A DNA stretch of 64,000 bases, taken from NCBI RefSeq assembly GCF_032842945.2, contig NZ_CP146606.1, positions 3,352,501 through 3,416,500 of the forward strand, read 5' to 3'. This document shows positions 1 through 64,000 of the stretch, in pieces. The notes beneath the pieces were generated by a model that was not told the DNA's origin, searched no databases, and was given only the letters and a program-made list of their open reading frames with translations. The number at the start of each line of letters is the position of its first letter. The first letter of the stretch is position 1. A program made the translations under genes and the position numbers. Source of the stretch: Roseovarius sp. W115 (lineage in GTDB: Bacteria; Pseudomonadota; Alphaproteobacteria; Rhodobacterales; Rhodobacteraceae).

Positions 1-765
1 TTGCCCCTGCTCGTCGCGATAGTCCTGTAGCTTGAACTCTACTTGATCAGAAAGTCCTGCTTTTTCAATACGTTCTTGCGCATAGTTGAACTGCTCTTTG
101 CTGATGGTCAGCCCTGTGACCTTCAATCCCCGCTCTTTGGCGGCGTATTCGGCAAATCCACCCCAGCCGCAGCCGATTTCAAGCACGTGATCCCCGGGTT
201 TCACTCCCATCTGATCAACCATCGAGGCGTATTTTGCGATCTGCGCCTTCTCAAGGCTTTCCTGACCTGTCTCGAAGATAGCACTGGAATAAGTCATCGT
301 GTCATCGAGCCAGAGCGCATAGAAATCATTTCCCAAATCATAGTGATAGCTGATGTTCTTACGCGCCTGTTTCCTGGTGTTGCGCTGAAACCAGAAGCGC
401 AGCTTCTCATAGAGTTCAACCAGCTTCTGACCGGGGTAGCCGTTATACATGTCGTCGTTGTCGGTGTTCACGAGATCCATGAAGGCCTGCAAATCCGGCG
501 TGCTCCACCAGCCATCCAGATATGCGTCGCAAAACCCAAGATATCCTTCGCGCACAAGCCGCGCAAAGACATCGTCATTGTGAATATCGACATGCGCCAC
601 CGGTCCTGGCGCGGCGCCTTCAACGCGAAACACCCGCCCATCGTCCAGACCAATGTCCAGCCGTCCATGCTGCAATCGCTGAGCCACGGCAAACATTTGA
701 CTGAAATAGCGCGGCAGATCGCGCTGACCGCCTGTGTCTGTCAGGATCATGACACCCCCACTCAT
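1..765 (-). CDS. cfa: Cyclopropane-fatty-acyl-phospholipid synthase, 3' end outside window
   Basis: This SAM-dependent enzyme adds a methylene bridge to unsaturated acyl chains of membrane phospholipids. About 255 residues are visible and the C-terminus runs off the left edge. The SAM-binding glycine motif reads VLEIGCGWGGFAEYAA near residue 195. It is preceded by the family stretch NISYHYDLGNDFYALWLDD and followed by GLTISKEQ. The start is taken at the ATG at 765. A second in-frame ATG at 750, behind a GGGGGT stretch, is equally possible. The photolyase gene follows upstream on the same strand with a 62 bp gap. Family assignment is firm; only the exact start is open. Confidence 0.9.
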   Translation of the reverse strand, partial: MSGGVMILTDTGGQRDLPRYFSQMFAVAQRLQHGRLDIGLDDGRVFRVEGAAPGPVAHVDIHNDDVFARLVREGYLGFCDAYLDGWWSTPDLQAFMDLVNTDNDDMYNGYPGQKLVELYEKLRFWFQRNTRKQARKNISYHYDLGNDFYALWLDDTMTYSSAIFETGQESLEKAQIAKYASMVDQMGVKPGDHVLEIGCGWGGFAEYAAKERGLKVTGLTISKEQFNYAQERIEKAGLSDQVEFKLQDYRDEQGQ

Positions 766-827
766 GTCATCTTCGTTCGACAGTAAGGGGTTAACGGGAT
801 GACCCGCAAGGGAATTTGTCAGAGTAT

Positions 828-2252
828 TCAAAACGTTCTGGCCTCATATGCTTGTAGCGCGCGGTTGCGTCCGCCGCTTAGATCGACGATGCGTTCTGGG
901 TAAAGCGCCGAGGCCGACAAGTTCCAGCTTTTGGGAACGGCGTCGAAGTAGCTCAGCGCGGTTTTGGTGGGGTTTTCGTGACCTTCGGCGATCCAACGAC
1001 GGCGGTAGACGCCGTCAGGATCAAACTTCTCGGCCTGTGTTTCGGGGTTGAAGATTCGAAAGTACGGTGCGGCGTCCGGTCCGCTTCCTGCCGTCCACTG
1101 CCAGCCCATCGCATTGGCGGCAATGTCCCAGTCGGTCAGGCAATCCTCAAACCAGCGCATTCCGATTTTCCAATGTGTCATCAGATGCTTGGTGAGGTAA
1201 CTTGCGACAATCATCCGGGCACGATTGTGCATCTTGCCGGTCACATACATCTCACGCATGGCGGCATCGACGAAAGGCTCTCCTGTGCGTCCCTGTTTCC
1301 AGGCAGCGACCTCGGGATGATCCTCATCCTCGTTCCAGGGAAATGCATCCCAATCCGATTTCCAGTTGCCTGCAAGGATTTCGGGTGTGTGATAGACCAG
1401 ATGGTAGGCAAACTCGCGCCACACGAGTTCCTTGAGCCAATGTTCTGCCCCTCGTCCTCCGCCTTCGTCCAAGGCACGCTGTCCTGCATGCCAGCACTGG
1501 CGCGGAGAAATCTCGCCATAGGTGAGATTTTCGGACATGCCCGATGTCGCATCAAGAGCAGGCATGTTGCGGTCATCTTTGTAGGGCGGGATCGAATTGG
1601 CCATGAACCAGTCCAGCCGGTCGCGTGCGGCCTCTTCCCCAACCCGTTGATGTGGCAGACACACGGGCGCTCCGCGCTTCATCGCGGCCCCCATTGCCCA
1701 TTGATCCAAGGTTTCCGTTTCAGGCCAGGTTTCCGGCGCAGGGAGTTTTGACGGCGCGGCCTGAGGCTCGGGCACGGTCCTGTCGCGTACTGCGCGCCAC
1801 ATCGGTGAATAGACCCGGTAAAATCCGCCGGTTTTGGTCTCAACCGTCCATGGTTCAAACAAGACATGACCGGCGAAACTCTCAGCCTCGACGCCACGCT
1901 GCTTGAGCGCGCCCTTGATTAATGTATCGCGCGCGATAGCATCCGGATCGTAAAGCCGCGACCAATGTACGGCCGTTGCACCGGTCTCAGAGATCAGTTG
2001 CTCCAGCACAGCCATGGCCTCGCCACTGCGAAAAATGAGCTGGCTGCTCATGTCATCTAGGCGCTTGGCCAACTGCGCCAGGGACAGACCCAGCCGCCAT
2101 TTGGGCGCCGCTCCCAAAGAGTCCACACTATGATCGCGAATGAACACCGGGATGACTGGGCCACTGCGTTTGACCGCGGCTAAAAGCGCGGGATGATCAG
2201 CCAGCCGCAAATCACGGCGCAGCCACAAGATGGTGGGTGACGTGTCACTCAT
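828..2252 (-). CDS. phrB: Deoxyribodipyrimidine photolyase
   Basis: This flavoprotein uses blue light to split cyclobutane pyrimidine dimers in DNA. The predicted protein has 474 residues, normal for class I photolyases. The N-terminal Rossmann-like antenna domain opens with ILWLRRDLRLADHPAL. The C-terminal FAD domain carries the family signatures WKQGRTGEPFVDAAMREMY, HNRARMIVASYLTKHL and NAMGWQWTAGSGPDAAPYF. I chose the ATG at 2252 because the protein then begins directly before the first beta strand; an upstream start at 2285 would add a non-conserved leader. A cryptochrome role cannot be excluded by eye, but the length and Trp-rich C-terminal half fit repair photolyases. Confidence 0.93.
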   Translation of the reverse strand: MSDTSPTILWLRRDLRLADHPALLAAVKRSGPVIPVFIRDHSVDSLGAAPKWRLGLSLAQLAKRLDDMSSQLIFRSGEAMAVLEQLISETGATAVHWSRLYDPDAIARDTLIKGALKQRGVEAESFAGHVLFEPWTVETKTGGFYRVYSPMWRAVRDRTVPEPQAAPSKLPAPETWPETETLDQWAMGAAMKRGAPVCLPHQRVGEEAARDRLDWFMANSIPPYKDDRNMPALDATSGMSENLTYGEISPRQCWHAGQRALDEGGGRGAEHWLKELVWREFAYHLVYHTPEILAGNWKSDWDAFPWNEDEDHPEVAAWKQGRTGEPFVDAAMREMYVTGKMHNRARMIVASYLTKHLMTHWKIGMRWFEDCLTDWDIAANAMGWQWTAGSGPDAAPYFRIFNPETQAEKFDPDGVYRRRWIAEGHENPTKTALSYFDAVPKSWNLSASALYPERIVDLSGGRNRALQAYEARTF

Positions 2253-2308
2253 TCTGGCCGTGCCCCCGTTGTTATATAAGAGCAATACGGCCAGGATTGC
2301 TCTTTGGA

Positions 2309-3529
2309 TTACAGTGTTTCGTCCAACGCGTTCAAAAGCTTGTCGACTTCAGCTTTCGACGTGTAGTGCACAAAGCTAAGTCGCAGCACGCCCTTGTCCA
2401 GATCAATTCCCATGGCCTGAAGCGGACGTGATCCGTAGAAATCTCCTCCGCCGGTCATGATGCCGTGTTGTGCCAGTTGAGCGGCGGCCTCTTCGCCGGG
2501 TCCGGCCAATTCCACCGCCACAGTGGGTGCTTTGTCGGCTGCATCGCGCGGACCGATGAGACGCACGGAATTCTTGTCGCCGAGGTAATCCAACAAAGGT
2601 TGCAACAGTTCGGTTTCATGGGTGCGCATCAATTTAAGCACACCGGCCGCGCGGTCTGTAGCTTCGCCTGTGATTCCGTGATGCGTGGCCAGCATATCAT
2701 AGTAGTCCGCCATCCCCGCGCTCGCCGCCACTTGCGCATGGTCAGGCCCCGCTGGCGTGAACCGCTTGTACAGGCTGTTTACGTTGAACCAATGCCCCTG
2801 ATTTGGCAACAGCTCTCCCAGCTCTCGGCGGATCACCATGATGCCCTGATGCGGCCCGTAGGTCTTGTAGGCCGAAAAGAGGTAAATGTCGGGGCCCATA
2901 TCGCCCACATTCACAAATCCATGCGGCGCATAAGAGACGCCATCGACACAGACAAACGCGCCGGCTGCGTGCGCTGCTGAGGTGATCTCAACAATTGGGT
3001 TCACCGCACCGACGATGTTTGAACAATGCGGAAAACAGACCAGCCGCACGCTTTCATCCAGTAGGTTTTCAAGCGCTTCCAGTTCCAAAAGCCCTGTCTC
3101 GGGATTGATCTGCCATTCACGCACCTCGATGCCCGCATCGGCCAACCGCCGCCATGGCCCGGAATTGGCCTCGTGATCCTGATCCGTAACGATGATCGCA
3201 TCACCGGGGCTCAGCCATTCACGAAAAGCCTGCACCAGAACATAGGTGTTCTGCGTGGTGGACGGCCCGAAGCTTAGCTCATCCGGGGCCACCCCGAGCA
3301 TGGCCGAAAGACGCGCACGCGCCTCATCCATTTCTTCGCCCGCCAACCGGCTTGCCGCATACGGCGCGTAGGGCTGCACTTTGCGCTGTCGGTAATAGCG
3401 CTCCAACCGTTCAATCACGGGTCCACAGGTGTAAGACCCACCGGCATTTTCAAAGAACGCCTGGCCTTGAAGGCTTGGCTCGTCAAAGGCGGGAAACTGG
3501 GCCCGTACGAAGTCTGTATCGAGTTTCAT
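2309..3529 (-). CDS. Class V aminotransferase / cysteine desulfurase-like PLP enzyme
   Basis: This is a fold-type I PLP enzyme of 406 residues. The cofactor lysine is K222 in FSAYKTYGPHQG. The PLP-ring aspartate is D196 in VCVDGVSYAPH, with a nearby histidine at 204. The N-terminus has the family substrate loop FENAGGSYTCGPV. It resembles the cysteine-desulfurase-like subgroup (NifS/SufS relatives). The C-terminal region carries no clear mobile catalytic-Cys loop of the SufS or IscS type, so desulfurase activity is doubtful. It lies alone between the photolyase gene and the divergent BCCT transporter, and nothing in the context fixes its substrate. Confidence 0.82.
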   Translation of the reverse strand: MKLDTDFVRAQFPAFDEPSLQGQAFFENAGGSYTCGPVIERLERYYRQRKVQPYAPYAASRLAGEEMDEARARLSAMLGVAPDELSFGPSTTQNTYVLVQAFREWLSPGDAIIVTDQDHEANSGPWRRLADAGIEVREWQINPETGLLELEALENLLDESVRLVCFPHCSNIVGAVNPIVEITSAAHAAGAFVCVDGVSYAPHGFVNVGDMGPDIYLFSAYKTYGPHQGIMVIRRELGELLPNQGHWFNVNSLYKRFTPAGPDHAQVAASAGMADYYDMLATHHGITGEATDRAAGVLKLMRTHETELLQPLLDYLGDKNSVRLIGPRDAADKAPTVAVELAGPGEEAAAQLAQHGIMTGGGDFYGSRPLQAMGIDLDKGVLRLSFVHYTSKAEVDKLLNALDETL

Positions 3530-3811
3530 GTGGCCATGAACACCAAACCAAAAGGTATGGTCAAGTCGCGATGATCATACGACCTATGCATTTCTTCAGC
3601 CTAAAAATGACACGGTAATGTATTCAATCGCATGCAAAAATTATGTTGGAAACGCGTCGGATTTAACCAGATTCACGACGCAATCAAGCAGGCCCCTCCA
3701 CGGAATTCCGATCACGCTCACGCAAGAACTGCGCCGCGAGACGCGCAGAATACAAACAACGATGCCACGCAGGCGTGCATCACCGTGATACCAAACACAG
3801 GGACATATCAA

Positions 3812-5659
3812 ATGAGTATCAAACCACCGTTCACGGACGTGGACATTAAAACGCAGGATGGAGGCTTTTACAAAGACAACAGCCTGCCTATCGCGCTGAT
3901 TTCTAAATCAATTATGGTTGGCCTTGTGCTATGGGCTCTTGTCTTTCCAGCCAACGCAAACGGCACTTTGGGAAGCCTGAACAGTCAACTTCTTGAAGTG
4001 TTCAACCAGTTCTACATCATCATTGTGGGATGTTTTATCTTCTTTTTGCTGGCCGTCGCCCTCATGCCGAAAACTGGCGCACGCGTGATGGGACCACCCG
4101 GCGAAAAGCCCGAGTTTTCGAATTTCTCTTGGTTTTCCATGATGTTCGGCGCTGGTCTTGGCGTGGGTTTGATGGTCTTTGCTACGGCTGAACCGCTGAG
4201 CCTGTGGGGATCGAACCCTATCGTCGTCGCAGGAGAGGTTAAAGGCAACACAGAAGAAGCGATCCAGTCGGCCTATCGCTACACGTTTGCGCATTACGGC
4301 TTTCATGCCTGGGCCATCTACGTGGTGACCGGGCTGAGCCTCGCCTATTACGCCTACACACGCAACATGCCATTGACGATCCGCTCTGCGCTAACCCCGC
4401 TCTTTGGCTCTGCGCTAAACGGTTTTCTGGGTCACGTCGTTGATGTGCTGGGTGTTGTGGCCACGATCCTTGGCGTGTCTGTCACGATCGGATATGGCGT
4501 GAGCCAGTTCATCGACGGTGTCTATGCCATCACCGGCATGGATTGGATGATGAACATCGTCGAAGGCGAAGCCCCTGCACCGGGCAAAGTCGGTCTGATT
4601 GCGGGCTTGCTGATGATCATGGGGATGTCAATCATATCGGCTGTGTCAGGCGTTGGACGTGGGGTGAAATACCTCTCAAACCTCAATCTGGTCCTCTCGG
4701 TGATCTTGCTGCTCACCTTTGTGATCTTCGGCTCTTTCACATTTGCGATGTCGACTTATGGCTCAGCATTTGTTGACTACATCATCAACTTCTTCTCGAT
4801 TAGTTTCTCCGCTTGGGGACCACAATCTGAAGCAGACTTTGCTGCGGCTATCCCAGAAGCGGCGCAACCGCTGGCCGGTGAGCTTTTTGCTGGGGCCACC
4901 AACGCCTGGAGCGCTTGGGGAGGGTCTGTAGGCTTTGACGTCTTTAAGTCAGGTCTTGAAGGAGCAACTGCAGAGCTGGACGACGCCACATTGGCGGCTG
5001 TCTATGAAGCGGGCAACCAAGGGCGTCAATTCGGCTGGCAGGCCGGATGGACCACGTTCTATTGGGCCTGGTGGATCGCGTTCTCGCCGTTTGTGGGCCT
5101 GTTCTTGGCGCGCATTTCCAAAGGCCGCACCGTGCGTGAATTCATCATCGGTTGCGTCATCGCACCGGCATTGGTCTGCTTTGCTTGGATGACCATCCTG
5201 GGTGGTACAGCGATTGACCTTGAGATGAGCGGTGCTGCGGAAGGCGCCATCGTTGGTGCATCTAACACGGCAAAGCTCTTTGTCACTTTGGGTCAAATGC
5301 TTGAGCCAGGCCTTCTTTCTGCACTGACGATCATGTGCGTTGTGCTGATCATGACCTTCCTAGTCACATCAGCGGACTCCGGCATCCTTGTGATGAACAC
5401 CATCATGTCTGGTGGTAGCCAGGAAACAGGCATCAAGCACCGTATCATCTGGGGTCTGATCCTGACGGCGGTGATTGGCACGCTGATCATTGCCGCGGGC
5501 GAAAACAACCCGATGGACGCGCTCAGAAACGCAATGATCATCGGCGCGCTGCCCTTTACCATGGTGATGGGCCTGATGTGCGTGGCGCTGGCCAAGGCGC
5601 TTTATCGCGATGGCCTTCGTGAAAAGCATGGTGTGGCTGAGGCCAATCCGGCTGAGTAA
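3812..5659 (+). CDS. BCCT family transporter (betaine/choline/carnitine type)
   Basis: This secondary transporter of 615 residues probably takes up quaternary ammonium osmolytes in symport with Na+ or H+. It shows about 12 hydrophobic segments. The glycine-rich helix reads FGAGLGVGLMVFATAEP and the Trp-rich substrate helix reads WAWWIAFSPFVGLFLARIS, both BCCT signatures. A longer soluble insert rich in Ala, Glu and Asp (residues about 325-385) precedes that Trp-rich helix. The ATG at 3812 follows GGGA by about nine bases and avoids a 60-residue non-conserved extension. A strong terminator follows the stop. The substrate (glycine betaine, choline or DMSP) cannot be told from sequence alone. 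Confidence 0.93.
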   Translation: MSIKPPFTDVDIKTQDGGFYKDNSLPIALISKSIMVGLVLWALVFPANANGTLGSLNSQLLEVFNQFYIIIVGCFIFFLLAVALMPKTGARVMGPPGEKPEFSNFSWFSMMFGAGLGVGLMVFATAEPLSLWGSNPIVVAGEVKGNTEEAIQSAYRYTFAHYGFHAWAIYVVTGLSLAYYAYTRNMPLTIRSALTPLFGSALNGFLGHVVDVLGVVATILGVSVTIGYGVSQFIDGVYAITGMDWMMNIVEGEAPAPGKVGLIAGLLMIMGMSIISAVSGVGRGVKYLSNLNLVLSVILLLTFVIFGSFTFAMSTYGSAFVDYIINFFSISFSAWGPQSEADFAAAIPEAAQPLAGELFAGATNAWSAWGGSVGFDVFKSGLEGATAELDDATLAAVYEAGNQGRQFGWQAGWTTFYWAWWIAFSPFVGLFLARISKGRTVREFIIGCVIAPALVCFAWMTILGGTAIDLEMSGAAEGAIVGASNTAKLFVTLGQMLEPGLLSALTIMCVVLIMTFLVTSADSGILVMNTIMSGGSQETGIKHRIIWGLILTAVIGTLIIAAGENNPMDALRNAMIIGALPFTMVMGLMCVALAKALYRDGLREKHGVAEANPAE

Positions 5660-5680
5660 CCCAAGCCGTTAACACAAAAG

Positions 5681-5712
5681 AAACCGGCGCTGGCTCAGTG
5701 CAGCGCCGGTTT
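5681..5712 (+). terminator. Rho-independent terminator of the BCCT gene
   Basis: A perfect 12-bp stem (AAACCGGCGCTG pairing with CAGCGCCGGTTT) encloses an 8-base loop and runs into TTTTTCTTT. It starts 21 bases after the transporter stop codon. Confidence 0.92.
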
Positions 5713-5752
5713 TTCTTTGTCTTGTTGGTGAAAACTGTGGGCCCAAAAGTAG

Positions 5753-5785
5753 AGAGGTCGGCCTGCTTTTCGCTGGCCGACCTCT
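5753..5785. repeat. Perfect 11-bp inverted repeat
   Basis: AGAGGTCGGCC and GGCCGACCTCT are separated by 11 bases. There is no T tract on the plus strand, so it is not an obvious terminator in that direction. It could terminate minus-strand transcripts or be a protein site. The rest of 5786-6128 shows no convincing gene; the only open frames are short and lack ribosome sites. Confidence 0.55.
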
Positions 5786-6128
5786 GCCCCACCCAAGAGC
5801 TGGTTGTCGAATTCCGCTCTCGACACGATCTGCTATGCGACTAGAAGGGACCAACCTGCATCATGCGCGCTAACGGATCGTTAGGTATCTGAAAGGATAG
5901 ATAGCATGATTCTCTGCGACTGCACGGTTTTGGTGAATTGTTCTCAAAAACCGGCAAATCCTCGCTCAAATTGCTTAATATTCGCGAATTTAAGGCCGTA
6001 AACAGCCAAAATCACCCGCCTTTGAGGGCTGAAAATTATTGATTTTAAAAGGGTTTTGCCAAATTTCCTGCGTTGTGTCGGTGCGGTCGCACGTGAAAGT
6101 CACGGTCAGGCCCGAAGAAAGCACATCT

Positions 6129-6156
6129 TTGCAAACCCTCTGGCATGGCTTATATT
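6129..6156 (+). promoter_or_regulatory. Sigma-70-type promoter of the tmRNA gene
   Basis: A TTGCAA -35 box (6129-6134) and a TATATT -10 box (6151-6156) are separated by 16 bases. The expected start, near 6163-6165, falls just upstream of the acceptor piece of the permuted tmRNA. Confidence 0.6.
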
Positions 6157-6164
6157 CCATTTGT

Positions 6165-6472
6165 CCTTCGGGACTATGGACATAAACGCGCTCGTAATAA
6201 GCGGATCGGACCCGGGGGCGGTACCCGGCGACTCCACCAAAATTCCTTCGTTTGGGGATCATGGGGTCGAAACAGGATCGACGAACGTCTAAAGGGGTTA
6301 GCTTTGTCCCGGTGAGTTACCACCGTTATCGGTACACCTAAGCTAGTTGCAAACGACAACAAAGCTCCGGTTGCTCTCGCTGCGTAAGCAGTGCGAAAAG
6401 CCGAAATCTAAGCCCTAGCCTCTAGCAAGGTTAGGCGGGGTTCGCAGGCACCTGGCAACAGAAGCCTGCACT
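6165..6472 (+). ncRNA. ssrA: Transfer-messenger RNA, circularly permuted two-piece type
   Basis: tmRNA rescues stalled ribosomes and appends a degradation tag. The tRNA-like halves occur in swapped order. First comes the acceptor half with a T stem CCGGG/CCCGG, the acceptor strand CGACTCC at 6229-6235 and ACCA at 6236-6239. A short internal spacer (6240-6262) follows. Then comes the coding half opening with GGGGTCG at 6263-6269, which pairs with CGACTCC over all seven positions. The tag frame at 6349-6384 encodes ANDNKAPVALAA and ends in TAA at 6385-6387. Pseudoknot-like structure continues to about 6470. Precursor processing into two RNAs is known for alphaproteobacteria; the outer ends here are approximate. 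Confidence 0.93.
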
Positions 6473-6523
6473 TTCATTTTACCGCGAATTATGTGCCGGC
6501 GGGGTTTGCCACGGCTTTTGTCC

Positions 6524-6563
6524 GGCGGGGTGGAACCCCGCCCAAGGGCGCTTGACCGCCCTT
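6524..6563. repeat. Two adjacent GC-rich hairpins upstream of chrB
   Basis: The first hairpin pairs GGCGGGGT with ACCCCGCC around a GGA loop (6524-6542). The second pairs AAGGGCG with CGCCCTT (6544-6563). They lie between the tmRNA and chrB and have no T tract. They may separate the two transcripts or form part of the chrB leader. A further near-palindrome (GCGTTTGC...GCAAAACGC, about 6644-6665) sits just before the chrB ribosome site. Confidence 0.45.
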
Positions 6564-6689
6564 CGCCTCTCAGCCATCATTGCACCAAGGGGCCATTCTG
6601 CGACTGCCCCGTGAGGCTTTGGCCCAAAGTCGCATCCACTGAAACGCGTTTGCTTGCGCAAAACGCTTGCACCAGAGGATGCTTTTGCA

Positions 6690-7505
6690 ATGCCTGCACC
6701 GAATGCAATTACTGTTTCCCAACTCAACCGCCTGATTGGCACAGCTGACTGCCCGGATATCATTGATGTCTGTATCCAAGAGGATTTTGACCAAGACCCC
6801 TATCTTATCCCCGGATCGCGGCGGCATCCGCATACCGATATCACGGGAATGATCGAAACGCTGAGAACACCGCGCGCAATTGTCGTTTGCCAAAAGGGGC
6901 TGAAGCTCAGTCAGGGCGTTGCGGCGTGGCTGCGCAGTGAAGGTATCCAGGCAGAGTATCTGCAAGGGGGGATGTATAGTTGGCGCGAGACCAAGGACGC
7001 CTTGCGAGTGCCAGCAAGCGCCCTGCCCGAACCCACGGGTCACCAGACGCTCTGGGTCACGCGGCACCGGCCCAAGATTGACCGCATTGCCTGTCCCTGG
7101 CTTATTCGCCGATTCGTTGATCGGGGGGCGCGGTTTCTCTTTGTCTCGCCCGACGATGTTGAGGCGGTGGCTGAGAAGTTCAACGCCGTGCCTTTTGACA
7201 TCGAAGGCGTGTTCTGGTCGCATCGTGGCGACGCATGCACTTTTGATGCCATGCTGGAGGAATTCAAACTGACCTCCCCGGCCCTGTCTCGCATGGCAGA
7301 TGTCATTCGCGCCGCCGACACAAACAGAAACGCAGACCACCCCGCCGCCGCTGGCCTTCTGGCTGTGTCTGTTGGTCTCTCGCGCCAGTTTCGAGAGGAT
7401 CACGCCCAGCTTGAGGCGGGCATGACGCTCTATGATGCCCTGTACCGCTGGGCACGAGATGGGTATGAGGAAACCCATGATTGGCCGAGCAGCCGGGGCG
7501 CATGA
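6690..7505 (+). CDS. chrB: Chromate resistance protein ChrB with rhodanese-like N-terminus
   Basis: The protein has 271 residues. The N-terminal half looks like a rhodanese fold, with a possible catalytic loop VVCQKGLKLSQG and a following GGMYSWRE. The C-terminal half is the ChrB domain, starting at LWVTRHRPKIDRIACPWLIRRF and including CTFDAMLEEF. ChrB proteins in other proteobacteria help chromate resistance and, in some, sense chromate to control the operon. The ATG at 6690 has AGAGGA about 11 bases upstream and is preferred over the ATG at 6654. The stop codon overlaps the chrA start, so translation is probably coupled. Confidence 0.85.
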   Translation: MPAPNAITVSQLNRLIGTADCPDIIDVCIQEDFDQDPYLIPGSRRHPHTDITGMIETLRTPRAIVVCQKGLKLSQGVAAWLRSEGIQAEYLQGGMYSWRETKDALRVPASALPEPTGHQTLWVTRHRPKIDRIACPWLIRRFVDRGARFLFVSPDDVEAVAEKFNAVPFDIEGVFWSHRGDACTFDAMLEEFKLTSPALSRMADVIRAADTNRNADHPAAAGLLAVSVGLSRQFREDHAQLEAGMTLYDALYRWARDGYEETHDWPSSRGA

Positions 7506-8755
7506 TGCAGGTTTCCACTTCTGAGCTCATCCGCGTCTTTGGGCGCATCGGCGTCCTGTCCTTTGGCGGACCGGCGGCACAAATCTCGCTCATGCAAACC
7601 GAACTTGTGGACCGCCACAAATGGCTGACTGAAGACCAGTTTCTCAAAGCGCTGTCCTTTTGCATGCTCTTGCCGGGGCCGGAGGCGATGCAACTGGCCA
7701 CCTATGCCGGATGGCGGTTGCGCGGGGTGCCGGGTGGTCTACTGGCCGGGCTGCTTTTCGTGTTGCCTGGCGCTTTGGTGATCACGGCTCTTGGTTTTGG
7801 TTACGCCTACTTTGGACAGGTTCCGCTCGTCCAAACCGCGTTCCTGGGCATCAAGGCCGCTGTTGTGGTCATCGTTTTTCAGGCGCTGTTCAAATTGGCG
7901 CGCCGCGCGCTTACCTCTGGCCTTTCCCGCGCGCTGGCCCTTGCGGCGTTTATCGCGATCTTCTTTCTGTCCGTGCCATTCCCAATCATCATCGCCTGCG
8001 CGGCTCTCATAGGTTGGGTCTTGTCTGAACCCGCCGCAGAACGAACCTCACATACGCCCGTAACGGAACGCCCAGAAACTCTCAGCACAGTTGCGATCTG
8101 GGGCACACTTTGGGCGGCCCCTATCGGGCTTCTTTGGCTCATCGAGGCCGATCTGCTACTCGAGATGGCGCTATTTTTCTCGAAACTGGCCATCGTGACC
8201 TTTGGCGGCGCCTATGCCGTGCTGGCCTACATGACGCAGGAGATCGTGCAATCCTATGGCTGGCTCACCACCGATCAGATGATCGACAGCCTGGGCCTGG
8301 CAGAAACCACGCCCGGCCCCCTGATCCTGGTCACACAGTTCACCGCTTTTCTGACCGGCTTTCAAACCGGCGGGCCGGGTCTGGCGCTGGCCGCAGCGGT
8401 CATAACGCTATGGGTCACGTTCATCCCATGCTTTCTTTGGATTTTCGTCGCGGCACCCTATGTGGAGGCCCTGCTTGCCCGCCCGCGGCTCAAAGGTGCG
8501 TTTGACGCCATTTCCGCCAGCGTGGCGGGGGTTATCCTGAACCTTGCCGTCTGGTTCACCTTGCATGTGCTCTTTGCGCAAGTGCCGCAAACGCGTTTCG
8601 GTCCTCTGCCCGAGATCGAAAGCTTGTTATGGGTCAATGCCGTTCTCATAGCCCTCGCCGCCTTGATCTTTCTCAAGTTGCGATGGCCCATGGTGCCCAC
8701 GCTTCTCGCAATGGCCGCCCTAGCGGGCGTTTCACAGCCGATCTTCGGTCTCTGA
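7502..8755 (+). CDS. chrA: Chromate transporter ChrA
   Basis: This inner-membrane protein of 417 residues has two homologous CHR domains. It is the family that exports chromate from the cytoplasm. The first CHR domain carries LSFGGPAAQISLMQTELVD and LPGPEAMQLA. The second carries VTFGGAYAVLAYMTQEIV and AETTPGPLILVTQF, the mirror motifs of the family. The ATG at 7502 overlaps the chrB TGA. A slightly earlier TTG in frame is less likely. Family members may also move other oxyanions, but the chrB neighbour supports chromate. Confidence 0.92.
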   Translation: MMQVSTSELIRVFGRIGVLSFGGPAAQISLMQTELVDRHKWLTEDQFLKALSFCMLLPGPEAMQLATYAGWRLRGVPGGLLAGLLFVLPGALVITALGFGYAYFGQVPLVQTAFLGIKAAVVVIVFQALFKLARRALTSGLSRALALAAFIAIFFLSVPFPIIIACAALIGWVLSEPAAERTSHTPVTERPETLSTVAIWGTLWAAPIGLLWLIEADLLLEMALFFSKLAIVTFGGAYAVLAYMTQEIVQSYGWLTTDQMIDSLGLAETTPGPLILVTQFTAFLTGFQTGGPGLALAAAVITLWVTFIPCFLWIFVAAPYVEALLARPRLKGAFDAISASVAGVILNLAVWFTLHVLFAQVPQTRFGPLPEIESLLWVNAVLIALAALIFLKLRWPMVPTLLAMAALAGVSQPIFGL

Positions 8756-8815
8756 GCCCTTTTGTTTTGCCGTAAATTCCCTATGCTGAGTCGTAATACG
8801 GCCTATGGGTGGTAA

Positions 8816-9289
8816 ATGACGCGCTCCATCGACTACGGAAAACTGATGCATCGTGCGATGCGCAACCTGATCCAGGATGTGCTTTGCGATGTGCGTGACA
8901 ATGGTCTGCCTGGCGCGCACCATTTCTTTATCACCTTTGAGACCACGCATCCTGAAACCAACATCGCCGATTGGTTGAAAGAACGATATCCCAGTGAAAT
9001 GACTGTGGTGATGCAGCATTGGTTCGACAATCTGACAGTGACCGATGACGGCTTTTCCGTGACATTGAATTTCGGGGATCAACCGGAAAATCTGTATATT
9101 CCCTATGACGCGATCCAGACTTTTGTTGACCCGTCTGTGGAATTTGGTCTGCGGTTTGAGTCGCAGGAAGACGAGGACGAAGAAGACACAGCGTCCCAAA
9201 CTGATAGCAGCGACGAAGAGGTCGCGGCCCCGGAGCCCGACACAGCCGTCGAAGCGGATGTGGTCAGCCTCGACAGTTTCCGCAAATAG
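8816..9289 (+). CDS. sspB: SspB-family ClpXP adaptor
   Basis: SspB tethers tmRNA-tagged proteins to the ClpX unfoldase and so speeds their destruction by ClpXP. The 157-residue protein opens with YGKLMHRAMRNLIQDVL. Its beta-rich core includes HHFFITFETTHP and FSVTLNFGDQPENLYIPYDAI, typical of the alphaproteobacterial SspB family. An acidic, low-complexity linker (residues about 118-146) leads to a short tail VVSLDSFRK. That tail is expected to bind ClpX, as in other SspB proteins. The gene lies about 2.3 kb from the tmRNA gene whose product it would read. Only chrBA lies between them. Confidence 0.88.
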   Translation: MTRSIDYGKLMHRAMRNLIQDVLCDVRDNGLPGAHHFFITFETTHPETNIADWLKERYPSEMTVVMQHWFDNLTVTDDGFSVTLNFGDQPENLYIPYDAIQTFVDPSVEFGLRFESQEDEDEEDTASQTDSSDEEVAAPEPDTAVEADVVSLDSFRK

Positions 9290-9382
9290 CAAAATGTCCC
9301 GGATCGTGAACGTTGCGGGTGATTGAACTTCCTCACCGTTGCGGTAAGACAGGGCAAAGCAATTCCGACGGAGATCACCATC

Positions 9383-10780
9383 ATGTCCAAGACGCGCACC
9401 GAATCCGATAGTTTCGGCCCTCTGGAGGTTCCCATCGAGAAATACTGGGGTGCGCAAACACAACGGTCCTTGATGAACTTTCCCATCGGATGGGAGACAC
9501 AACCCGTCGCGATCGTCCGTGCGCTTGGGGTGATCAAACAGGCATGCGCGATGGCCAACAAAGCCTCTGGCGCATTAGACGCCAAGCTGGGGGATGCGAT
9601 CATTCAGGCGGCCAGTGAAGTGGTGGATGGCAAGCTGGATGATCACTTCCCGCTGGTTGTCTGGCAAACCGGCTCTGGCACGCAATCCAACATGAATGCC
9701 AATGAGGTTATCGCCAACCGCGCGATTGAAATTTTGGGGGGCACTATCGGCGCCAAGGACCCCGTGCATCCCAATGATCACTGCAATATGGGGCAGTCTT
9801 CGAACGACACGTTTCCCACCGCGATGCATATCGCAACGGCGATGAGCGTGCGCGATGTGCTTTTGCCGGGGCTGCAGAAACTCCTCGCCGGGTTAGAGCA
9901 GAAATCCGAAGAATTCAAAGACATCATCAAGATCGGCCGCACCCATACACAGGATGCCACGCCGCTCACGCTGGGACAGGAGTTTTCTGGCTACGCGCAT
10001 CAGATCCGGCAGGGCATTGCGCGTGTTGAGGCCTGCCTGCCAGGTATCTACGAACTAGCCCAGGGCGGCACGGCGGTAGGCACGGGTCTGAACACCACGC
10101 ACGGCTGGGGCGAGACCGTGGCGGCCAATATGGCAGAGATCACCGGGCTTCCTTTTGTCACCGCGCCTAACAAGTTCGAAGCCTTGGCCGCGCATGACGC
10201 CATGGTGTTCATGTCTGGTGCTTTGGCCACCGTGGCGGGCAGCTGTTACAAAATTGCCAATGACATCCGGTTCCTCGGCTCTGGTCCACGGTCTGGTCTG
10301 GGCGAATTGATCCTGCCGGAAAATGAACCGGGCTCGTCCATCATGCCGGGCAAGGTCAACCCAACCCAAGCCGAGGCTCTGACGCAGGTGGCCGCGCATG
10401 TGATGGGCAATGATGCCGCAATGAAATTTGCCGGATCCCAAGGTCATTTTGAGTTGAACGTCTACAACCCGATGATGTCCTACAACCTGCTGCAGTCGAT
10501 CCAGCTTTTGGGCGACGCCACTGACAGCTTTACGGAACGCATGCTGTTGGGCATTCAGGCCAATGAACCGCGCATCGACAAGCTGATGAAAGAAAGCCTG
10601 ATGCTGGTCACGGCGTTGGCACCGACCATTGGGTATGACAACGCCACCAAGGTTGCCAAAACCGCGCATAAGAACGGCACGACGCTGAAGGAAGAGGCGA
10701 TTGCGCTTGGCTTTGTTGATGAGGAAACCTTTGACCGCGTGGTGCGCCCTGAGGACATGATCGGCCCGAAAGACGCATGA
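9383..10780 (+). CDS. fumC: Fumarate hydratase, class II
   Basis: This TCA-cycle enzyme interconverts fumarate and malate without an iron-sulfur cluster. The predicted product has 465 residues, the usual size. The superfamily signature [16 protein letters not shown] and the active-site stretches [12 protein letters not shown] and [13 protein letters not shown] are intact. The ATG at 9383 has GGAG about nine bases upstream. The ATG of the DUF4169 gene overlaps the fumC TGA, which suggests a co-translated operon of three genes. Confidence 0.97.
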
Positions 10781-10953
10781 GCAAACCCGTCAACCTGAAC
10801 CAGTTTCGCAAGGCCAAGGCTCGCAAGGAAGGACGCGCTCAGGCGGATGAAAACGCGGTGAAGTTTGGACGCAGCAAAGTCGATAAAGAGCTGGAACGCA
10901 GGCGATCTCAAAAAGCGCATGAGACGCTGGATCAGCATCGGCGCGACGAATGA
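10777..10953 (+). CDS. DUF4169 family small basic protein
   Basis: This 58-residue, highly charged protein starts [18 protein letters not shown] and contains [16 protein letters not shown]. It fits the DUF4169 family of small alphaproteobacterial proteins of unknown function. Its ATG overlaps the fumC stop and its own TGA overlaps the ATG of the next gene. This double ATGA-type overlap argues that all three are translated from one message. No membrane segment or cysteine is present. The lysine/arginine content would allow nucleic-acid binding, but that is only a guess. Confidence 0.8.
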
Positions 10954-11165
10954 GCGGACGGCCTGTTAAACACTCGCTCAGTTTGCGTGGCCACCGCACC
11001 AGCGTGTCTTTGGAAGATGAGTTCTGGCAGGCTTTTCGGGACATTGCGGCTGAGCGCGGACAACCGATCAACGCTCTCGCTGCTGAAATAGACGCCGCTC
11101 GCGGGGTTGAGATGGGACTGGCCTCGGCCATCCGGGTGTTCGTGCTGCGCCACTATCGCGGTTAA
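10950..11165 (+). CDS. Ribbon-helix-helix domain protein
   Basis: This 71-residue protein looks like a compact ribbon-helix-helix DNA-binding protein. A short beta segment HRTSVSLEDEFWQAFRDIA is followed by two helices, INALAAEIDAA and LASAIRVFVLRHYR. The pattern fits the RHH_4 group often found beside DUF4169 genes in Rhodobacteraceae. The start overlaps the preceding stop codon. It may bind DNA as a dimer and could autoregulate the fumC operon, but no operator was identified. Confidence 0.75.
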   Translation: MSGRPVKHSLSLRGHRTSVSLEDEFWQAFRDIAAERGQPINALAAEIDAARGVEMGLASAIRVFVLRHYRG

Positions 11166-11199
11166 CTGCGCTTTAACCTGCCCCACGCGTTTTGAACGC

Positions 11200-11430
11200 A
11201 TGTCACATCTACATCTCATGCTGCCTGCTGACATCTGGATGCAAAAAATCTTCGACGCCAAGGCCGCACGCGAAGGCGGCGTGGTCCGGCGCAGCACGCG
11301 GGATGTGGAGCGCATTGTCGGACGCAGCCGTTTCTTGAACGAAGTGCAGCGCCGCGGGTATCACGCCGTAGAGAACTCCGGTCAGATTGTCATCTTCTGC
11401 AACAATGACCGCGTTCAGGTTCTTTGCTGA
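11200..11430 (+). CDS. Small conserved protein, paralogue of 46917-47144
   Basis: The product has 76 residues and no recognised function. Its core, IFDAKAAREGGVVRRSTRDV followed by ERIVGRSRFLNEVQRRGYHA and ENSGQIVIFCNND, matches a second protein in this window (46917-47144) almost position by position. Both have the pattern W-M-x-x-I-F-x-A-K-A-A-R and end in a QxVIFCN strand. The repeated FLxExxRRGxxAxEN stretch suggests a helix followed by a strand, possibly a small nucleic-acid-binding fold. A later start at 11218 is possible because no strong ribosome site is seen. It is followed within two bases by tandem palindromes. Confidence 0.7.
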   Translation: MSHLHLMLPADIWMQKIFDAKAAREGGVVRRSTRDVERIVGRSRFLNEVQRRGYHAVENSGQIVIFCNNDRVQVLC

Positions 11431-11431
11431 C

Positions 11432-11480
11432 CCAAAAGCCTTCTGAAGGCTTTTGGAAAATCCTTTCTGAAAGGATTTCC
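11432..11480. repeat. Tandem hairpins between convergent genes
   Basis: CCAAAAGCCTT pairs with AAGGCTTTTGG around a CTG loop (11432-11456). A second stem, AAATCCTTT with AAAGGATTT, again has a CTG loop (11458-11478). They lie between the end of the small plus-strand gene and the end of the minus-strand P450 gene. They probably act as a bidirectional terminator. Confidence 0.7.
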
Positions 11481-11483
11481 GCG

Positions 11484-12839
11484 TCAACCGCGTGGCGTCA
11501 CCTTCAACCAAATTCCGTCCTTGCCTCGGACCGTCAGATGCGCCACCGGCATAGCAGGCCGCTCTGGCACAAGGTCAAACCGATAGGCGCGCACCAGAAG
11601 TGCCAGCAAAAGCACACCTTCGATCATCGCAAACCCTGCCCCCGTGCACACGCGTTGCCCAGCCGAGAACGGCATATACGCCTCGCGCAGACAGCTTTTG
11701 CCGTTCTCGCTGTCAAACCGTGCGGGGTCAAACTCATCCGGCCGCTCCCAAAGCCGTTCATGGCGGTGTAGGTGCCAGGGGCTTAGCACGATCTGACTGC
11801 CCTTGCGCACATCGCGGTCGCGAAACCGCTCTGGGCAAGCCGCCTCGCGCACCATCATCGGCACGGGTGGGTAAAGCCGCAGGGTTTCGCGGAACACATC
11901 TCGGGTGATCTTCAGCCGTGCAATGTCGGAAAACCCAATTTCACCATTTCCCGCCTCTTCCGCCACGCGGTCCTGCCATTCGGGGAACATCGCCAAAAGA
12001 TAAAGCGCCCAGGCCAGAGCAGACGCGCTCGTCTCGTGCCCGGCCAGAAAGAAAATAGCCACCTGATCGACCATTTCCTCAGTCTCAAACCGCTGCCCCG
12101 TTACGGGATCAACTGTCGTCATGATTTTGGTCGCCAGATCATCCGGCGCGATGCCCTCCTTGATCTCGGCCATGCGCCGTTCGGTTAACTGCGTGATGAG
12201 CGACCTGATATGTCGCGCCGTATAGCGCGTTTCGCGGCGGTGAGGGCGTGGCAGCCACTTGGGCAATGGCAAGAGAGCGGCCAGATTGACCACCGGTTGC
12301 GTGCGTTGATGGGCGCGAAACGCCTCAAACACTTGAGTGGCCAGATCATCCTCAATGGGCAGCGAAAACAGCGTGCGAAAAATTACATCGGCCGCCGCAT
12401 GGCTGGTCTGTGCCTCGATTTCCAGGGGCGAGCCATCCGCCATGTCTGCCAAACGCGTCACTGCCCCCTGTCCTGCGGCCAGCATCGCCGGAAACGTGTC
12501 GCGCAACCGCCCGCCTTCAAACGCGGGGTCGATAATCCGCCGCTGCCGCTTCCATGTCTCGCCGTTGGTGACAAACACCGAATTGCCCAGCAAAGGCGCC
12601 AGCCCCTCGCGAATACGGTCCGACTTAGGGAAGTCATCGGGGCGCTCTTTCAGCACCAGATTCACGAGATCAGGTTGATTGCACAGGTATGATCGAAAGA
12701 ACGGCGTGCGGAATTCGGCCATCCAAGCGCGGTAGAGCCTCGCAGGCTGTGCCGAGAGCAGATCTTGCTTGAATAAACGCATGTAGCGCCAGAGCGACAC
12801 GCGTCCCTCTCGCGATGGTGGTTTGGGGGGCAAGGTCAT
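11484..12839 (-). CDS. Cytochrome P450
   Basis: This heme monooxygenase has 451 residues. The oxygen-binding I helix shows AGHET at 266-270. The K-helix ExxR motif is ETLR at 318-321. The heme-thiolate loop is FSAGQRVCTGAGFA with the ligand cysteine at 398. It has no signal peptide or anchor, so it is probably soluble and needs a separate ferredoxin partner, which is not in this window. The substrate is unknown; the overall look resembles the CYP4/CYP102-like bacterial hydroxylases. The start codon overlaps the stop of the upstream membrane hydrolase gene, so the two are translationally coupled. Confidence 0.93.
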   Translation of the reverse strand: MTLPPKPPSREGRVSLWRYMRLFKQDLLSAQPARLYRAWMAEFRTPFFRSYLCNQPDLVNLVLKERPDDFPKSDRIREGLAPLLGNSVFVTNGETWKRQRRIIDPAFEGGRLRDTFPAMLAAGQGAVTRLADMADGSPLEIEAQTSHAAADVIFRTLFSLPIEDDLATQVFEAFRAHQRTQPVVNLAALLPLPKWLPRPHRRETRYTARHIRSLITQLTERRMAEIKEGIAPDDLATKIMTTVDPVTGQRFETEEMVDQVAIFFLAGHETSASALAWALYLLAMFPEWQDRVAEEAGNGEIGFSDIARLKITRDVFRETLRLYPPVPMMVREAACPERFRDRDVRKGSQIVLSPWHLHRHERLWERPDEFDPARFDSENGKSCLREAYMPFSAGQRVCTGAGFAMIEGVLLLALLVRAYRFDLVPERPAMPVAHLTVRGKDGIWLKVTPRG

Positions 12840-14074
12840 ACAGCCACGCTCGTGTAGCGCGAAGCTGGTGTTTCAATGCGACTTGGCGATGGCTGTCGGT
12901 CTGCAAACCTTGCACCTAAACTGTGCGGCCCGGCGGTGATCTGGAAATAGTCGTAGTCGCCGGGACGGTCAAAAGCGCAGAGATACTGAAAATGCAGCCG
13001 GAAAAACCGCCAGCGTAGCGCGCGCCAGCGCTCGGGACTCAGCGTTTGCGTGAACGCAGCGGAGATTACCAAGGGCCAGCGTTTGCCATCGGGTGCTACG
13101 CCCGACACACTGACCGGATCGCAAAGGGCAAAGGCGCAGCCGTCTCCGGGTGCTGTCACGTCGACCCAGCTTAGTTCCTTCCGCTTGCTGAGAAAGGCCA
13201 GATCGGCCCGTAATCGATGCGCCTCGGGCAAAAAAGACACCATTGGCACCACCTGCCCCAATGTCAGAAATGACAGGGCCGGGCCGGTTTCCGGAACGCC
13301 TTTGGTGCGCACCACATCGGCCAGAATGGACACCCCCAAATGCGCACCCGAGGAATGACCCACCACAAGCACCTCATCAACATCACTTTTCAAAGCTTTG
13401 ACGACCTCTTCCACGAACTCCGCCATCCGCGCCTCAAGCTCCGGCGGATTGGCCCCACTGGATTGCGCCGAATAGGCGTAGTCCAGCATCAGATAATAGG
13501 CAAAGAATTTGCCATCCTGCGCTTTGAACCATTTCAAGATGCCGACAAAGACCACAACACCTGCGATGCCTGAGGCCGCGTCCCCAAACTGTCCTAACCA
13601 CGGAACCAGATAGGCTTTGCCCAACCAGATCGTGGCAGCACCAGCGATAACAGACAAGATGAGCTGCACCAGAAGAAACCCAACGGGATAAAGTGCGGCA
13701 ATCACCGGCCCCTTGCGCAGTCGCATGAGCCGAAAGAGAGCGCCAGAGGCAATATATATCCAAGCCGTCCGCAGTAGCACGAAATAGGTCCCTCCAATCC
13801 CGCGCTCCATGCTGTCTTGCACAATGTCGGACCATGTCAGAACGGTGAAATCGGTTTCGACCGTCTGACCTTCAATTGTAGCATCGATATGCCAGCCATA
13901 GCGCGCTGCCCCTTCGGTTTGGGGTTTTAGCGCGATATAGTATCCAGACACCTCTGCCTGCGCCGCACTTTCCTTGCGATACAGCTCACGGTACCGCCGG
14001 GGCGGAAACGGGTCATACCCAGGAATGTAGAACACGCGGCGCGTGCGGATTTGCGGGGTGGGTTGACTGCTCAT
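12836..14074 (-). CDS. Membrane-associated alpha/beta-hydrolase-like protein
   Basis: This 412-residue protein has an unusual plan. An N-terminal soluble part (1-95) opens with RRVFYIPGYDPFPPRRYRELY, like the first strand and oxyanion region of a serine hydrolase. Hydrophobic segments follow at about 97-115, 124-150 and 165-183. Then comes the nucleophile elbow VLVVGHSSGAHLGVS, with the probable serine at 241. A possible acid/His region follows in the remaining 170 residues. The fold is split by membrane helices, suggesting an inner-membrane lipase or esterase. The gene directly precedes the P450 gene with a 4-base overlap, so the two may act on the same lipid-like substrate. The function is not established. 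Confidence 0.7.
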   Translation of the reverse strand: MSSQPTPQIRTRRVFYIPGYDPFPPRRYRELYRKESAAQAEVSGYYIALKPQTEGAARYGWHIDATIEGQTVETDFTVLTWSDIVQDSMERGIGGTYFVLLRTAWIYIASGALFRLMRLRKGPVIAALYPVGFLLVQLILSVIAGAATIWLGKAYLVPWLGQFGDAASGIAGVVVFVGILKWFKAQDGKFFAYYLMLDYAYSAQSSGANPPELEARMAEFVEEVVKALKSDVDEVLVVGHSSGAHLGVSILADVVRTKGVPETGPALSFLTLGQVVPMVSFLPEAHRLRADLAFLSKRKELSWVDVTAPGDGCAFALCDPVSVSGVAPDGKRWPLVISAAFTQTLSPERWRALRWRFFRLHFQYLCAFDRPGDYDYFQITAGPHSLGARFADRQPSPSRIETPASRYTSVAV

Positions 14075-14128
14075 TCCGGACCTCTGTTGCGAGGCAGGTT
14101 AGCGCAACTTGTGCATCAGCGGTAGGGT

Positions 14129-14881
14129 TTAGCCGACGTAAGCTAATGCAGGGAAAACTTCGAGCAACCAATAGGAAAACGCCGAAAAACCACCGGTGAG
14201 CATCAAAAGACCGATGGTCCAGAGCAAGAGCCCCATGATTTTCTCAATTTGCTCCATATGGCGCTTCATCCAGGACATCAGCCCACCCAGCTTCGGCAAG
14301 AAAATCGCGAACAGCAGGAAAGGCACGCCAAGGCCAATGGCATAGACACCCAAAAGGAAGGTGCCGCGTGTCACGGAGGCCTCAGAGGCGGCCAAAGACA
14401 GGATCGCGCCCAGCTGCGGCCCGATGCACGGGGTCCAGCCAAATGCAAAGGCGAGACCCAAAATATAGGCCCCGGAAGACGATCCGCCCTGATCCCCCAC
14501 ATCAAGGCGTGCCTCGCGGTCGAGGATCTTGATACGGTAGATACCGATGAAATGCGCCCCGAAACCCATTACAATAATGCCAGCCAAGACGTTGAAATAG
14601 CTTTGATATTGCAAAAAGGCACGGCCTGCAGCGGATGCCGCGAAGCCAAGGAACAAAAAGACCGTTGAAAGCCCCAGAACAAAGAAAAGCGCCGGGACAA
14701 CTGCTTTGTTCCGCGCTTGGGACTGCTCATTCAGATCCGTCACCGACACGCCGCTCATATAGGCCAGATAAGGTGGCACGATGGGCAATACGCAAGGGCT
14801 GAGGAAGGAAAATACCCCCGCCACCAAAGCGACCATCATGGCGGGCAACAGAGCCGCGTCTATGATTTCGATCCCGAACAT
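14129..14881 (-). CDS. ccdA: CcdA/DsbD-like thiol-disulfide transmembrane protein
   Basis: This 250-residue inner-membrane protein belongs to the CcdA family, which passes electrons from cytoplasmic thioredoxin to periplasmic thiol proteins, mainly for cytochrome c maturation. Six hydrophobic segments are visible. The two redox cysteines are in FSFLSPCVLPIVPPYLAYM (helix 1) and FAFGWTPCIGPQLGAIL (helix 4). Divergent to it lies tusA. No cytochrome c maturation genes are nearby, so the acceptor protein is not known. Confidence 0.92.
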   Translation of the reverse strand: MFGIEIIDAALLPAMMVALVAGVFSFLSPCVLPIVPPYLAYMSGVSVTDLNEQSQARNKAVVPALFFVLGLSTVFLFLGFAASAAGRAFLQYQSYFNVLAGIIVMGFGAHFIGIYRIKILDREARLDVGDQGGSSSGAYILGLAFAFGWTPCIGPQLGAILSLAASEASVTRGTFLLGVYAIGLGVPFLLFAIFLPKLGGLMSWMKRHMEQIEKIMGLLLWTIGLLMLTGGFSAFSYWLLEVFPALAYVG

Positions 14882-14964
14882 GGTCCCTACCTAGTAGAAT
14901 TCCCTTGTAACGTCACCCGGCTAAAAGTCACATCTCTGTGGACAGGTCGTGACCAAGGACATAA

Positions 14965-15204
14965 GTGCACATTATGAGTTCGGAAGCGACAATAGATGCC
15001 CGAGGGCTGTTATGTCCTTTGCCTGTGCTGAAACTGCGCAAGCGTATCAAATCGTTGAATATTGGCGACACGGCCTGCCTTTTGGCGGATGATCCGGCGG
15101 CGGTTGTCGATGTGCCGCATTTCTGTGCCGAAGCAGGCCACGAATTGGTTGAGATCACCGAGGCACAGGGCCATCAGGCCTATCTCGTGCGCAAAGCGGT
15201 CTAA
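14965..15204 (+). CDS. tusA: TusA-family sulfur carrier protein
   Basis: This protein of 79 residues belongs to the TusA/SirA family, which carries persulfide sulfur on a conserved cysteine for tRNA thiolation and other pathways. The family motif IDARGLLCPLPVLKLRKR contains the active cysteine. The GTG at 14965 has AAGGA five bases upstream. The in-frame ATG at 14974 is an alternative but sits 14 bases from that site. A bidirectional terminator follows. Confidence 0.88.
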   Translation: MHIMSSEATIDARGLLCPLPVLKLRKRIKSLNIGDTACLLADDPAAVVDVPHFCAEAGHELVEITEAQGHQAYLVRKAV

Positions 15205-15221
15205 TATTGCGCCTAAATGCA

Positions 15222-15250
15222 AAAACAGCGCCTCAAAGAGACGCTGTTTT
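15222..15250. terminator. Bidirectional terminator between tusA and rne
   Basis: AAAACAGCG and CGCTGTTTT form a 9-bp stem around an 11-base segment. The stem itself supplies the A and T tracts for both directions, fitting the convergent arrangement of tusA and rne. Confidence 0.8.
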
Positions 15251-15271
15251 CAACTCTATGGCCGTCCGGGA

Positions 15272-17905
15272 CTAGCCGACTGACCACCACCCCTTGCGCT
15301 TGGGCTTGGCACTTTCTTCTGCTGCAACAGGCTCCGGGGCTGTCTCAGCCACTGGTTCTGGGGCTGGCTCAGCCTTAGGCTTGCGCGTGCGGGTGCGTTT
15401 CTTGGGCGCTTCCGGCTCCGGTTCAGCCTCTGTCGCATCTTGTACTTCAGTCGCCTCAGCCTCGGCATCCGCCTTCTTCTTGCGCGTGCGTGGCTTGCGC
15501 TTGGGCTTTTCGGGTTCCGCGTCAGGCTCCGCTTTGGCTTCTTCTACCTCTGGTTTTGCCTCCTCAGACGCAGGCGCGCTTTCGGTGTCTTCGCTGTCTT
15601 TCTTCTTGCGAGACCGGGATCGCGGCTTGCGCTTGGGCTTTTCCTCGGGCTGCGCATCGGTTTCGGCGTCAGGCGGAGTTTCAGGCGCAGAGGCCTCACC
15701 GCCCTCTTCGGCCTGGTCCTCGGAATTTTCACCATTCTCTTCGGTGGTATTCGCGTCTTCACCCTGGTTGTTGTTCTTGTTGCGCGAACGGCGGCGGCGA
15801 CGGCGACGGCGCTTCTTGGGGCGCTCTTCTGCATCAGGATCCGTCTCTACGGACTCGACAGGAGTCTCTTCTTCCTCTTCGGGAATATCCAGATCATCAA
15901 GCAGCGCGCTGCCTGCCGACACAACCGTCTCGGCGGCTTTCACCACCCGTGTTGCGGTTTTAAACTTCTCGAGGCTGAAATCGGGGCTGATCAATGCAGG
16001 ATCACCCTCAATGCGAACCGAAAGACCATAGGCCGCCTCGATATGCGCCACGCGTTCGCGTTTCTGGTTCATCAGGAAGTTGGCAATCCCCACCGGGCAC
16101 TTCACCAACACCTCGCGAGAGCGTTTGCGGGTGGCCTCTTCTTCAATCTGGCGCAGGATGCTGAGGGCAAGGTTGTCATCCGACCGGATCAACCCTGTGC
16201 CATGACAGGACGGGCATGGCTGCGTCGTCGCCTCAATCATACCGGGGCGCAGGCGCTGACGGCTCATCTCCATGAGGCCAAAGCCGGAAATCCGCCCCAC
16301 CTGAATGCGTGCGCGGTCGGTCTTGAGCCGGTCCTTCATGCGCTTTTCAACAGCGGAGTTGTTCTTGCGCTCATCCATGTCGATGAAGTCGATCACGATA
16401 AGGCCCGCAAGGTCACGCAGACGCAGCTGACGCGCCACCTCTTCAGCGGCTTCCAGGTTGGTCTTGAGCGCGGTCTCCTCGATCGAGCCTTCCTTCGTGG
16501 CCCGGCCCGAGTTCACATCGATGGCGACAAGTGCCTCAGTCACGCCGATCACGATATAACCGCCGGACTTAAGCTGCACCGTGGGATTGAACATGGCCGC
16601 CAGGTAGCTCTCGACCTGATAGCGCGCGAAGAGCGGCAGCGCCTCGTTGTAGTGTTTCACATTCTTGGCATGGGACGGCATGATCATCTTCATGAAGTCC
16701 TTGGCGATGCGATAGCCGCGCTCGCCTTCCACGTGGACCTCGTCGATATCACGGTTGTAAAGATCACGGATGGACCGCTTGATCAGGTCGCCTTCCTCGT
16801 AGATCTTCGCAGGTGCGATAGACTTCAGCGTCAGCTCGCGAATTTGCTCCCAAAGCCGCTGGAGGTACTCGTAGTCCCGCTTGATCTCGGCCTTGGTTCG
16901 CTTGGCCCCTGCCGTGCGCACAATCAGGCCCGCACCTTGCGGCACGTCGATTTCGTTGGCGATTTCCTTGAGCTTCTTGCGATCCGCGGCATTGGTGATC
17001 TTGCGGCTGATTCCACCGCCACGCGCGGTGTTAGGCATGAGAACGCAATACCGGCCAGCGAGCGAAAGATAGGTCGTGAGTGCAGCACCCTTGTTGCCGC
17101 GCTCTTCCTTAACAACCTGCACCAGAAGGATCTGGCGCACATTGATCACTTCCTGGATCTTATAGCGACGTGGGCGGGGTTTGCGCGGCGGACGGATGTC
17201 GTCCTGGTCATCTTCATCTGCCACTGACTCGATGGATTCGTCCTTTGAAGACGCATCCGAGCGCTTCTTGGACTTGTCTTCGTCGTCTGAGTCGTCGCCC
17301 ACGGTGTCCGAGGTCTCATCACCCTTGGATACGTCGTCTTCTACATCGTCAGGCTGGGTCTCCGCGGCCTCTTCCTGAGCATCTTCAGGTTCTTCAACGG
17401 GCGTCTCTGCGACGGTCTCCATTGGAGACAGCCCTTCCTCGCTGTCGCTGTCGGCCTCTGCGCCTTCGCCGTCTTCTAGGTCTATGGTCTCCATGCCAGA
17501 GACTTCACCTGTCACAACCGCATCGTCAGCCTCGGTCTTAGCCGCCTTTGATCGACGGCGGCGCGTGCGTTTGGGCTTTTTCTCTTCTTCCTCGTCGCGC
17601 GCCTTCATCGCTTCGGCATAGGCGCGCTCTTCTTCGATGAGCGCTTCGCGATCTGCGACCGGGATCTGATAGTAATCGGGATGAATTTCCGTAAAGGCGA
17701 GGAACCCATGGCGATTGCCGCCATAGTCCACAAACGCCGCCTGAAGCGACGGCTCGACCCGTGTTACTTTTGCAAGGTAGATGTTGCCAGCAAGCTGGCG
17801 TTTGTTCTCGGACTCAAAGTCAAATTCCTCAACCTTGTTTCCATCCACCACCACGACGCGGGTTTCCTCCGCGTGGGTGGCGTCGATAAGCATTTTCTTA
17901 GCCAT
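15272..17905 (-). CDS. rne: Ribonuclease E/G family endoribonuclease
   Basis: This 877-residue enzyme starts mRNA decay and matures rRNA and tRNA. The N-terminal S1 domain (GNIYLAKVTRVEPSLQAAFVDYGGNRHGFL) is interrupted by an acidic, Glu/Asp/Ser-rich insertion of about 150 residues (roughly 95-245). It then resumes at INVRQILLVQVVKEERGNKG. The catalytic aspartate regions read VAIDVNSGRAT and VIDFIDMDERKNNS. The Zn-link cysteines are in CPSCHGTG. The C-terminal 250 residues alternate acidic and Arg/Lys-rich stretches and should form the disordered degradosome scaffold. The start at 17905 (MAKKMLIDATHAEE) is preferred over an upstream ATG at 17920. Confidence 0.93.
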   Translation of the reverse strand: MAKKMLIDATHAEETRVVVVDGNKVEEFDFESENKRQLAGNIYLAKVTRVEPSLQAAFVDYGGNRHGFLAFTEIHPDYYQIPVADREALIEEERAYAEAMKARDEEEEKKPKRTRRRRSKAAKTEADDAVVTGEVSGMETIDLEDGEGAEADSDSEEGLSPMETVAETPVEEPEDAQEEAAETQPDDVEDDVSKGDETSDTVGDDSDDEDKSKKRSDASSKDESIESVADEDDQDDIRPPRKPRPRRYKIQEVINVRQILLVQVVKEERGNKGAALTTYLSLAGRYCVLMPNTARGGGISRKITNAADRKKLKEIANEIDVPQGAGLIVRTAGAKRTKAEIKRDYEYLQRLWEQIRELTLKSIAPAKIYEEGDLIKRSIRDLYNRDIDEVHVEGERGYRIAKDFMKMIMPSHAKNVKHYNEALPLFARYQVESYLAAMFNPTVQLKSGGYIVIGVTEALVAIDVNSGRATKEGSIEETALKTNLEAAEEVARQLRLRDLAGLIVIDFIDMDERKNNSAVEKRMKDRLKTDRARIQVGRISGFGLMEMSRQRLRPGMIEATTQPCPSCHGTGLIRSDDNLALSILRQIEEEATRKRSREVLVKCPVGIANFLMNQKRERVAHIEAAYGLSVRIEGDPALISPDFSLEKFKTATRVVKAAETVVSAGSALLDDLDIPEEEEETPVESVETDPDAEERPKKRRRRRRRRSRNKNNNQGEDANTTEENGENSEDQAEEGGEASAPETPPDAETDAQPEEKPKRKPRSRSRKKKDSEDTESAPASEEAKPEVEEAKAEPDAEPEKPKRKPRTRKKKADAEAEATEVQDATEAEPEPEAPKKRTRTRKPKAEPAPEPVAETAPEPVAAEESAKPKRKGWWSVG

Positions 17906-18601
17906 TTTAATCCGTTGCACGCCCCGCGCGCGCCTAACCCTGGGGGAGGTAAAGCGCGTCGGTCGTGTCTGTTCAATGCGAAATAGGACGCACGGCGGGG
18001 CCGATTTCCTCGGCCACAGCTGGGAGACATCTGTGTGCTCACGCGCGTCATCGCGGTTCTTCTCCAGGGCATCGACCTCGGCCTCTGCCCCCGTTTATGT
18101 GCCGCGTCACCGCATCATATGTGGGTGCGCTGGCGTCTCATGGCCTCTTCCGAGACCCAATCGGTTGCTTCAACGCCTCAAGGGGCTTGAAACAGCGAAA
18201 CTCACCGACCCGCTTTCGGGCCGTATGTCTAGTTAAGGTGTGGAATGGGGGAATGACAATGGGAAATCGTGTTTTGGCGGGAGAAAGGTGGTTTGAAATG
18301 GGTGCGCAGGAGCACTGCACCCGGCCACAATGTATGGTAGATTGGGTGTCTTTGGGTTTCGCGGAAGCGGTAGGGTTCAAGATGGGATACCTGATTTTCA
18401 CGCCGCATATTGAGAAGGTCGGCTTTGAGTTCTTAGCCTCCGACTTGGTCATCGGCCCAAAGGCATGGAATCGAGGGCCGCAGGCCCGCCGCTGGCACGG
18501 CTCAAGTTCAATGTACGCCGTGTCCGCTTAATCGACCTTTAAGCTCCAAAGAATGCTAATTTTCCCTACGGAAACTATCAGATGACCGCTTTGAGCCCAC
18601 C
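17906..18601. other. Long leader of rne and AT-richer gene-free stretch
   Basis: The first part is the rne leader on the minus strand. It holds a hairpin (GGCCGA and TCGGCC around five bases, 17999-18015). RNase E genes in other bacteria are autoregulated through their leaders, so this could matter. From about 18230 the base composition changes. Open frames on both strands here (for example 17965-18531 plus, 18138-18452 minus) lack ribosome sites and look non-coding. The end (18521-18590) matches a diverged repeat at 19016-19095. Confidence 0.5.
18521..18590 (+). repeat. Diverged direct repeat, copy 1
   Basis: The copy begins GTGTCCGCTTAATCGACCTT and, after a variable middle, ends CTATCAGATGACCGCTTTGA then GCCCA. 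It resembles copy 2 (19016-19095), which begins AAGTCCGCTTAGCCGCC and ends CTATCGGATGAC...GAGCCCA. A shorter match (TTGTCCGCCTAGCCGACATT) lies at 19862. The copies bracket the two orphan genes. Confidence 0.5.
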
Positions 18602-18970
18602 CTACCGTTTGTGGTCTACTGCGAATTGCACTTCGTAGGCAGCTTCGCAAAGTTCGAACTTGTTGACCGCCGTGTGCAAAGAACGCGCAGCCGATAAGAA
18701 GCGTGCCGCCATAAATAGAGCTTCAGAGTCCTCTGAGTTGCCCGCTTCTTCGGCGTCAAAGTAGCGACTATCGAGCGCATCTATCTGCTCTTGCGAAACA
18801 CTATTGGATTGAATTTCAAAGCTTTCTGGAAGAAGGCGCACAACCTTTTCTGGCAAAGTCACTAACTCATCCGACAATATGGATATGACTCTCTCTTTGG
18901 CGTCAGCCAACGCGGCAGATTTGAGTTCCGCCGCAAGTTTCGGGTCCAGTGTTTCTAGGCGCGATTGCAT
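18602..18970 (-). CDS. Hypothetical protein (orphan)
   Basis: The predicted product has 122 residues, is almost entirely helical by composition and matches no family I recognise. It has no signal peptide, no membrane segment and a single cysteine near the C-terminus (FELCEAAYEVQF). Notable stretches are LETLDPKLAAELKSAALADA and FMAARFLSAARSLHTAVNKF. Codon use is less GC-rich than the neighbouring core genes. No clear ribosome site precedes the ATG at 18970. The open frame is clean and the protein composition is realistic, so it is probably a real accessory gene. Confidence 0.5.
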   Translation of the reverse strand: MQSRLETLDPKLAAELKSAALADAKERVISILSDELVTLPEKVVRLLPESFEIQSNSVSQEQIDALDSRYFDAEEAGNSEDSEALFMAARFLSAARSLHTAVNKFELCEAAYEVQFAVDHKR

Positions 18971-19351
18971 TGGCGAAGTATATTGGCTGGTTACTGCAAG
19001 TGAAGGGCGAATGGCAGCAAAGTCCGCTTAGCCGCCGTTCAACCTAGATTTGACCTACAAAATCTATCGGATGACAGGTTAGAGCCCAATCCAAATACCA
19101 GAAAACACGCCTATGGTATGATTGCATGGTGAAGAAATTCCGTGAGCAAGATGCCCACTCTACGCTTGCTTTTGAGCTGGCTCAATGAAGTGCAGTGCGC
19201 CCCCATGAACACTAAATTGCAATCCATTTCTGCGGGTATTGAGAATATACGGGATTTCAAAACTGAGGTCCGTATATTTTAGTTGGATCGCAATCTTGAC
19301 CCAGTGCGTGAAATCGACACCAAAAAAGAAACTATCCAAAAAATTGGATTG
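18971..19351. other. Gene-free spacer between the two orphan genes
   Basis: No supported gene is seen. The stretch holds the second copy of the diverged repeat (19016-19095) and short AT-rich runs such as an imperfect repeat of AATATACGG. It may carry the promoter of the orphan gene ending at 18602. Confidence 0.45.
19016..19095 (+). repeat. Diverged direct repeat, copy 2
   Basis: This is the partner of 18521-18590. The shared parts are GTCCGCTTA near the start and CTATC(A/G)GATGAC plus GAGCCCA near the end, with unrelated bases between. The match was found by eye and is imperfect, so the boundaries are approximate. Confidence 0.45.
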
Positions 19352-19732
19352 CTACCAGGCAAGTGTTTCTTGTGAACGTTCTTCCAATTCATATCCGAGT
19401 TCACCTCGCAACTTCGCCATTTCTTCTGAGTTTAGGTCAACTTCACCGTCCGAAATGTGGGACACTCTTTTCAGTGTGCCAACCGGAAGTATGTCAATCA
19501 GGTTGTTAACATCTTTCAGCAGGCCTTCTTTCCAATCAGATTTCAGCCCTTCAAAATTAACTACTTCGTCCATAATATACCCGTACACAACCTCCGAACG
19601 CGGAAACTTATCCAAAACATCTTTAAGACGTCCTGATTCCAATGCTTCGTGAAACAAGTACTCTGGAGAATCGATCTTCTGAAAGTCTTCGATGTTTGAG
19701 ATTCCAAGAACTTGCTTGATAGCATCGCTCAT
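19352..19732 (-). CDS. Hypothetical acidic protein (orphan)
   Basis: This 126-residue acidic protein is of no family I recognise. It is rich in helix formers, starts MSDAIKQVLGISNIEDFQKI and ends in LRGELGYELEERSQETLAW. It has no cysteine, signal peptide or membrane segment. Like the gene at 18602-18970, it uses more A/T-rich codons than the surrounding core genes and has a weak ribosome site. The two orphan genes share no clear sequence similarity but the same orientation and the same repeat-flanked patch. They may be remnants of a small mobile insertion or a two-part accessory module. Confidence 0.55.
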   Translation of the reverse strand: MSDAIKQVLGISNIEDFQKIDSPEYLFHEALESGRLKDVLDKFPRSEVVYGYIMDEVVNFEGLKSDWKEGLLKDVNNLIDILPVGTLKRVSHISDGEVDLNSEEMAKLRGELGYELEERSQETLAW

Positions 19733-19930
19733 TGCTGCGGTCTTTCAGGTAGCAAATCTCTGTCTATTTTCCAACGATCTACCAAACCATCAGTCCTAGT
19801 CAAACCGTTCTCGTTCCATTTACATTCGGTACCACATCAATGAACCTGAGCAACGTCCACTTTGTCCGCCTAGCCGACATTCTCGATCACCTGAACATCG
19901 TAAGTTGCCCACGCGTCTTATGCTGCGACA

Positions 19931-21265
19931 TCAAAGATAATCCGACCGCTGCAACCCATACTTTGCCATTTTCTCATTCAGCGTCCGGCGTGGCAGGCAG
20001 AGCTCGTCCATAACGGACGCGATCGAGCCTTTGTGGCGGCGCATGGTGTTGTCGATGAGCATCCGTTCAAACGCCTCAACATACTCCTTGAGCGGCTTGC
20101 CTTCTGTGGTCATCACCGGCTGCATATCCTGGTGATCGGACATTAAAAGCGAGGCGATGGTGCCGGAGCCACGGCGCGATTGCAGCACGGCGCGTTCGGC
20201 GATGTTTATGAGCTGGCGCACATTGCCGGGCCACGGGGCCTGTAAAAGCTGGGCCGCCTCCTGTGCGCTTACCTGCGGAGTTTCACAGCCATAGTCATCG
20301 GCAAAGGACTCACTAAAGCGCGTAAAGAGTGTCAGAATATCTTCGCCCCGCTGGCGCAGCGGCGGCACGGTGATCCGCAGGGATGCCAGGCGGTAAAACA
20401 GATCCGAGCGCAGCGCGTCTTCGCAGGTGCGATCCTGCTCCTGCATGTTAGAAATGGCCACGACACGGGTTTCCGGCGGCGTGCCCTCATCGTTGATGAA
20501 GGTCAAAAGCCGCGCCTGCGCCGTCTCTGAAAGCGTCTCTACATCCTCAAGAACCAGCGTCCCACCCCGCGCCTCTTCCACAGCAGGCAGTTGCGCATCA
20601 TCAGGCTGCATCGGACCAAAAAGCCGCTTCATCAAGGCGTCTTCTTCAAAGGCCGAGCAGGACACCAGGACAAACTTTTTGCCAGCCCGCGAGCCTACAG
20701 CGTGCAGCGCATGCGCCACGAGCGTCTTGCCCGTACCGGTTTCCCCTTCGATCAGCACATGACCATCGGCCTGCCCCAAATCAAGAATGTCCTCTTTCAG
20801 GCGTTCCATCACCGGCGAGGCACCAATGAGTTTCTTGATAAGTTGCCCGCCATCGGACAGCTCACGCCGCAACGCGCGACTATCGAGCACCATGCGCCGC
20901 GAGCTTGTGGCTTTCTTGGCCAGCTCGTTCATCCGGTCCGGGTTGAACGGTTTTTCCAGGAAATCAAATGCGCCGATGCGCATGGCCTCGACCGCCATGG
21001 GCACATCGCCATGCCCGGTGATCATGATCACAGGCAGCGCGCTATCCGTGCCCATCAGCTTTTTGAGAAACTGCATCCCGTCCATGCCGGGCATGCGAAT
21101 GTCGGTCACAACGATACCCGGATAGTCCGGTCCTAACACCTTGAGCGCCTCTTCGGCTGATGGGAATGCCTCAGTGTCATACCCTGAGAGCGCCAGCCAC
21201 TGGCTGATGGACTGACGCATGTCTTTTTCGTCATCGACGATGGCGATTTTCATGGCACTTGGCAT
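19931..21265 (-). CDS. dctD: DctD-like response regulator lacking the sigma-54 loop
   Basis: This 444-residue regulator has a receiver domain with the phospho-acceptor D55 (VVTDIRMPG). Then comes an AAA+ domain with Walker A GETGTGKT at 174-181 and a Walker B-like GGTLVLEDVE at 234-243. A C-terminal helix-turn-helix reads SVMDELCLPRRTLNEKM. The GAFTGA loop that touches sigma-54 is missing: the stretch RLFGPMQPDDAQLPAVEEA is too short to hold it. Walker B has ED where DE is usual. It is probably paired with DctB, which lies 5 bases upstream. Whether it works with sigma-54 is doubtful. The start at 21265 has GGAG nine bases before it. Confidence 0.85.
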   Translation of the reverse strand: MPSAMKIAIVDDEKDMRQSISQWLALSGYDTEAFPSAEEALKVLGPDYPGIVVTDIRMPGMDGMQFLKKLMGTDSALPVIMITGHGDVPMAVEAMRIGAFDFLEKPFNPDRMNELAKKATSSRRMVLDSRALRRELSDGGQLIKKLIGASPVMERLKEDILDLGQADGHVLIEGETGTGKTLVAHALHAVGSRAGKKFVLVSCSAFEEDALMKRLFGPMQPDDAQLPAVEEARGGTLVLEDVETLSETAQARLLTFINDEGTPPETRVVAISNMQEQDRTCEDALRSDLFYRLASLRITVPPLRQRGEDILTLFTRFSESFADDYGCETPQVSAQEAAQLLQAPWPGNVRQLINIAERAVLQSRRGSGTIASLLMSDHQDMQPVMTTEGKPLKEYVEAFERMLIDNTMRRHKGSIASVMDELCLPRRTLNEKMAKYGLQRSDYL

Positions 21266-21270
21266 GTCAC

Positions 21271-23034
21271 CTACTCCGCTGCTCGGGTCTCATCTGGCAA
21301 GATTGGCAACTGCATTTCGAACACAGCGCCCCCTGTTTCTGCATTTCTGGCCGTCAATCGGCCTCCAAGGTCGTTGACGATGCCAGAAGAAATGGCAAGC
21401 CCCAACCCCACACCGTCACCGGGCTCTTTTGTGGTGTAGAAGGGTTCAAACAGGTTCTCAATGTTGACGATCCCGGATCCGTTGTCGCGCACGGTGAGCA
21501 CGGCGGTCTCTCCTGCGGCCAGCAAAATCTCAATACGTGGCTCGTCATTCGATTTGGTTGCATCCAGCGCGTTGCGCAACAGGTTGATGATCACTTGTTC
21601 GATGCGCACGCGGTTGCCCATCACCCAGACGGATTCTGACGGCAAGGTTCGGGTAATGTCGACACGGCCCTGTCGCAGTTGTGGCTCCATCAGCGCCAGC
21701 GAGGAATGTACAGCATCGCCCATATTTACTGGCGATATGTCTTCTCCATCCTGGCGCGCGTAGGACTTCAGCTGTTTGGTTATCACGCCCATACGCTCGA
21801 TCAGGTCATCGATCCGCTGGAACGAAGAGAGTGCTTCATCCGGACGGTTGCGATTGAGCAAAAGACGTGCCCCAGCGAGGTAGGTTTTCATCGCGGCAAG
21901 CGGTTGATTAAGTTCGTGACTGACCGCTGCTGACATCTCTCCCAGCACCGCCAGTTTTGAGCTTTGCTGCAGGGTTTGCTCGGCCACGGCGAGGTTCTCC
22001 TGCACCCTTTGGCGCTCGGCAATTTCTCGCTGCAGCCTTGCGTTCAATGCGCGAAGCTCTGCCGACTCCCGCTGGAACAAGCTCATCCGCGCCGCGGTTT
22101 TTCGGTTTAGGAAATAGAAGGCCAGCGCGAGAAGAATCGCGAACACCATGATCTCGAGCGCCAGAACACCGTTCACCCGATCCCGGATGCTGGCAAATGT
22201 CGTAAAGGACGTGATCCGCCAGCCGCGAAAGGCCACCCTGCCCTGCACCCGCATCACCGCTTCACCGGCCAGATAGGCATCCGGCGGCAAGGCCGAGGAC
22301 CAGTCAGTGGTGGCCTGCAATGCACGCAGAATGGCGGAATTGGCGGGTTGTTGTGCCAAGGCATCTTCTTCAGTCAAACCTCGCCATCGCGGCTCTGTCG
22401 CAAGAATAATCTGTCCATTGCTGTCCGTGACCAGAATGGCATCTGAAATCCCGGCCCAGGCCAGTTCAAACTTTCGCAGGTCGACCTCAACCACGATCAT
22501 GCCCACCAAAGTCCCGTTGCTGGTGATCCGTCGGGAATAAACAAACCCAAAGCCACCAGCCTCGTCCTGAATCACCGTGAAAATGTTGTCTGCAGACCGC
22601 AACGTGTCGACGAAATAAGGCTCTCCCTTTTTGTTTTCACCAATCTGTGCGCGATCCGTTGCTGCAACAACACGGCCGTCCTTGTCCAGCATGGTGAGAG
22701 AGGCCGCGCCGATTTCTTCATTGAAGGCGATGAGCCGCTGTGAAGACTGCGTATAGTTGGCGGTATCCAACGCGGCGATCAACGCTGGGTCACGGGCCAA
22801 AAGCTGTGGCACAATCGCGTTCTGACGCAGCTCGGACAACAGGTTGCCGCTGTAAAGTGCAAGGCGCAGTTCCGCTCTGTTGCGGGTATTTTCCGTAAAA
22901 CGGTCCGTCAGTAGCCTGTTGGTGACGAAAACCACCGAGATCGCAATCGCTGTTAACAGCAACAACGCCAGCCGCGCGCGCCAGCCAATGGTTCTGGCTT
23001 GATGCTCTGGGTCCGACGAACGTAACTTGATCAT
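21271..23034 (-). CDS. dctB: DctB-like sensor histidine kinase
   Basis: This membrane sensor kinase of 587 residues fits the DctB family that senses C4-dicarboxylates. Transmembrane helices are at about 21-38 and 289-308. They flank a periplasmic double-PAS-type domain containing FVYSRRITSNGTLVGMIVVE. A coiled linker leads to the dimerisation helix with the phospho-acceptor H373 in SAAVSHELNQPLAAMK. The ATPase domain has NLLRNALDA, DNGSG and GLGLAISSGIV. It is in an operon with dctD. No dctPQM transporter is in the window, so the target is unknown. Confidence 0.88.
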   Translation of the reverse strand: MIKLRSSDPEHQARTIGWRARLALLLLTAIAISVVFVTNRLLTDRFTENTRNRAELRLALYSGNLLSELRQNAIVPQLLARDPALIAALDTANYTQSSQRLIAFNEEIGAASLTMLDKDGRVVAATDRAQIGENKKGEPYFVDTLRSADNIFTVIQDEAGGFGFVYSRRITSNGTLVGMIVVEVDLRKFELAWAGISDAILVTDSNGQIILATEPRWRGLTEEDALAQQPANSAILRALQATTDWSSALPPDAYLAGEAVMRVQGRVAFRGWRITSFTTFASIRDRVNGVLALEIMVFAILLALAFYFLNRKTAARMSLFQRESAELRALNARLQREIAERQRVQENLAVAEQTLQQSSKLAVLGEMSAAVSHELNQPLAAMKTYLAGARLLLNRNRPDEALSSFQRIDDLIERMGVITKQLKSYARQDGEDISPVNMGDAVHSSLALMEPQLRQGRVDITRTLPSESVWVMGNRVRIEQVIINLLRNALDATKSNDEPRIEILLAAGETAVLTVRDNGSGIVNIENLFEPFYTTKEPGDGVGLGLAISSGIVNDLGGRLTARNAETGGAVFEMQLPILPDETRAAE

Positions 23035-23077
23035 GTGCCTATGCTAAACTGCGCAGTGATGGGTCTCAAGCGTGGGT

Positions 23078-23744
23078 TTATGCATCCGCCAGTTGCCCGA
23101 CAAGGCTGGCGAAAAGCGTCGCACCTTCGGTGTTTCCGTGGGTGGGCTCGGCCATACGCTCCGGGTGGGGCATCATCCCTAGCACCCGCCGGTTTTCGGA
23201 CAGCACACCTGCAATATCCTGCTGAGAGCCATTTGGATTTTCGACATAACGAAATGCGACACGCTCTTCTTCGTTGAGTGCCTTGAGTGTATCGCTGTCG
23301 GCAAAGTAATTGCCATCATGATGCGCGATCGGAATCGTGATCGTGGTGCCAGCATTATAGCCAGATGTGAACGCGGAATTAGATGTTTCCACTTTCAGAT
23401 CAAGGGCTTTGCAGACGTACTTCAGGCCTGAGTTTCGCAGCAACACTCCGGGCAGCATTCCGGTTTCCGTCAAAACCTGAAATCCGTTGCAAATGCCCAA
23501 GGCATAGCCACCTCGATCCGCATGCGCCTTGACCGATTGGCAGATCGGCGAATTGGCTGCAATCGCCCCGCAGCGCAGGTAGTCGCCAAAGGAAAACCCC
23601 CGGAATGCCCACCACGTCCACGCCGTTGGGCAGGTCGGTATCCTTGTGCCAGACCATCGTGACCTTGGCACCGGCCTTCTCAAACGCGACCTTCATGTCA
23701 CGGTCACAGTTGGACCCGGGAAAGACAACAACAGCCGCATGCAT
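23078..23744 (-). pseudogene. purQ: Phosphoribosylformylglycinamidine synthase subunit PurQ, frame disrupted
   Basis: PurQ is the glutaminase subunit of FGAM synthase in purine synthesis. The first frame gives [19 protein letters not shown] up to VVGIPG and then derails. A second frame continues [20 protein letters not shown], then the nucleophile [11 protein letters not shown] and the C-terminal MMPHPERM. The break lies at 23593-23601, read on the coding strand as five G followed by four T. Six G and five T would restore the expected IPGGFSFGDY exactly and give 222 residues, the usual length. PurQ is normally essential for purine prototrophy, so a base-calling error is likelier than a true pseudogene. 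The ATG overlaps the purS stop by one base. Confidence 0.9.
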
Positions 23745-23983
23745 CAGGCGATCTCCACCGAATAGGATTCGATGACCGTGTTGGCCAGAAGCTTTTCACA
23801 CATCGCTGTGACGGTTTGCTCTGCCTTCGCTGCATCAGTTTCATTGAGATCAAGCTCGATCACCTTGCCCTGCCGAACGCCTTCGACCCCGTCAAATCCT
23901 AGCTGACCAAGCGCATGGCGCACCGCCTCGCCCTGCGGATCCAGAACCCCGTTTTTCAGCATGACATGTACGCGTGCTTTCAT
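23744..23983 (-). CDS. purS: Phosphoribosylformylglycinamidine synthase subunit PurS
   Basis: PurS is the small bridging subunit of the three-part FGAM synthase (PurLQS), which converts FGAR to FGAM in purine synthesis. The protein has 79 residues, the normal size, and shows the family pattern [20 protein letters not shown] and [15 protein letters not shown]. Its stop overlaps the purQ start, and purC lies 15 bases upstream, giving an operon purC-purS-purQ. PurL is not in the window. Confidence 0.94.
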
Positions 23984-23998
23984 CTGCTCTTGCCCCTG

Positions 23999-24760
23999 TT
24001 AGTTGATCAGCGTCGGTTTGGTCATTGGCGTGGCACCCTTGGGCATAACGCCCAGACGTTTGGCCACTTCGGTATAGGCATCCGTCAGACTGCCCAGATC
24101 GCGGCGGAAGACGTCTTTGTCGAGCTTTTCGCCCGTCTCGATATCCCACAAACGGCAGCTGTCGGGCGAGATTTCATCGGCCACAATGAGGCGCATGAAA
24201 TCCCCGTCATAGATGCGGCCAATCTCGATTTTGAAATCTACCAGACGGATACCGACCCCATACATGACACCCGAGAGGAAATCATTCACCCGCAAAGCCA
24301 GTGAAAGGATGTCTTCCATATCCTGCTGGCTGGCCCAGCCAAAGGCGGCGATATGCTCTTCGGTCACCAATGGATCGCCGAGGTTGTCATCCTTGAGGCA
24401 ATACTCCACCACCGGCCGTGGCAGTTGCGTGCCTTCATCCATGCCCAGACGCTGCGCCATGGTTCCGGCGGCGTAGTTGCGCACGATCACTTCCAGCGGC
24501 ACGATTTCACAGGTGCGCACCAGTTGCTCGCGCATGTTGATGCGTTTGATGAAGTGGTTTGGAATGCCCACGTTCGTGAGGCCATTCATAAAATACTCGC
24601 TCAGCATGTTGTTGAGCACGCCTTTGCCTTCGATGACGTCCTTTTTCTGAGCGTTAAAGGCTGTGGCATCATCTTTGAAATACTGCACAATCGTGCCGGG
24701 CTCAGGCCCTTCAAAGAGTGTCTTTGCCTTGCCTTCGTAGATTTTCTTGCGCCGCGCCAT
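23999..24760 (-). CDS. purC: SAICAR synthase PurC
   Basis: This enzyme joins aspartate to CAIR with ATP to form SAICAR in purine synthesis. The 253-residue protein starts [20 protein letters not shown]. It carries the nucleotide-binding and substrate motifs [27 protein letters not shown] and [15 protein letters not shown]. The ATG at 24760, behind AGAGAG, is preferred over the longer frame starting at 24901. It is the first gene of the purC-purS-purQ operon. Confidence 0.96.
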
Positions 24761-24930
24761 GGGCTCTCTTTCTGAAAGGGCCGCGCGCGGGTTGGCGCGG
24801 CATATGGCGCTCTCATAGTGCATGGCGCGAAATGGGGCAAGAACGGCTTTAGCCCTTGCACGTTTGGGGCCTTGCAGCCATATCTTTAGCAATAGCACCA
24901 CATGGCGCTGTGCTTAAAACGGAGAGCATG

Positions 24931-25245
24931 ATGAGCACCTTTGACGACCGCGAAAACGCCTTTGAAAACAAATATGCCCACGACGCCGAGATGCAGTTCA
25001 AGGTCGAGGCCCGCCGCAACAAGCTTGTTGGTCTGTGGGCGGCCGAGTTGATGGGCAAATCTGGCGAAGAGGCCCAGGCCTATGCCAAAGAGGTGGTTCT
25101 GTCTGATTTTGAGGAGGCCGGTTATGAGGATGTCGTGCGCAAAGTGGCCGGTGACCTGGGGGATTTGGCCGATGCGGACACCGTGCGTGCCAAAATTGAG
25201 GAAATGATCCCTGTCGCCCAGGACCAGATTATGAGCGAAATCTGA
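24931..25245 (+). CDS. DUF1476 / F1-ATPase zeta subunit (inhibitor)
   Basis: The 104-residue protein belongs to DUF1476. The Paracoccus denitrificans member of this family is the zeta subunit that blocks ATP hydrolysis by the F1Fo-ATP synthase. It starts MSTFDDRENAFENKYAHDAE and is predicted all-helical, with the inhibitory part expected in the N-terminal region. Conserved stretches are ARRNKLVGLWAAELMG and EEMIPVAQDQIMSEI. The ATG at 24931 is six bases after GGAG; the ATG one codon earlier is less well spaced. A terminator follows. The direct ATP synthase genes are not nearby. Confidence 0.85.
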   Translation: MSTFDDRENAFENKYAHDAEMQFKVEARRNKLVGLWAAELMGKSGEEAQAYAKEVVLSDFEEAGYEDVVRKVAGDLGDLADADTVRAKIEEMIPVAQDQIMSEI

Positions 25246-25267
25246 TCCTCGCTACCATTACAAATTG

Positions 25268-25294
25268 AAGGCGCGCCACGTCTGGTCGCGCCTT
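25268..25294 (+). terminator. Terminator after the zeta subunit gene
   Basis: AAGGCGCG pairs with CGCGCCTT around an 11-base loop, and the stem runs into a six-T tract starting at 25293. It lies about 20 bases after the stop codon. Confidence 0.88.
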
Positions 25295-25382
25295 TTTTCA
25301 TGCGCATTTTAAACGTTAAGCGCTCTGAAAGCCCTGGCATGGCACCTATTCCGCGTTGAAGTTTCATCCGTTGGGAGGTTGC

Positions 25383-27242
25383 ATGTTCACATTGGCCTGG
25401 GGCAAAACACCCGCAACTGTATGCCTGCGCCATGTGATGCCCTTTTTCATCGGCGCGTTGTGCCTTTGGATCGTGCAAGACCAACTCACACCGGATAGCC
25501 TCACGGGCTTGGGGGCGGCTCTGTCAAACCTGACGTTCAAACAGTGGGCCGTCGCCGGATTGGCAACCACGGCAAGCTTTTGGGCCTTGGGTCGCTACGA
25601 TGTCATCCTGCACCAGCATCTTCGCACAGATTGCCGCCCCCGCCACGCCTGCGCCAGCGGTGTCGCCGCCATTGCCATCGGTCAAACCATCGGGCTAGGG
25701 GTTCTGAGCGGAGCCTTGGTGCGCTGGCGGCTGGTGCCGGACCTGTCGCTGGTTCAGGCCACAAAAATCGCCACGGGTGTGGCGGTCAGTTTTCTGTCCG
25801 GTTTGGTGCTGTGCCTTGGCTTGATGGGGGTGTTGTTCCCATCAGATGTCCTGTCTTTTCATCAAGGTTTGTTTTGTCTAATTTTTTTTTGTAACATTGG
25901 GTTACTGTGTTTTCTTTATCCAAAAATCAGACTTGGACGCTCCATTTTCCGGGGCCCAAGCCTGCGAATGCTCGGGGGTATTGCCGGTCTTGCCCTGATC
26001 GATACTTTTTGTGCTGGGGTGGCTCTGTGGTGTCTCATGCCATCTGGCACTGAGCTGCCGCTTGTTGCGCTTATGCCTGCCTATATGTTGGCACTTGGCG
26101 CGGCTCTGTTGAGCGGCACGCCCGGCGGTGTGGGGCCGTTTGAGCTTGTGCTGCTGGCGGCTCTTCCTGGCATTCCTCAGGCAGAGGTTCTCTGCGGTAT
26201 CGTTGCGTTTCGTCTGATCTACTATGCATTACCCTTCGGCTTGGCCGCGTGCATGCTGTTGCGCCCGTTTACGCAATCTGGACATTCGGAAATTTGTCGA
26301 CGTGACGTGCACGAACGCGACCTCAAAAAAGCACCCCGCGCCGAAATTGGCCTGTGCCGACAAGCGGACGCTGGTGTGATCGCATCGCGTCATGTCAGCC
26401 TGCCGGTGTTGCGCCCGGGGCAAAGCCTGTGTCTGCTGTTCGCAGCGCTTGGCGGAGCCACCGAAGCAGCGCTTGCAACATTGAAAAAGCAAGCGCACCG
26501 GGAAATGCTTTTTCCTTTGGTTTACAAGGCCGATGGCCGCATGGCGGCTGTAGCAACAAAGTCTGGATGGCGGGCGTTGCATGTGGCGGATGATTTGGTG
26601 CTCAAACCGTCAGAGTTTCAGACCGAGGGTCGCGCGTTTCGACAGTTGCGGCGCAAACTACGTCAGGCAGAGCAAGCAGGTCTCTCAATCGAGCGCGGTA
26701 CCGCCCTGCCGTGGAAAGAGCTGGCACAAGTCGACGCGGATTGGCAGGCGCGTCAAGGTCGGGCGCGCGGTATGACGATGGGGCAGTTTTGTCCCGAATA
26801 CCTTAGTCATCAAGGTGTTTTTCTTGCACGTCTCAAGGGCCGTGTCGTGGCCTTTGCCAGCTTTCACATCAGTACGGATGAGTGGTGTCTGGACCTGATG
26901 CGGGCCAATGCGCCGGTCCCGGATGGTACCATGCATGCGCTGATCACCGCTGCTATTGACGCGGCCGATGAGGCTGGTGTGCCGCAATTTTGTCTTGCCG
27001 CATTGCCACCAGAGCGGGGTCCGATCGCGTGGTTGGCAGCCAAATCGGGATATTCCACCGGCTTGTCCCAGTTCAAAAAAAGCTTCAATCCTAAACGCTC
27101 ACCGCGCTATGCGCTGGCCCCAAGCTGGGGTCTGCTTGCACTTGGTCTGGGTGATCTGTTGCGTGCGGTCCGCCGCCCCAATCGCAATCTGTCTCACAAT
27201 CATCATGAAAATAATGAATTTGCGCGCGCGCGAGGTGTGTGA
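25383..27242 (+). CDS. MprF-like membrane protein with C-terminal DUF2156 domain
   Basis: The protein has 619 residues. The N-terminal half (to about residue 300) has seven or eight hydrophobic segments, including LLSGTPGGVGPFELVLLAAL, typical of the flippase domain of lysyl-phosphatidylglycerol synthases. The C-terminal half (about 320-600) is a DUF2156/GNAT-like domain with FRQLRRKLRQAEQAGLSIE and SFHISTDEWCLDLMRANAPV. MprF enzymes transfer an amino acid from tRNA to phosphatidylglycerol and flip it outward. This one is shorter than canonical MprF (about 840 residues), lacking several N-terminal helices. A perfect GGAGG precedes the ATG at 25383. A nine-T run at about 25886 stays in frame. 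Confidence 0.8.
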   Translation: MFTLAWGKTPATVCLRHVMPFFIGALCLWIVQDQLTPDSLTGLGAALSNLTFKQWAVAGLATTASFWALGRYDVILHQHLRTDCRPRHACASGVAAIAIGQTIGLGVLSGALVRWRLVPDLSLVQATKIATGVAVSFLSGLVLCLGLMGVLFPSDVLSFHQGLFCLIFFCNIGLLCFLYPKIRLGRSIFRGPSLRMLGGIAGLALIDTFCAGVALWCLMPSGTELPLVALMPAYMLALGAALLSGTPGGVGPFELVLLAALPGIPQAEVLCGIVAFRLIYYALPFGLAACMLLRPFTQSGHSEICRRDVHERDLKKAPRAEIGLCRQADAGVIASRHVSLPVLRPGQSLCLLFAALGGATEAALATLKKQAHREMLFPLVYKADGRMAAVATKSGWRALHVADDLVLKPSEFQTEGRAFRQLRRKLRQAEQAGLSIERGTALPWKELAQVDADWQARQGRARGMTMGQFCPEYLSHQGVFLARLKGRVVAFASFHISTDEWCLDLMRANAPVPDGTMHALITAAIDAADEAGVPQFCLAALPPERGPIAWLAAKSGYSTGLSQFKKSFNPKRSPRYALAPSWGLLALGLGDLLRAVRRPNRNLSHNHHENNEFARARGV

Positions 27243-27275
27243 GACATCCCGTGGCATCACAACGAAAGCGACATC

Positions 27276-28295
27276 ATGACCAACGCCCTGAGTGCGATGC
27301 TGACCGAGCGGGACTGGATCCTTACCGATGGTGCCACTGGCACCAACCTGTTCAATATGGGGCTCAGCTCGGGCGACGCGCCGGAGATGTGGAATGTTGA
27401 GCACCCCGAGCGGATCGACAAACTTTATAAATTGGCGGTGGATGCGGGATCAGACCTGTTCCTCACCAACTCCTTTGGCGGCAACGCCGCGCGCCTGAAG
27501 CTGCACAGCGCGGAAAAGCGCGCGCGTGAGCTTTCGCGTATCTCCGCCGAAATCGGCCGTGAGGTTGTTGATCGTCAAGACCGCAAAGTTGTGGTCGCAG
27601 GCTCGGTTGGCCCCACCGGTGAAATCATGGCCCCCATGGGCAGCCTCACGCACGAGCTTGCTGTGGAGATTTTTCATGAACAGGCGGATGGGCTGAAAGA
27701 GGGCGGCGCAGATGTGCTCTGGCTCGAAACCATCTCAGCGCCTGAGGAATACAAAGCCGCCGCCGAGGCATTTGCTCTGGCGGACATCCCCTGGTGCGGC
27801 ACGATGAGTTTTGACACCGCCGGACGCACCATGATGGGGCTGACATCGACCGACATGGCCAAACTGGTGGAAAAATTGCCAAACGCCCCTTTGGCCTATG
27901 GTGCGAATTGCGGTGTCGGCGCGTCTGACCTTTTGCGTACGGTCCTTGGGTTTGCCGCACATGGAACCGACCGGCCCGTGATCGCGAAAGGCAATGCGGG
28001 CATCCCTAAATATGTTGATGGTCACATCCACTATGACGGCACACCTGAATTGATGGCTGAATACGCGGTTCTTGCTCGCGATGCCGGTGCGACGATCATT
28101 GGGGGGTGTTGCGGCACCCAAGCCGAACATCTGGCATTGATGCGCGACGCCCTTGAAAGCCGCCCACGTGGTGAACGGCCCACGCTAGAAGCGATTGCCG
28201 AAGCGATCGGCCCGTTTTCCTCTGCTGTGGACGGCACCGAAGAGGGCGCAGGCGCCCCTGAGAGAGACCGGCGCAGACGCCGCAGACGCGCCTAA
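27276..28295 (+). CDS. bmt: Homocysteine S-methyltransferase (BHMT-type), stand-alone
   Basis: This 339-residue enzyme makes methionine from homocysteine. The N-terminus ILTDGATGTNLFNMGL is the family signature. The zinc ligands are expected in GANCGVGAS and GGCCGTQ. It has only the homocysteine domain, without the pterin- and B12-binding domains of MetH. In Rhodobacterales, methionine synthase is known to be split into separate homocysteine, pterin and corrinoid proteins, and a corrinoid protein lies 1.4 kb downstream, so it probably works with that one. A role with glycine betaine as donor is an alternative. The C-terminus ends in an Arg-rich tail. Confidence 0.88.
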   Translation: MTNALSAMLTERDWILTDGATGTNLFNMGLSSGDAPEMWNVEHPERIDKLYKLAVDAGSDLFLTNSFGGNAARLKLHSAEKRARELSRISAEIGREVVDRQDRKVVVAGSVGPTGEIMAPMGSLTHELAVEIFHEQADGLKEGGADVLWLETISAPEEYKAAAEAFALADIPWCGTMSFDTAGRTMMGLTSTDMAKLVEKLPNAPLAYGANCGVGASDLLRTVLGFAAHGTDRPVIAKGNAGIPKYVDGHIHYDGTPELMAEYAVLARDAGATIIGGCCGTQAEHLALMRDALESRPRGERPTLEAIAEAIGPFSSAVDGTEEGAGAPERDRRRRRRRA

Positions 28296-28362
28296 GGAAG
28301 TCCTGCTGAGGTGAACCAAACCTGTAGAGGCGCCCGTTTCCGACGATCTCATGCCGCCTATC

Positions 28363-29454
28363 TCATTCAAACAGTGAAAGCTGATCACCGGGTCTAGGCG
28401 GCGGCCGAAACCGATCGCAGCGCAACACAGACATCTCCTGATCCAGACCCAAACGGGCGCTGGCAAGTTTGAACCTTTGCGCAATGATGTCGGCATAGGC
28501 CCCCTGCCCGCGCATTCGGCGCCCCCAATCCGCGGCGTAATCCTGACCGTCATGCATCTCGCGCACCAGGCCCATAACCCGCTTTGCCCGGTCCGGCACA
28601 TGCGCGTCCAGCCATTCGCGAAAGAGCGCAGACACCTCCAACGGCAGCCGCAGCATCACCCATGTCGCCGCCGTCGCCCCCGCCTTGGCCCCGGCAGCCA
28701 GCAATGGTTCAATCTCGTGGCAGGTCAGCCCGGGAATGATTGGCGAGGTCATAATTCGCACAGGAATGCAGGCTTCGGCCAGTCGAGAAATCATTCTCAA
28801 TCGCCGCTTCGGCGCAGGCGCACGCGGCTCCAATTTCCGCGACATCTCCGCATCGAGCGTTGTCACGGATATGCCGACTTTCACCAGCCCGCGCGTGGCC
28901 ATATCCGACAGGATGTCGATATCACGTTCAATCAAACTTCCCTTGGTGACGATCGCGACCGGATGGTTGAAATCGGACAGAATCTGAAGGCAGGCACGCA
29001 TGATTCCAAACTTTTTCTCAATCGGTTGATAGGGATCTGTATTTGTCCCGATGGCGATGGGAGCGACCTGATAGGTTTTGTTCCTCAGTTCCCTGGCCAA
29101 AACCCGCGGTATCTCGGGACGCGCCACCAATCGGGTTTCAAAGTCCAAACCGGCTGACAAACCTAGCCAGGCGTGCGTGGGCCGGGCAAAGCAATAGATG
29201 CACCCATGCTCACACCCGCGATACGGGTTGATTGACCGGTCAAAGGGCAAATCAGGTGAACGATTGTAGGTAATGGACTTTCGCGGACATTCCACACTGA
29301 CCTCTGTGCGCAATGGGCGAACCTCATCGTCCATATCCCAGCCATCCGCTTCAAATGGTCTCTCATGCGTTTCATAGCGCCCGGTTTTATTGCTCACGGC
29401 CCCACGTCCTGCACGGCGCAAACTCGGGTCGTATGAGAGAGATTTTTCCTGCAT
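28363..29454 (-). CDS. Radical SAM protein, PA0069 / SplB-like family
   Basis: The 363-residue protein has the radical SAM cluster motif GCEHGCIYC in an otherwise family-typical context: NPYRGCEHGCIYCFARPTHA spans the 4Fe-4S ligands. It shows the usual downstream markers TNTDPYQPIEKKFG and GISVTTLDAEMSRKLEPRAP. It fits the PA0069 family, related to spore photoproduct lyase-like enzymes of unknown substrate in non-spore-formers. The ATG at 29454 (MQEKSLSYDPSLRRAGRG) is chosen over a longer frame from 29565, because homologues begin near this point. It is divergent to the corrinoid gene and may share its regulatory region. Confidence 0.85.
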   Translation of the reverse strand: MQEKSLSYDPSLRRAGRGAVSNKTGRYETHERPFEADGWDMDDEVRPLRTEVSVECPRKSITYNRSPDLPFDRSINPYRGCEHGCIYCFARPTHAWLGLSAGLDFETRLVARPEIPRVLARELRNKTYQVAPIAIGTNTDPYQPIEKKFGIMRACLQILSDFNHPVAIVTKGSLIERDIDILSDMATRGLVKVGISVTTLDAEMSRKLEPRAPAPKRRLRMISRLAEACIPVRIMTSPIIPGLTCHEIEPLLAAGAKAGATAATWVMLRLPLEVSALFREWLDAHVPDRAKRVMGLVREMHDGQDYAADWGRRMRGQGAYADIIAQRFKLASARLGLDQEMSVLRCDRFRPPPRPGDQLSLFE

Positions 29455-29664
29455 GGTGCGATTTAAGAACAAAAAAGGAACATATGCAATAAACTTATAT
29501 ATCTCCTCGAAAGTTTTCGCACTATGGCGAGGCAAATCTGCGTTAGAAGTCGGGGAAAGCGCCACCTATGTCGCAATTCGAACAGTGAATTTCGAAACTT
29601 TCGGTGAATGCTCAGTCAGTATACATGCGCGCACGCTTGCGCCCGAGCCCCAAGGATAAAGCCA

Positions 29665-30369
<705 letters not shown>

Positions 30370-30394
30370 GCCGTTACACCGGCCAATTATTGTT

Positions 30395-30424
30395 AAGCGA
30401 GGTCTGTTTGGGCCTCGCTTCTTT
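30395..30424 (+). terminator. Terminator after the corrinoid gene
   Basis: AAGCGAGG pairs with CCTCGCTT around a 10-base loop and is followed by CTTTGTTT, 25 bases after the corrinoid stop. Confidence 0.8.
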
Positions 30425-30527
30425 GTTTGCAGTCGCAAGGCGCAAAAACTCGCCATGCCCGACCCCAATTTTCGACATAGTTTTCTGAAAAAACACCTCC
30501 GTCACGAAATGGGTCCGGATCGGCTGA

Positions 30528-31499
30528 ATGCCTCTTCTAATCACGAGTAAATGGCTGTGGTTGAGCGTTTTTGCCATCCTGGTGGTAAATCTCGTGGCCT
30601 TTTGGGCAACGCGCGCGACGCTCTCGTTCGTTGGCCTTGGGCTCTATGTGAAACTGGCGCTCACGTTTGGCGGATTCTGGATTTGTATGCTGAAGGTGTC
30701 GCAACGCGGCAAAATTCGATCTCCGCTGGTGCCGAAGCTGCAAGCCTTCTGCGAAGGTATGCTGTTTATGTGCTGTATCTCCGTTGTGATCCCTCCGCTC
30801 AACCATCTGACAATGATGATCCCGTTCCCTTTTCAGGACGTCCTGCTGGCCGGATGGGACGAAAGCCTGGGGTTCAACTGGGTTGCGTATTTTGAATGGG
30901 TTCACGGACGCCCCATGTTGATTTCGCTGTTGGATCAAGCATATGTGTGGCTGTCTATGGTCGGGCTTATGGGCATGACAGCCCTGATTTTCTCCGGCGA
31001 CTGGCTACGCACGCGATTTTATATGGACGTCTTCTTTTACACGGCCGTTATATGCGTTCTGGTCGGTGCCCTGTTCCCGGCCATGGCTGCCGTGGACCGC
31101 TATGTTCTTGATCCATCAATCTACACAAACTTCCCAGAGCCGCCGGGTGTGTATCATATCCCATATTTCGAGATGCTGCGCGACCCTCAGGTTAGCGTTT
31201 TGATCAGTCCCGTCGGTTTGCCCGGTCTGGTGACCTTTCCATCATATCACACGGCCTCCGGTGTTCTTCTGGCGATTTGCTTTTTCCGCACTTGGATGTT
31301 TTGGCCGATGTCGCTCTATTCGATCATCATGATTGCGTCGACGCCTGTGTTTGGCGGGCATTATTTTGTGGACATATTCGCCGGCGCTTTGTTCGCGATC
31401 GCGGCGGTTGTTCTGCTTGCAAAACGCCCACACTATCGTGACGTTTTTGGCGCAAAACCAATCAAACTTAAGTCGCTTGATAATCCCGAATTGGCGTAA
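30528..31499 (+). CDS. PAP2-superfamily membrane phosphatase/transferase
   Basis: This 323-residue protein has about six membrane helices and the PAP2 signatures in degenerate form: FPSYHTASG for motif 2 and GGHYFVDIFAG for motif 3. It resembles the PAP2_3 / inositol phosphorylceramide synthase-like group rather than classical phosphatidate phosphatases. It probably acts on a lipid phosphate at the membrane. It lies between the corrinoid protein and DUF1638 genes on the same strand but is separated from the former by a terminator. Its substrate cannot be inferred. Confidence 0.8.
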   Translation: MPLLITSKWLWLSVFAILVVNLVAFWATRATLSFVGLGLYVKLALTFGGFWICMLKVSQRGKIRSPLVPKLQAFCEGMLFMCCISVVIPPLNHLTMMIPFPFQDVLLAGWDESLGFNWVAYFEWVHGRPMLISLLDQAYVWLSMVGLMGMTALIFSGDWLRTRFYMDVFFYTAVICVLVGALFPAMAAVDRYVLDPSIYTNFPEPPGVYHIPYFEMLRDPQVSVLISPVGLPGLVTFPSYHTASGVLLAICFFRTWMFWPMSLYSIIMIASTPVFGGHYFVDIFAGALFAIAAVVLLAKRPHYRDVFGAKPIKLKSLDNPELA

Positions 31500-31572
31500 C
31501 CGAGCGCGCGATCCCAAGTTGTCAGTTGTAAGCTGGAAACATCGGCAACTATCATTCGCATGAGGTACGTAA

Positions 31573-32208
31573 ATGACCAAAGTGCCTGACGACAAAACGC
31601 TCACCGAATACGGCTTTTCCGAAAGGCACAAAGGTCAGATTCTGCTCATCGCATGCGGCGCCCTGGCGCGCGAAATTCTTGCGCTTAAAGAGACCAATGG
31701 CTGGGATCACATGGTTCTCCAATGTCTGCCTGCGAAATACCACCTTTACCCGGACAAGATCACAGACGCAGTGGAAGACACCGTTAGAAAACATCGCAAC
31801 AGCTATGAGCGCATCTTTGTTGTTTATGCCGATTGCGGCACAGGTGGGCTGTTGCAGAAGAAATGTGAAGAACTTGGTGTGGACATGGTCGCTGGCCCGC
31901 ATTGCTACTCCTTCTTCGAAGGCAACGATGATTTTGCCAAGCGTGACGAAATCACTGCCTTTTACCTGACGGATTTTCTGGTCAAACAATTCGATGCATT
32001 CGTATGGAAACCAATGGGACTCGATCGGCATCCAGAGCTACGCGATATGCTTTTCGGCAACTACACCAAACTGGTCTACCAGGCACAAGTGGAGGACCCT
32101 GCCCTGCGCGCCAAGGCCGAAGACTGCGCCAATCGACTGGGTCTGGATTATGAGTACCGCTTCACGGGCTACGGCGATTTGGCCAAGGCGCTGAAATCTC
32201 AAGCCTGA
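31573..32208 (+). CDS. DUF1638 family protein
   Basis: This 211-residue protein belongs to DUF1638, a family without a firmly established biochemical function. It begins GQILLIACGALAREILALKE. It contains cysteines in conserved-looking motifs: ACGALA, VVYADCGTGG and AGPHCYSFFEG. These could bind a metal or corrinoid-related ligand. Its position close to a stand-alone corrinoid protein and a homocysteine methyltransferase suggests a link to methyl transfer or corrinoid reactivation. This is inference from neighbourhood only. Confidence 0.8.
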   Translation: MTKVPDDKTLTEYGFSERHKGQILLIACGALAREILALKETNGWDHMVLQCLPAKYHLYPDKITDAVEDTVRKHRNSYERIFVVYADCGTGGLLQKKCEELGVDMVAGPHCYSFFEGNDDFAKRDEITAFYLTDFLVKQFDAFVWKPMGLDRHPELRDMLFGNYTKLVYQAQVEDPALRAKAEDCANRLGLDYEYRFTGYGDLAKALKSQA

Positions 32209-32287
32209 GCTTTAACTTGCTTAAAATACCCCAGAAAGTACCAAGGATTGGCTCCTGGTTCACAGCGTTCATGACACCGCCCTGAGT

Positions 32288-32698
32288 TCACGCCGCTTCT
32301 GAAGCGACGGCCCTGATCCTCTCGATCATTGCGCGCAAGCCGTTTGAGCGCTGTGCCGACAGATGATCATTCAAGCCCAGCCGCGCCAATTCGCCATGAG
32401 CGTCCACCTGAGGCACATCGCGCACAGCCATATCGTTATAAAGTGCTCTGAGCACGGCGATCAGTCCGCGCACGATCATCGCATCGCTGTCGCCATCAAA
32501 GCGAAACGTGCCGCCTGTGACCTGTGGATGCAACCATACCTGACTGGCGCAGCCATCCACCTTGGTGGCCGTCACTTTCAGTGCGTCCTCCAAAGGATCC
32601 ATTGCCTTACCCTGCTCAATTACATAGCGATAACGATCTTCCCATTCCTCGAGAAATTCGAAATCTTCGACGATTGCTTCAAACGCTTCGCTTGCCAC
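32288..32698 (-). CDS. sufE: SufE-family sulfur acceptor
   Basis: SufE takes persulfide sulfur from the cysteine desulfurase SufS for Fe-S cluster assembly. The 136-residue protein has the family core and the catalytic C50 in KVDGCASQVWL. The flanking stretch WEDRYRYVIEQGKAMDPLED also fits. No suf operon is in the window, so it is a stand-alone copy. It could also serve the class V PLP enzyme at 2309-3529, but the distance makes that weak. Confidence 0.93.
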   Translation of the reverse strand: MASEAFEAIVEDFEFLEEWEDRYRYVIEQGKAMDPLEDALKVTATKVDGCASQVWLHPQVTGGTFRFDGDSDAMIVRGLIAVLRALYNDMAVRDVPQVDAHGELARLGLNDHLSAQRSNGLRAMIERIRAVASEAA

Positions 32699-32869
32699 GC
32701 GCCTGATCCTTTTGGTTTATGCTGATCCACAGGTAGGCGCAGTGTCCAAGGACGTCCAGAGTGAATTCATTCCATTGTCTTGCCCGAACCGGAGACAAAC
32801 TTCGCGCGCTTGCATCTTTTCAAGCCGCAGAGGATCGGGTACTCGGGTAACAGGTGAATAAAGGCGGTG

Positions 32870-33463
32870 ATGATGCGCGGCGTAGTTTCTGTTCTCTTGA
32901 TTGGCACTCTGGTCCTGTCCAGTTGCAGCGCGTGGCGCGAGTCGCGGGCCAACCCGTCCAACTGGTTTGGCAACAGCAGATCGGCGGTCGTGGAAACGCG
33001 CGCGCAAACCCCAACGACGATTGCACCAGACGACCGTCAGACGAACAACCCGCTGATTGACACACGAGGCGGGAATCAATTGGTCCGGCGCAATGTCACC
33101 ACTGTTCAGCGCACCGGTCTTTTTCGCCGTCGCAACGCGCAAGTGCAGTATGAAGGCACGCTTGTGGACGAAGTGACCGACCTCGTTGTGGAACGCACGC
33201 CCACTGGTGCGATTGTTCGCGTTACAGGTCTGCCGAACCGCGAAGGGGCGTTCGACGTGCGTCTTTTGCGGGTTAATCTTGATGGTCCGGTGGATGGCGT
33301 GCTGGAATATACGTTGAACGCGGTCCAGCCTGTTCAAACGCGTGTTGGCACGCAACGCACCCGTGAGGTGAAAGCCGGCGCATTTATTGGCAACGCGCTT
33401 TTGGAAGACGTGCGTGAAATTCGTGTCTCTGCCGAACGCAACGTTTTATCGACGCGACGTTAG
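32870..33463 (+). CDS. Putative lipoprotein
   Basis: The predicted protein has about 197 residues with a lipoprotein signal peptide: a basic start, hydrophobic VVSVLLIGTLVL and the lipobox LSSC. The mature part includes TIAPDDRQTNNPLIDTRGGN and ends VREIRVSAERNVLSTRR. A central beta-rich domain (VQYEGTLVDEVTDLVVERTP) has no match I recognise. It probably faces the periplasm, anchored in a membrane. The start may be the ATG at 32870 or 32873, both after AAGG. Conserved hypothetical. Confidence 0.75.
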   Translation: MMRGVVSVLLIGTLVLSSCSAWRESRANPSNWFGNSRSAVVETRAQTPTTIAPDDRQTNNPLIDTRGGNQLVRRNVTTVQRTGLFRRRNAQVQYEGTLVDEVTDLVVERTPTGAIVRVTGLPNREGAFDVRLLRVNLDGPVDGVLEYTLNAVQPVQTRVGTQRTREVKAGAFIGNALLEDVREIRVSAERNVLSTRR

Positions 33464-33476
33464 AAGCTCACGACGT

Positions 33477-34637
33477 TCAAAGTTCAACTGTGCAGATTGT
33501 GCCGCCTTTGGCGCCCAGAGCGACTTCACCATTGCAAAGCCGAAGCGCATCCGCGCCGAATACATCATAGCGCCACCCTCCCAGTGCAGGTACATCCCGT
33601 TCACCCGCTGATATCGCATCAAGATCAGCAGCAGAGGCGATCAGTTTGGACGCGACCGCGTATTCCTCGGTCTTGGCCTTGAGCAAAACGCGCAGAAGGT
33701 CCGCCAAAGCTGGGTTGACCTGAAGCTTATCACGGGACCGGTCCGGTTTGGGCAGGTCATCATTGGCACAGGCGACGCCGGTCTCAACGGCTTTGAGGAT
33801 ACCATCCGCAATGTCTCCTCGACGCGCTTCGCGCAGCAAGAGCCGCGCACGTGACAGGTCTTTGTGTGATCCGGGTTTGGTTGACGCAAGCTCAACCAGC
33901 GCATCATCCTTGAAAACACGATTACGTGGTACATTGCGCGTCTGTGCATATTCTTCGCGAAACCGTGCCAGTTCACGGACAATGGCTAAGAACCGTCCAG
34001 AGACGTTACGTGTTTTCACGCGCAGCCAGGCATCTTCGGGGCGGGTGATATAGGTTTCGGGGTTTGTCAGAACCTCCATCTCCTCTGCCACCCATTTGTC
34101 GCGTCCTGTCTCGGACAGTTTGGCCGACAAGTGTTCGTAGATCTGCCGCAAATGCGTGACGTCAGCGAGGGCGTATTTCTTCTGCGCGCTGGTCAGCGGA
34201 CGCCGCGACCAGTCGGTAAATCGTGAGGTTTTGTCCAGCGATTGTTTGGGAATGCGACGCACCAGCGTCTCGTAACCCACTTGTTCTCCAAACCCACACA
34301 CCATCGCCGCTACCTGCGTGTCAAAGAGAGGCGCCGGGATCAGCCCACCATCAACATGGAAAATTTCTAGGTCCTGCCGAGCGGCATGAAAGACCTTGAC
34401 CACGCCGGGTGCGCGAAAAAGATCATACAGTGGCTCCAACGACATGGAGGCGCCCTCAATGGGATCAACCAGGACAGCATCGTCATCATTGCGCCCTGGC
34501 AAGGCCAGTTGGATAAGGCACAGCTTGGAATAGTAACTGCGTTCGCGGAGGAATTCGGTATCAACCGTCACATAGTCCACATCCTGAGCGCGTTTGCAAA
34601 ATTCGGACAGCTCATCGGTGGTTGTGATCGTCTTCAT
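33477..34637 (-). CDS. rnd: Ribonuclease D
   Basis: This DEDD-type 3'-5' exoribonuclease trims tRNA precursors. The 386-residue protein has the first catalytic pair D26/E28 in VTVDTEFLRE and a later one in YALADVTHL. The C-terminal HRDC-like region includes LLKAKTEEYAVASKLIASA. Length and motifs are normal for the family. The gene converges on the lipoprotein gene with only 13 bases between stops. Confidence 0.94.
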   Translation of the reverse strand: MKTITTTDELSEFCKRAQDVDYVTVDTEFLRERSYYSKLCLIQLALPGRNDDDAVLVDPIEGASMSLEPLYDLFRAPGVVKVFHAARQDLEIFHVDGGLIPAPLFDTQVAAMVCGFGEQVGYETLVRRIPKQSLDKTSRFTDWSRRPLTSAQKKYALADVTHLRQIYEHLSAKLSETGRDKWVAEEMEVLTNPETYITRPEDAWLRVKTRNVSGRFLAIVRELARFREEYAQTRNVPRNRVFKDDALVELASTKPGSHKDLSRARLLLREARRGDIADGILKAVETGVACANDDLPKPDRSRDKLQVNPALADLLRVLLKAKTEEYAVASKLIASAADLDAISAGERDVPALGGWRYDVFGADALRLCNGEVALGAKGGTICTVEL

Positions 34638-34727
34638 ATTCAGCGGGTCTTGTCTCTTGTTGGTTTTATCAGGCCCGGTGCCTTAACCCGGTATAGGGGA
34701 GGTGCTCAGAAATGAAAACGCCTGAAT

Positions 34728-35321
34728 TCATGGCAAAAGCACGGGTGTCTTGTCACCTTCCGCGAAACGTTTCAATACGGCAGGGTACAGAATATGCTCT
34801 TGCTCCAGCACACGTGCAGCCAATATGTCGGGCGTGTCGCCCGAAAGGACCGGCACCCGCGCCTGCCCCAACAGCGGTCCGTCATCAAGCTCCAGACGCA
34901 CCTCATGCACGCTGCACCCGGCTTCGGTCTCTCCGGCCTCCAAAGCGCGCGCATGGGTGTTGAGGCCTTTGTATTTCGGTAAGAGCGAAGGGTGAATGTT
35001 GATCATCTGCCCTGCCCAGCGGGAAATGAAACGTTCGGTGAAGATCCGCATGAAGCCAGCAAAACAGATAATGTCCGGCGCATGTGCAGCCAGCGTTTCG
35101 TTGAGTACGGCCTCAAAGGCATCCTGGTCGCCCTTGAAGGGACGGTGGTCCACCACATCTGTGGCGACACCGAGGGTCTGCGCCTTGGTCAATCCCGCAG
35201 CTTCTGCATTGTTGGACACTGCTACCACAGGTCTAGCGGGGTGATCGCCGACCATGCTTTCAATCAGCGCCACCATGTTGGAGCCGCCACCAGAAAACAG
35301 GATCGCCACGCGTTTGGTCAA
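34728..35321 (-). CDS. purN: Phosphoribosylglycinamide formyltransferase PurN
   Basis: PurN transfers the formyl group from 10-formyl-THF to GAR in purine synthesis. The 197-residue protein begins [18 protein letters not shown]. It has the active-site signature [17 protein letters not shown] plus [19 protein letters not shown]. The start overlaps the purM stop by four bases, so purMN forms a coupled pair. Confidence 0.96.
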
Positions 35322-36364
35322 GACAGCGTTCCAGTGTAAGACACGCCCTGCCCTGCGGTCACATGGCCCAAACGAACAACGGTCTCACCTTCACCTTCAA
35401 GAAGCGCGACCAATGCCTCGGCCTGGCCCTCGGCCACGGCCAGAACCATGCCAATGCCGCAGTTAAAAGTTTTGAGCATTTCTGCCTCGGCCATGCCGCC
35501 AGTGGCTTGGAGCCATTTGAAAACAGGAGGCAATTCATAAGACCCAAGATCAATCTGCGCCATCATGCCGTCTGGCAGAACCCGCGGGATATTCTCGGTC
35601 AATCCGCCCCCGGTGATATGCGCCAGAGCATGCACGCCCCCTGCCCTCACCGCTGCCAGCGCCTGTTTCACATAAAGCCGCGTTGGCGTCAGAAGCGCTG
35701 CGCCCAATGTGCCGTCATCCCAGGGACACTCCGCATCCCAGCCAAGGCCAGAGACCTCCACCAGCTTGCGCACCAAAGAATAGCCATTGGAATGCACCCC
35801 ATCCGAGGTGAGCCCAAGCAGCACATCGCCCTCAACCACCCCGGCAGGCAGGTCTGCACCACGCTCCATCGCACCCACGGCAAAGCCTGCGAGGTCAAAA
35901 TCACCGTCAGGATACATCCCCGGCATCTCGGCGGTCTCACCGCCAATGAGCGCACAGCCAGACCGCACACAGCCCTCCGCAATGCCCTCAATAATGCGCG
36001 CCGCACTGTCGGTATCGAGTTTTCCAGTCGCGAAGTAGTCAAGGAAGAAAAGCGGTTCTGCCCCTTGGCATACAAGGTCATTGACGCACATCGCCACCAG
36101 ATCAATGCCCACACCGTCCACATTGCCGGTATCAATTGCGATGCGCAGCTTCGTGCCCACCCCATCTGTGGCGGCCACAAGAATGGGGTCGTTGTACCCG
36201 GCGGCTTTAAGATCAAAAAGCGCGCCAAACCCGCCAAGCCCGGCCATCACGCCGGACCGCGTCGTGCGCTTGGCCGCAGGCTTGATCCGGTCGACAAGTG
36301 CATTGCCTGCATCGATATCCACACCTGCATCCGCATAGGTGATGCCGTTCTTGCCGTCGCTCAT
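35318..36364 (-). CDS. purM: Phosphoribosylaminoimidazole synthetase PurM
   Basis: PurM (AIR synthetase) closes the imidazole ring of the purine precursor using ATP. The 348-residue protein begins [20 protein letters not shown]. It has the conserved stretches [20 protein letters not shown] and [19 protein letters not shown] plus [20 protein letters not shown]. It is upstream of purN with a four-base overlap. Length is normal. Confidence 0.96.
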
Positions 36365-36472
36365 GGCCCGCTCCGCTTTGGTCCTGCGGTGTTCGGTTAG
36401 ACCATCATGCTGGCCCGCGCAATCACAAAGCCTTGACGCTCCACGTCTGCCCGCCTAGGACGATCCCAGGTC

Positions 36473-36549
36473 GGGCCTGTAGCTCAATTGGTTAGAGCAG
36501 AGCGCTCATAACGCTTTGGTTGGGGGTTCGAGTCCCTCCGGGCCTACCA
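36473..36549 (+). tRNA. tRNA with CAT anticodon (probably tRNA-Ile2, else Met)
   Basis: This is a 77-base cloverleaf with an encoded CCA. The acceptor strands are GGGCCTG and CGGGCCT. The anticodon stem is GAGCG/CGCTT and the anticodon loop is CTCATAA. The T arm has GGTTCGAGT. The segment around the anticodon is close to the Escherichia coli Ile2 tRNA, where CAU is modified to lysidine-AU, and less like an elongator Met tRNA. A tRNA-Met identity cannot be excluded by eye. Confidence 0.9.
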
Positions 36550-36642
36550 TCGTTCACTGCACTTTACGCAATCGTGATCCGCCGCCCCTTGCGCGATTGC
36601 CTTGCGCAGTCCTAATCCGTAACGAGAATAAGGACGACCAAA

Positions 36643-36912
36643 ATGCCCAAGGCGACCCTCTACCGGATGGACCTGCCCAACTACACCTGCGGCTATGGTA
36701 CCGCGGCGCGTGATCTTCTGCGCAGTAATGGTTTTGACATCGAAGAACACATCCTGCGCACACGGGCGGCGACGGACAAGTTCAAGGATAAGCATCACAT
36801 CACCACCACACCGCTTGTCTTCATCGATGGTGTCAAGATCGGAGGTTACACTGATCTAAAGAAACATCTCAAAGCGCAAAAGCCCAAAAAGAAGCGGTTC
36901 TGGCAGCGGTGA
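36643..36912 (+). CDS. Glutaredoxin-like protein with single active-site Cys
   Basis: The 89-residue protein has a glutaredoxin fold pattern: KATLYRMDLPNYTCGYG at the start, TTTPLVFIDGVKIGGYTDLK with the cis-proline, then a basic tail. The active site is CGYG with one cysteine at position 16, the only Cys in the protein. It is therefore a monothiol-type Grx, though the usual CGFS is not matched. Such proteins move glutathione or iron-sulfur clusters. It follows the CAT tRNA by about 95 bases. Confidence 0.78.
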   Translation: MPKATLYRMDLPNYTCGYGTAARDLLRSNGFDIEEHILRTRAATDKFKDKHHITTTPLVFIDGVKIGGYTDLKKHLKAQKPKKKRFWQR

Positions 36913-36944
36913 CTGGCGTGAAACGATTGACAGTTTGTTAAAGC

Positions 36945-37038
36945 GTTTCGCGTGCGAAACATTTAAGTAGAGGCGTTTTCTGCGCAGAAAACAGACCAGA
37001 AAATACGTATTTTCTGCGCTGGAATTTTTGAAAATTCC
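36945..37038. repeat. Four tandem palindromes behind the glutaredoxin gene
   Basis: In order: GTTTCG/CGAAAC (36945-36960), GTTTTCTGC/GCAGAAAAC with no loop (36975-36992), CAGAAAATAC/GTATTTTCTG with no loop (36997-37016), and GGAATTTT/AAAATTCC with a two-base loop (37021-37038). They lie between two convergent genes and could be a multi-hairpin terminator. The loop-free perfect palindromes are unusual for that role. Confidence 0.8.
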
Positions 37039-37044
37039 AATCCC

Positions 37045-38349
37045 TCACCGCCCGATCACGATATCCGCCTGCAATCCACCCAGGGCCTTGCTTTGCCCAA
37101 GCCTCAGGGTTCCGCCATGGGCGCGTGCGATGTCCATGGCAATCGACAAACCGAGCCCGACACCGGTCCCAAGGTTCTGATTGCGCGCCTCGACCAGCCG
37201 GGCGAAGGGTTTGAGCGCCTCTTCGCGCCGGTCTTCGGGGATGCCGGGGCCATTATCCTCAATCCGGATGCGCAGGGCGCGATCTGTGATCTGAACTGAA
37301 ACTTCAGCTTTCTTGCCGTAACGTACTGCGTTGCCGACGAGGTTCTCCACCGCCCTTCGGATGCCGCCGGGGCGCAATGGCACATCACCTTCCCCTTCTG
37401 ATTGCGTCAATGTGACGTCCTTGCCTTCTCTCTGGAACCCGCCAACCACATCCAGAACCAACGCATGTGGATCAACTGGTTCCGGCTCACCCTCTTGCGC
37501 GCCCTGGGCGAAATCGAGGAATTCCGTGATCAGCCGTTCCATGTCTTTTACATCGCGTTCCAGCGGAGCGCGATTGGCCTCATCCATCATACTGAGCGCC
37601 AGCTTCAGCCGGGTAATGGGTGTGCGCAGATCGTGGCTGACACCCGAGAGCATCATCGTGCGCTGCTCAATCTGCCTCTCAATGCGCGCGCGCATGTCCA
37701 GAAACGCATGCCCCGCTGCGCGCACCTCGACAGACCCCGCCGGGCGATATTCGACATGCCGCCCTCGGCCAAAGGCCTCTGACGCGGAGGCCAGCCGCGT
37801 GATGGGACGCAGTTGATTGCGCAGGTAAAAATAGGCGATGACCGTCATGATGCCCGAAAACACCACCATATTGACCAAAAGCTGATGCGGATTGGAGGCT
37901 GACACCCGCCGACGGTCAAAGGTCAGGCGGAACGCATCTGTGCCGTTCTGGAAATAGAGATGCACTTCCTTTTCATTCGGCAATTCAATCGCTTTGACCG
38001 ATGGCAGCAATTGGGTGAATTCCCGGATCACAAACGCCCCGGTGAAGTCGTACCAGCGTCGGGTGTTCTGGAGCGGCAGTTCGGCCATGGCTACATCCTC
38101 TACCATGACCTGAAGCGTTGCTGCCACGCCACTTTGTGCAATCTCTTCTGCGGTTTCACCACTATTGAGCAGCACACGCACTTCGCGGCTTGCGGTGCGC
38201 GTCATCTGATTGGTCACACCCTCAAAATGGCGCTGGATGAAAATAACAGAGACCACAAGCATCAGTGTGATCACCGGCAAAAGCAGGATAAGAAAGGCCC
38301 GGCCATACAAGCTGCGGGGCATATAGCGTTTGAGCCAGCGGAACGACAT
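37045..38349 (-). CDS. EnvZ-like sensor histidine kinase
   Basis: This 434-residue membrane kinase has an N-terminal transmembrane helix (about 17-38), a periplasmic domain, and a second helix (about 158-178). A HAMP linker contains NQLRPITRLASASEAFGRGR. The dimerisation domain holds the H box SGVSHDLRTPITRLK. The ATPase domain shows NLVGNAVRYG, DNGPGIP and GVGLGLSIAMDIARAHGG. This layout fits the EnvZ/OmpR osmosensor group. The cognate response regulator is not adjacent within the window, since the MBL gene lies upstream in the opposite orientation. Confidence 0.88.
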   Translation of the reverse strand: MSFRWLKRYMPRSLYGRAFLILLLPVITLMLVVSVIFIQRHFEGVTNQMTRTASREVRVLLNSGETAEEIAQSGVAATLQVMVEDVAMAELPLQNTRRWYDFTGAFVIREFTQLLPSVKAIELPNEKEVHLYFQNGTDAFRLTFDRRRVSASNPHQLLVNMVVFSGIMTVIAYFYLRNQLRPITRLASASEAFGRGRHVEYRPAGSVEVRAAGHAFLDMRARIERQIEQRTMMLSGVSHDLRTPITRLKLALSMMDEANRAPLERDVKDMERLITEFLDFAQGAQEGEPEPVDPHALVLDVVGGFQREGKDVTLTQSEGEGDVPLRPGGIRRAVENLVGNAVRYGKKAEVSVQITDRALRIRIEDNGPGIPEDRREEALKPFARLVEARNQNLGTGVGLGLSIAMDIARAHGGTLRLGQSKALGGLQADIVIGR

Positions 38350-38395
38350 GCGCTAAACGTAGCGGCAGGCAGAGCAGACGGAAAGAGCGATCAGC

Positions 38396-39298
38396 ATGGA
38401 TGAGTTTGATCCCACACCGGGTGTGGTCGCAGATTTGGGGGATGGCATCCGTCGTATTCTTGCACCCAACCCGTCACCTATGACCTTTCGGGGAACGAAC
38501 ACCTATCTTGTCGGCGCAACCGATGTGGCGGTGATAGACCCCGGACCTGCGGATGAAAACCATCTATCGGCCATTCTCACGGCCCTTGCTCCGGATCAGC
38601 GTATCACGCATATCTTTGTCACCCATAGCCACCTTGATCATTCTCCCCTGTCCCCGGTCCTGGCACGCGAAACCGGGGCCAAAGTTCACGCGTTTGGGCC
38701 GTCCCGCGCCGGGCGCAGTGCCGTCATGCAAGGCCTTGCCGCCGCCGGGTTGACGGATGCCGGTGAAGGCGTGGATCCTGATTTCGCGCCCGATGTTGTG
38801 TTGGAGGATGGTGCGCAAATGGAGGGCCCTGACTGGAGCCTGACCGCTCTCTGGACGCCGGGGCATCTGGGCAACCACCTGTGCTTTGCCATGGGCGACG
38901 TGATCTTCAGCGGAGATCTCGTCATGGGCTGGGCCAGCTCTCTGGTCGCGCCGCCCGATGGGGACCTGACCGATTTTATGGCTTCCTGCCGCAGGTTAAG
39001 ACAAATGAACGCCCGCGTTCTGCATGCCGGTCACGGTGCCCCGATCACCGACCCTGCCGCGCGGATCGACTGGCTCATCGCCCACCGAAATGAGCGGGAA
39101 GCGGCGATCCTGACAGCACTGAGCACAGCCCCCGCCACCGCAGAAGCGCTCACACGACAAATTTACACCGACACGCCCCAAGCCCTTCTGCCCGCTGCCG
39201 AACGCAACGTGCTGGCGCATCTTATTGACCTGCATGGCAAAAACACCGTGCACCCGGTGGGCGAGCTGACGCGCGATGCCATCTTCGCCCTGACCTGA
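38396..39298 (+). CDS. Metallo-beta-lactamase-fold hydrolase
   Basis: This 300-residue protein has the metal-binding motif THSHLDH, then LWTPGHLGNHLCF, FSGDLVMGW and LHAGHGAPI, the four usual ligand sites of the fold. A C-terminal winged-helix-like part (residues about 220-300) resembles the BLACT_WH domain. Related proteins hydrolyse thioesters or similar bonds; the substrate is unknown. It begins 46 bases from the divergent kinase gene. Confidence 0.88.
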   Translation: MDEFDPTPGVVADLGDGIRRILAPNPSPMTFRGTNTYLVGATDVAVIDPGPADENHLSAILTALAPDQRITHIFVTHSHLDHSPLSPVLARETGAKVHAFGPSRAGRSAVMQGLAAAGLTDAGEGVDPDFAPDVVLEDGAQMEGPDWSLTALWTPGHLGNHLCFAMGDVIFSGDLVMGWASSLVAPPDGDLTDFMASCRRLRQMNARVLHAGHGAPITDPAARIDWLIAHRNEREAAILTALSTAPATAEALTRQIYTDTPQALLPAAERNVLAHLIDLHGKNTVHPVGELTRDAIFALT

Positions 39299-39380
39299 GG
39301 TCGTTACGGGCGCGCAGAGAAAAATTTGTCACAATCCCTCTGGACGCGCAGAATCCAGATTGCTATATCCCGCTCGTTGG

Positions 39381-39455
39381 TCCGGCGTAGCTCAGCGGTA
39401 GAGCAGTTGACTGTTAATCAATTGGTCGTAGGTTCGATCCCTACCGCCGGAGCCA
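39381..39455 (+). tRNA. tRNA-Asn (GTT)
   Basis: This is a 75-base cloverleaf with encoded CCA. The acceptor strands are TCCGGCG and CGCCGGA, with G as discriminator. The anticodon GTT sits in CTGTTAA, with stem TTGA/TCAA. The T arm reads GGTTCGATCC. An AT-rich patch follows directly, with a tandem GGGGTAACA repeat (39520-39540), a position often used by integrating elements. Confidence 0.96.
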
Positions 39456-39544
39456 AAATTCTCAATAATATTAATATTTTATCTACCGCTACAATTTTTA
39501 GCCCATGCATATCTTGCCCGGGGTAACATTTGGGGTAACACAAA

Positions 39545-40126
39545 ATGAAACTCACAATCGAAAACGTAATCGAAGAACGTCTGCTTCTAAAACAGGGAAA
39601 ATATGTGCAGACTTGTGCGCATATTGAAAAGATCCTTTGGATGGTTTTGCTGCAAATTAGCGGACTAAGAGTTGAAGACTTAGACGAGTTGCACGAACTC
39701 ATGCAGCACCGCAAATCCACCGCTAAGCTACGGAGCAGGTTGAAAAAGCTTTCTAGCGATGTTGATGACGCCGCGTTGAGCGAACTCAGCTCTATTTTGG
39801 AACAGATCGATGACGAAATCGACTCAAGACATATGGCTGTGCATGGCGCTTGGCAGCAAAATGCAGATGGCAAGATTCACTGCGAGTACTATAAAAATCT
39901 CGGCACTGCAAAAAACCCAAATTGGCAAATCTATGCAGACCCCATTTCCGAAGAAGAAATTGACTATGCATTGCAAACAGTCGACGACTTGTTAAAGCGC
40001 AGCTGGGAAGTATGCAAATCGGTCGACGCAGTGAACAAAAAAGAGACCCTAGGGATCAGCAGGACAAATAGTAAACTGCCGAAACAATCGGTCCGGCCAG
40101 CGACAAGAAGTACGAACATAGCATAA
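39545..40126 (+). CDS. Hypothetical protein with an RX4H (HEPN-like) motif
   Basis: This 193-residue, mostly helical protein is of no family I can name. Near the middle, residues 95-100 read RHMAVH, matching the RX4-6H pattern of HEPN ribonucleases, in the context EIDSRHMAVHGAW. An N-terminal helical bundle (residues 10-90) precedes it. Many HEPN proteins are toxins or defence nucleases. The gene lies directly behind tRNA-Asn in an AT-rich patch and overlaps the end of a converging small membrane-protein gene by 71 bases. The HEPN assignment rests on one short motif, so it is tentative. Confidence 0.55.
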   Translation: MKLTIENVIEERLLLKQGKYVQTCAHIEKILWMVLLQISGLRVEDLDELHELMQHRKSTAKLRSRLKKLSSDVDDAALSELSSILEQIDDEIDSRHMAVHGAWQQNADGKIHCEYYKNLGTAKNPNWQIYADPISEEEIDYALQTVDDLLKRSWEVCKSVDAVNKKETLGISRTNSKLPKQSVRPATRSTNIA

Positions 40127-40379
40127 GGCGCCCGTTTTGCTGCATCAGTGCTGCGTTTTCCTTAATGTCTTGATCGTGAAAACCGCCCACCTGCTCTAGA
40201 ACTTCAGCGAACATTCTATCTTTGGAAATATCTTCGCGCCAATTCTTGAACTCTCCGCCGGGCGTACCGAACAAGACCGGACGCGCTGACCACCCAGCGA
40301 ACCCAGCGGCAAGCAACAGAAATGCAGCGCAGATCAGAAGTGCTTCTTTATTGGAAGTGCTGTCAGCCAGTCCTACCAA
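40056..40379 (-). CDS. Small membrane protein with a soluble central loop
   Basis: The frame from a TTG at 40379 gives 107 residues with two hydrophobic segments: LLICAAFLLLAAGFAGW and LMLCSYFLSLAGPIVSAVYYL. Between them is a charged loop (FKNWREDISKDRMFAEVLEQ). The open frame extends upstream without a standard start to about 40433, adding STQPNISQGC plus another hydrophobic segment LFAAAAILVGLA. The true start may therefore be a rare CTG at 40433 or be hidden by a sequence error. The layout recalls two-helix effector proteins of defence systems, but no family can be claimed. It overlaps the 3' end of the HEPN-like gene. Confidence 0.5.
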   Translation of the reverse strand: MVGLADSTSNKEALLICAAFLLLAAGFAGWSARPVLFGTPGGEFKNWREDISKDRMFAEVLEQVGGFHDQDIKENAALMQQNGRLMLCSYFLSLAGPIVSAVYYLSC

Positions 40380-40706
40380 GATTGCAGCCGCCGCAAACAG
40401 GCATCCTTGACTTATGTTAGGCTGAGTTGACAGGTCTTGTTTACAGTCCGCATAGCAGATTTAATAACATCTCCCAAAGTACTGAATATACGCATTAAAC
40501 ATTCCCTCTTGGTCAGCAAAATTACCAATCAGCACTCGGCAATTCCATGCGACTACCCCTTCCGATCGAAGAAAAGATAACCTTCGGTTGGTCGACTTTA
40601 GGCATAGTTTGTTCCCGTTACCCAAAAACGTGAACGTCCGATTTCGCCGAAATACTTGATCCCTCGGGATGAACCCGCAACACTGCATCAGCAACCGGGG
40701 GTACTT
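40380..40706. other. Gap before the binding-protein gene
   Basis: The first 55 bases may be coding on the minus strand (see the small membrane protein). The rest shows no supported gene. A 115-residue open frame on the minus strand (40461-40808) overlaps the start of the binding-protein gene and is not convincing. It probably carries the promoters of both neighbours. Confidence 0.4.
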
Positions 40707-42209
40707 ATGACAAAGTCTACACACTGGCTCGTAATCGTGGGGTCTTTGACCATCATTGGCCTGCTGCCGATCCCTGCCACGTCGGGAGAGGTTTTGCGCA
40801 TGGCGCATGATGTTGGCTCCGGGGGGTTGTCCAACCTTGATCCCATCGACAAGGGCCGTGTGCTTCAGATCACAGAAAAAACCATGAATCGGCTCATCAG
40901 ACCCAATGCTGAGGGGCGGCCTTCACCTGATCTTGCCAAATCCTGGTCGACCAACGAGGACGGTACGGTCTGGACTTTAAACTTAAGGAATGATGTTCGC
41001 TTTCATGACGGGACTACTTTTGATGCCGATGATGTTGTCTATTCGCTCAATCGCATACTTGATCCCCAGCGTGACAGCCCGGCCCGATCCGTCATTGAGA
41101 TGGTTAAGTCAGTGCATGCAAAAGACAAGACCACGGTAAAGCTTACCCTGCATGCCACCTTTGCCGATTTGCCGTTGCAGTTGATGGATGCGCGTCTGCG
41201 TATGATCCCCGAAGGGTCAGATGATACAATCGCCAAAACCGGGATCGGCACAGGCCCCTTCAAAATCTCGAAATTTGACGCAGACGGCATCACGGTTCTG
41301 GAGGCAAATGAAGACTATTGGGAAGGCGCTCCCAAGCTTAACCGCATAGAACTTATTGGTATTCCAGACTCCAATACCCGACTGCAGGCGTTTCTGGCCG
41401 GTCAACTCGACATGGAACGCGGGGTCAAGCCGCTGATGCGGCGGGCGCTTCTGCGGTCCGATCGCTATGTGGTGCAGGATATTCCAACTGGCAACTGGTC
41501 AGGTCTGGTCTTTCGGACCGATGTGGCCCCGTTTGACGATGTACGCGTCCGCCGCGCTTTGCGGCTCGTTGTCGATCGCGAAGAAATGCTGAAACTGGCC
41601 CTTGATGGTGGCGGCATAATCAGCTGTGACACCCCGGTGGCGCCAAATGATCAATATCGCGGTGAGCAAAACTGCCCTCAAGACATTGAACAAGCCAAGG
41701 CGCTTTTGGCTGAAGCTGGTTACCCCGATGGGCTCACAATAAAGCTACATGTCGCGCCCATTGATGGGATATGGTCGTCTATGGCGGTGGTGTTTCAACA
41801 GCAGGCCGCCAAAGCCGGTATAAAGGTGAAAATTGTCAACGCGGCCGCTGATGGCTATTGGTCTGAGGTTTGGATGAAGAAAGACATGTTCGCTACCAGC
41901 TGGGGTGAACGTCCGGCTCATCAGGCCCTGAGTGAGGCGTTTTCGTCCGAGGCCAAATGGAACGAAAGTTACCTGAGTGATCACAACTTTGACTTCGCCC
42001 TCGAACGCGCGCAGGCTGAACTTGATTTCTACGACCGCAAGCAGGCCTACATTGAAGTTCAGGATTACCTTGCTCAAATCTCGGGCACTTTGATCCCTTT
42101 CCACCGCAGCCAGCTTGTGGCGCTGTCCCCCCGCGTGAAAAATGTGCCCGCGGTCAAAAGCGACCGAATTATGTGGCATGAAGTGGATGTGGTGGATGAG
42201 GGATCTTAA
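40707..42209 (+). CDS. ABC transporter substrate-binding protein, family 5 (peptide/opine type)
   Basis: This 500-residue protein has an N-terminal signal peptide (hydrophobic LVIVGSLTIIGLLPIPA). It shows the family-5 solute-binding features: an early NLDPIDKGRVLQITEKTMNR, the domain signature WTLNLRNDVRFHDGTTFDAD and the later TGIGTGPFKISKFDADGIT. Such proteins deliver peptides, nickel or other solutes to an ABC importer. No permease or ATPase genes are adjacent, so this is an orphan binding protein. The ATG at 40707 is chosen because it directly precedes the signal peptide. Confidence 0.9.
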   Translation: MTKSTHWLVIVGSLTIIGLLPIPATSGEVLRMAHDVGSGGLSNLDPIDKGRVLQITEKTMNRLIRPNAEGRPSPDLAKSWSTNEDGTVWTLNLRNDVRFHDGTTFDADDVVYSLNRILDPQRDSPARSVIEMVKSVHAKDKTTVKLTLHATFADLPLQLMDARLRMIPEGSDDTIAKTGIGTGPFKISKFDADGITVLEANEDYWEGAPKLNRIELIGIPDSNTRLQAFLAGQLDMERGVKPLMRRALLRSDRYVVQDIPTGNWSGLVFRTDVAPFDDVRVRRALRLVVDREEMLKLALDGGGIISCDTPVAPNDQYRGEQNCPQDIEQAKALLAEAGYPDGLTIKLHVAPIDGIWSSMAVVFQQQAAKAGIKVKIVNAAADGYWSEVWMKKDMFATSWGERPAHQALSEAFSSEAKWNESYLSDHNFDFALERAQAELDFYDRKQAYIEVQDYLAQISGTLIPFHRSQLVALSPRVKNVPAVKSDRIMWHEVDVVDEGS

Positions 42210-42545
42210 GGAAACCACATACCGTATCTTATTGGCATTGAACTAAATATACGTCCTCTTGCTCAAAAGCATCAGATCAAAAGCAATATGCTGATCTGCC
42301 AAATTTCAGCCAAACTTGGCGTTTACTTTCCTTAAACGCGCACGGTTTGCTCCAATGAACACAGCGCTTTTGTATGCTTGTTCTTGGTTGGCTCCGCGCA
42401 AGGAAACAACCAAATTCAGCCGTAAATGGTCAAAGATAAACTGACAGCCAAAGACGAAAGAGGAACGCGATCCAGACAAAACATCCCGCCTGACAGAAGA
42501 AAGCTGTCGCGCCCGGAGTATTTGGCTCGCGTAAAGATATCCACG
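42210..42545. other. Gene-free stretch upstream of the Hint protein
   Basis: No supported gene is seen. A longer frame reading into the Hint-domain gene from 42426 begins with a basic, non-conserved extension and is not favoured. A short dyad (CAGATC/GATCTG, about 42271-42297) is the only structure noticed. The stretch probably holds the gene's promoter. Confidence 0.4.
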
Positions 42546-43684
42546 ATGCCCGACATCAACGGAACCGGCAATGCTGACAATATCGACGTCACTGACGACG
42601 ATGGCACGCTGAACGGCACCCCCCAAGGTACGCCGATTGATGATATCACTGCGCGGGGTGGTGATGACACGATCTCCGTGACAGACAGCACTATCGCCAA
42701 TGATGTTCGCGGCAACGCCGGGTCTGATGATATCACAATATCAGGCAGCACTGTGTCCGGTCAGGTGAATAACGGGCGCAATGCCGACACGGTGAGCATT
42801 GAAGGTTCCGATGTTGGCAATGTCCGGCTTGGCAATGGCAATGATACGCTTGACTTTATCAGCACCACAGTCACCGGTGACATACGCGGCGGCGGTGGAA
42901 CAGATACGCTTAACCTACCCGTTGGAACGGTTGTAACCGATGCCACATTTGGCACCTTTACCGTTACAACGGGCGGCAGCTATAGCCTGTCAAACGGCAC
43001 CTTTACATTGCCGTCCGGGATCACGAACAGCTACAGGACTTTTGAGAACGGGACCGGTTTGCATGTTTCACAAGGGATACCTTGATTGAGACGGCAAAAG
43101 GACCGATTGCAATTCAAAAGCTAGCTCCAGGTGATGTTGTTCTCACATCAGGCGTTGGACCCAAGAAAATCCGTTGGATAGGTAGTCACGCCATTGGTTG
43201 CGCTGAATTGAGCGCGGAGCCAAAGCTGCGTCCGGTGCGTATCACCGCAGGGGCCCTGGGTCATGGGCTTCCCAAAAGAGACCTCCTTGTGTCGCGGCAG
43301 CACCGCATGCTCGTTCGTTCAAAAGTCGCCGCGCGTATGTTTGGAAATTCAGAAGTATTGCTGTCGGCCATAAGGTTGACAGACATGCCCGGAATTTACC
43401 TCGACGGCTCCGTTGAGAGCGTTGAGTATTTCCACCTTCTGTTTGATCGACATGAGGTCATCTTTGCTGAAGGCGCGCCGACTGAGAGCCTGTTCACAGG
43501 CCCGGAAGCGCTCAAATCTCTTGGTTCCGAGGCGAGAAACGAAATCTTGTCCATTCTGCCTGAAGTGGCGGACTTGAAGTACGCGCCTCAACCTGCCCGG
43601 TTCATTCCTCCAAGACACCGGCAAACACGGCTTGTCGAACGCCACATACGAAACGGGAAACCTCTTGTGCGTGCAGCGGGTTAA
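42546..43684 (+). pseudogene. Repeat protein with C-terminal Hint domain, frame disrupted
   Basis: The N-terminal part starts MPDINGTGNADNIDVTDDDG and has repetitive Gly/Asp/Asn-rich stretches (GGDDTISVTDSTI, GNGNDTLDFIST), like secreted calcium-binding repeat proteins. The C-terminal part is a Hint domain of the Hint_2 type, with LIETAKGPIAIQKLAPGDVV, KKIRWIGSH and VSRQHRMLV. The two parts are in different frames, split at 43058-43060 where three T occur. One extra T gives ENGTGFACFTRDTLIET, matching the usual Cys-Phe-Thr start of Hint_2 domains, and a continuous 379-residue protein. A real mutation is possible, but a sequence error is likelier. Confidence 0.78.
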
Positions 43685-43735
43685 TTTTCTTCGGAGAAAA
43701 AGAGGAGTTGCAGCACCTTTTGAATGCGTCCCTCC

Positions 43736-44401
43736 TCAGTAATTCCCAGCCACATATTTCGCAATCGCCGCCCCGCGGGAGTTCACTTCAAGCTTCTGAT
43801 AGATCGCTTTGAGGTAGTATTTCACCGTATTCTCGCTCAGCCCCAGCCGTGCGGAAATCTGGAAATTCGTCAGTCCATCGCCCAAAAGTCCGAGGATCTC
43901 ATGCTCGCGCCGCGACAGGGTATCCGCTGCCTCGGACGTCAGCTTACGCAAGATATCCGTAGGCACAATTGAATGACCCTCAATCAGCTTGCCCAAAATG
44001 CGTGGCAGGCTGGTGAGCACCTGCCCCATCATGCACACTGAATTGGCCCCGGACTTGATCGCTGTGCGGATAAACGCGAATTCACTGTCTTCAGCCACCA
44101 CGACAACCATCACCTCAGGATGATCTTTGCGCACCATATCAAGCACATGGGTCAAATCGCCATCCGCCAGACGCACGCCTAAGATCAGAATTGTCTTACC
44201 CCTGGTCCTCGACAACAACGCCTTGAGACTGGCTTTGTCGGTTGCGTATTCACCAAGCTCCACCTCGGCAATCTGCGCCACAAGAGATCCGATTCCCTGA
44301 CACACAATCAATTGCCTGTCCGCCACAATCACATGCGGAAGGTCATCTGTCGGAATGGGAGGGTTTTGAGCCAATGCCATCATATCCCGGGCAATTTTCA
44401 T
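43736..44401 (-). CDS. LuxR-family regulator with degenerate receiver
   Basis: The 221-residue protein has a receiver-like N-terminal domain and a LuxR/NarL helix-turn-helix at about 155-221 ([20 protein letters not shown], then [24 protein letters not shown] text). In the receiver, the phospho-acceptor Asp position in TILILGVRL is a Gly (residue 75), so phosphorylation there is not expected. It may be controlled by protein level or ligand instead. It is divergent from the serine-cycle gene sga, with a GGGTAG-N7-CTACCC dyad in between. It is the best candidate for binding that site. Confidence 0.85.
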
Positions 44402-44550
44402 ACCGAATCTCTCTTTCGACTATAGCCATCTGCCCAGTTTCAGATGGTATGCTTTACGACACTAGAGCATCAGAACCCGATGAAATCAAAAGAAAATTCC
44501 GCATACAAAAGTATGCCGACCGGGATTTCGCGGCTTTTTCTCACCCTTGC

Positions 44551-44569
44551 GGGTAGGAATTACCTACCC
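44551..44569. promoter_or_regulatory. Candidate operator GGGTAG-N7-CTACCC upstream of sga
   Basis: GGGTAG (44551-44556) and CTACCC (44564-44569) form a perfect dyad with a 7-base spacer. The centre is about 112 bases before the sga ATG. The same half-sites and spacer recur at 47304-47322 upstream of mtkA. Confidence 0.65.
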
Positions 44570-44671
44570 TTTGGGCAGTTTCGGGGGCTTTGACGAAAAA
44601 ACCCTCTTTTCAGACGAAAATTGCATGTTAGCTCCGTCGATCAACGAGACAGATTATGGAGCGCGACGACA

Positions 44672-45883
44672 ATGAACGGATTTCAGCACCTTTACATTCC
44701 TGGGCCCACCAATGTGCCTGAGCCTGTCCGTCAGGCGATGAACCTGCCCATGGAAGACATGCGCGCTCCGGACTTCCCGGATTTTGTCCAAGGTCTGCTG
44801 ATTGATCTCAAAAAGGCCTACCGCATGGAGACAGGTCGGATTTTCGTGTTTCCATCATCCGGCACCGGTGCTTGGGAATCCGCCATTCAGAATACGCTTC
44901 AGAAGGGTGACAAGGTTCTGATGTCGCGGTTTGGTCAGTTTTCTCTTCTCTGGGTCGATATGGCCGAGCGCCTGGGCCTTGATGTCGAAGTGATCGACGT
45001 CGAATGGGGCAAAGGTGTGCCGGTCGAAGACTACGCGACGCGTCTTGCTGCTGACAAAGAGCACAAGATCAAAGCCGTGTTTGCGACGCAAAACGAAACC
45101 GCCACAGGCGTGACGTCAGACATAGAAGGCGTGCGCAAGGCGCTTGATGCCGCTGACCACCCAGCGATGCTATTTGTTGATGGCGTTAGCTCCATCGCCT
45201 CAATTGAATTTGAGATGGACAAATGGGGCGTGGACCTCGCCGTCTCCGGCTCTCAGAAAGGCTTCATGCTGCCTGCAGGTCTTGGCATTCTTGGCGCCTC
45301 GAAAAAAGCGCTTGCTGCCAACAAGGCGCTTGAAAATGCCGGTATGGCGCGCTGCTATTTCAGCTTTGAAGATATGATCAAGCTGAACGATACCGGTTAT
45401 TTCCCTTACACCCCTGCGACCCAGCTGCTGCGCGGTCTGCGCTGTTCACTCGACATGATGCTGGAAACCGGCATGGAAAGCATCTGGGCGCGCCACAAGC
45501 GCTTGGCAGAAGGCGTTCGTGCCGCTGTCGACGCTTGGGATGGATGTGAATTGGTGGCACGCGGTCCCGACTGGCACTCGGATACCGTTTCGGCGATTTA
45601 CGCCCCTGAAGGTGTGGATGCACGCGACGTGATTTCGACCGCCTATTATAAATACCAGACCTCGCTGGGCACCGGTCTCAACAAACTGATGGGCAAAGCC
45701 TTCCGCATTGGGCATTTGGGGTCTCTCAACCCGGTCATGCTGTGCGGTGCGATTTCAGCGGCGGAAATGGCATTGGTTGACGCCGGTGCGAAAATTGAGC
45801 CAGGGTCCGGTGTGGCCGCGGCACAGGCCGAGTTCCGTGCAACCACACCCAATGTGAACGCGCCGGTCGTGAAAGCGGCCTGA
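44672..45883 (+). CDS. sga: Serine-glyoxylate aminotransferase (serine cycle)
   Basis: This PLP enzyme of 403 residues converts serine and glyoxylate to hydroxypyruvate and glycine in the serine cycle for C1 assimilation. The family start HLYIPGPTNVPEPVRQAM and the cofactor lysine K196 in VSGSQKGFMLPAGLG are clear. The next gene is a hydroxypyruvate-type reductase and malate thiokinase genes follow, which supports this role. An aspartate-glyoxylate aminotransferase (BhcA) of the hydroxyaspartate cycle is the main alternative, but no other bhc genes are present. The ATG at 44672 follows GGAG by ten bases; an upstream frame from 44621 is less likely. Confidence 0.85.
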   Translation: MNGFQHLYIPGPTNVPEPVRQAMNLPMEDMRAPDFPDFVQGLLIDLKKAYRMETGRIFVFPSSGTGAWESAIQNTLQKGDKVLMSRFGQFSLLWVDMAERLGLDVEVIDVEWGKGVPVEDYATRLAADKEHKIKAVFATQNETATGVTSDIEGVRKALDAADHPAMLFVDGVSSIASIEFEMDKWGVDLAVSGSQKGFMLPAGLGILGASKKALAANKALENAGMARCYFSFEDMIKLNDTGYFPYTPATQLLRGLRCSLDMMLETGMESIWARHKRLAEGVRAAVDAWDGCELVARGPDWHSDTVSAIYAPEGVDARDVISTAYYKYQTSLGTGLNKLMGKAFRIGHLGSLNPVMLCGAISAAEMALVDAGAKIEPGSGVAAAQAEFRATTPNVNAPVVKAA

Positions 45884-45898
45884 AGGACAGGAAGATAA

Positions 45899-46882
45899 AT
45901 GAAAATTTTGGTGACCAGGGCCTGGCCCAAGGCGGCAGAAGACCGTCTTGAGCAGGCCGGGCTTGGCGAAGTGACGCTGCGCAATCCCGACACGTCCATG
46001 AGCCATGAGGAGTGGATGGCTGCGGCAGAGACCTATGACGTGATCATGCCCACCGTCTCGGATAAAATTCCGGCGGAGTTTTACCCGGCCGCGAAAGGCA
46101 AGCTGAAGATCTTTGCCAACTACGGCGTAGGTTTCAATCACATTGATATCGACGCGGCGCACGCCAATGGCATTGCGGTCACCAACACGCCTGATGTGCT
46201 CACCGATTGCACGGCTGACTTGGCGATGGGCCTGATGTTTGCCGCCGCCCGCCGTATCGGCGAAGGTGAGCGTGAAACACGGGCTGGTGGTTGGGAAGGC
46301 TGGCGACCCACGCATATGATCGGCAAGAAGGTCACCGGGGCCACAATCGGCATCATCGGGTTTGGCCGCATCGGTCAGGCGATGGCGCGCCGGGCGCATA
46401 ACGGGTTTGGCATGCGCGTGGTGTTTCAGGATGCGTGGGACGTGCCAGACGACATCAAGGCGGCCAATGGCAATGCGGAACAATTGGGCTCAATGACAGA
46501 GGTTGCGGCGCAATCCGATTTCCTGTCCCTGCACTGCCCCGGTGGCGCAGATACCTACAAAATGATCAACGCCGATGTGTTCGGCGCTTTGAAACCCGGC
46601 GCGATCCTAGTGAATTCAGCGCGCGGCGATGTGGTGGATGAAGATGCGCTCTTTGATGCGCTTGATAGTGGTAAACTGTCTGCGGCGGGACTGGATGTGT
46701 ATCACAATGAACCTGCGCTTGATCCGCGGTTTCTGAAATACGACAACATCGTTCTGGCGCCGCATTTGGGAAGCGCCACAGACGGCACGCGAGAGGCAAT
46801 GGGCCATCGCGCCATCGACAATCTCGAAGCGTTCCTGAAAGGTGAGCATCCCGGGGATCTGGTAACGCCGGGCAAGGATTAA
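45899..46882 (+). CDS. hprA: Hydroxypyruvate/glyoxylate reductase (D-2-hydroxyacid dehydrogenase)
   Basis: This NAD(P)-dependent D-2-hydroxyacid dehydrogenase of 327 residues is expected to reduce hydroxypyruvate to glycerate. The nucleotide motif is GIIGFGRIGQAMARRA, and the catalytic regions are NSARGDVVDEDAL and the His loop VLAPHLGSAT. It starts 15 bases after the sga stop with an AGGA site, so the two should be one operon. In the serine cycle it follows directly after the Sga reaction. Confidence 0.88.
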   Translation: MKILVTRAWPKAAEDRLEQAGLGEVTLRNPDTSMSHEEWMAAAETYDVIMPTVSDKIPAEFYPAAKGKLKIFANYGVGFNHIDIDAAHANGIAVTNTPDVLTDCTADLAMGLMFAAARRIGEGERETRAGGWEGWRPTHMIGKKVTGATIGIIGFGRIGQAMARRAHNGFGMRVVFQDAWDVPDDIKAANGNAEQLGSMTEVAAQSDFLSLHCPGGADTYKMINADVFGALKPGAILVNSARGDVVDEDALFDALDSGKLSAAGLDVYHNEPALDPRFLKYDNIVLAPHLGSATDGTREAMGHRAIDNLEAFLKGEHPGDLVTPGKD

Positions 46883-46916
46883 CTCGGTCTTAACAAAAGA
46901 GATCAAGTATCGGGCC

Positions 46917-47144
46917 ATGACACAAAATGGCACGATTATGCCTGAACATTGGATGGCAGGCATCTTTGCTGCAAAAGCCGCGCGCGATGGAAGCGTGATC
47001 AGGCGGAGCGTACGAGATATCGAACGTTTTGTTGGTCGGACTACATTCCTGCGAGAGCTTGAGCGTCGCGGGTTTCAAGCGGCTGAGAATGCCGGCCAGC
47101 TAGTCATTTTTTGTAACCGCGAACCGATACGCCGCATTTTGTAG
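46917..47144 (+). CDS. Small conserved protein, paralogue of 11200-11430
   Basis: The product has 75 residues. The core IFAAKAARDGSVIRRSVRDI, ERFVGRTTFLRELERRGFQA and ENAGQLVIFCNRE aligns closely with the protein at 11200-11430. The function is unknown. It lies 34 bases behind hprA and before tandem palindromes, within the serine-cycle block. It may be co-transcribed with sga-hprA. A later in-frame ATG at 46938 is possible. Confidence 0.7.
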   Translation: MTQNGTIMPEHWMAGIFAAKAARDGSVIRRSVRDIERFVGRTTFLRELERRGFQAAENAGQLVIFCNREPIRRIL

Positions 47145-47165
47145 AAGCGTGTTTGCCGCAACGGA

Positions 47166-47212
47166 ATTGGAAAATTGCAATTTTCCAATGTGGAATTTTG
47201 CAAAATTCCACA
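47166..47212. repeat. Two perfect 24-base tandem palindromes
   Basis: The half-sites are ATTGGAAAATTG with CAATTTTCCAAT (47166-47189) and TGTGGAATTTTG with CAAAATTCCACA (47189-47212). Neither has a loop. They lie 21 bases after the stop of the small paralogous gene. They may form a terminator or a protein-binding array, and they resemble the set at 36945-37038. Confidence 0.8.
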
Positions 47213-47303
47213 TCCCTGTGAAACTGCATGTAGCCAAAACACTATGACTTTAATAAGAAAATCCACTCCTCCGCATCCCATTGCATCCAGAAACCCGTTC
47301 AAT

Positions 47304-47322
47304 GGGTAGCCCGCGCCTACCC
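47304..47322. promoter_or_regulatory. Candidate operator GGGTAG-N7-CTACCC upstream of mtkA
   Basis: GGGTAG (47304-47309) and CTACCC (47317-47322) match exactly the half-sites and 7-base spacer seen before sga; only the spacer bases differ. The centre is about 101 bases before the mtkA ATG. Confidence 0.65.
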
Positions 47323-47413
47323 GCGGTGCGCAATTTATTACCCGCAGGGACGTAGCTCTGCCAGCAGACATATTCCACATTGAAAGCATACTTCTCAAAG
47401 GAGGGTCCGTTTG

Positions 47414-48598
47414 ATGGATATCCACGAATACCAGGCCAAGAAACTGCTCAGCAAATTCGGTGTTAACATTCCGCGCGGGGGCATTGCCTACAGCCCGGAA
47501 CAGGCTGTTTATCGCTGCTCCGAGCTTTCGGGCGATTCTTGGGTGGTCAAAGCGCAAATCCACTCAGGTGCCCGCGGCAAAGCAGGCGGTGTGCGCATCT
47601 GCAAAAGCGAAGAAGAGATTTGGGATGCCGCGCAATGGATGCTCGGCCGCAAGCTGGTAACTCATCAAACCGGGCCTCAAGGCAAAATGGTCAGCCGCCT
47701 CTATATCGAGGAGGCCACGGATATTGCGCAGGAAATTTACCTGGGCTTCGTGATGGACCGCAAATTGGAGCGCGTGGTCGTGGTCGCCTCTGCCGAAGGT
47801 GGCATGGAGATTGAAGAGATTTCTGCCGAAGAGCCTGACTCGATCATACGGTCTGTCGTTGATCCGGCCGTTGGCATGCAGGCCTTTCAGGCACGTGAGA
47901 TTGCGTTCTCCCTTGGGTTGGAACCCCAACTCATCGCGCAGGCGAGCAAGACCATCATGGGCTGTTATCAGATGATGTCCGAAATGGACGCCAATATGGT
48001 TGAGATCAACCCACTGGTGGTAACATCCAGCAATGAGATTGTAGCGCTCGACGCCAAAGTGAGCTTTGACACCAATGCGCTCTACCGGCACCCCAAAATT
48101 TCCGAGCTGCGCGATAAAAGTCAGGAAGACCCACGCGAAACCTATGCCGGTGATCGCGGCCTGAACTACATCGGGCTCGAAGGTGAAATTGGTTGCATCG
48201 TGAATGGCGCAGGCTTGGCCATGGCGACGCTCGACATGATCAAGATGGCCGGTGGGGAACCTGCCAACTTCCTCGATGTGGGCGGCGGAGCGAGCCCTGA
48301 GCGGGTTCTGAAATCCTTCAAGGCGGTGCTCAATGATCCCAATGTTGAAGCCATCCTTGTGAACATCTTCGCGGGCATCAACCGCTGCGACTGGATTGCC
48401 GAGGGGGTGATCCTCGCGGTCAAGGAACTTGATCTCAAAATGCCTTTGGTGGTGCGCCTGTCGGGCACAAATGTTGAAGAAGGTCTCAAGCTGCTCGCAG
48501 AAAGTGGCCTGAACATTGAAACAGCGAATTCGTTGGCCGAGGCTGCAGACAAAGTCGTCACGGCATGGCGCGCAACTCAAATGGCGGAGGCAAGCTGA
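47414..48598 (+). CDS. mtkA: Malate-CoA ligase beta subunit (malate thiokinase)
   Basis: This ATP-grasp subunit of 394 residues, with MtkB, makes malyl-CoA from malate, CoA and ATP in the serine cycle. It shows the family features [38 protein letters not shown] and [20 protein letters not shown]. The neighbourhood with sga and hprA argues for malate thiokinase rather than succinyl-CoA synthetase SucC. The two families are close and SucC remains possible. AAGGAGG lies nine bases before the ATG at 47414. The stop overlaps the mtkB start. Confidence 0.82.
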
Positions 48599-49478
48599 TG
48601 GCTATTCTCATCAACAAAGACACCAAGGTTCTTGTCACCGGCATCACCGGCCGCATCGGAAGCTTTCACACCCAGGACATGATCAATCACGGCACCAATG
48701 TCGTGGGTGGCGTCACCCCCGGTAAGGGCGGCACCAAACACCTGGACCTGCCTGTGTTCAACACCGTCAAAGGCGCTGTGGCCGAAACCGGCGCCGATCT
48801 GGTGGTGAGCTTTGTACCCCTCCCTTTGCTGCCGATAGCATCATGGAAGCCGCGGATGCGGGTATCAAAACCTGTGTCTGCATCGCAGACGGTATCCCCG
48901 CACAGGACATGATCCACGTCAAACGCTACATGCGCCGCTACAAGGAAGAAAAGCGCATGCGCCTGATCGGTCCCAACTGTGCGGGCATCATTACTCCAGG
49001 CGAAGGCTTTGCCGGTCTGATGCCGCCGCATATCTACAAGCCTGGTCGCGTGGGCATCGTCGGACGCTCAGGCACGTTGGGATATGAGGCGGCCAGCCAG
49101 ATGAGTGAGCGCGGCATTGGCGTGTCGTCCTCCATCGGCATCGGCGGGGATCCGATTAATGGGTCAAGCTTCAAGGATATTCTGGAACTGTTCGAAGCCG
49201 ATCCTGACACAGATGCCGTGGTTCTGGTCGGTGAGATTGGCGGCCCTCAAGAAGCGGAGGCCGCCGAATACATCCGGGATCACATGAGCAAACCGGTCGC
49301 GGCCTATATTGCGGGTCTTTCGGCTCCCAAAGGACGGCGTATGGGCCACGCCGGCGCCATCGTGTCAGCCTTTGGCGAATCCGCACAAGAAAAAGTCGAC
49401 ATCCTGCAAGAGGCCGGTGTGACCATTGTCCCCACACCGTCCTCTTTCGGGGACGCCGTCGAAAAGATGGTGGCGTAA
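48598..49478 (+). pseudogene. mtkB: Malate-CoA ligase alpha subunit, frame disrupted
   Basis: The alpha subunit binds CoA and carries the phospho-histidine. The first frame gives [20 protein letters not shown] up to DLVVSFVP. The second frame continues from [19 protein letters not shown] to the end, including [26 protein letters not shown] and the active-site RRMGHAGAI. The break is at a run of four C (48817-48820). Five C would restore [15 protein letters not shown] and give 293 residues, the usual length. It is probably a sequencing undercall. RYMRRYKEEKRM and similar parts match malate thiokinase more than SucD. Confidence 0.85.
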
Positions 49479-49503
49479 CCTCTTCCTGCAGCCACTGTCA
49501 AAA

Positions 49504-49540
49504 AAACTCCGGTGCTTTAGCTGCACCGGAGTTTCTTTTT
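49504..49540 (+). terminator. Terminator after mtkB
   Basis: AAACTCCGGTGC pairs perfectly over 12 bases with GCACCGGAGTTT around a 7-base loop, and CTTTTTC follows. It lies between the convergent mtkB and zapA genes, so it may serve both. Confidence 0.92.
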
Positions 49541-49563
49541 CTCAATACCTTAAGGACGTTACT

Positions 49564-49950
49564 TCAAGCAGATTCAGCGTGCTCCGCCAAGGCTTCTGCC
49601 CGCCTCGCCAGAGCATCCAGCGCATCCAGCGCAGGACGGGGAACCACAGGCACCTCAATGCGCTGCACCTCGCCGGGTTGAGCATTGCGCAATTGATCAA
49701 GCTCTGCCTCTTTCTCGGTCATTTTGTCCTCGGATTCACGCAGCTTGTCCTGAACCCCTGCGGTTTTGTCGGCCAGCATCAATCCCGCCATCAGCAACAT
49801 ACGCGCTTCTGGAATGCGCCCGATCTGCGCCGTTAAAAGACTGGCCTCTTCATCCAGCATCGCCGCCGCCGCACGCAGGTAATGCTCTTCGCCTTCCTGA
49901 CAGGCGACTTCAAACTTGCGGCCACCGATTTCCACATCAACTTCCGGCAT
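49564..49950 (-). CDS. zapA: Cell division protein ZapA
   Basis: ZapA bundles FtsZ filaments at midcell. The 128-residue protein starts [20 protein letters not shown], the family beta hairpin. It continues with helices including ASLLTAQIGRIPEARMLLMA and GLMLADKTAGVQDKLRE, then a C-terminal coiled coil. Its start touches the stop of the upstream coiled-coil gene by one base. That arrangement matches the ZapA-ZauP pair described in Caulobacter. Confidence 0.88.
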   Translation of the reverse strand: MPEVDVEIGGRKFEVACQEGEEHYLRAAAAMLDEEASLLTAQIGRIPEARMLLMAGLMLADKTAGVQDKLRESEDKMTEKEAELDQLRNAQPGEVQRIEVPVVPRPALDALDALARRAEALAEHAESA

Positions 49951-50447
49951 CAGGCATTCTCCTGCTCATTTGCGCCAGCGTCCGAGGCGCTATCGATCAA
50001 AGCTTGAAGTTCGGCCATCACGGCATCGGTCTCGGCACGGTCGGCCTCCCGGCTGGCACGCAGACTTTCCAACTCAGCCATCATCGATTTGTTTATCAGA
50101 TGCGCCTCCCCAACTCCTTCGGAATTGGCAATTCTTAGGGCGGTGTTGTTTTGTCTCAATTGCTCATTGGCCTGACGCAAAGATTGTAACTGCCGATCCA
50201 GTTTGGCCAGAGCTTGCGTGCTTTGCGCGCGCACGTCGTCAATCTCCGTTGCCATGGCTTCTTTGCTGTCTTTCAATGCTTTGACGCGCTCTTCGAGCTG
50301 TTCGTTCGCAAGTTTTTCATCGTCCAGAGCGCGTTGCAGCTCTGCCACCGTTTGTGCATCATCGGCCTCGCTCTGCGCATCCAGTTGCCGGCCGATACGG
50401 TCCAACGCGGCACTGATCCTGCGCTGATACTCTTCGATTTCGCTCAT
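49950..50447 (-). CDS. Coiled-coil protein, candidate ZauP partner of ZapA
   Basis: The 165-residue protein is almost entirely predicted coiled coil, with heptad-like runs such as [20 protein letters not shown] and [20 protein letters not shown]. There is no membrane anchor. It lies directly upstream of zapA in the same operon. In Caulobacter the ZapA partner ZauP is a coiled-coil protein with the same arrangement. This fits that role by context and shape. Coiled coils look alike, so the identity is an inference. Confidence 0.65.
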
Positions 50448-50507
50448 ATTCCTCTGTCCCTGTCGTCATGCGGCATCAAACTCATCGCGAATCGTTTGGG
50501 TGCCTAA

Positions 50508-50641
50508 TTGAAGGTTACTTTAGCCAAAGGGTATGTAAAATGCGCCCCCCGATGCAAATCGCAGGCCTGACGCGCTTGATCTTTGAGAGTGGGCTGATAT
50601 GCACCTGCCCAACAGGACCTAGCCCCAAAGGAAGCTGCCCC
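50508..50641 (+). promoter_or_regulatory. Promoter and structured leader of tkt
   Basis: A possible promoter has TTGAAG (50508-50513) and TATGTA (50532-50537) with 18 bases between. The leader can fold into a long hairpin: AGGCCTG (50563-50569) with CAGGACCT (50613-50620), then GTGGGC (50589-50594) with GCCCAAC (50607-50613), with an open internal bulge on the 5' side. zapA is often next to 6S RNA, so a small RNA here was considered but is unproven. Confidence 0.4.
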
Positions 50642-52657
50642 GTGGATATTGCCGCCCTGCGCTCTGCAAACCCCGATCATTGGAAAAAAGCCACCGCCAT
50701 CCGCGCTCTTACATTGGATGCCGTACATGCCGCAAATTCCGGCCACTCCGGTGCCCCGATGGGCATGGCCGATGTGGCCACGGTGCTGTTTGAAAAACAC
50801 CTGAAATTTGATGCCAGCGCGCCGCAATGGCCGGATCGGGACAGATTTATCTTGTCGGCGGGGCACGGCTCGATGCTGGTCTATTCCCTGCTCTACCTCA
50901 CTGGTAGCCCGGGCATGACGCTCGATCAGATCAAGAACTTCCGGCAATGGGGCTCGATCACGGCAGGTCATCCTGAGAATTTCCTGCATGACGGGATTGA
51001 AACCACGACAGGCCCACTGGGACAGGGGATTTCCAACTCCGTTGGCTTTGCCATCGCCGAGGAAGCGCTGCGGGCACGGTTTGGCAAGAAACTGGTGGAT
51101 CACTACACCTATGTCATGGCCGGAGACGGCTGTTTGATGGAAGGTGTCAGCCAAGAGGCCATTGGTCTGGCGGGACGTCTGGGCCTCGGCAAGCTGATTG
51201 TGCTTTGGGACAACAACAACATCACCATTGATGGCACGGTTGAGCTTGCTGACCGCACCGATCAGGTCAAACGCTTTCGTGCCTCGGGATGGCAGGTGTT
51301 GGAATGTGACGGGCATGATCCCGAAGCGATTGATGCGGCACTAACCAAAGCCAAAACCGGCCGTCGCCCCACAATGATCGCTTGTAAAACGCATATCGCC
51401 CTGGGCCACGCGGCACAGGACACTTCCAAGGGCCATGGCGCATTGACGGACCCGGATCAGTTGAAGGCCGCAAAAGACGCCTATGGCTGGAGCGGTGGCC
51501 CCTTTGAGGTGCCCGCTGATGTGAAATCCGCTTGGGAAGCCATCGGCACGCGCGGGGCTGCGGATCATGCGGCCTGGTCCGCCCGGCTGTCCGAGCAATC
51601 TGAGCGCCGTCAGGCCGAATTTTCCCGGGTTATGGCCGGGGACGTGCCAAAATCCCTGCCCTCGCGCATCCGCGCACTGAAAAAGCAAATCTCAGAAGAG
51701 CAGCCCAAAGTCGCCACGCGTAAATCCAGTGAAATGGTGCTCGACGTGGTCAATCCGATCATGGGCGAAACCATAGGCGGCTCGGCGGATCTTTCGGGGT
51801 CAAACAACACCAAGTCGAAAGACATGACTGTCTTTGATGAGGGCAACCGCAAGGGGCGCTACATCCATTACGGCATCCGCGAACACGGCATGGCCGCTGC
51901 GATGAACGGCATGGCGCTGCATGGCGGGATCAAGCCTTATGGTGGCACGTTCATGTGCTTTACCGATTACGCGCGCCCTGCAATGCGTCTGGCGGCGTTG
52001 ATGAAAGTGCCCACGGTGTTTGTCATGACCCATGACAGCATCGGTCTGGGCGAAGACGGCCCGACGCACCAACCGGTTGAGCATCTGGCGATTAGCCGGT
52101 CTACCCCTAACACGTTGGTGTTCCGCCCCTGCGACACGGTTGAGACGGCAGAGTCTTGGGAACTGGCTTTGTCCTCAAAATCAACACCTTCCGTGCTGTC
52201 CTTGACACGGCAAGGCCTGCCGACGCTGCGCACAGAGCACAAACAGCGCAACCTCACCGCCCAAGGCGCCTATGTGCTGGCGGATGCGGACGGCAAACGT
52301 CAGGCGCTCTTGATGGCGACGGGCTCTGAGGTCGAGATTGCCATGAAGGCGCGTGATCTGTTGCAGGCCGAGGGGATTGGCACGCGCGTGGTCTCCATGC
52401 CCTGCTGGGAGCTTTTCGAAGAACAGGACGAGGCCTACCGCCGCAAAGTCCTGCCCGGTGGCCCAGTGCGGGTCGCTGTTGAAGCGGCCATCCGCTTTGG
52501 CTGGGACCGCTGGCTTTACGGCGAACGCGGCAAACGCGAGAAATCCGGCTTCATCGGCATGCATGGCTTTGGCGCCTCTGCCCCGGCAGACGTGCTTTAC
52601 GAGAAGTTCGGGATTACGCCTGAGGCGGTCGCTGAGAAAGCCAAGTCGCTGCTTTAA
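50642..52657 (+). CDS. tkt: Transketolase
   Basis: This thiamine-diphosphate enzyme of 671 residues moves two-carbon units in the pentose phosphate and Calvin-type pathways. The ThDP motif reads [16 protein letters not shown] up to DNNNITIDG. Other markers are [17 protein letters not shown], the catalytic-His region [12 protein letters not shown], and ITAGHPENF. The start is a GTG at 50642, nine bases after AAAGGA, and gives the usual N-terminus [17 protein letters not shown]. The longer frame from 50468 reads through a structured leader. Confidence 0.95.
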
Positions 52658-52781
52658 AAGCTGAAACCGGGCGCAGGCCCCGCATCGCGATAACATGAGC
52701 GGCCAGCACTGGAAGGCCGCTCAATCCGGGCTACCGTATTAGGTACACACATTTCGTACATAAACTAAGGCTGGACCTCCC

Positions 52782-53147
52782 ATGATCTACACTTCGACAA
52801 AGACCGTCACTCTGGCTGCGGCCCTGATCGCCATCAGCGCTTCGGCCTCAATCGCTGCTGACTTTGCCACAGACGCAGAAATCACTGCAGCCATGAGTGA
52901 CCGCACCTATCTGGGAGGTATGCTCACCGGCACGTTCTCGGAATACTACGCGGCAGATGGCACCATCAAAGGCGACGGTTACGGTGGCAAGTGGCGCGCT
53001 GCGGACAATTCCATGTGCTTTCAGTATGGCACAGATCCAGAAAGCTGCTGGCAGCTGAAAATCAACGGCGAAGCAGTCACCCTATTCAAAGACGGTAAGG
53101 TCGACGGGTCTGGTGTGGTTGTTGAAGGCAATCCCAACAATTATTGA
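52782..53147 (+). CDS. Small periplasmic hypothetical protein
   Basis: The 121-residue protein has a signal peptide (hydrophobic VTLAAALIAISASASIA, then ADFATD). The mature domain of about 95 residues has a beta-rich pattern with GGMLTGTFSEYYAADGTIKG and two cysteines in NSMCFQYGTDPESCWQLKI, which could form a disulfide. Function unknown. It follows tkt by 124 bases. Confidence 0.7.
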   Translation: MIYTSTKTVTLAAALIAISASASIAADFATDAEITAAMSDRTYLGGMLTGTFSEYYAADGTIKGDGYGGKWRAADNSMCFQYGTDPESCWQLKINGEAVTLFKDGKVDGSGVVVEGNPNNY

Positions 53148-53207
53148 TCAACGGTAAGGCATCCTTGCAATTCCCATGTGATGATCAAGACTGCTGAACG
53201 CATTTTC

Positions 53208-53229
53208 AGGGTGGGATTAAACCCACCCT
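53208..53229. repeat. Hairpin upstream of the first GAPDH gene
   Basis: AGGGTGGG pairs with CCCACCCT around a six-base loop. There is no T tract. It lies about 60 bases after the periplasmic gene and 195 bases before the GAPDH gene, so it may be a terminator or leader element. Confidence 0.5.
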
Positions 53230-53424
53230 CATCAAACTTCTGGATTATGAAACGCCGACAAAATCCGGAGCTTTCAAGCAGATTGTTTCCCTTGTTTCAT
53301 CCACATCCTCACGTTTGCGATAACCGTTACCGCAAACACCTTCAAACAGGGCATTTTCCACCTTTCGGGCCGGGGAACCTGGGTCTATATGCCTGCCAAA
53401 CCCCTTCGTTTCAGGAGATTGTTC

Positions 53425-54426
53425 ATGACCATTACCGTCGGCATCAATGGCTTTGGCCGCATCGGACGCTGTACCCTCGCCCATATCGCCGCCAGCACTC
53501 GCAATGACATCAAGGTGGCCAAGGTGAACGCCACTGGCCCGCTGGAGACAGCGGCGCATCTGATGAAGTACGACAGCGTGCATGGCCGCTTTCCCAATGA
53601 CATCACTCTGGGAGATGGCACCATGGATCTGGGCCGTGGAACGATGGAGATGTTCTCGACCTATGACATGGACGAGCTGGACTGGTCCGGTGTGGATGTC
53701 GTGCTGGAATGTACCGGCAAATTCAACGACGGCGAAAAGGCCAAGAAACACCTGGAGCGTGGCGCGGGCAAGGTTCTTCTCTCGGCCCCCGGCAAGAACG
53801 TGGACCGCACGGTTGTTTACGGCGTGAATGATCAGGACATGCAGCCCGGTGAGCGCATGATCTCGAACGGGTCCTGCACGACCAATTGCCTGGCGCCCGT
53901 GGCCAAGGTGCTGCATGAGGGCATCGGCATCGAGAGCGGCATTATGACCACGATCCATGCCTACACCGGTGATCAGCCCACGCTCGACCGCCGTCACAAG
54001 GACCTCTACCGCGCCCGTGCCGCAGCCATGTCAATGATCCCGACCTCCACCGGGGCTGCCAAGGCGCTTGGTGAAGTGCTGCCCGATCTGAAAGGCAAGC
54101 TCGACGGCTCGGCCATCCGCGTGCCCACGCCGAATGTCTCTGCCGTAGATCTCACTTTCATCGCCAAGAAAGACGTCACTGAGGCGGACGTGAACGACGT
54201 CGTGGCTGAGGCCGCAGCAGGCCCGATGAAAGGCGTTCTGGCTTATGATCCCGAACCCAAGGTCTCGATCGACTTCAACCACACCGAGGAAAGCTCAATC
54301 TTTGCCCCCGACCAGACCAAGGTCACCGGCGGGCGTCTGGTGCGCGTGCTGGCCTGGTACGACAATGAATGGGGCTTTTCGTGCCGCATGGCCGATGTGG
54401 CCGTGGCCATGGCGCGCCTGTCGTAA
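53425..54426 (+). CDS. gap: Glyceraldehyde-3-phosphate dehydrogenase, first copy (possibly NADP type)
   Basis: The enzyme interconverts glyceraldehyde-3-phosphate and 1,3-bisphosphoglycerate. The 333-residue protein has GINGFGRIGR and the catalytic Cys in ISNGSCTTNCLAPVAK. At the cofactor-selecting position after the second strand it has VNATGPLE, an Ala at residue 36. The second copy has VAINDLMPLE with Asp 36. An Asp makes NAD the preferred cofactor; Ala at this site is seen in the NADP-using GapB of Bacillus. So this copy may favour NADP. The ATG at 53425 follows AGGAG by seven bases. Confidence 0.94.
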   Translation: MTITVGINGFGRIGRCTLAHIAASTRNDIKVAKVNATGPLETAAHLMKYDSVHGRFPNDITLGDGTMDLGRGTMEMFSTYDMDELDWSGVDVVLECTGKFNDGEKAKKHLERGAGKVLLSAPGKNVDRTVVYGVNDQDMQPGERMISNGSCTTNCLAPVAKVLHEGIGIESGIMTTIHAYTGDQPTLDRRHKDLYRARAAAMSMIPTSTGAAKALGEVLPDLKGKLDGSAIRVPTPNVSAVDLTFIAKKDVTEADVNDVVAEAAAGPMKGVLAYDPEPKVSIDFNHTEESSIFAPDQTKVTGGRLVRVLAWYDNEWGFSCRMADVAVAMARLS

Positions 54427-54455
54427 GAATTCGCTCAAAGACCTGATTTCAAAGT

Positions 54456-54485
54456 CCCTCGTCGATCGCTCGGCGAGGGTTTTTC
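54456..54485 (+). terminator. Terminator after the first GAPDH gene
   Basis: CCCTCG pairs with CGAGGG around a 12-base segment that holds a smaller inner stem, and TTTTTCTTT follows. It lies 30 bases after the stop. Confidence 0.85.
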
Positions 54486-54623
54486 TTTGTCTGGCCACAT
54501 AAACTTTGGTGATAGAGCGCCTCATATCCTACCAAAGTGCGATGGGATGAACGCCGCCGCATCCCCAGTTTCGCTGCATCGGGGCACACCCGCCCCTGCA
54601 CTGAAACGGAAAAGAAACACATC

Positions 54624-54884
54624 ATGAAACGTATCATCGCACTTACCCTCGCCGTCACCGCCGGTTCTGTCGCGGCTTTTGCCTCTGAAAATGCGGCATT
54701 GGATGCCGACACATTGGCCGCGATTTCAACGCAGATGACCGATCAGGGCTATCAGATTGTCGAGATTGAGGCCGAGGATGGCGGCTATGAGGTCGAGGCC
54801 AGAAAAGGCGGCGCGCTCTATGAGCTGACGCTTGATGCCGATCTCAAGGTGATCGACACCGAGCTTGAAGATGAAGACGACTGA
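54624..54884 (+). CDS. PepSY-domain periplasmic protein
   Basis: The 86-residue protein has a signal peptide (IIALTLAVTAGSVAAFA) and a mature part with the PepSY pattern: YQIVEIEAEDGGYEVEARKG and LYELTLDADLKVIDTELEDE. PepSY domains usually restrain proteases or sit in membrane metal/redox proteins; here it stands alone. The mature part is acidic. It lies about 50 bases before a LuxR-type membrane protein and may be its partner, but this is only by position. Confidence 0.75.
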   Translation: MKRIIALTLAVTAGSVAAFASENAALDADTLAAISTQMTDQGYQIVEIEAEDGGYEVEARKGGALYELTLDADLKVIDTELEDEDD

Positions 54885-54942
54885 CGCCGGTTCTGCTTGA
54901 CTGTGCTGGAAAAGCAAGGCGGGGCCGCGTAAAGCTTTGCCC

Positions 54943-55458
54943 ATGAGCAAAGCGATCATCGAAAAACCCGGCCTACTTGTGGCTTTGATCGCGGTGCAGC
55001 TTTTGTGCACCGCGTTCTTTTTGTGGGACGTGGTTGAGGATTTTCGCAGTGGTGCCTTTTTCGGACCAGCGCCGGTTTATGCCACAACAGAAGCGCTTGC
55101 CGCAACTAGTCTAGGACTGGCCGTTGTTGTGGAACTTCATATTCTGCGAGGCTTGATGAGACGGAAAGCCCAGTTGGAAACGCAAGTCTCTGTGGCGTCC
55201 GGCGCACTCAGCGACGTGATCTCAGCCCATTTTGACGCTTGGAACCTCACCCCCGCAGAGCGCGATGTCGCGCTCTTTGCTATCAAGGGATTTTCCATCG
55301 CTGAAACAGCAAAACTGCGCGGCGCAGCGGAAGGCACGGTGAAGTCTCAGTTGAACGCGGTTTATCGTAAGGCGGATGTGCAAGGTCGCGGGGCTTTGCT
55401 CGGGCTTTTGATCGATGACCTCGTCGCAGCGCCGCTAATCGGCGCGGCAAAAGGTTGA
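54943..55458 (+). CDS. Membrane-anchored LuxR-type HTH protein
   Basis: The 171-residue protein has two N-terminal membrane helices (about 11-30 and 48-68, including LLVALIAVQLLCTAFFLWDV). A linker and a C-terminal LuxR-type HTH follow (WNLTPAERDVALFAIKGFSI, then RGAAEGTVKSQLNAVYRKAD). Membrane-bound one-component regulators of this shape exist in Roseobacter genomes. The ATG at 54943 is used; a TTG six bases earlier is weaker. The target is unknown. Confidence 0.8.
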   Translation: MSKAIIEKPGLLVALIAVQLLCTAFFLWDVVEDFRSGAFFGPAPVYATTEALAATSLGLAVVVELHILRGLMRRKAQLETQVSVASGALSDVISAHFDAWNLTPAERDVALFAIKGFSIAETAKLRGAAEGTVKSQLNAVYRKADVQGRGALLGLLIDDLVAAPLIGAAKG

Positions 55459-55518
55459 ATCCTTGCAAGCCCACGTGCGCTGAGGCATATCTTATCAAAA
55501 ATAAGAAATCACAGGCGC

Positions 55519-55662
55519 ATGACCAACAAAATTGCCCTTTTCCTCGGTGCCCTTGTACTCATTGCGCTTCTCATTGATATCGTATTCTTGGACATGAACG
55601 GATCGCTGTTTCTATCGCGAAAGCTTGTGGACTTCATTGAGTGGCTGAAGTTCTGGCGGTAA
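55519..55662 (+). CDS. 47-residue membrane microprotein
   Basis: The product has one hydrophobic segment (ALFLGALVLIALLIDIVFL) after MTNKI and a short charged C-terminus ending FIEWLKFWR. It starts at ATG 55519 and stops just before the second GAPDH gene (33 bases gap). It probably inserts in the inner membrane. No known family is claimed. Its conserved-looking form and position suggest a real gene, perhaps co-transcribed with gap. Confidence 0.65.
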   Translation: MTNKIALFLGALVLIALLIDIVFLDMNGSLFLSRKLVDFIEWLKFWR

Positions 55663-55695
55663 CATCGTCACAATCCCCCGCGCAGGAGTTCACCC

Positions 55696-56703
55696 ATGCC
55701 CACACGCCTTGCTATCAACGGATTTGGCCGCATTGGGCGCAATGTTCTGCGCGCATTGCATGAAAGCGGGCGAGATGATCTTGAGGTGGTGGCGATCAAC
55801 GATTTGATGCCGCTTGAGACCAATGCAGCCCTTCTGGAAAACGACACGGTGCATGGCGCCTTTCCCGGTGACATCACCCGAGGCGATGCCAGCCTCGATA
55901 TCGGACGCGGACCTATCGCAATTTTTGCCGAACGTGATCCTACTGCCCTGCCCTGGGGTGATGTGAAGGTCGATATCGTGTTGGAATGCACCGGCGTCTT
56001 CCGTGATGTGCCTGGAGCGTCGAAACATCTTGAGGCCGGGGCGAAACGCGTCCTGATCTCTGCTCCCGGCAGGGGTGTCGAGCGTACCGTCGTCTACGGC
56101 ATCAACGAAAGTGAGATCATCGTATCAGACACCATCGTGTCAAACGCGTCCTGCACCACCAATTGCCTGTCACCGATTGCCAAGGTTCTGGATGATGCCT
56201 TTGGCCTCAAGCGCGGTTTTGTCACCACGATCCATTCCTACACTGCGTCTCAACGATTGCTGGACAGCGGTCACAAAGATGCCCGCCGGGCGCGGGCTGC
56301 CGCCGAAAACATCATCCCAACCACCACCGGGGCCGCCCGCGCGGTGGGACTGGTTTTGCCGAAACTCGTAGGCAAACTCGACGGCACCGCCATTCGCGTG
56401 CCCACACCGAATGTCTCGGCCATCGACTTCACCTTTGAGAGTGAGACCAACCTGACGCCGGACGCTATTGAGACCGCGGTGGTTGCCGCCGCCAATGGAC
56501 CCATGGGTGCCGTTCTGGGCGTCTCAAACAAGCCACTCGTCTCACGCGACTTTAACCACAACCCGTTGTCCTGCGTGTTTGACACACATGAGACCCGCGT
56601 GCTGGACGGCACGATGGGGCGTGTGTTGTGCTGGTATGACAACGAATGGGGGTTTTCCAACCGGATGCTGGATGTGGCCGCTGTCATGGGAAAGCTGAGC
56701 TGA
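55696..56703 (+). CDS. gap: Glyceraldehyde-3-phosphate dehydrogenase, second copy (NAD type)
   Basis: The 335-residue GAPDH has AINGFGRIGRNVLRAL, the catalytic loop VSNASCTTNCLSPIAK and the NAD-type VAINDLMPLE with Asp 36. It differs in sequence from the first copy 1.3 kb upstream, so it is not a recent duplication. The presence of two GAPDH types suggests one for glycolysis and one for the reverse direction. Which is which is inferred from the cofactor residue only. Confidence 0.94.
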   Translation: MPTRLAINGFGRIGRNVLRALHESGRDDLEVVAINDLMPLETNAALLENDTVHGAFPGDITRGDASLDIGRGPIAIFAERDPTALPWGDVKVDIVLECTGVFRDVPGASKHLEAGAKRVLISAPGRGVERTVVYGINESEIIVSDTIVSNASCTTNCLSPIAKVLDDAFGLKRGFVTTIHSYTASQRLLDSGHKDARRARAAAENIIPTTTGAARAVGLVLPKLVGKLDGTAIRVPTPNVSAIDFTFESETNLTPDAIETAVVAAANGPMGAVLGVSNKPLVSRDFNHNPLSCVFDTHETRVLDGTMGRVLCWYDNEWGFSNRMLDVAAVMGKLS

Positions 56704-56809
56704 GGTTGCATCGCACGCCCAAGCGTTAACCAAAATTTAAGGTTTTGCGCCCGGATGCCGCGCGGCCGTGCTAATTCACACGCATTCGAATTAATTTTGC
56801 GAGTGATAC

Positions 56810-57424
56810 ATGTTGAAGTTTCTGAGTGCCGCCCTTGTCTTGGGCGTGTGTGCCCTTTCTCCTCTGCCAACCTATGCGCAAGACAAAAAGGGCAAATGGT
56901 ATGCCGGAGGGTTTTTGGGATATGGCGCGAGCACCTCGCGCTGGACCCAAGGTGCGGTCAGCACCGGTGACTTCAACACCGATGGAATGATTGCCGGGCT
57001 TTACGGTGGACGCAACTGGCAGCAAAACAAAACTGTCTACGGCATTGAGCTTGAATTGGCCGTCAGTGAGATCGAAGGGGCGACTGAAACCAATTGTGTG
57101 GGCTGTCGTACGGATATTGACAGCTACGGTTTTGTCAAAGCCCGTCTGGGTCGCGACACAGGGCGTGGTCTGATCTATGGCACTCTGGGATACGGTGCGG
57201 CCAGCGTGACGCAGATGCTGACTGGGAGCGGTCATGTGTCCGACATCACGCCGGGCTGGCAGGTCGGTCTCGGGTATGAGGCCCCTTTTCAAGAGGGATG
57301 GAACCTGCGCGCAGAGGCTGCATATCTACGGTTTGGCGGGGTCAGCAACACGCTCAGCGGGCCGATCTCCGTTGATGTCGGTGGGGTGACACTGCTTAAG
57401 CTTGGGCTGACACAGAAATTCTAA
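56810..57424 (+). CDS. Outer-membrane beta-barrel protein
   Basis: The 204-residue protein has a signal peptide (LSAALVLGVCALSPLPTYA, then QDKKG). The mature part alternates short strands rich in Gly and aromatic residues (YAGGFLGYGASTSRW, YGIELELAVSEIEGA) and ends with KLGLTQKF, whose C-terminal Phe is typical of barrel proteins. It fits the small porin-like OmpA/OMP_b-brl group. Two cysteines in NCVGCRTD may form a disulfide. Confidence 0.82.
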   Translation: MLKFLSAALVLGVCALSPLPTYAQDKKGKWYAGGFLGYGASTSRWTQGAVSTGDFNTDGMIAGLYGGRNWQQNKTVYGIELELAVSEIEGATETNCVGCRTDIDSYGFVKARLGRDTGRGLIYGTLGYGAASVTQMLTGSGHVSDITPGWQVGLGYEAPFQEGWNLRAEAAYLRFGGVSNTLSGPISVDVGGVTLLKLGLTQKF

Positions 57425-57430
57425 GCTGTC

Positions 57431-57930
57431 CTACCGCTTGGCGTCGTACTTTGCGGTCAAAGCTGTATTGACTTCAGGCGGCACAAATTTGGACACATCC
57501 CCCCCAGCCGCGCGATTTCCTTCACGAGCTTGCTGGCAATCGCTTGACGCCGGGCATCCGCCATCAGGAAAACCGTCTCAATCCGGTTGTCCATCGCCCG
57601 GTTCATGCCAACCATCTGGAATTCATACTCGAAATCCGCCACAGCGCGCAGACCCCGAATGATCATACTGGCCCCCACATCCCGGGCGCAGTCAATGAGC
57701 AGGTTTTCAAAAGGATGGGCGACGATCTCGACACCGGTCTCATCGCAAATCCCTGCGCATTCTGCCTCGACCATGGCCACGCGCTCTTCGAGCGTAAAGA
57801 GTGGCCCCTTGTCCCGATTGATCGCCACACCGATGACAAGCCGGTCCACAAGAGTTGCAGCGCGTGCGATGATATCGGTATGGCCCAACGTGATTGGGTC
57901 AAATGTGCCAGGGTACAAACCAATGCGCAT
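57431..57930 (-). pseudogene. coaD: Phosphopantetheine adenylyltransferase, frame disrupted near the C-terminus
   Basis: CoaD makes dephospho-CoA from phosphopantetheine and ATP. The main frame has MRIGLYPGTFDPITLGHTDI and IIRGLRAVADFEYEFQM, both diagnostic. Near the end the coding strand has seven G (57499-57505 on the plus strand read as C). The frame then ends early after a non-conserved tail. With eight G it continues as RLGGDVSKFVPPEVNTAL to a stop at 57431-57433, 166 residues in all, the usual length. The gene is normally essential, so a base-calling loss is likely. The start is taken at 57930. Confidence 0.88.
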
Positions 57931-58054
57931 GACAGAGGCCTCTTTCATCAATTGCCCGAGCAAGCAACACCAGGACCTGGGTGATTGCAAGCGTCGAGCG
58001 CCTAATTGAGTATTTGTGAAACAGTGAAATCAGAGACCGTGCGTCATTTGCGCG

Positions 58055-58489
58055 TCAGTGCCCCATCACCATGCTTTCCAGCGCCTCTTTCTCCATGGAA
58101 AGCTCTTGCAGGCGGGCCTTGACCACGTCGCCGATTGTCACGATGCCAACCAATGCGCCGTCTTCGACCACCGGCATATGGCGGAAGCGTCCCTCGGTCA
58201 TGCGGCCAAGCACGTGATCGGCGCTGTCCTGACGCGAACAACACACCGGATCAGGGGTCATCAGGTCTGAGACATGATCATTCAGGCACCCACCGCCCTT
58301 TGAGGCAAGCGCGCGCACGATGTCTCGTTCCGACAGGATGCCATCCGCGGACTTGCCGTCGCCTGAAACCACCAGACCACCGATGCGGTGCTCGGACAAA
58401 AGCGCGGCCGCGTCAGCGACATTTGTCCGCGGCGTGATGGTGATCACAGCATCATTGCCTTTTGACTGCAAAATCTGTTGGACGATCAT
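58055..58489 (-). CDS. Two-CBS-domain protein
   Basis: The 144-residue protein consists of two CBS domains. The first contains AALLSEHRIGGLVVSGDGKS and GILSERDIVRAL. The second contains VSDLMTPDPVCCSRQDSADH and RHMPVVEDGALVGIVTIGDV. CBS pairs bind adenosyl ligands and often regulate other proteins. The ATG at 58489 is used because it starts just before the first domain. Two adjacent cysteines (CC) in the second domain are unusual and might bind metal. Function unknown. Confidence 0.85.
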   Translation of the reverse strand: MIVQQILQSKGNDAVITITPRTNVADAAALLSEHRIGGLVVSGDGKSADGILSERDIVRALASKGGGCLNDHVSDLMTPDPVCCSRQDSADHVLGRMTEGRFRHMPVVEDGALVGIVTIGDVVKARLQELSMEKEALESMVMGH

Positions 58490-58547
58490 TTTAGGTCCCT
58501 CTTTCTGAAAATTTCTGTGTTCAGCGTCTCTTAGACGCAGAATTCTG

Positions 58548-59444
58548 TCAAGTTTTAGCCTCAAGACGCGCCACCTCTTGCCGAATGCCCGTGCTGAGCG
58601 CTTCGGCAAACCGGTTCATCCGCTCAAGCCTGCGATCATCTTCGTGCCGCACAAGATAGAAGCTGCGCGTCAGGGAAAATACCTCTGGAAGGACCGTAAT
58701 AACGTCGTCAAACCAGGCGCGTGCAAAGTCATGCACGATGCCAATTCCGCCGCCTTGCTTGATCCAGTTCATTTGCACCGACACAGAGTTTGAGGCCAAC
58801 GCGACACGTTCGATACCGGTTTCATGCAGGTAGTCCAATTCCTTGTCGAAAATCATGTCCGGGATGTACCCCACCATGCGATGCGCCTTGAGATCACTTA
58901 ACGCAGTGATGGTTGGCGCTTGACGCAAATAGGCTCCAGAGGCCGCGAGATGCAGGCTATAATCGCTGATTTTCTGCACGCTGAGCCGTCCGGCGGTGGG
59001 CGGGCTGACGGCCACAACCATGTCCGCCTCGCGCCGCGTCAGGCTGAAGACGCGCGGTTGTGCGACGATCTGAACCTCCAGCTCAGGGTTCTCGGCGGCG
59101 ATGGATGCACAGACCTGCGGCAAGAGGAAATTCGCCACGCCGTCAGGTGCGCCAATGCGGATTTGGCCCGACAATCCCCCTGCTTGTCCGGCAAGTTCTT
59201 CTGAGGCATCCTGCATGGCAAGCTCGGCGCGGCTGGCATGGGCCATAAGCCGTTGGCCTGCGTCCGTGAGCGCGTATCCAGTTGGCGACTTGGCAAAAAG
59301 CGGCGTGCTGTAGACATGCTCCAGTCTGCCAATGCGCCGTCCCACGGTGGCAGGATCAAGCTTGAGCGCGCGCCCGGCCCCCGACAGGCTCTCAGACCGT
59401 GCAACAGCGAGAAACACGCGCAAATCATCCCACTTGGCATCCAT
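58548..59444 (-). CDS. LysR-family transcriptional regulator
   Basis: The 298-residue regulator has the usual N-terminal winged HTH (WDDLRVFLAVARSESLSGAG, then LKLDPATVGRRIGRLE). The C-terminal effector domain runs from about 92 to 295 (GQIRIGAPDGVANFLLPQV). It is divergent from mmsA, with a dyad TTTGCA-N4-TGCAAA between them. Such a layout usually means the regulator controls the neighbour, here probably mmsA, and itself. Confidence 0.9.
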   Translation of the reverse strand: MDAKWDDLRVFLAVARSESLSGAGRALKLDPATVGRRIGRLEHVYSTPLFAKSPTGYALTDAGQRLMAHASRAELAMQDASEELAGQAGGLSGQIRIGAPDGVANFLLPQVCASIAAENPELEVQIVAQPRVFSLTRREADMVVAVSPPTAGRLSVQKISDYSLHLAASGAYLRQAPTITALSDLKAHRMVGYIPDMIFDKELDYLHETGIERVALASNSVSVQMNWIKQGGGIGIVHDFARAWFDDVITVLPEVFSLTRSFYLVRHEDDRRLERMNRFAEALSTGIRQEVARLEAKT

Positions 59445-59471
59445 TGTCCGCTCCGCTTAAATTCGCAGCGC

Positions 59472-59487
59472 TTTGCAAAAATGCAAA
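59472..59487. promoter_or_regulatory. Dyad between LysR gene and mmsA, possible LysR site
   Basis: TTTGCA and TGCAAA are separated by four bases. It lies 28 bases before the LysR start (59444) and 76 bases before the mmsA start. A similar half-site (AAAATGCAAC) occurs about 45 bases further on. Confidence 0.5.
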
Positions 59488-59562
59488 ACCTTTTTGAGAC
59501 ATTGCCTCTTTTACCACAAAAAATGCAACGCTATCCTCCGCTCAAAATTATGGAGGAGTGCC

Positions 59563-61062
59563 ATGAAAGACCTGACCCACTACATCAACGGCGAACGCGT
59601 GTCCGGCACATCGGGCCGCTTTTCCGATGTCTTCAACCCCGCGACCGGCGAAGTGCAATCACGCTGTCCGCTGGCCAGCAAGGAAGAGTTTGACCAAGCG
59701 GTCGGGATTGCCGCCGCCGCGCAACCGGCCTGGGGGGCCACCAACCCGCAACGCCGCGCGCGCGTGATGATGAAATTCGTCGACCTGCTCAATCGCGATA
59801 TGGACAAACTGGCCGAGGCGCTGAGCTCGGAACACGGCAAGACCTTCCCCGACGCCAAGGGCGATGTGCAGCGCGGTCTGGAAGTGGTGGAATACTGCAT
59901 CGGCGCGCCACAGATGCTGAAGGGCGAGTTTACCGATAGCGCCGGTCCTGGCATCGACATGTATTCCATGCGTCAGCCTTTGGGTGTGACGGGCGGCATC
60001 ACCCCGTTTAACTTCCCCGCCATGATCCCGATGTGGATGTTTGCCCCGGCGCTGGCCTGCGGCAACGCGTTTATCCTCAAACCATCCGAGCGCGATCCGT
60101 CTGTGCCGATCATGCTGGCCGAATTGATGGAAGAAGCCGGGCTGCCCAAGGGCCTTTTGCAGGTCGTGAATGGCGACAAGGAAGCCGTGGATGCGATGCT
60201 GGACAATGAGACCGTGCAATCCATCGGCTTTGTCGGCTCTACCCCAATTGCCGAATACATCTATGGGCGCGGCTGTTCCAACGGTAAGCGCGTGCAATGC
60301 TTTGGCGGCGCCAAGAACCATATGATTGTCATGCCTGACGCTGATATGGATCAGGCCGCCGACGCGCTGATCGGGGCCGGGTATGGTGCGGCGGGCGAAC
60401 GCTGCATGGCGATTTCAGTGGCCGTACCTGTCGGCGATGAAGCTGCAGATAAGCTGATTGAAAAACTCGTGCCTCGAATTGAGAAACTGAAAGTTGGCCC
60501 TTACACGGCGGGCGACGACGTGGACTATGGCCCTGTGGTTACGGCAGCGGCGAAACAGAACATTCTGGGTCTCATTGAGTCCGGCATTCAACAAGGCGCT
60601 GAACTGGTGGTCGATGGCCGCGACTTCTCATTGCAAGGCTATGAGGACGGGTTCTTTGTCGGCCCGCATCTCTTTGATCGGGTCACGCCCGACATGGACA
60701 TCTATAAGAAAGAGATTTTTGGTCCTGTCCTCTCAACGGTGCGCGCGGGCAGCTATGAAGAGGCCATCGGCCTGGCCATGGACCACGAATACGGCAACGG
60801 CACGGCGATTTTCACCCGCGATGGTGATGCGGCGCGCGACTTCGCCAACCGGATCAACGTGGGTATGGTGGGTGTCAACGTCCCGATCCCTGTGCCGCTA
60901 GCCTATCATACCTTTGGCGGGTGGAAGAAGTCAGCCTTTGGCGATCTCAACCAACACGGGCCGGATGCGTTCCGCTTTTACACCCGCACCAAGACCATCA
61001 CCTCGCGCTGGCCTTCGGGCATCAAGGAAGGCGGCGAGTTCAACTTCAAAGCGATGGATTGA
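59563..61062 (+). CDS. mmsA: Methylmalonate-semialdehyde dehydrogenase (CoA-acylating)
   Basis: The 499-residue aldehyde dehydrogenase turns methylmalonate or malonate semialdehyde into propionyl- or acetyl-CoA in valine, inositol and beta-alanine breakdown. It has GVTGGITPFNFPAMIPMWMF, the cofactor stretch IGFVGSTPIAEYIY and the active Cys in GAAGERCMAIS. The family marker FGGAKNHMIVMPD is also present. A GGAGGAG site precedes the ATG at 59563 by five bases. It is divergent to a LysR regulator that probably controls it. Confidence 0.94.
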   Translation: MKDLTHYINGERVSGTSGRFSDVFNPATGEVQSRCPLASKEEFDQAVGIAAAAQPAWGATNPQRRARVMMKFVDLLNRDMDKLAEALSSEHGKTFPDAKGDVQRGLEVVEYCIGAPQMLKGEFTDSAGPGIDMYSMRQPLGVTGGITPFNFPAMIPMWMFAPALACGNAFILKPSERDPSVPIMLAELMEEAGLPKGLLQVVNGDKEAVDAMLDNETVQSIGFVGSTPIAEYIYGRGCSNGKRVQCFGGAKNHMIVMPDADMDQAADALIGAGYGAAGERCMAISVAVPVGDEAADKLIEKLVPRIEKLKVGPYTAGDDVDYGPVVTAAAKQNILGLIESGIQQGAELVVDGRDFSLQGYEDGFFVGPHLFDRVTPDMDIYKKEIFGPVLSTVRAGSYEEAIGLAMDHEYGNGTAIFTRDGDAARDFANRINVGMVGVNVPIPVPLAYHTFGGWKKSAFGDLNQHGPDAFRFYTRTKTITSRWPSGIKEGGEFNFKAMD

Positions 61063-61090
61063 TCCAAAACGCATTCTGAAGATCTTGCGA

Positions 61091-61115
61091 AAGCCCCGTC
61101 TCTTCGGCGGGGCTT
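61091..61115 (+). terminator. Terminator-like hairpin after mmsA
   Basis: AAGCCCCG pairs with CGGGGCTT around a 9-base loop, 28 bases after the mmsA stop. The T tract behind it is weak (ATGTCTT), so termination may be partial. Confidence 0.65.
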
Positions 61116-61246
61116 ATGTCTTGGCGCGCCTCAAGAGCGCACCAGAAACAATTGAAACCAAACGGGGTCTTCCGCGACGTCGGATTGAAGCATTCTCCCT
61201 CTAGACCGTCTTCATCTTTTAGCTCTCGCCAAGATTGGAGACATTC

Positions 61247-62014
61247 ATGAGACTTTTCGCAATGGCCTATAGCCTGACCTGCTACGCCCTCGCCGTCACG
61301 GTGCTCGTCGCCCTGATCCTGTTCATCGAGGGGCTGATCCTACCCGTCACGATCAACCAGCCCTCCCCACTTTCCCCGCAACTGCCTGTTCTTCCGGCCA
61401 TTCTTGCCAATGTTGCGTTAATCGCTTTCTGGGGGCTGCAGCACAGCGTGATGGCGGATACCCGGTTCAAAGCTTGGTGGACGCAATTCGTGCATCCGGC
61501 TATTGAGCGCAGCACGTTCATCCTGTTCACAACTCTGTCCACCACCGCCTTGATGCTCTTCTGGTCGCCCATCCCGATCACGCTTTGGGATACAAGCGGC
61601 ACACCTCTCGCGCTTGTGCTGTGTGCGGGGTATTTCTTTGGCTGGGCGGTGCTCTTGTTCGCGACCTTCCTGATCAACCACTTCCATCTCTTCGGTCTCG
61701 AACAGGCCTATCGTTTTCTATCCCAAACACAGTCAAAGAAGGCGACATTCGTGACGCCTCTCCTCTACCGGATCGTGCGACACCCGATGATGACGGGTAT
61801 TCTGGTTTCCCTGTGGTGCGTGCCGCATATGACGGTTGGACGGCTTGTTTTCAACCTCGCGATGACCGCTTACATCCTCATTGGCACACGTCATGAGGAA
61901 GACACGCTCGTCGCGGAACTGGGCGAAGAATATGAAGCCTATCGCCGGTCAACACCGATGCTTTTGCCACGGTTCAAAGCGCGTAAACCGCGCGGGTCTA
62001 TGGTGGCTGGCTAA
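61247..62014 (+). CDS. mddA: MddA-like methanethiol S-methyltransferase
   Basis: The 255-residue membrane protein has five or six hydrophobic segments. Motifs resemble the MddA / isoprenylcysteine methyltransferase group: FLINHFHLFGLEQAYRFL, TPLLYRIVRHPMMTGILVS and TMTVGRLVFNLAMTAYIL-like text. MddA methylates methanethiol with SAM to give dimethyl sulfide. The usual Roseobacter DMSP genes are not next to it. A close relative, NnrU, is an alternative, but the HFHLFGLEQ and HPMMTG parts favour MddA. The ATG at 61247 follows GGAG by six bases. Confidence 0.72.
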   Translation: MRLFAMAYSLTCYALAVTVLVALILFIEGLILPVTINQPSPLSPQLPVLPAILANVALIAFWGLQHSVMADTRFKAWWTQFVHPAIERSTFILFTTLSTTALMLFWSPIPITLWDTSGTPLALVLCAGYFFGWAVLLFATFLINHFHLFGLEQAYRFLSQTQSKKATFVTPLLYRIVRHPMMTGILVSLWCVPHMTVGRLVFNLAMTAYILIGTRHEEDTLVAELGEEYEAYRRSTPMLLPRFKARKPRGSMVAG

Positions 62015-62037
62015 CTCAACGAAGTTGAAAAAAGCAA

Positions 62038-62065
62038 AGGGCGCGAGATGAGATGCTCGCGCCCT
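62038..62065. terminator. Bidirectional hairpin between mddA and the transpeptidase gene
   Basis: AGGGCGCGAG and CTCGCGCCCT pair over ten bases around an 8-base loop. In the minus direction it is followed by TTTGCTTTTTT, so it should terminate the transpeptidase gene. Confidence 0.8.
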
Positions 62066-62092
62066 GAAACAATGCAATTTCCTTGATCGCGG

Positions 62093-62659
62093 CTAAAGCA
62101 GCAGAACCTTCGTTCCAACCTCGGTCTTGGCAAAAACTTCGGCGATGTGCTCATTGTAAAGCCCGATGCAGCCAGAGGAGGAGCGCCGCCCAATCTTGCG
62201 CGTGTCATGCGTGCCATGGATGAGGTAGGCAGGCCAGCTGAGATACATCGCATGCGTGCCTAGCGGGTTGCCGGGGCCAGCTTCCATAAAGGCCGGCAGG
62301 CTCGGGTCGCGTTTGCGCATATTGGCGGTGGGCGTCCATGTCGGGCCAACCTTCTTGCGAACAACCTCGGTATACCCCCGGCGGGTCAATTCGTCGGTCA
62401 TAGGCACAGAGGATGGGTAAAGCTTGTACGTGCCATCCGCGGACCAGTGATGCAAGGCCCGGCTGTCAATGTCGCAAACGATACGGCCAACCCCTAATTC
62501 ATCGAAATAATTCGACCAATCGCGGGTTTGGAATGAAGAGGCATTGCGGCGTACAGCCGATTGTGTGCTCAGCTCCTCAGCGCGCAAAATGGCCGGAGTG
62601 GCCAAGGTGGTTGCCGCACCCATCATAAGCGCACGGCGCGTCATCTTGAAGTTCGACAT
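62093..62659 (-). CDS. L,D-transpeptidase (ErfK/YbiS family)
   Basis: The 188-residue protein has the catalytic motif SSGCIGLYNEH (the transpeptidase S-x-G-C) and an upstream HGTHDTRKIGRRS. It cross-links peptidoglycan or attaches proteins to it in the periplasm. The N-terminus MTRRALMMGAATTLATPA looks like a Tat-type signal with an RR pair. The start at 62659 is preferred over a longer frame beginning at 62758. Confidence 0.88.
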   Translation of the reverse strand: MSNFKMTRRALMMGAATTLATPAILRAEELSTQSAVRRNASSFQTRDWSNYFDELGVGRIVCDIDSRALHHWSADGTYKLYPSSVPMTDELTRRGYTEVVRKKVGPTWTPTANMRKRDPSLPAFMEAGPGNPLGTHAMYLSWPAYLIHGTHDTRKIGRRSSSGCIGLYNEHIAEVFAKTEVGTKVLLL

Positions 62660-62779
62660 GACGATCTGTTCCCTCACAGTGACGATGTTTAGCGTACTAA
62701 ATGCCATCTTGGACGACAAAAAACGAGAGGGAGAGATGTCGCAAACACCGCATCTCACGTGAGTGTGATCGCAATTTGG

Positions 62780-63913
62780 CTATAAATCCGCGTGAAACTC
62801 TTCGATGAGATACGTCACAACCGCTTGCAGGCCTGTATCATGGCTTGCGCCCGATGCGCGCGCGGTCTCATACGCGGCGCGTTGCCGGGTTGAGGATGTG
62901 CCCGTGCGCATCACATCCCGCGCAGCCTCGATTTCAGTCACCGATTCAAAGAAAAGCGCATCTTCTTCGAGCAGGTCGATCATCTCTTCGATAAGATCCG
63001 CGGTCGAAACAATCTCTTGGCGCCCAAAATCAATCAGCCCCTCACGCACACCATACCGCTGGGCCCGCCAGCGGTTTTCATCGACCAGGAAGCGGTCATA
63101 AAGCCGCCAACGCTGGTTCTTGGTGGCCAATCGCCAGAGCATGCGTGTGAGCGCCTGCGTCAGCGCGGCCAGCATCAAGGTGTGCTCCAATCGCGGCTGC
63201 ACATCGCAGATCCGCGACTCCAGCGTTGGAAAGCGCGAGGACGGGCGCAAATCCCACCAGATCTTTGAGCTGTCTTCAATCACGCCCAGATCAACAAGGA
63301 TCTGCACCGCGCGTTCAAACTCCCCAAAACTGTCCATATGCGGCGGCAGACCTGTGCGCGGCAGGTTGTCAAAAACCGTCAGCCGATAGCTGTCCAGCCC
63401 GGTATCCCGACCCTGCCAATAGGGCGAGGAACAGCTAAGCGCCAGCAGATGCGGCAGAAAGTAACTGAGCTGGTTCATCAGGTCGATCCGCCGGTCCGGC
63501 GCATCCACACCCACATGCACATGCATGCCGCAGATCAGCATGCGTTGGACCACGCCAGCAAGGTCACTGGAGAGATCGTTGTAACGGTCTTTGTCAGTGT
63601 GATGCTGATCCCGCCAGTCCGAGAAAGGGTGGCACGATGCGGCAATGGGCGCGAGATTATACATCGCAGCATGTTTCGACACGCAAGAGCGCAACCGCCG
63701 CAAATCCTCACGCGCCTCGGCCACATTCGCGCACACTTTGGTGCCAATCTCGATCTGACACTTGAGGAATTCCGGCGCGACCTGACCTTCAAGCTCAGCC
63801 GCACAGGCCTCCATCAAATCCGGCGGCGCTTCGGCCAGGGCCAGACTGTCGCGATCAACCAGAAGATATTCTTCCTCGATCCCGATGGTAAATTCCGGAT
63901 TGTCCTGGGCCAT
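62780..63913 (-). CDS. Glutamate-cysteine ligase family 2 / carboxylate-amine ligase
   Basis: The 377-residue protein belongs to the GCS2 family (YbdK type). Signature parts are [13 protein letters not shown] near the N-terminus, [20 protein letters not shown] in the middle and [18 protein letters not shown]. Some members form gamma-glutamyl bonds weakly; the real role in alphaproteobacteria is unclear. It is not the main GshA type. The start at 63913 gives the expected N-terminus. The last 87 bases of the window hold its upstream region without other genes. Confidence 0.88.
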
Positions 63914-64000
63914 CCGCCCTCTCTACAACATGACGTGCACCCCAGCAAAGCAAGGATGCGGCGCGCTGCCAAGGGGGAAGGTGGAAAAAGTTTATATCGG

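Follow-up and report, generated by a model that had tools for sequence, protein, structure and literature searches.

A conserved GGGTRG dyad marks a predicted two-operon serine-cycle regulon beside a NarL-fold regulator gene in Roseovarius

Introduction

In Methylobacterium extorquens AM1, the LysR-type regulator QscR controls serine-cycle operons, and its DNA binding responds to formyl-H4F, NADP+, and acetyl-CoA (PMC3486813). The locus described in this study, found in a window of 64,000 nucleotides from Roseovarius sp. W115, resembles that system in the predicted control of serine-cycle operons. It differs in the protein family of the candidate regulator, which combines a GerE with a receiver-like domain where QscR is of the LysR type, the comparison being one of protein families. 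Among the matches listed for the open-licence literature, no description of the regulon and no regulator of these genes was found. A sequence-only reading of the window had noted two copies of the same dyad and proposed that they place serine-cycle genes under the adjacent LuxR/NarL-type regulator, a proposal now supported by conservation of the dyad, its confinement to two sites in the W115 genome, and its co-occurrence with the regulator.

Results

Genes and dyads in the window

The serine-cycle genes of the window are sga, an hprA-like gene, mtkA, and an interrupted mtkB (Table 1). The best solved relative of the sga product is a serine-glyoxylate aminotransferase (6pk1, E = 4e-120), and an identification as BhcA was rejected, with 564 bits against a cut-off of 650. 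The hprA-like gene is presumed from its context to encode hydroxypyruvate reductase. The mechanically called ORFs start with TTG at 44621, in a longer sga frame, and at 47411 for mtkA. The mtkB gene has one base fewer than in 50 relatives, and the mcl gene of the relatives is absent from the W115 genome, which has only a 48% paralog at C1:1113759.

Table 1. Coordinates of the genes and promoter elements in the window
Feature	Position	Strand	Remarks
NarL/LuxR-fold regulator, 221 aa	43739..44401	-	GerE helix-turn-helix and receiver-like domain without phosphorylation residues
M2 element before sga, GCATAC-N4-GTATGC	44501..44516	+	34 bp before the sga dyad
Outer half-site CACCC	44542..44546	+	Four bases before GGGTAG; conservation across 44 sga promoters (columns L-9 to L-5)
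Predicted operator dyad before sga	44551..44569	.	GGGTAG-N7-CTACCC, exact; spacer GAATTAC
sga, serine-glyoxylate aminotransferase	44672..45883	+	Pfam Aminotran_5; start from comparison with relatives
hprA-like 2-hydroxyacid dehydrogenase	45899..46882	+	Pfam 2-Hacid_dh_C; NCBIfam matches all below cut-off
M2 element before mtkA, GCATCC-N4-GCATCC	47273..47288	+	15 bp before the mtkA dyad
Predicted operator dyad before mtkA	47304..47322	.	GGGTAG-N7-CTACCC, exact; spacer CCCGCGC
Third half-site TACCC	47339..47343	+	Offset 16 in the window, read from the sequence
mtkA, malate-CoA ligase subunit beta	47414..48598	+	NCBIfam PRK14046, 692 bits, cut-off 604
mtkB, malate-CoA ligase subunit alpha	48598..49478	+	Frame interrupted

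Both dyads proved exact, with identical half-sites, the same 7-base spacing, and unrelated spacers, as the earlier reading had it. Its distances of 112 and 101 bases fit the sga and mtkA ATG codons when measured from the dyad centre, and the gene coordinates place the LuxR-type gene divergently from the sga-side dyad. The two copies lie 2.7 kb apart. With up to two mismatches, two matches were found in the window against 0.75 expected, a weak test as 20 of 100 shuffles also reached two, although both matches in the window were exact.

Across the whole genome of 3,717,200 bases, 36 sites were found with up to two mismatches: two exact, one with a single mismatch (L003, within an ORF), and 33 with two. 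By our own estimate, scaled from those 33 sites, about 0.06 exact dyads are expected in this genome. A reversed-pattern control (199 vs. 36 sites) was set aside: with TAG and CTA scarce in genomes of this type, it makes an unfair null. The dyad is not scattered elsewhere in the genome: even the relaxed pattern GGGTRG-N6/7-CYACCC returned the same two sites only. A wider regulon was dropped for want of a third site, and at this stringency the predicted regulon is limited to two operons.

The dyad is conserved with the regulator in Roseovarius

Among 50 fetched sga loci with an adjacent regulator, 49 have GGGTRG-N6/7-CYACCC at 100-115 bp ahead of the sga start codon (sd 2.9), and the sole exception (L075) has one core change; no match to the dyad criterion was seen in 8800 shuffled regions. 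The distance from the dyad to codon 28 of the regulator is variable in the same set (157-273, sd 31.5). Where the starting point is the regulator, the dyad adjoins it with at most two changes in all 30 fetched loci, that of W115 included. R. nubinhibens ISM and Roseovarius sp. 217 are represented in the loci compared.

The presence of the dyad before the second unit depends on the position of that unit. When mcl-mtkAB stands apart from sga and hprA (a gap of 244 bp or more, or neither gene upstream), the dyad precedes it, within one change, in 31/31 loci, whereas it does so in 0/21 (one genome counted twice) when the unit follows sga/hprA by 70 bp or less. At one locus (L138), where the regulator is 42% identical and no sga adjoins it, an exact N6 dyad lies between the regulator and mcl-mtkAB.

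The expected co-occurrence with the LuxR-type gene was also borne out: in 60 genomes of the genus, which are related and not independent trials, the exact dyad is present in 45 of the 49 with the regulator and in none of the 11 without it. It stands at the regulator locus in 44 of those 45, and the remaining 4/49 have a dyad with one change at the locus. It should be noted that regulator and operons accompany each other in Roseovarius, so that co-occurrence alone cannot identify the protein that reads the dyad. Four stray exact dyads in these genomes occur once each and are treated as probable chance matches. Two are intergenic by our reading (L128 and L129) and two lie within ORFs (L130 and L131); the L129 dyad is overlapped by an antisense ORF. 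The intergenic strays stand before a thrS-like gene and between carboxylase-like and lactate dehydrogenase-like genes, names given by eye from protein starts. Conservation, the fixed distance to sga, presence or absence according to whether a unit stands apart or follows closely, and co-occurrence with the regulator were all established by comparison of sequences.

Outside this set, where other genera have sga but the locus gave no LuxR match, the dyad is present within one change in 0/21 loci and within two in 1/21. A distant branch of the regulator, from about 30 other Rhodobacteraceae genera, follows the same plan, with a spacer of 8 where Roseovarius has 6 or 7, and there the dyad mostly precedes a different aminotransferase gene, not sga. 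This N8 dyad was found within two changes in 26/26 loci, near the aligned place in 25 and with no change in 10, against 3.4% of shuffles. By stricter patterns, 15/26 have the divergent dyad, 11/26 the convergent dyad, and 22/26 an M2-like repeat.

Composite promoters

The core dyad is accompanied by further elements. The M2 repeat, GYRTNC-N4-GYRTNC, is present in 38/44 non-redundant sga promoters and 16/27 non-redundant mtk promoters, compared with 0/44 and 0/27 control stretches, respectively. The M2 copy before sga was also scored as a minus-strand terminator-like stem, at chance level. In 21/27 mtk promoters, TACC followed by AAAGT is found at offset 36; most relatives thus have it 20 bp farther from the dyad than the TACCC of the window. 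Downstream of the core dyad lies a conserved block that looks promoter-like by our own reading of the conservation. A sigma-70 consensus scan of the window gave no promoter towards sga or mtkA, and the window's own sga promoter shows no evident CGGG-type block of the kind that many sga promoters have.

A receiver fold without phosphorylation residues

The C-terminal domain of the regulator is a GerE (LuxR-type) helix-turn-helix (PF00196, 1.4e-17, 63.4 bits, cut-off 23.5). Pfam Response_reg is absent among the matches listed, as are the LysR helix-turn-helix and effector domains among its Pfam matches. A receiver fold was nevertheless predicted at the N-terminus by AlphaFold2 (mean pLDDT 84.3), and Foldseek matched the model to RcsB (5vxn, E = 2e-13), LiaR, and NarL. 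The phospho-acceptor Asp after strand 3 is missing, the residue opposite the ChrA Asp being G75 in 19/19 aligned members, and so is the conserved Lys at the end of strand 5, M125 being invariant opposite the ChrA Lys in the same 19. Because both residues are lacking, we infer that the regulator responds to a signal other than phosphorylation. Two cysteines, C34 and C123, are invariant in the Roseovarius branch. A histidine-kinase gene (37045-38349), the kinase gene seen in that part of the window, lies 5.4 kb from the regulator.

Discussion

It is likely that sga-hprA and (mcl-)mtkAB form a two-operon regulon read by the adjacent NarL-fold regulator through the predicted operators. In the proposed mechanism, the two transcription units would supply serine-cycle enzymes as one regulon, with this regulator the most likely reader of the dyads. 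Its GerE domain would bind the GGGTRG half-sites as dimers, the inner pair GGGTRG-N6/7-CYACCC forming the core and the flanking half-sites and the 10-bp repeat M2 completing the site. Direct binding of the regulator to the dyad is inferred from these sequence comparisons. The regulator is probably an activator, as the dyad lies upstream of the conserved promoter-like block.

The dyads might instead be operators of a different, unlinked regulator, the LuxR-type neighbour controlling something else or itself. M2, as a second conserved element, indicates that these promoters may be acted on by a further factor, and the near-complete linkage of regulator and operons in the genus fails to separate the two readings. 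This is nonetheless improbable: the dyad tracks LuxR genes and not sga, as the sga loci that lack a LuxR match indicate; it recurs before another aminotransferase gene where a related LuxR gene stands; and L138 retains dyad, regulator, and mcl-mtkAB with no sga beside them. That the neighbouring regulator acts as a repressor of both operons is unlikely but deserves more weight, its gene being divergent, as with many repressors, and no consensus promoter being available in the window to fix the geometry. Against it, a core dyad well upstream of the conserved promoter-like block would be in the usual position for an activator.

Two readings dispense with a DNA-binding protein. An RNA leader hairpin, either attenuator or terminator, would suit a foldable 6-bp inverted repeat about 100 bp before the start codons, and a terminator-like stem at 47312-47330 does overlap the mtkA dyad, the region having 2 such stems vs. 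0.8 in shuffles. However, the stems that were scored do not include the dyad itself, a search of 43500-47800 against Rfam gave no match at E values up to 1, and the non-pairing A/C combination occurs at the variable position in 6/44 sga sites, about the expectation under independence. With compensatory pairing not seen and an Rfam match absent, we rejected the hairpin as very improbable. A non-functional origin of the dyads, by chance or by duplication of an ancestral promoter segment, might be suggested by the short distance between the copies (2.7 kb) and by the common descent of the relatives. It is hardly credible given that the spacers are unrelated in sequence and differ in length in 12/23 two-site loci while the half-sites are fixed, that the 31/31 vs. 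0/21 pattern tracks the need for a promoter, and that the plan extends to the sister branch of the regulator.

More tentatively, the regulon read by the NarL-fold regulator may possibly belong to a family-wide Rhodobacteraceae module, in which NarL-fold regulators with degenerate receivers would sense a C1/glyoxylate-level metabolite or the thiol state (C34, C123) directly, without phosphorylation. The composite operator would consist of divergent and convergent GGGTRG half-sites and the 10-bp repeat; the branches would vary the spacer (6, 7, 8) and the aminotransferase and keep the half-site, mcl, and, where in view, mtkAB.

Roseobacters turn over much one-carbon matter from marine methylated compounds. 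A defined operator with a single candidate regulator makes the switching-on of their C1 assimilation directly testable, and the signal of a receiver without a phosphosite would reveal what the cells sense before committing carbon to the serine cycle. The change in spacer length with a fixed half-site offers a natural series in which to follow co-change of regulator and site.

A transcription factor with its operator is an ordinary kind of system; what appears new is this particular regulon and the breadth of its distribution. Another Rhodobacteraceae genus also has a regulator gene divergent from sga (L109), but its product is of a different family, ScfR-type (HTH, Peptidase_M78, ScfRs), and the 400 bp before its sga contain no dyad with two changes allowed. 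The fold and the GerE domain are those of NarL/FixJ-type response regulators (ChrA 4yn8, spr1814 4zmr, VraR, NarL, and RcsB), from which the Roseovarius protein differs by G75 in place of the phospho-acceptor Asp, by M125 in place of the conserved Lys, and by the distance to the kinase gene. NarL sites follow a heptamer consensus in a 7-2-7 arrangement. The TACCC core of the sites described here is similar, whereas their core half-sites are divergent and separated by 6-8 bp, the reverse of that arrangement.

Two dyads in one genome

Both GGGTAG-N7-CTACCC dyads reported by the sequence-only reading are present as exact matches in the window, and the LuxR-type gene that it described as divergent from the first site is indeed encoded on the opposite strand to sga, with that dyad in between. 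Chance recurrence elsewhere was not found, as the relaxed core, GGGTRG-N6/7-CYACCC, matches the genome exactly twice, at these two dyads. At up to two mismatches, the genome holds 36 sites (2 exact, 1 with one mismatch and 33 with two), the sole one-mismatch site being inside an ORF.

Features of the window around the two dyads
Feature	Position	Strand	Remark
Histidine-kinase gene	37045-38349		HAMP, HisKA and HATPase_c; 5.4 kb from the regulator gene
Low-complexity ORF, then Hint-domain ORF (Hint_2)	42426-43684		immediately past the regulator gene
Regulator gene	43739-44401	minus	NarL/LuxR fold, GerE domain
Dyad 1	44551-44569		between the regulator gene and sga (ATG 44672)
Dyad 2	47304-47322		between hprA and mtkA (ATG 47414)
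mtkB	48598-49478		segment flanked by two conserved stretches is 1 base shorter than in 50/50 relatives compared
Small protein	54937-55458		weak Sigma70_r4_2 match; both flanking ORFs resemble glyceraldehyde-3-phosphate dehydrogenases by eye

MtkA exceeds its NCBIfam cut-off; the remaining gene names are supported by Pfam and context, to which the nearest solved structure, serine-glyoxylate aminotransferase 6pk1, is added for sga. The closest named database records to the window are from Roseovarius. The base missing from mtkB interrupts its reading frame, which reflects a sequencing error or a recent pseudogene.

Conservation and anatomy of the sites

When 60 relatives were searched with the regulator, 30 loci were obtained (L011-L040, the window locus among them), all of which carry the dyad at no more than two changes in regulator-adjacent DNA; in L030, the regulator's neighbour is the mcl-mtkA side rather than sga. 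In a second set of 57 loci (L041-L097), the sga start is accompanied by the regulator in 50, and the proposed conservation before orthologous genes held in 49/50 with the relaxed core (L075 is off by one change), although species recur between the two sets and the genomes are relatives of one another, so that these counts are not independent trials. The motif occurred in 0/8800 shuffled copies of 44 non-redundant regions. The dyad lies 100-115 bp from the sga ATG (mean 105.5, sd 2.9; 49 loci and the window), whereas its distance to codon 28 of the regulator varies from 157 to 273 (sd 31.5, n=49), so that it is the sga promoter that fixes where the site lies.

The site anatomy was tabulated from non-redundant sets (44 sga and 27 mtk sites) selected for having the core, so that core constancy there is uninformative. 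In the sga set, the core is preceded, 4 bases away, by CACCC and followed by GTTNGG-like bases. A second element, the 10-bp repeat M2 (GYRTNC-N4-GYRTNC), was found no more than 90 bp ahead of the core at 38/44 sga and 16/27 mtk sites, against 0/44 and 0/27 control stretches and ~0.1% of base shuffles. Past the dyad, a CGGG(C/G)RT block starts at 44-45 bp in 30/44 sga sites, and TACC followed by AAAGT starts at 36 bp in 21/27 mtk sites. At the window's mtk site, TACCC starts at 16 bp, 20 bp (about two helical turns) closer to the dyad; no CGGG block is evident at its sga site, and sigma-70 consensus scans of the window gave no promoter towards sga or mtkA. Of the 23 loci with both sites, 12 have spacers of unequal length at the two, so one regulator seems to accept both 6 and 7.

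The second site before mcl-mtkAB

We compared 52 loci (49 from L041-L097, L138, L139 and the window), counting only sga and hprA as neighbours. An mcl-like gene immediately precedes mtkA in 46/52; its name, malyl-CoA lyase, is given by context, and the one product tested (L069) is an HpcH/HpaI-type lyase by Pfam, below the NCBIfam cut-off. Where the mcl-mtkAB or mtkAB unit is separated (starting at least 244 bp behind sga/hprA, or in a locus where neither precedes it), 31/31 loci carry a dyad, changed at one position at most, 92-198 bp upstream of it; where the unit follows sga/hprA within 70 bp, the dyad is found in 0/21 (L095 and L139 being the same genome). The presence of the second dyad thus tracks the unit's need for a promoter of its own. 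In L069, a gamma-glutamyltransferase gene (5699-7459) separates hprA from mcl; the dyad remains with mcl. The hprA-mcl gap of L071 is about as large. The mcl counterpart is missing from the window genome and from the three relatives checked alongside it (G032, G008 and G006), with only a 48% paralog elsewhere, and in the window the gene next after the second dyad is mtkA.

Co-occurrence with the regulator

The regulator is present in 49 of 60 genomes from the genus, and the dyad keeps company with it as had been proposed: an exact dyad (N6/N7) occurs in 45/49 genomes with the regulator versus 0/11 without. The match in G033 lies in an ORF on a different contig, the regulator being truncated at a contig end, so the exact dyad is at the regulator locus in 44/49; the four regulator-carrying genomes with no exact dyad (G004, G005, G064, G080) have a one-change dyad there. 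Among the 11 regulator-less genomes, 8 have no mtkA-like match above ~55% identity and 3 have a divergent one (61-67%). G028 and G070, regulator-less by the search and with a divergent mtkA, carry a regulator of a distant second branch. In the 7-kb stretch of the third genome with a divergent mtkA, G073 (L137), sga, mcl and mtkAB were seen, and neither a LuxR match nor the dyad.

Across the family, the regulator was found in 5/295 genomes (E up to 1e-25) and sga-like genes in 154/290. Among the best 30 of these 154 sga loci, all 4 with this regulator carry the dyad, 4 of the 5 with a distant LuxR gene have a two-change dyad, and the 21 without a LuxR match have 0/21 dyads at up to one change and 1/21 at up to two. 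In L109, one of these 21, an ScfR-type regulator (2836-4158) is divergent from sga. Similar long ORFs divergent from sga were seen in L102, L106, L111, L115, L117, L118, L120-L123 and L125-L127, the ScfR-type assignment having been tested in L109 alone, and the DNA between sga and the long ORF in other genera is TTTACA/TGTAAA-rich. This arrangement in other genera is a different control of sga.

The second branch is represented by the LuxR protein of L135, ~33% identical to the regulator over the matched part. Its relatives occur in 34/290 family genomes, all 34 from different genera (31/34 at 62% identity or more), and a protein search named Ruegeria, Leisingera, Shimia, Tateyamaria and Roseobacter, among others. 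In 24 fetched loci, the gene opposite the regulator encodes another aminotransferase in 22, Sga in 1 (L169) and neither in 1 (L157, short); the one such aminotransferase checked (L150) has alanine- and serine-glyoxylate aminotransferases as its best solved relatives. mcl is on the regulator side in 20/24. No mtkA came into view within these 24 short stretches; L135, L136, L112 and L114 do show it. Aligning the 24 with L135 and L136 (n=26) gave the order CYACCC-N4-GGGTRG (convergent), GGTATAC-N4-GNATAC (a repeat), GGGTRG-N8-CYACCC (divergent) and another TACCC. At up to two changes, the divergent dyad occurs in 26/26 (25 near the aligned place, 10 unchanged) versus 3.4% of shuffles, and the convergent dyad in 24/26 (22 near the aligned place) versus 3.0%; stricter patterns gave 15/26 and 11/26. 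The half-site therefore goes with this regulator class, including at loci with another aminotransferase. In L148-L171, a block, TACCCAAAAGCAGGA...GTTGTG, follows the dyad opposite the LuxR gene and is nearly constant across many genera; it may serve the aminotransferase operon as core promoter.

The regulator protein

The GerE recognition region is almost invariant, a 10-residue stretch being identical in 18 of 19 aligned members, and the N-terminal part has a receiver-like fold. In the alignment to ChrA, G75 takes the place of the usual phospho-acceptor Asp and M125 that of the Lys, both invariant in the 19; one acidic pocket residue (D28) is retained. C34 and C123 are likewise invariant in the 19 and aligned in the 42-43% identical sequences of L095, L096, L100 and L101 (two proteins, each twice); they are not kept in all members of the distant branch. 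No receiver partner is evident in the ORF lists beside the window's histidine kinase, so a link between kinase and regulator is possible; the missing Asp counts against phosphotransfer. We infer that the regulator may respond to a signal other than phosphorylation. An ORF near the regulator in L044 (14017-15318) has a protein start similar to that of the window's kinase.

Working model

In our model, the regulator would bind both operators and, at times of demand for the serine cycle, jointly raise sga-hprA and (mcl-)mtkAB transcription. The dyads almost certainly function as operators, and their predicted reader is very probably this regulator. Activation is likelier than repression, a confidence that we lowered slightly because the sigma-70 promoter scans were empty, and the balance tips modestly towards a phosphorylation-independent signal. 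Among the open-licence literature matches listed, none concerned a roseobacter regulator of the sga, hprA or mtk genes, and one may still exist in print. The serine-cycle regulator that has been described, QscR, is of the LysR type (PMC3486813).
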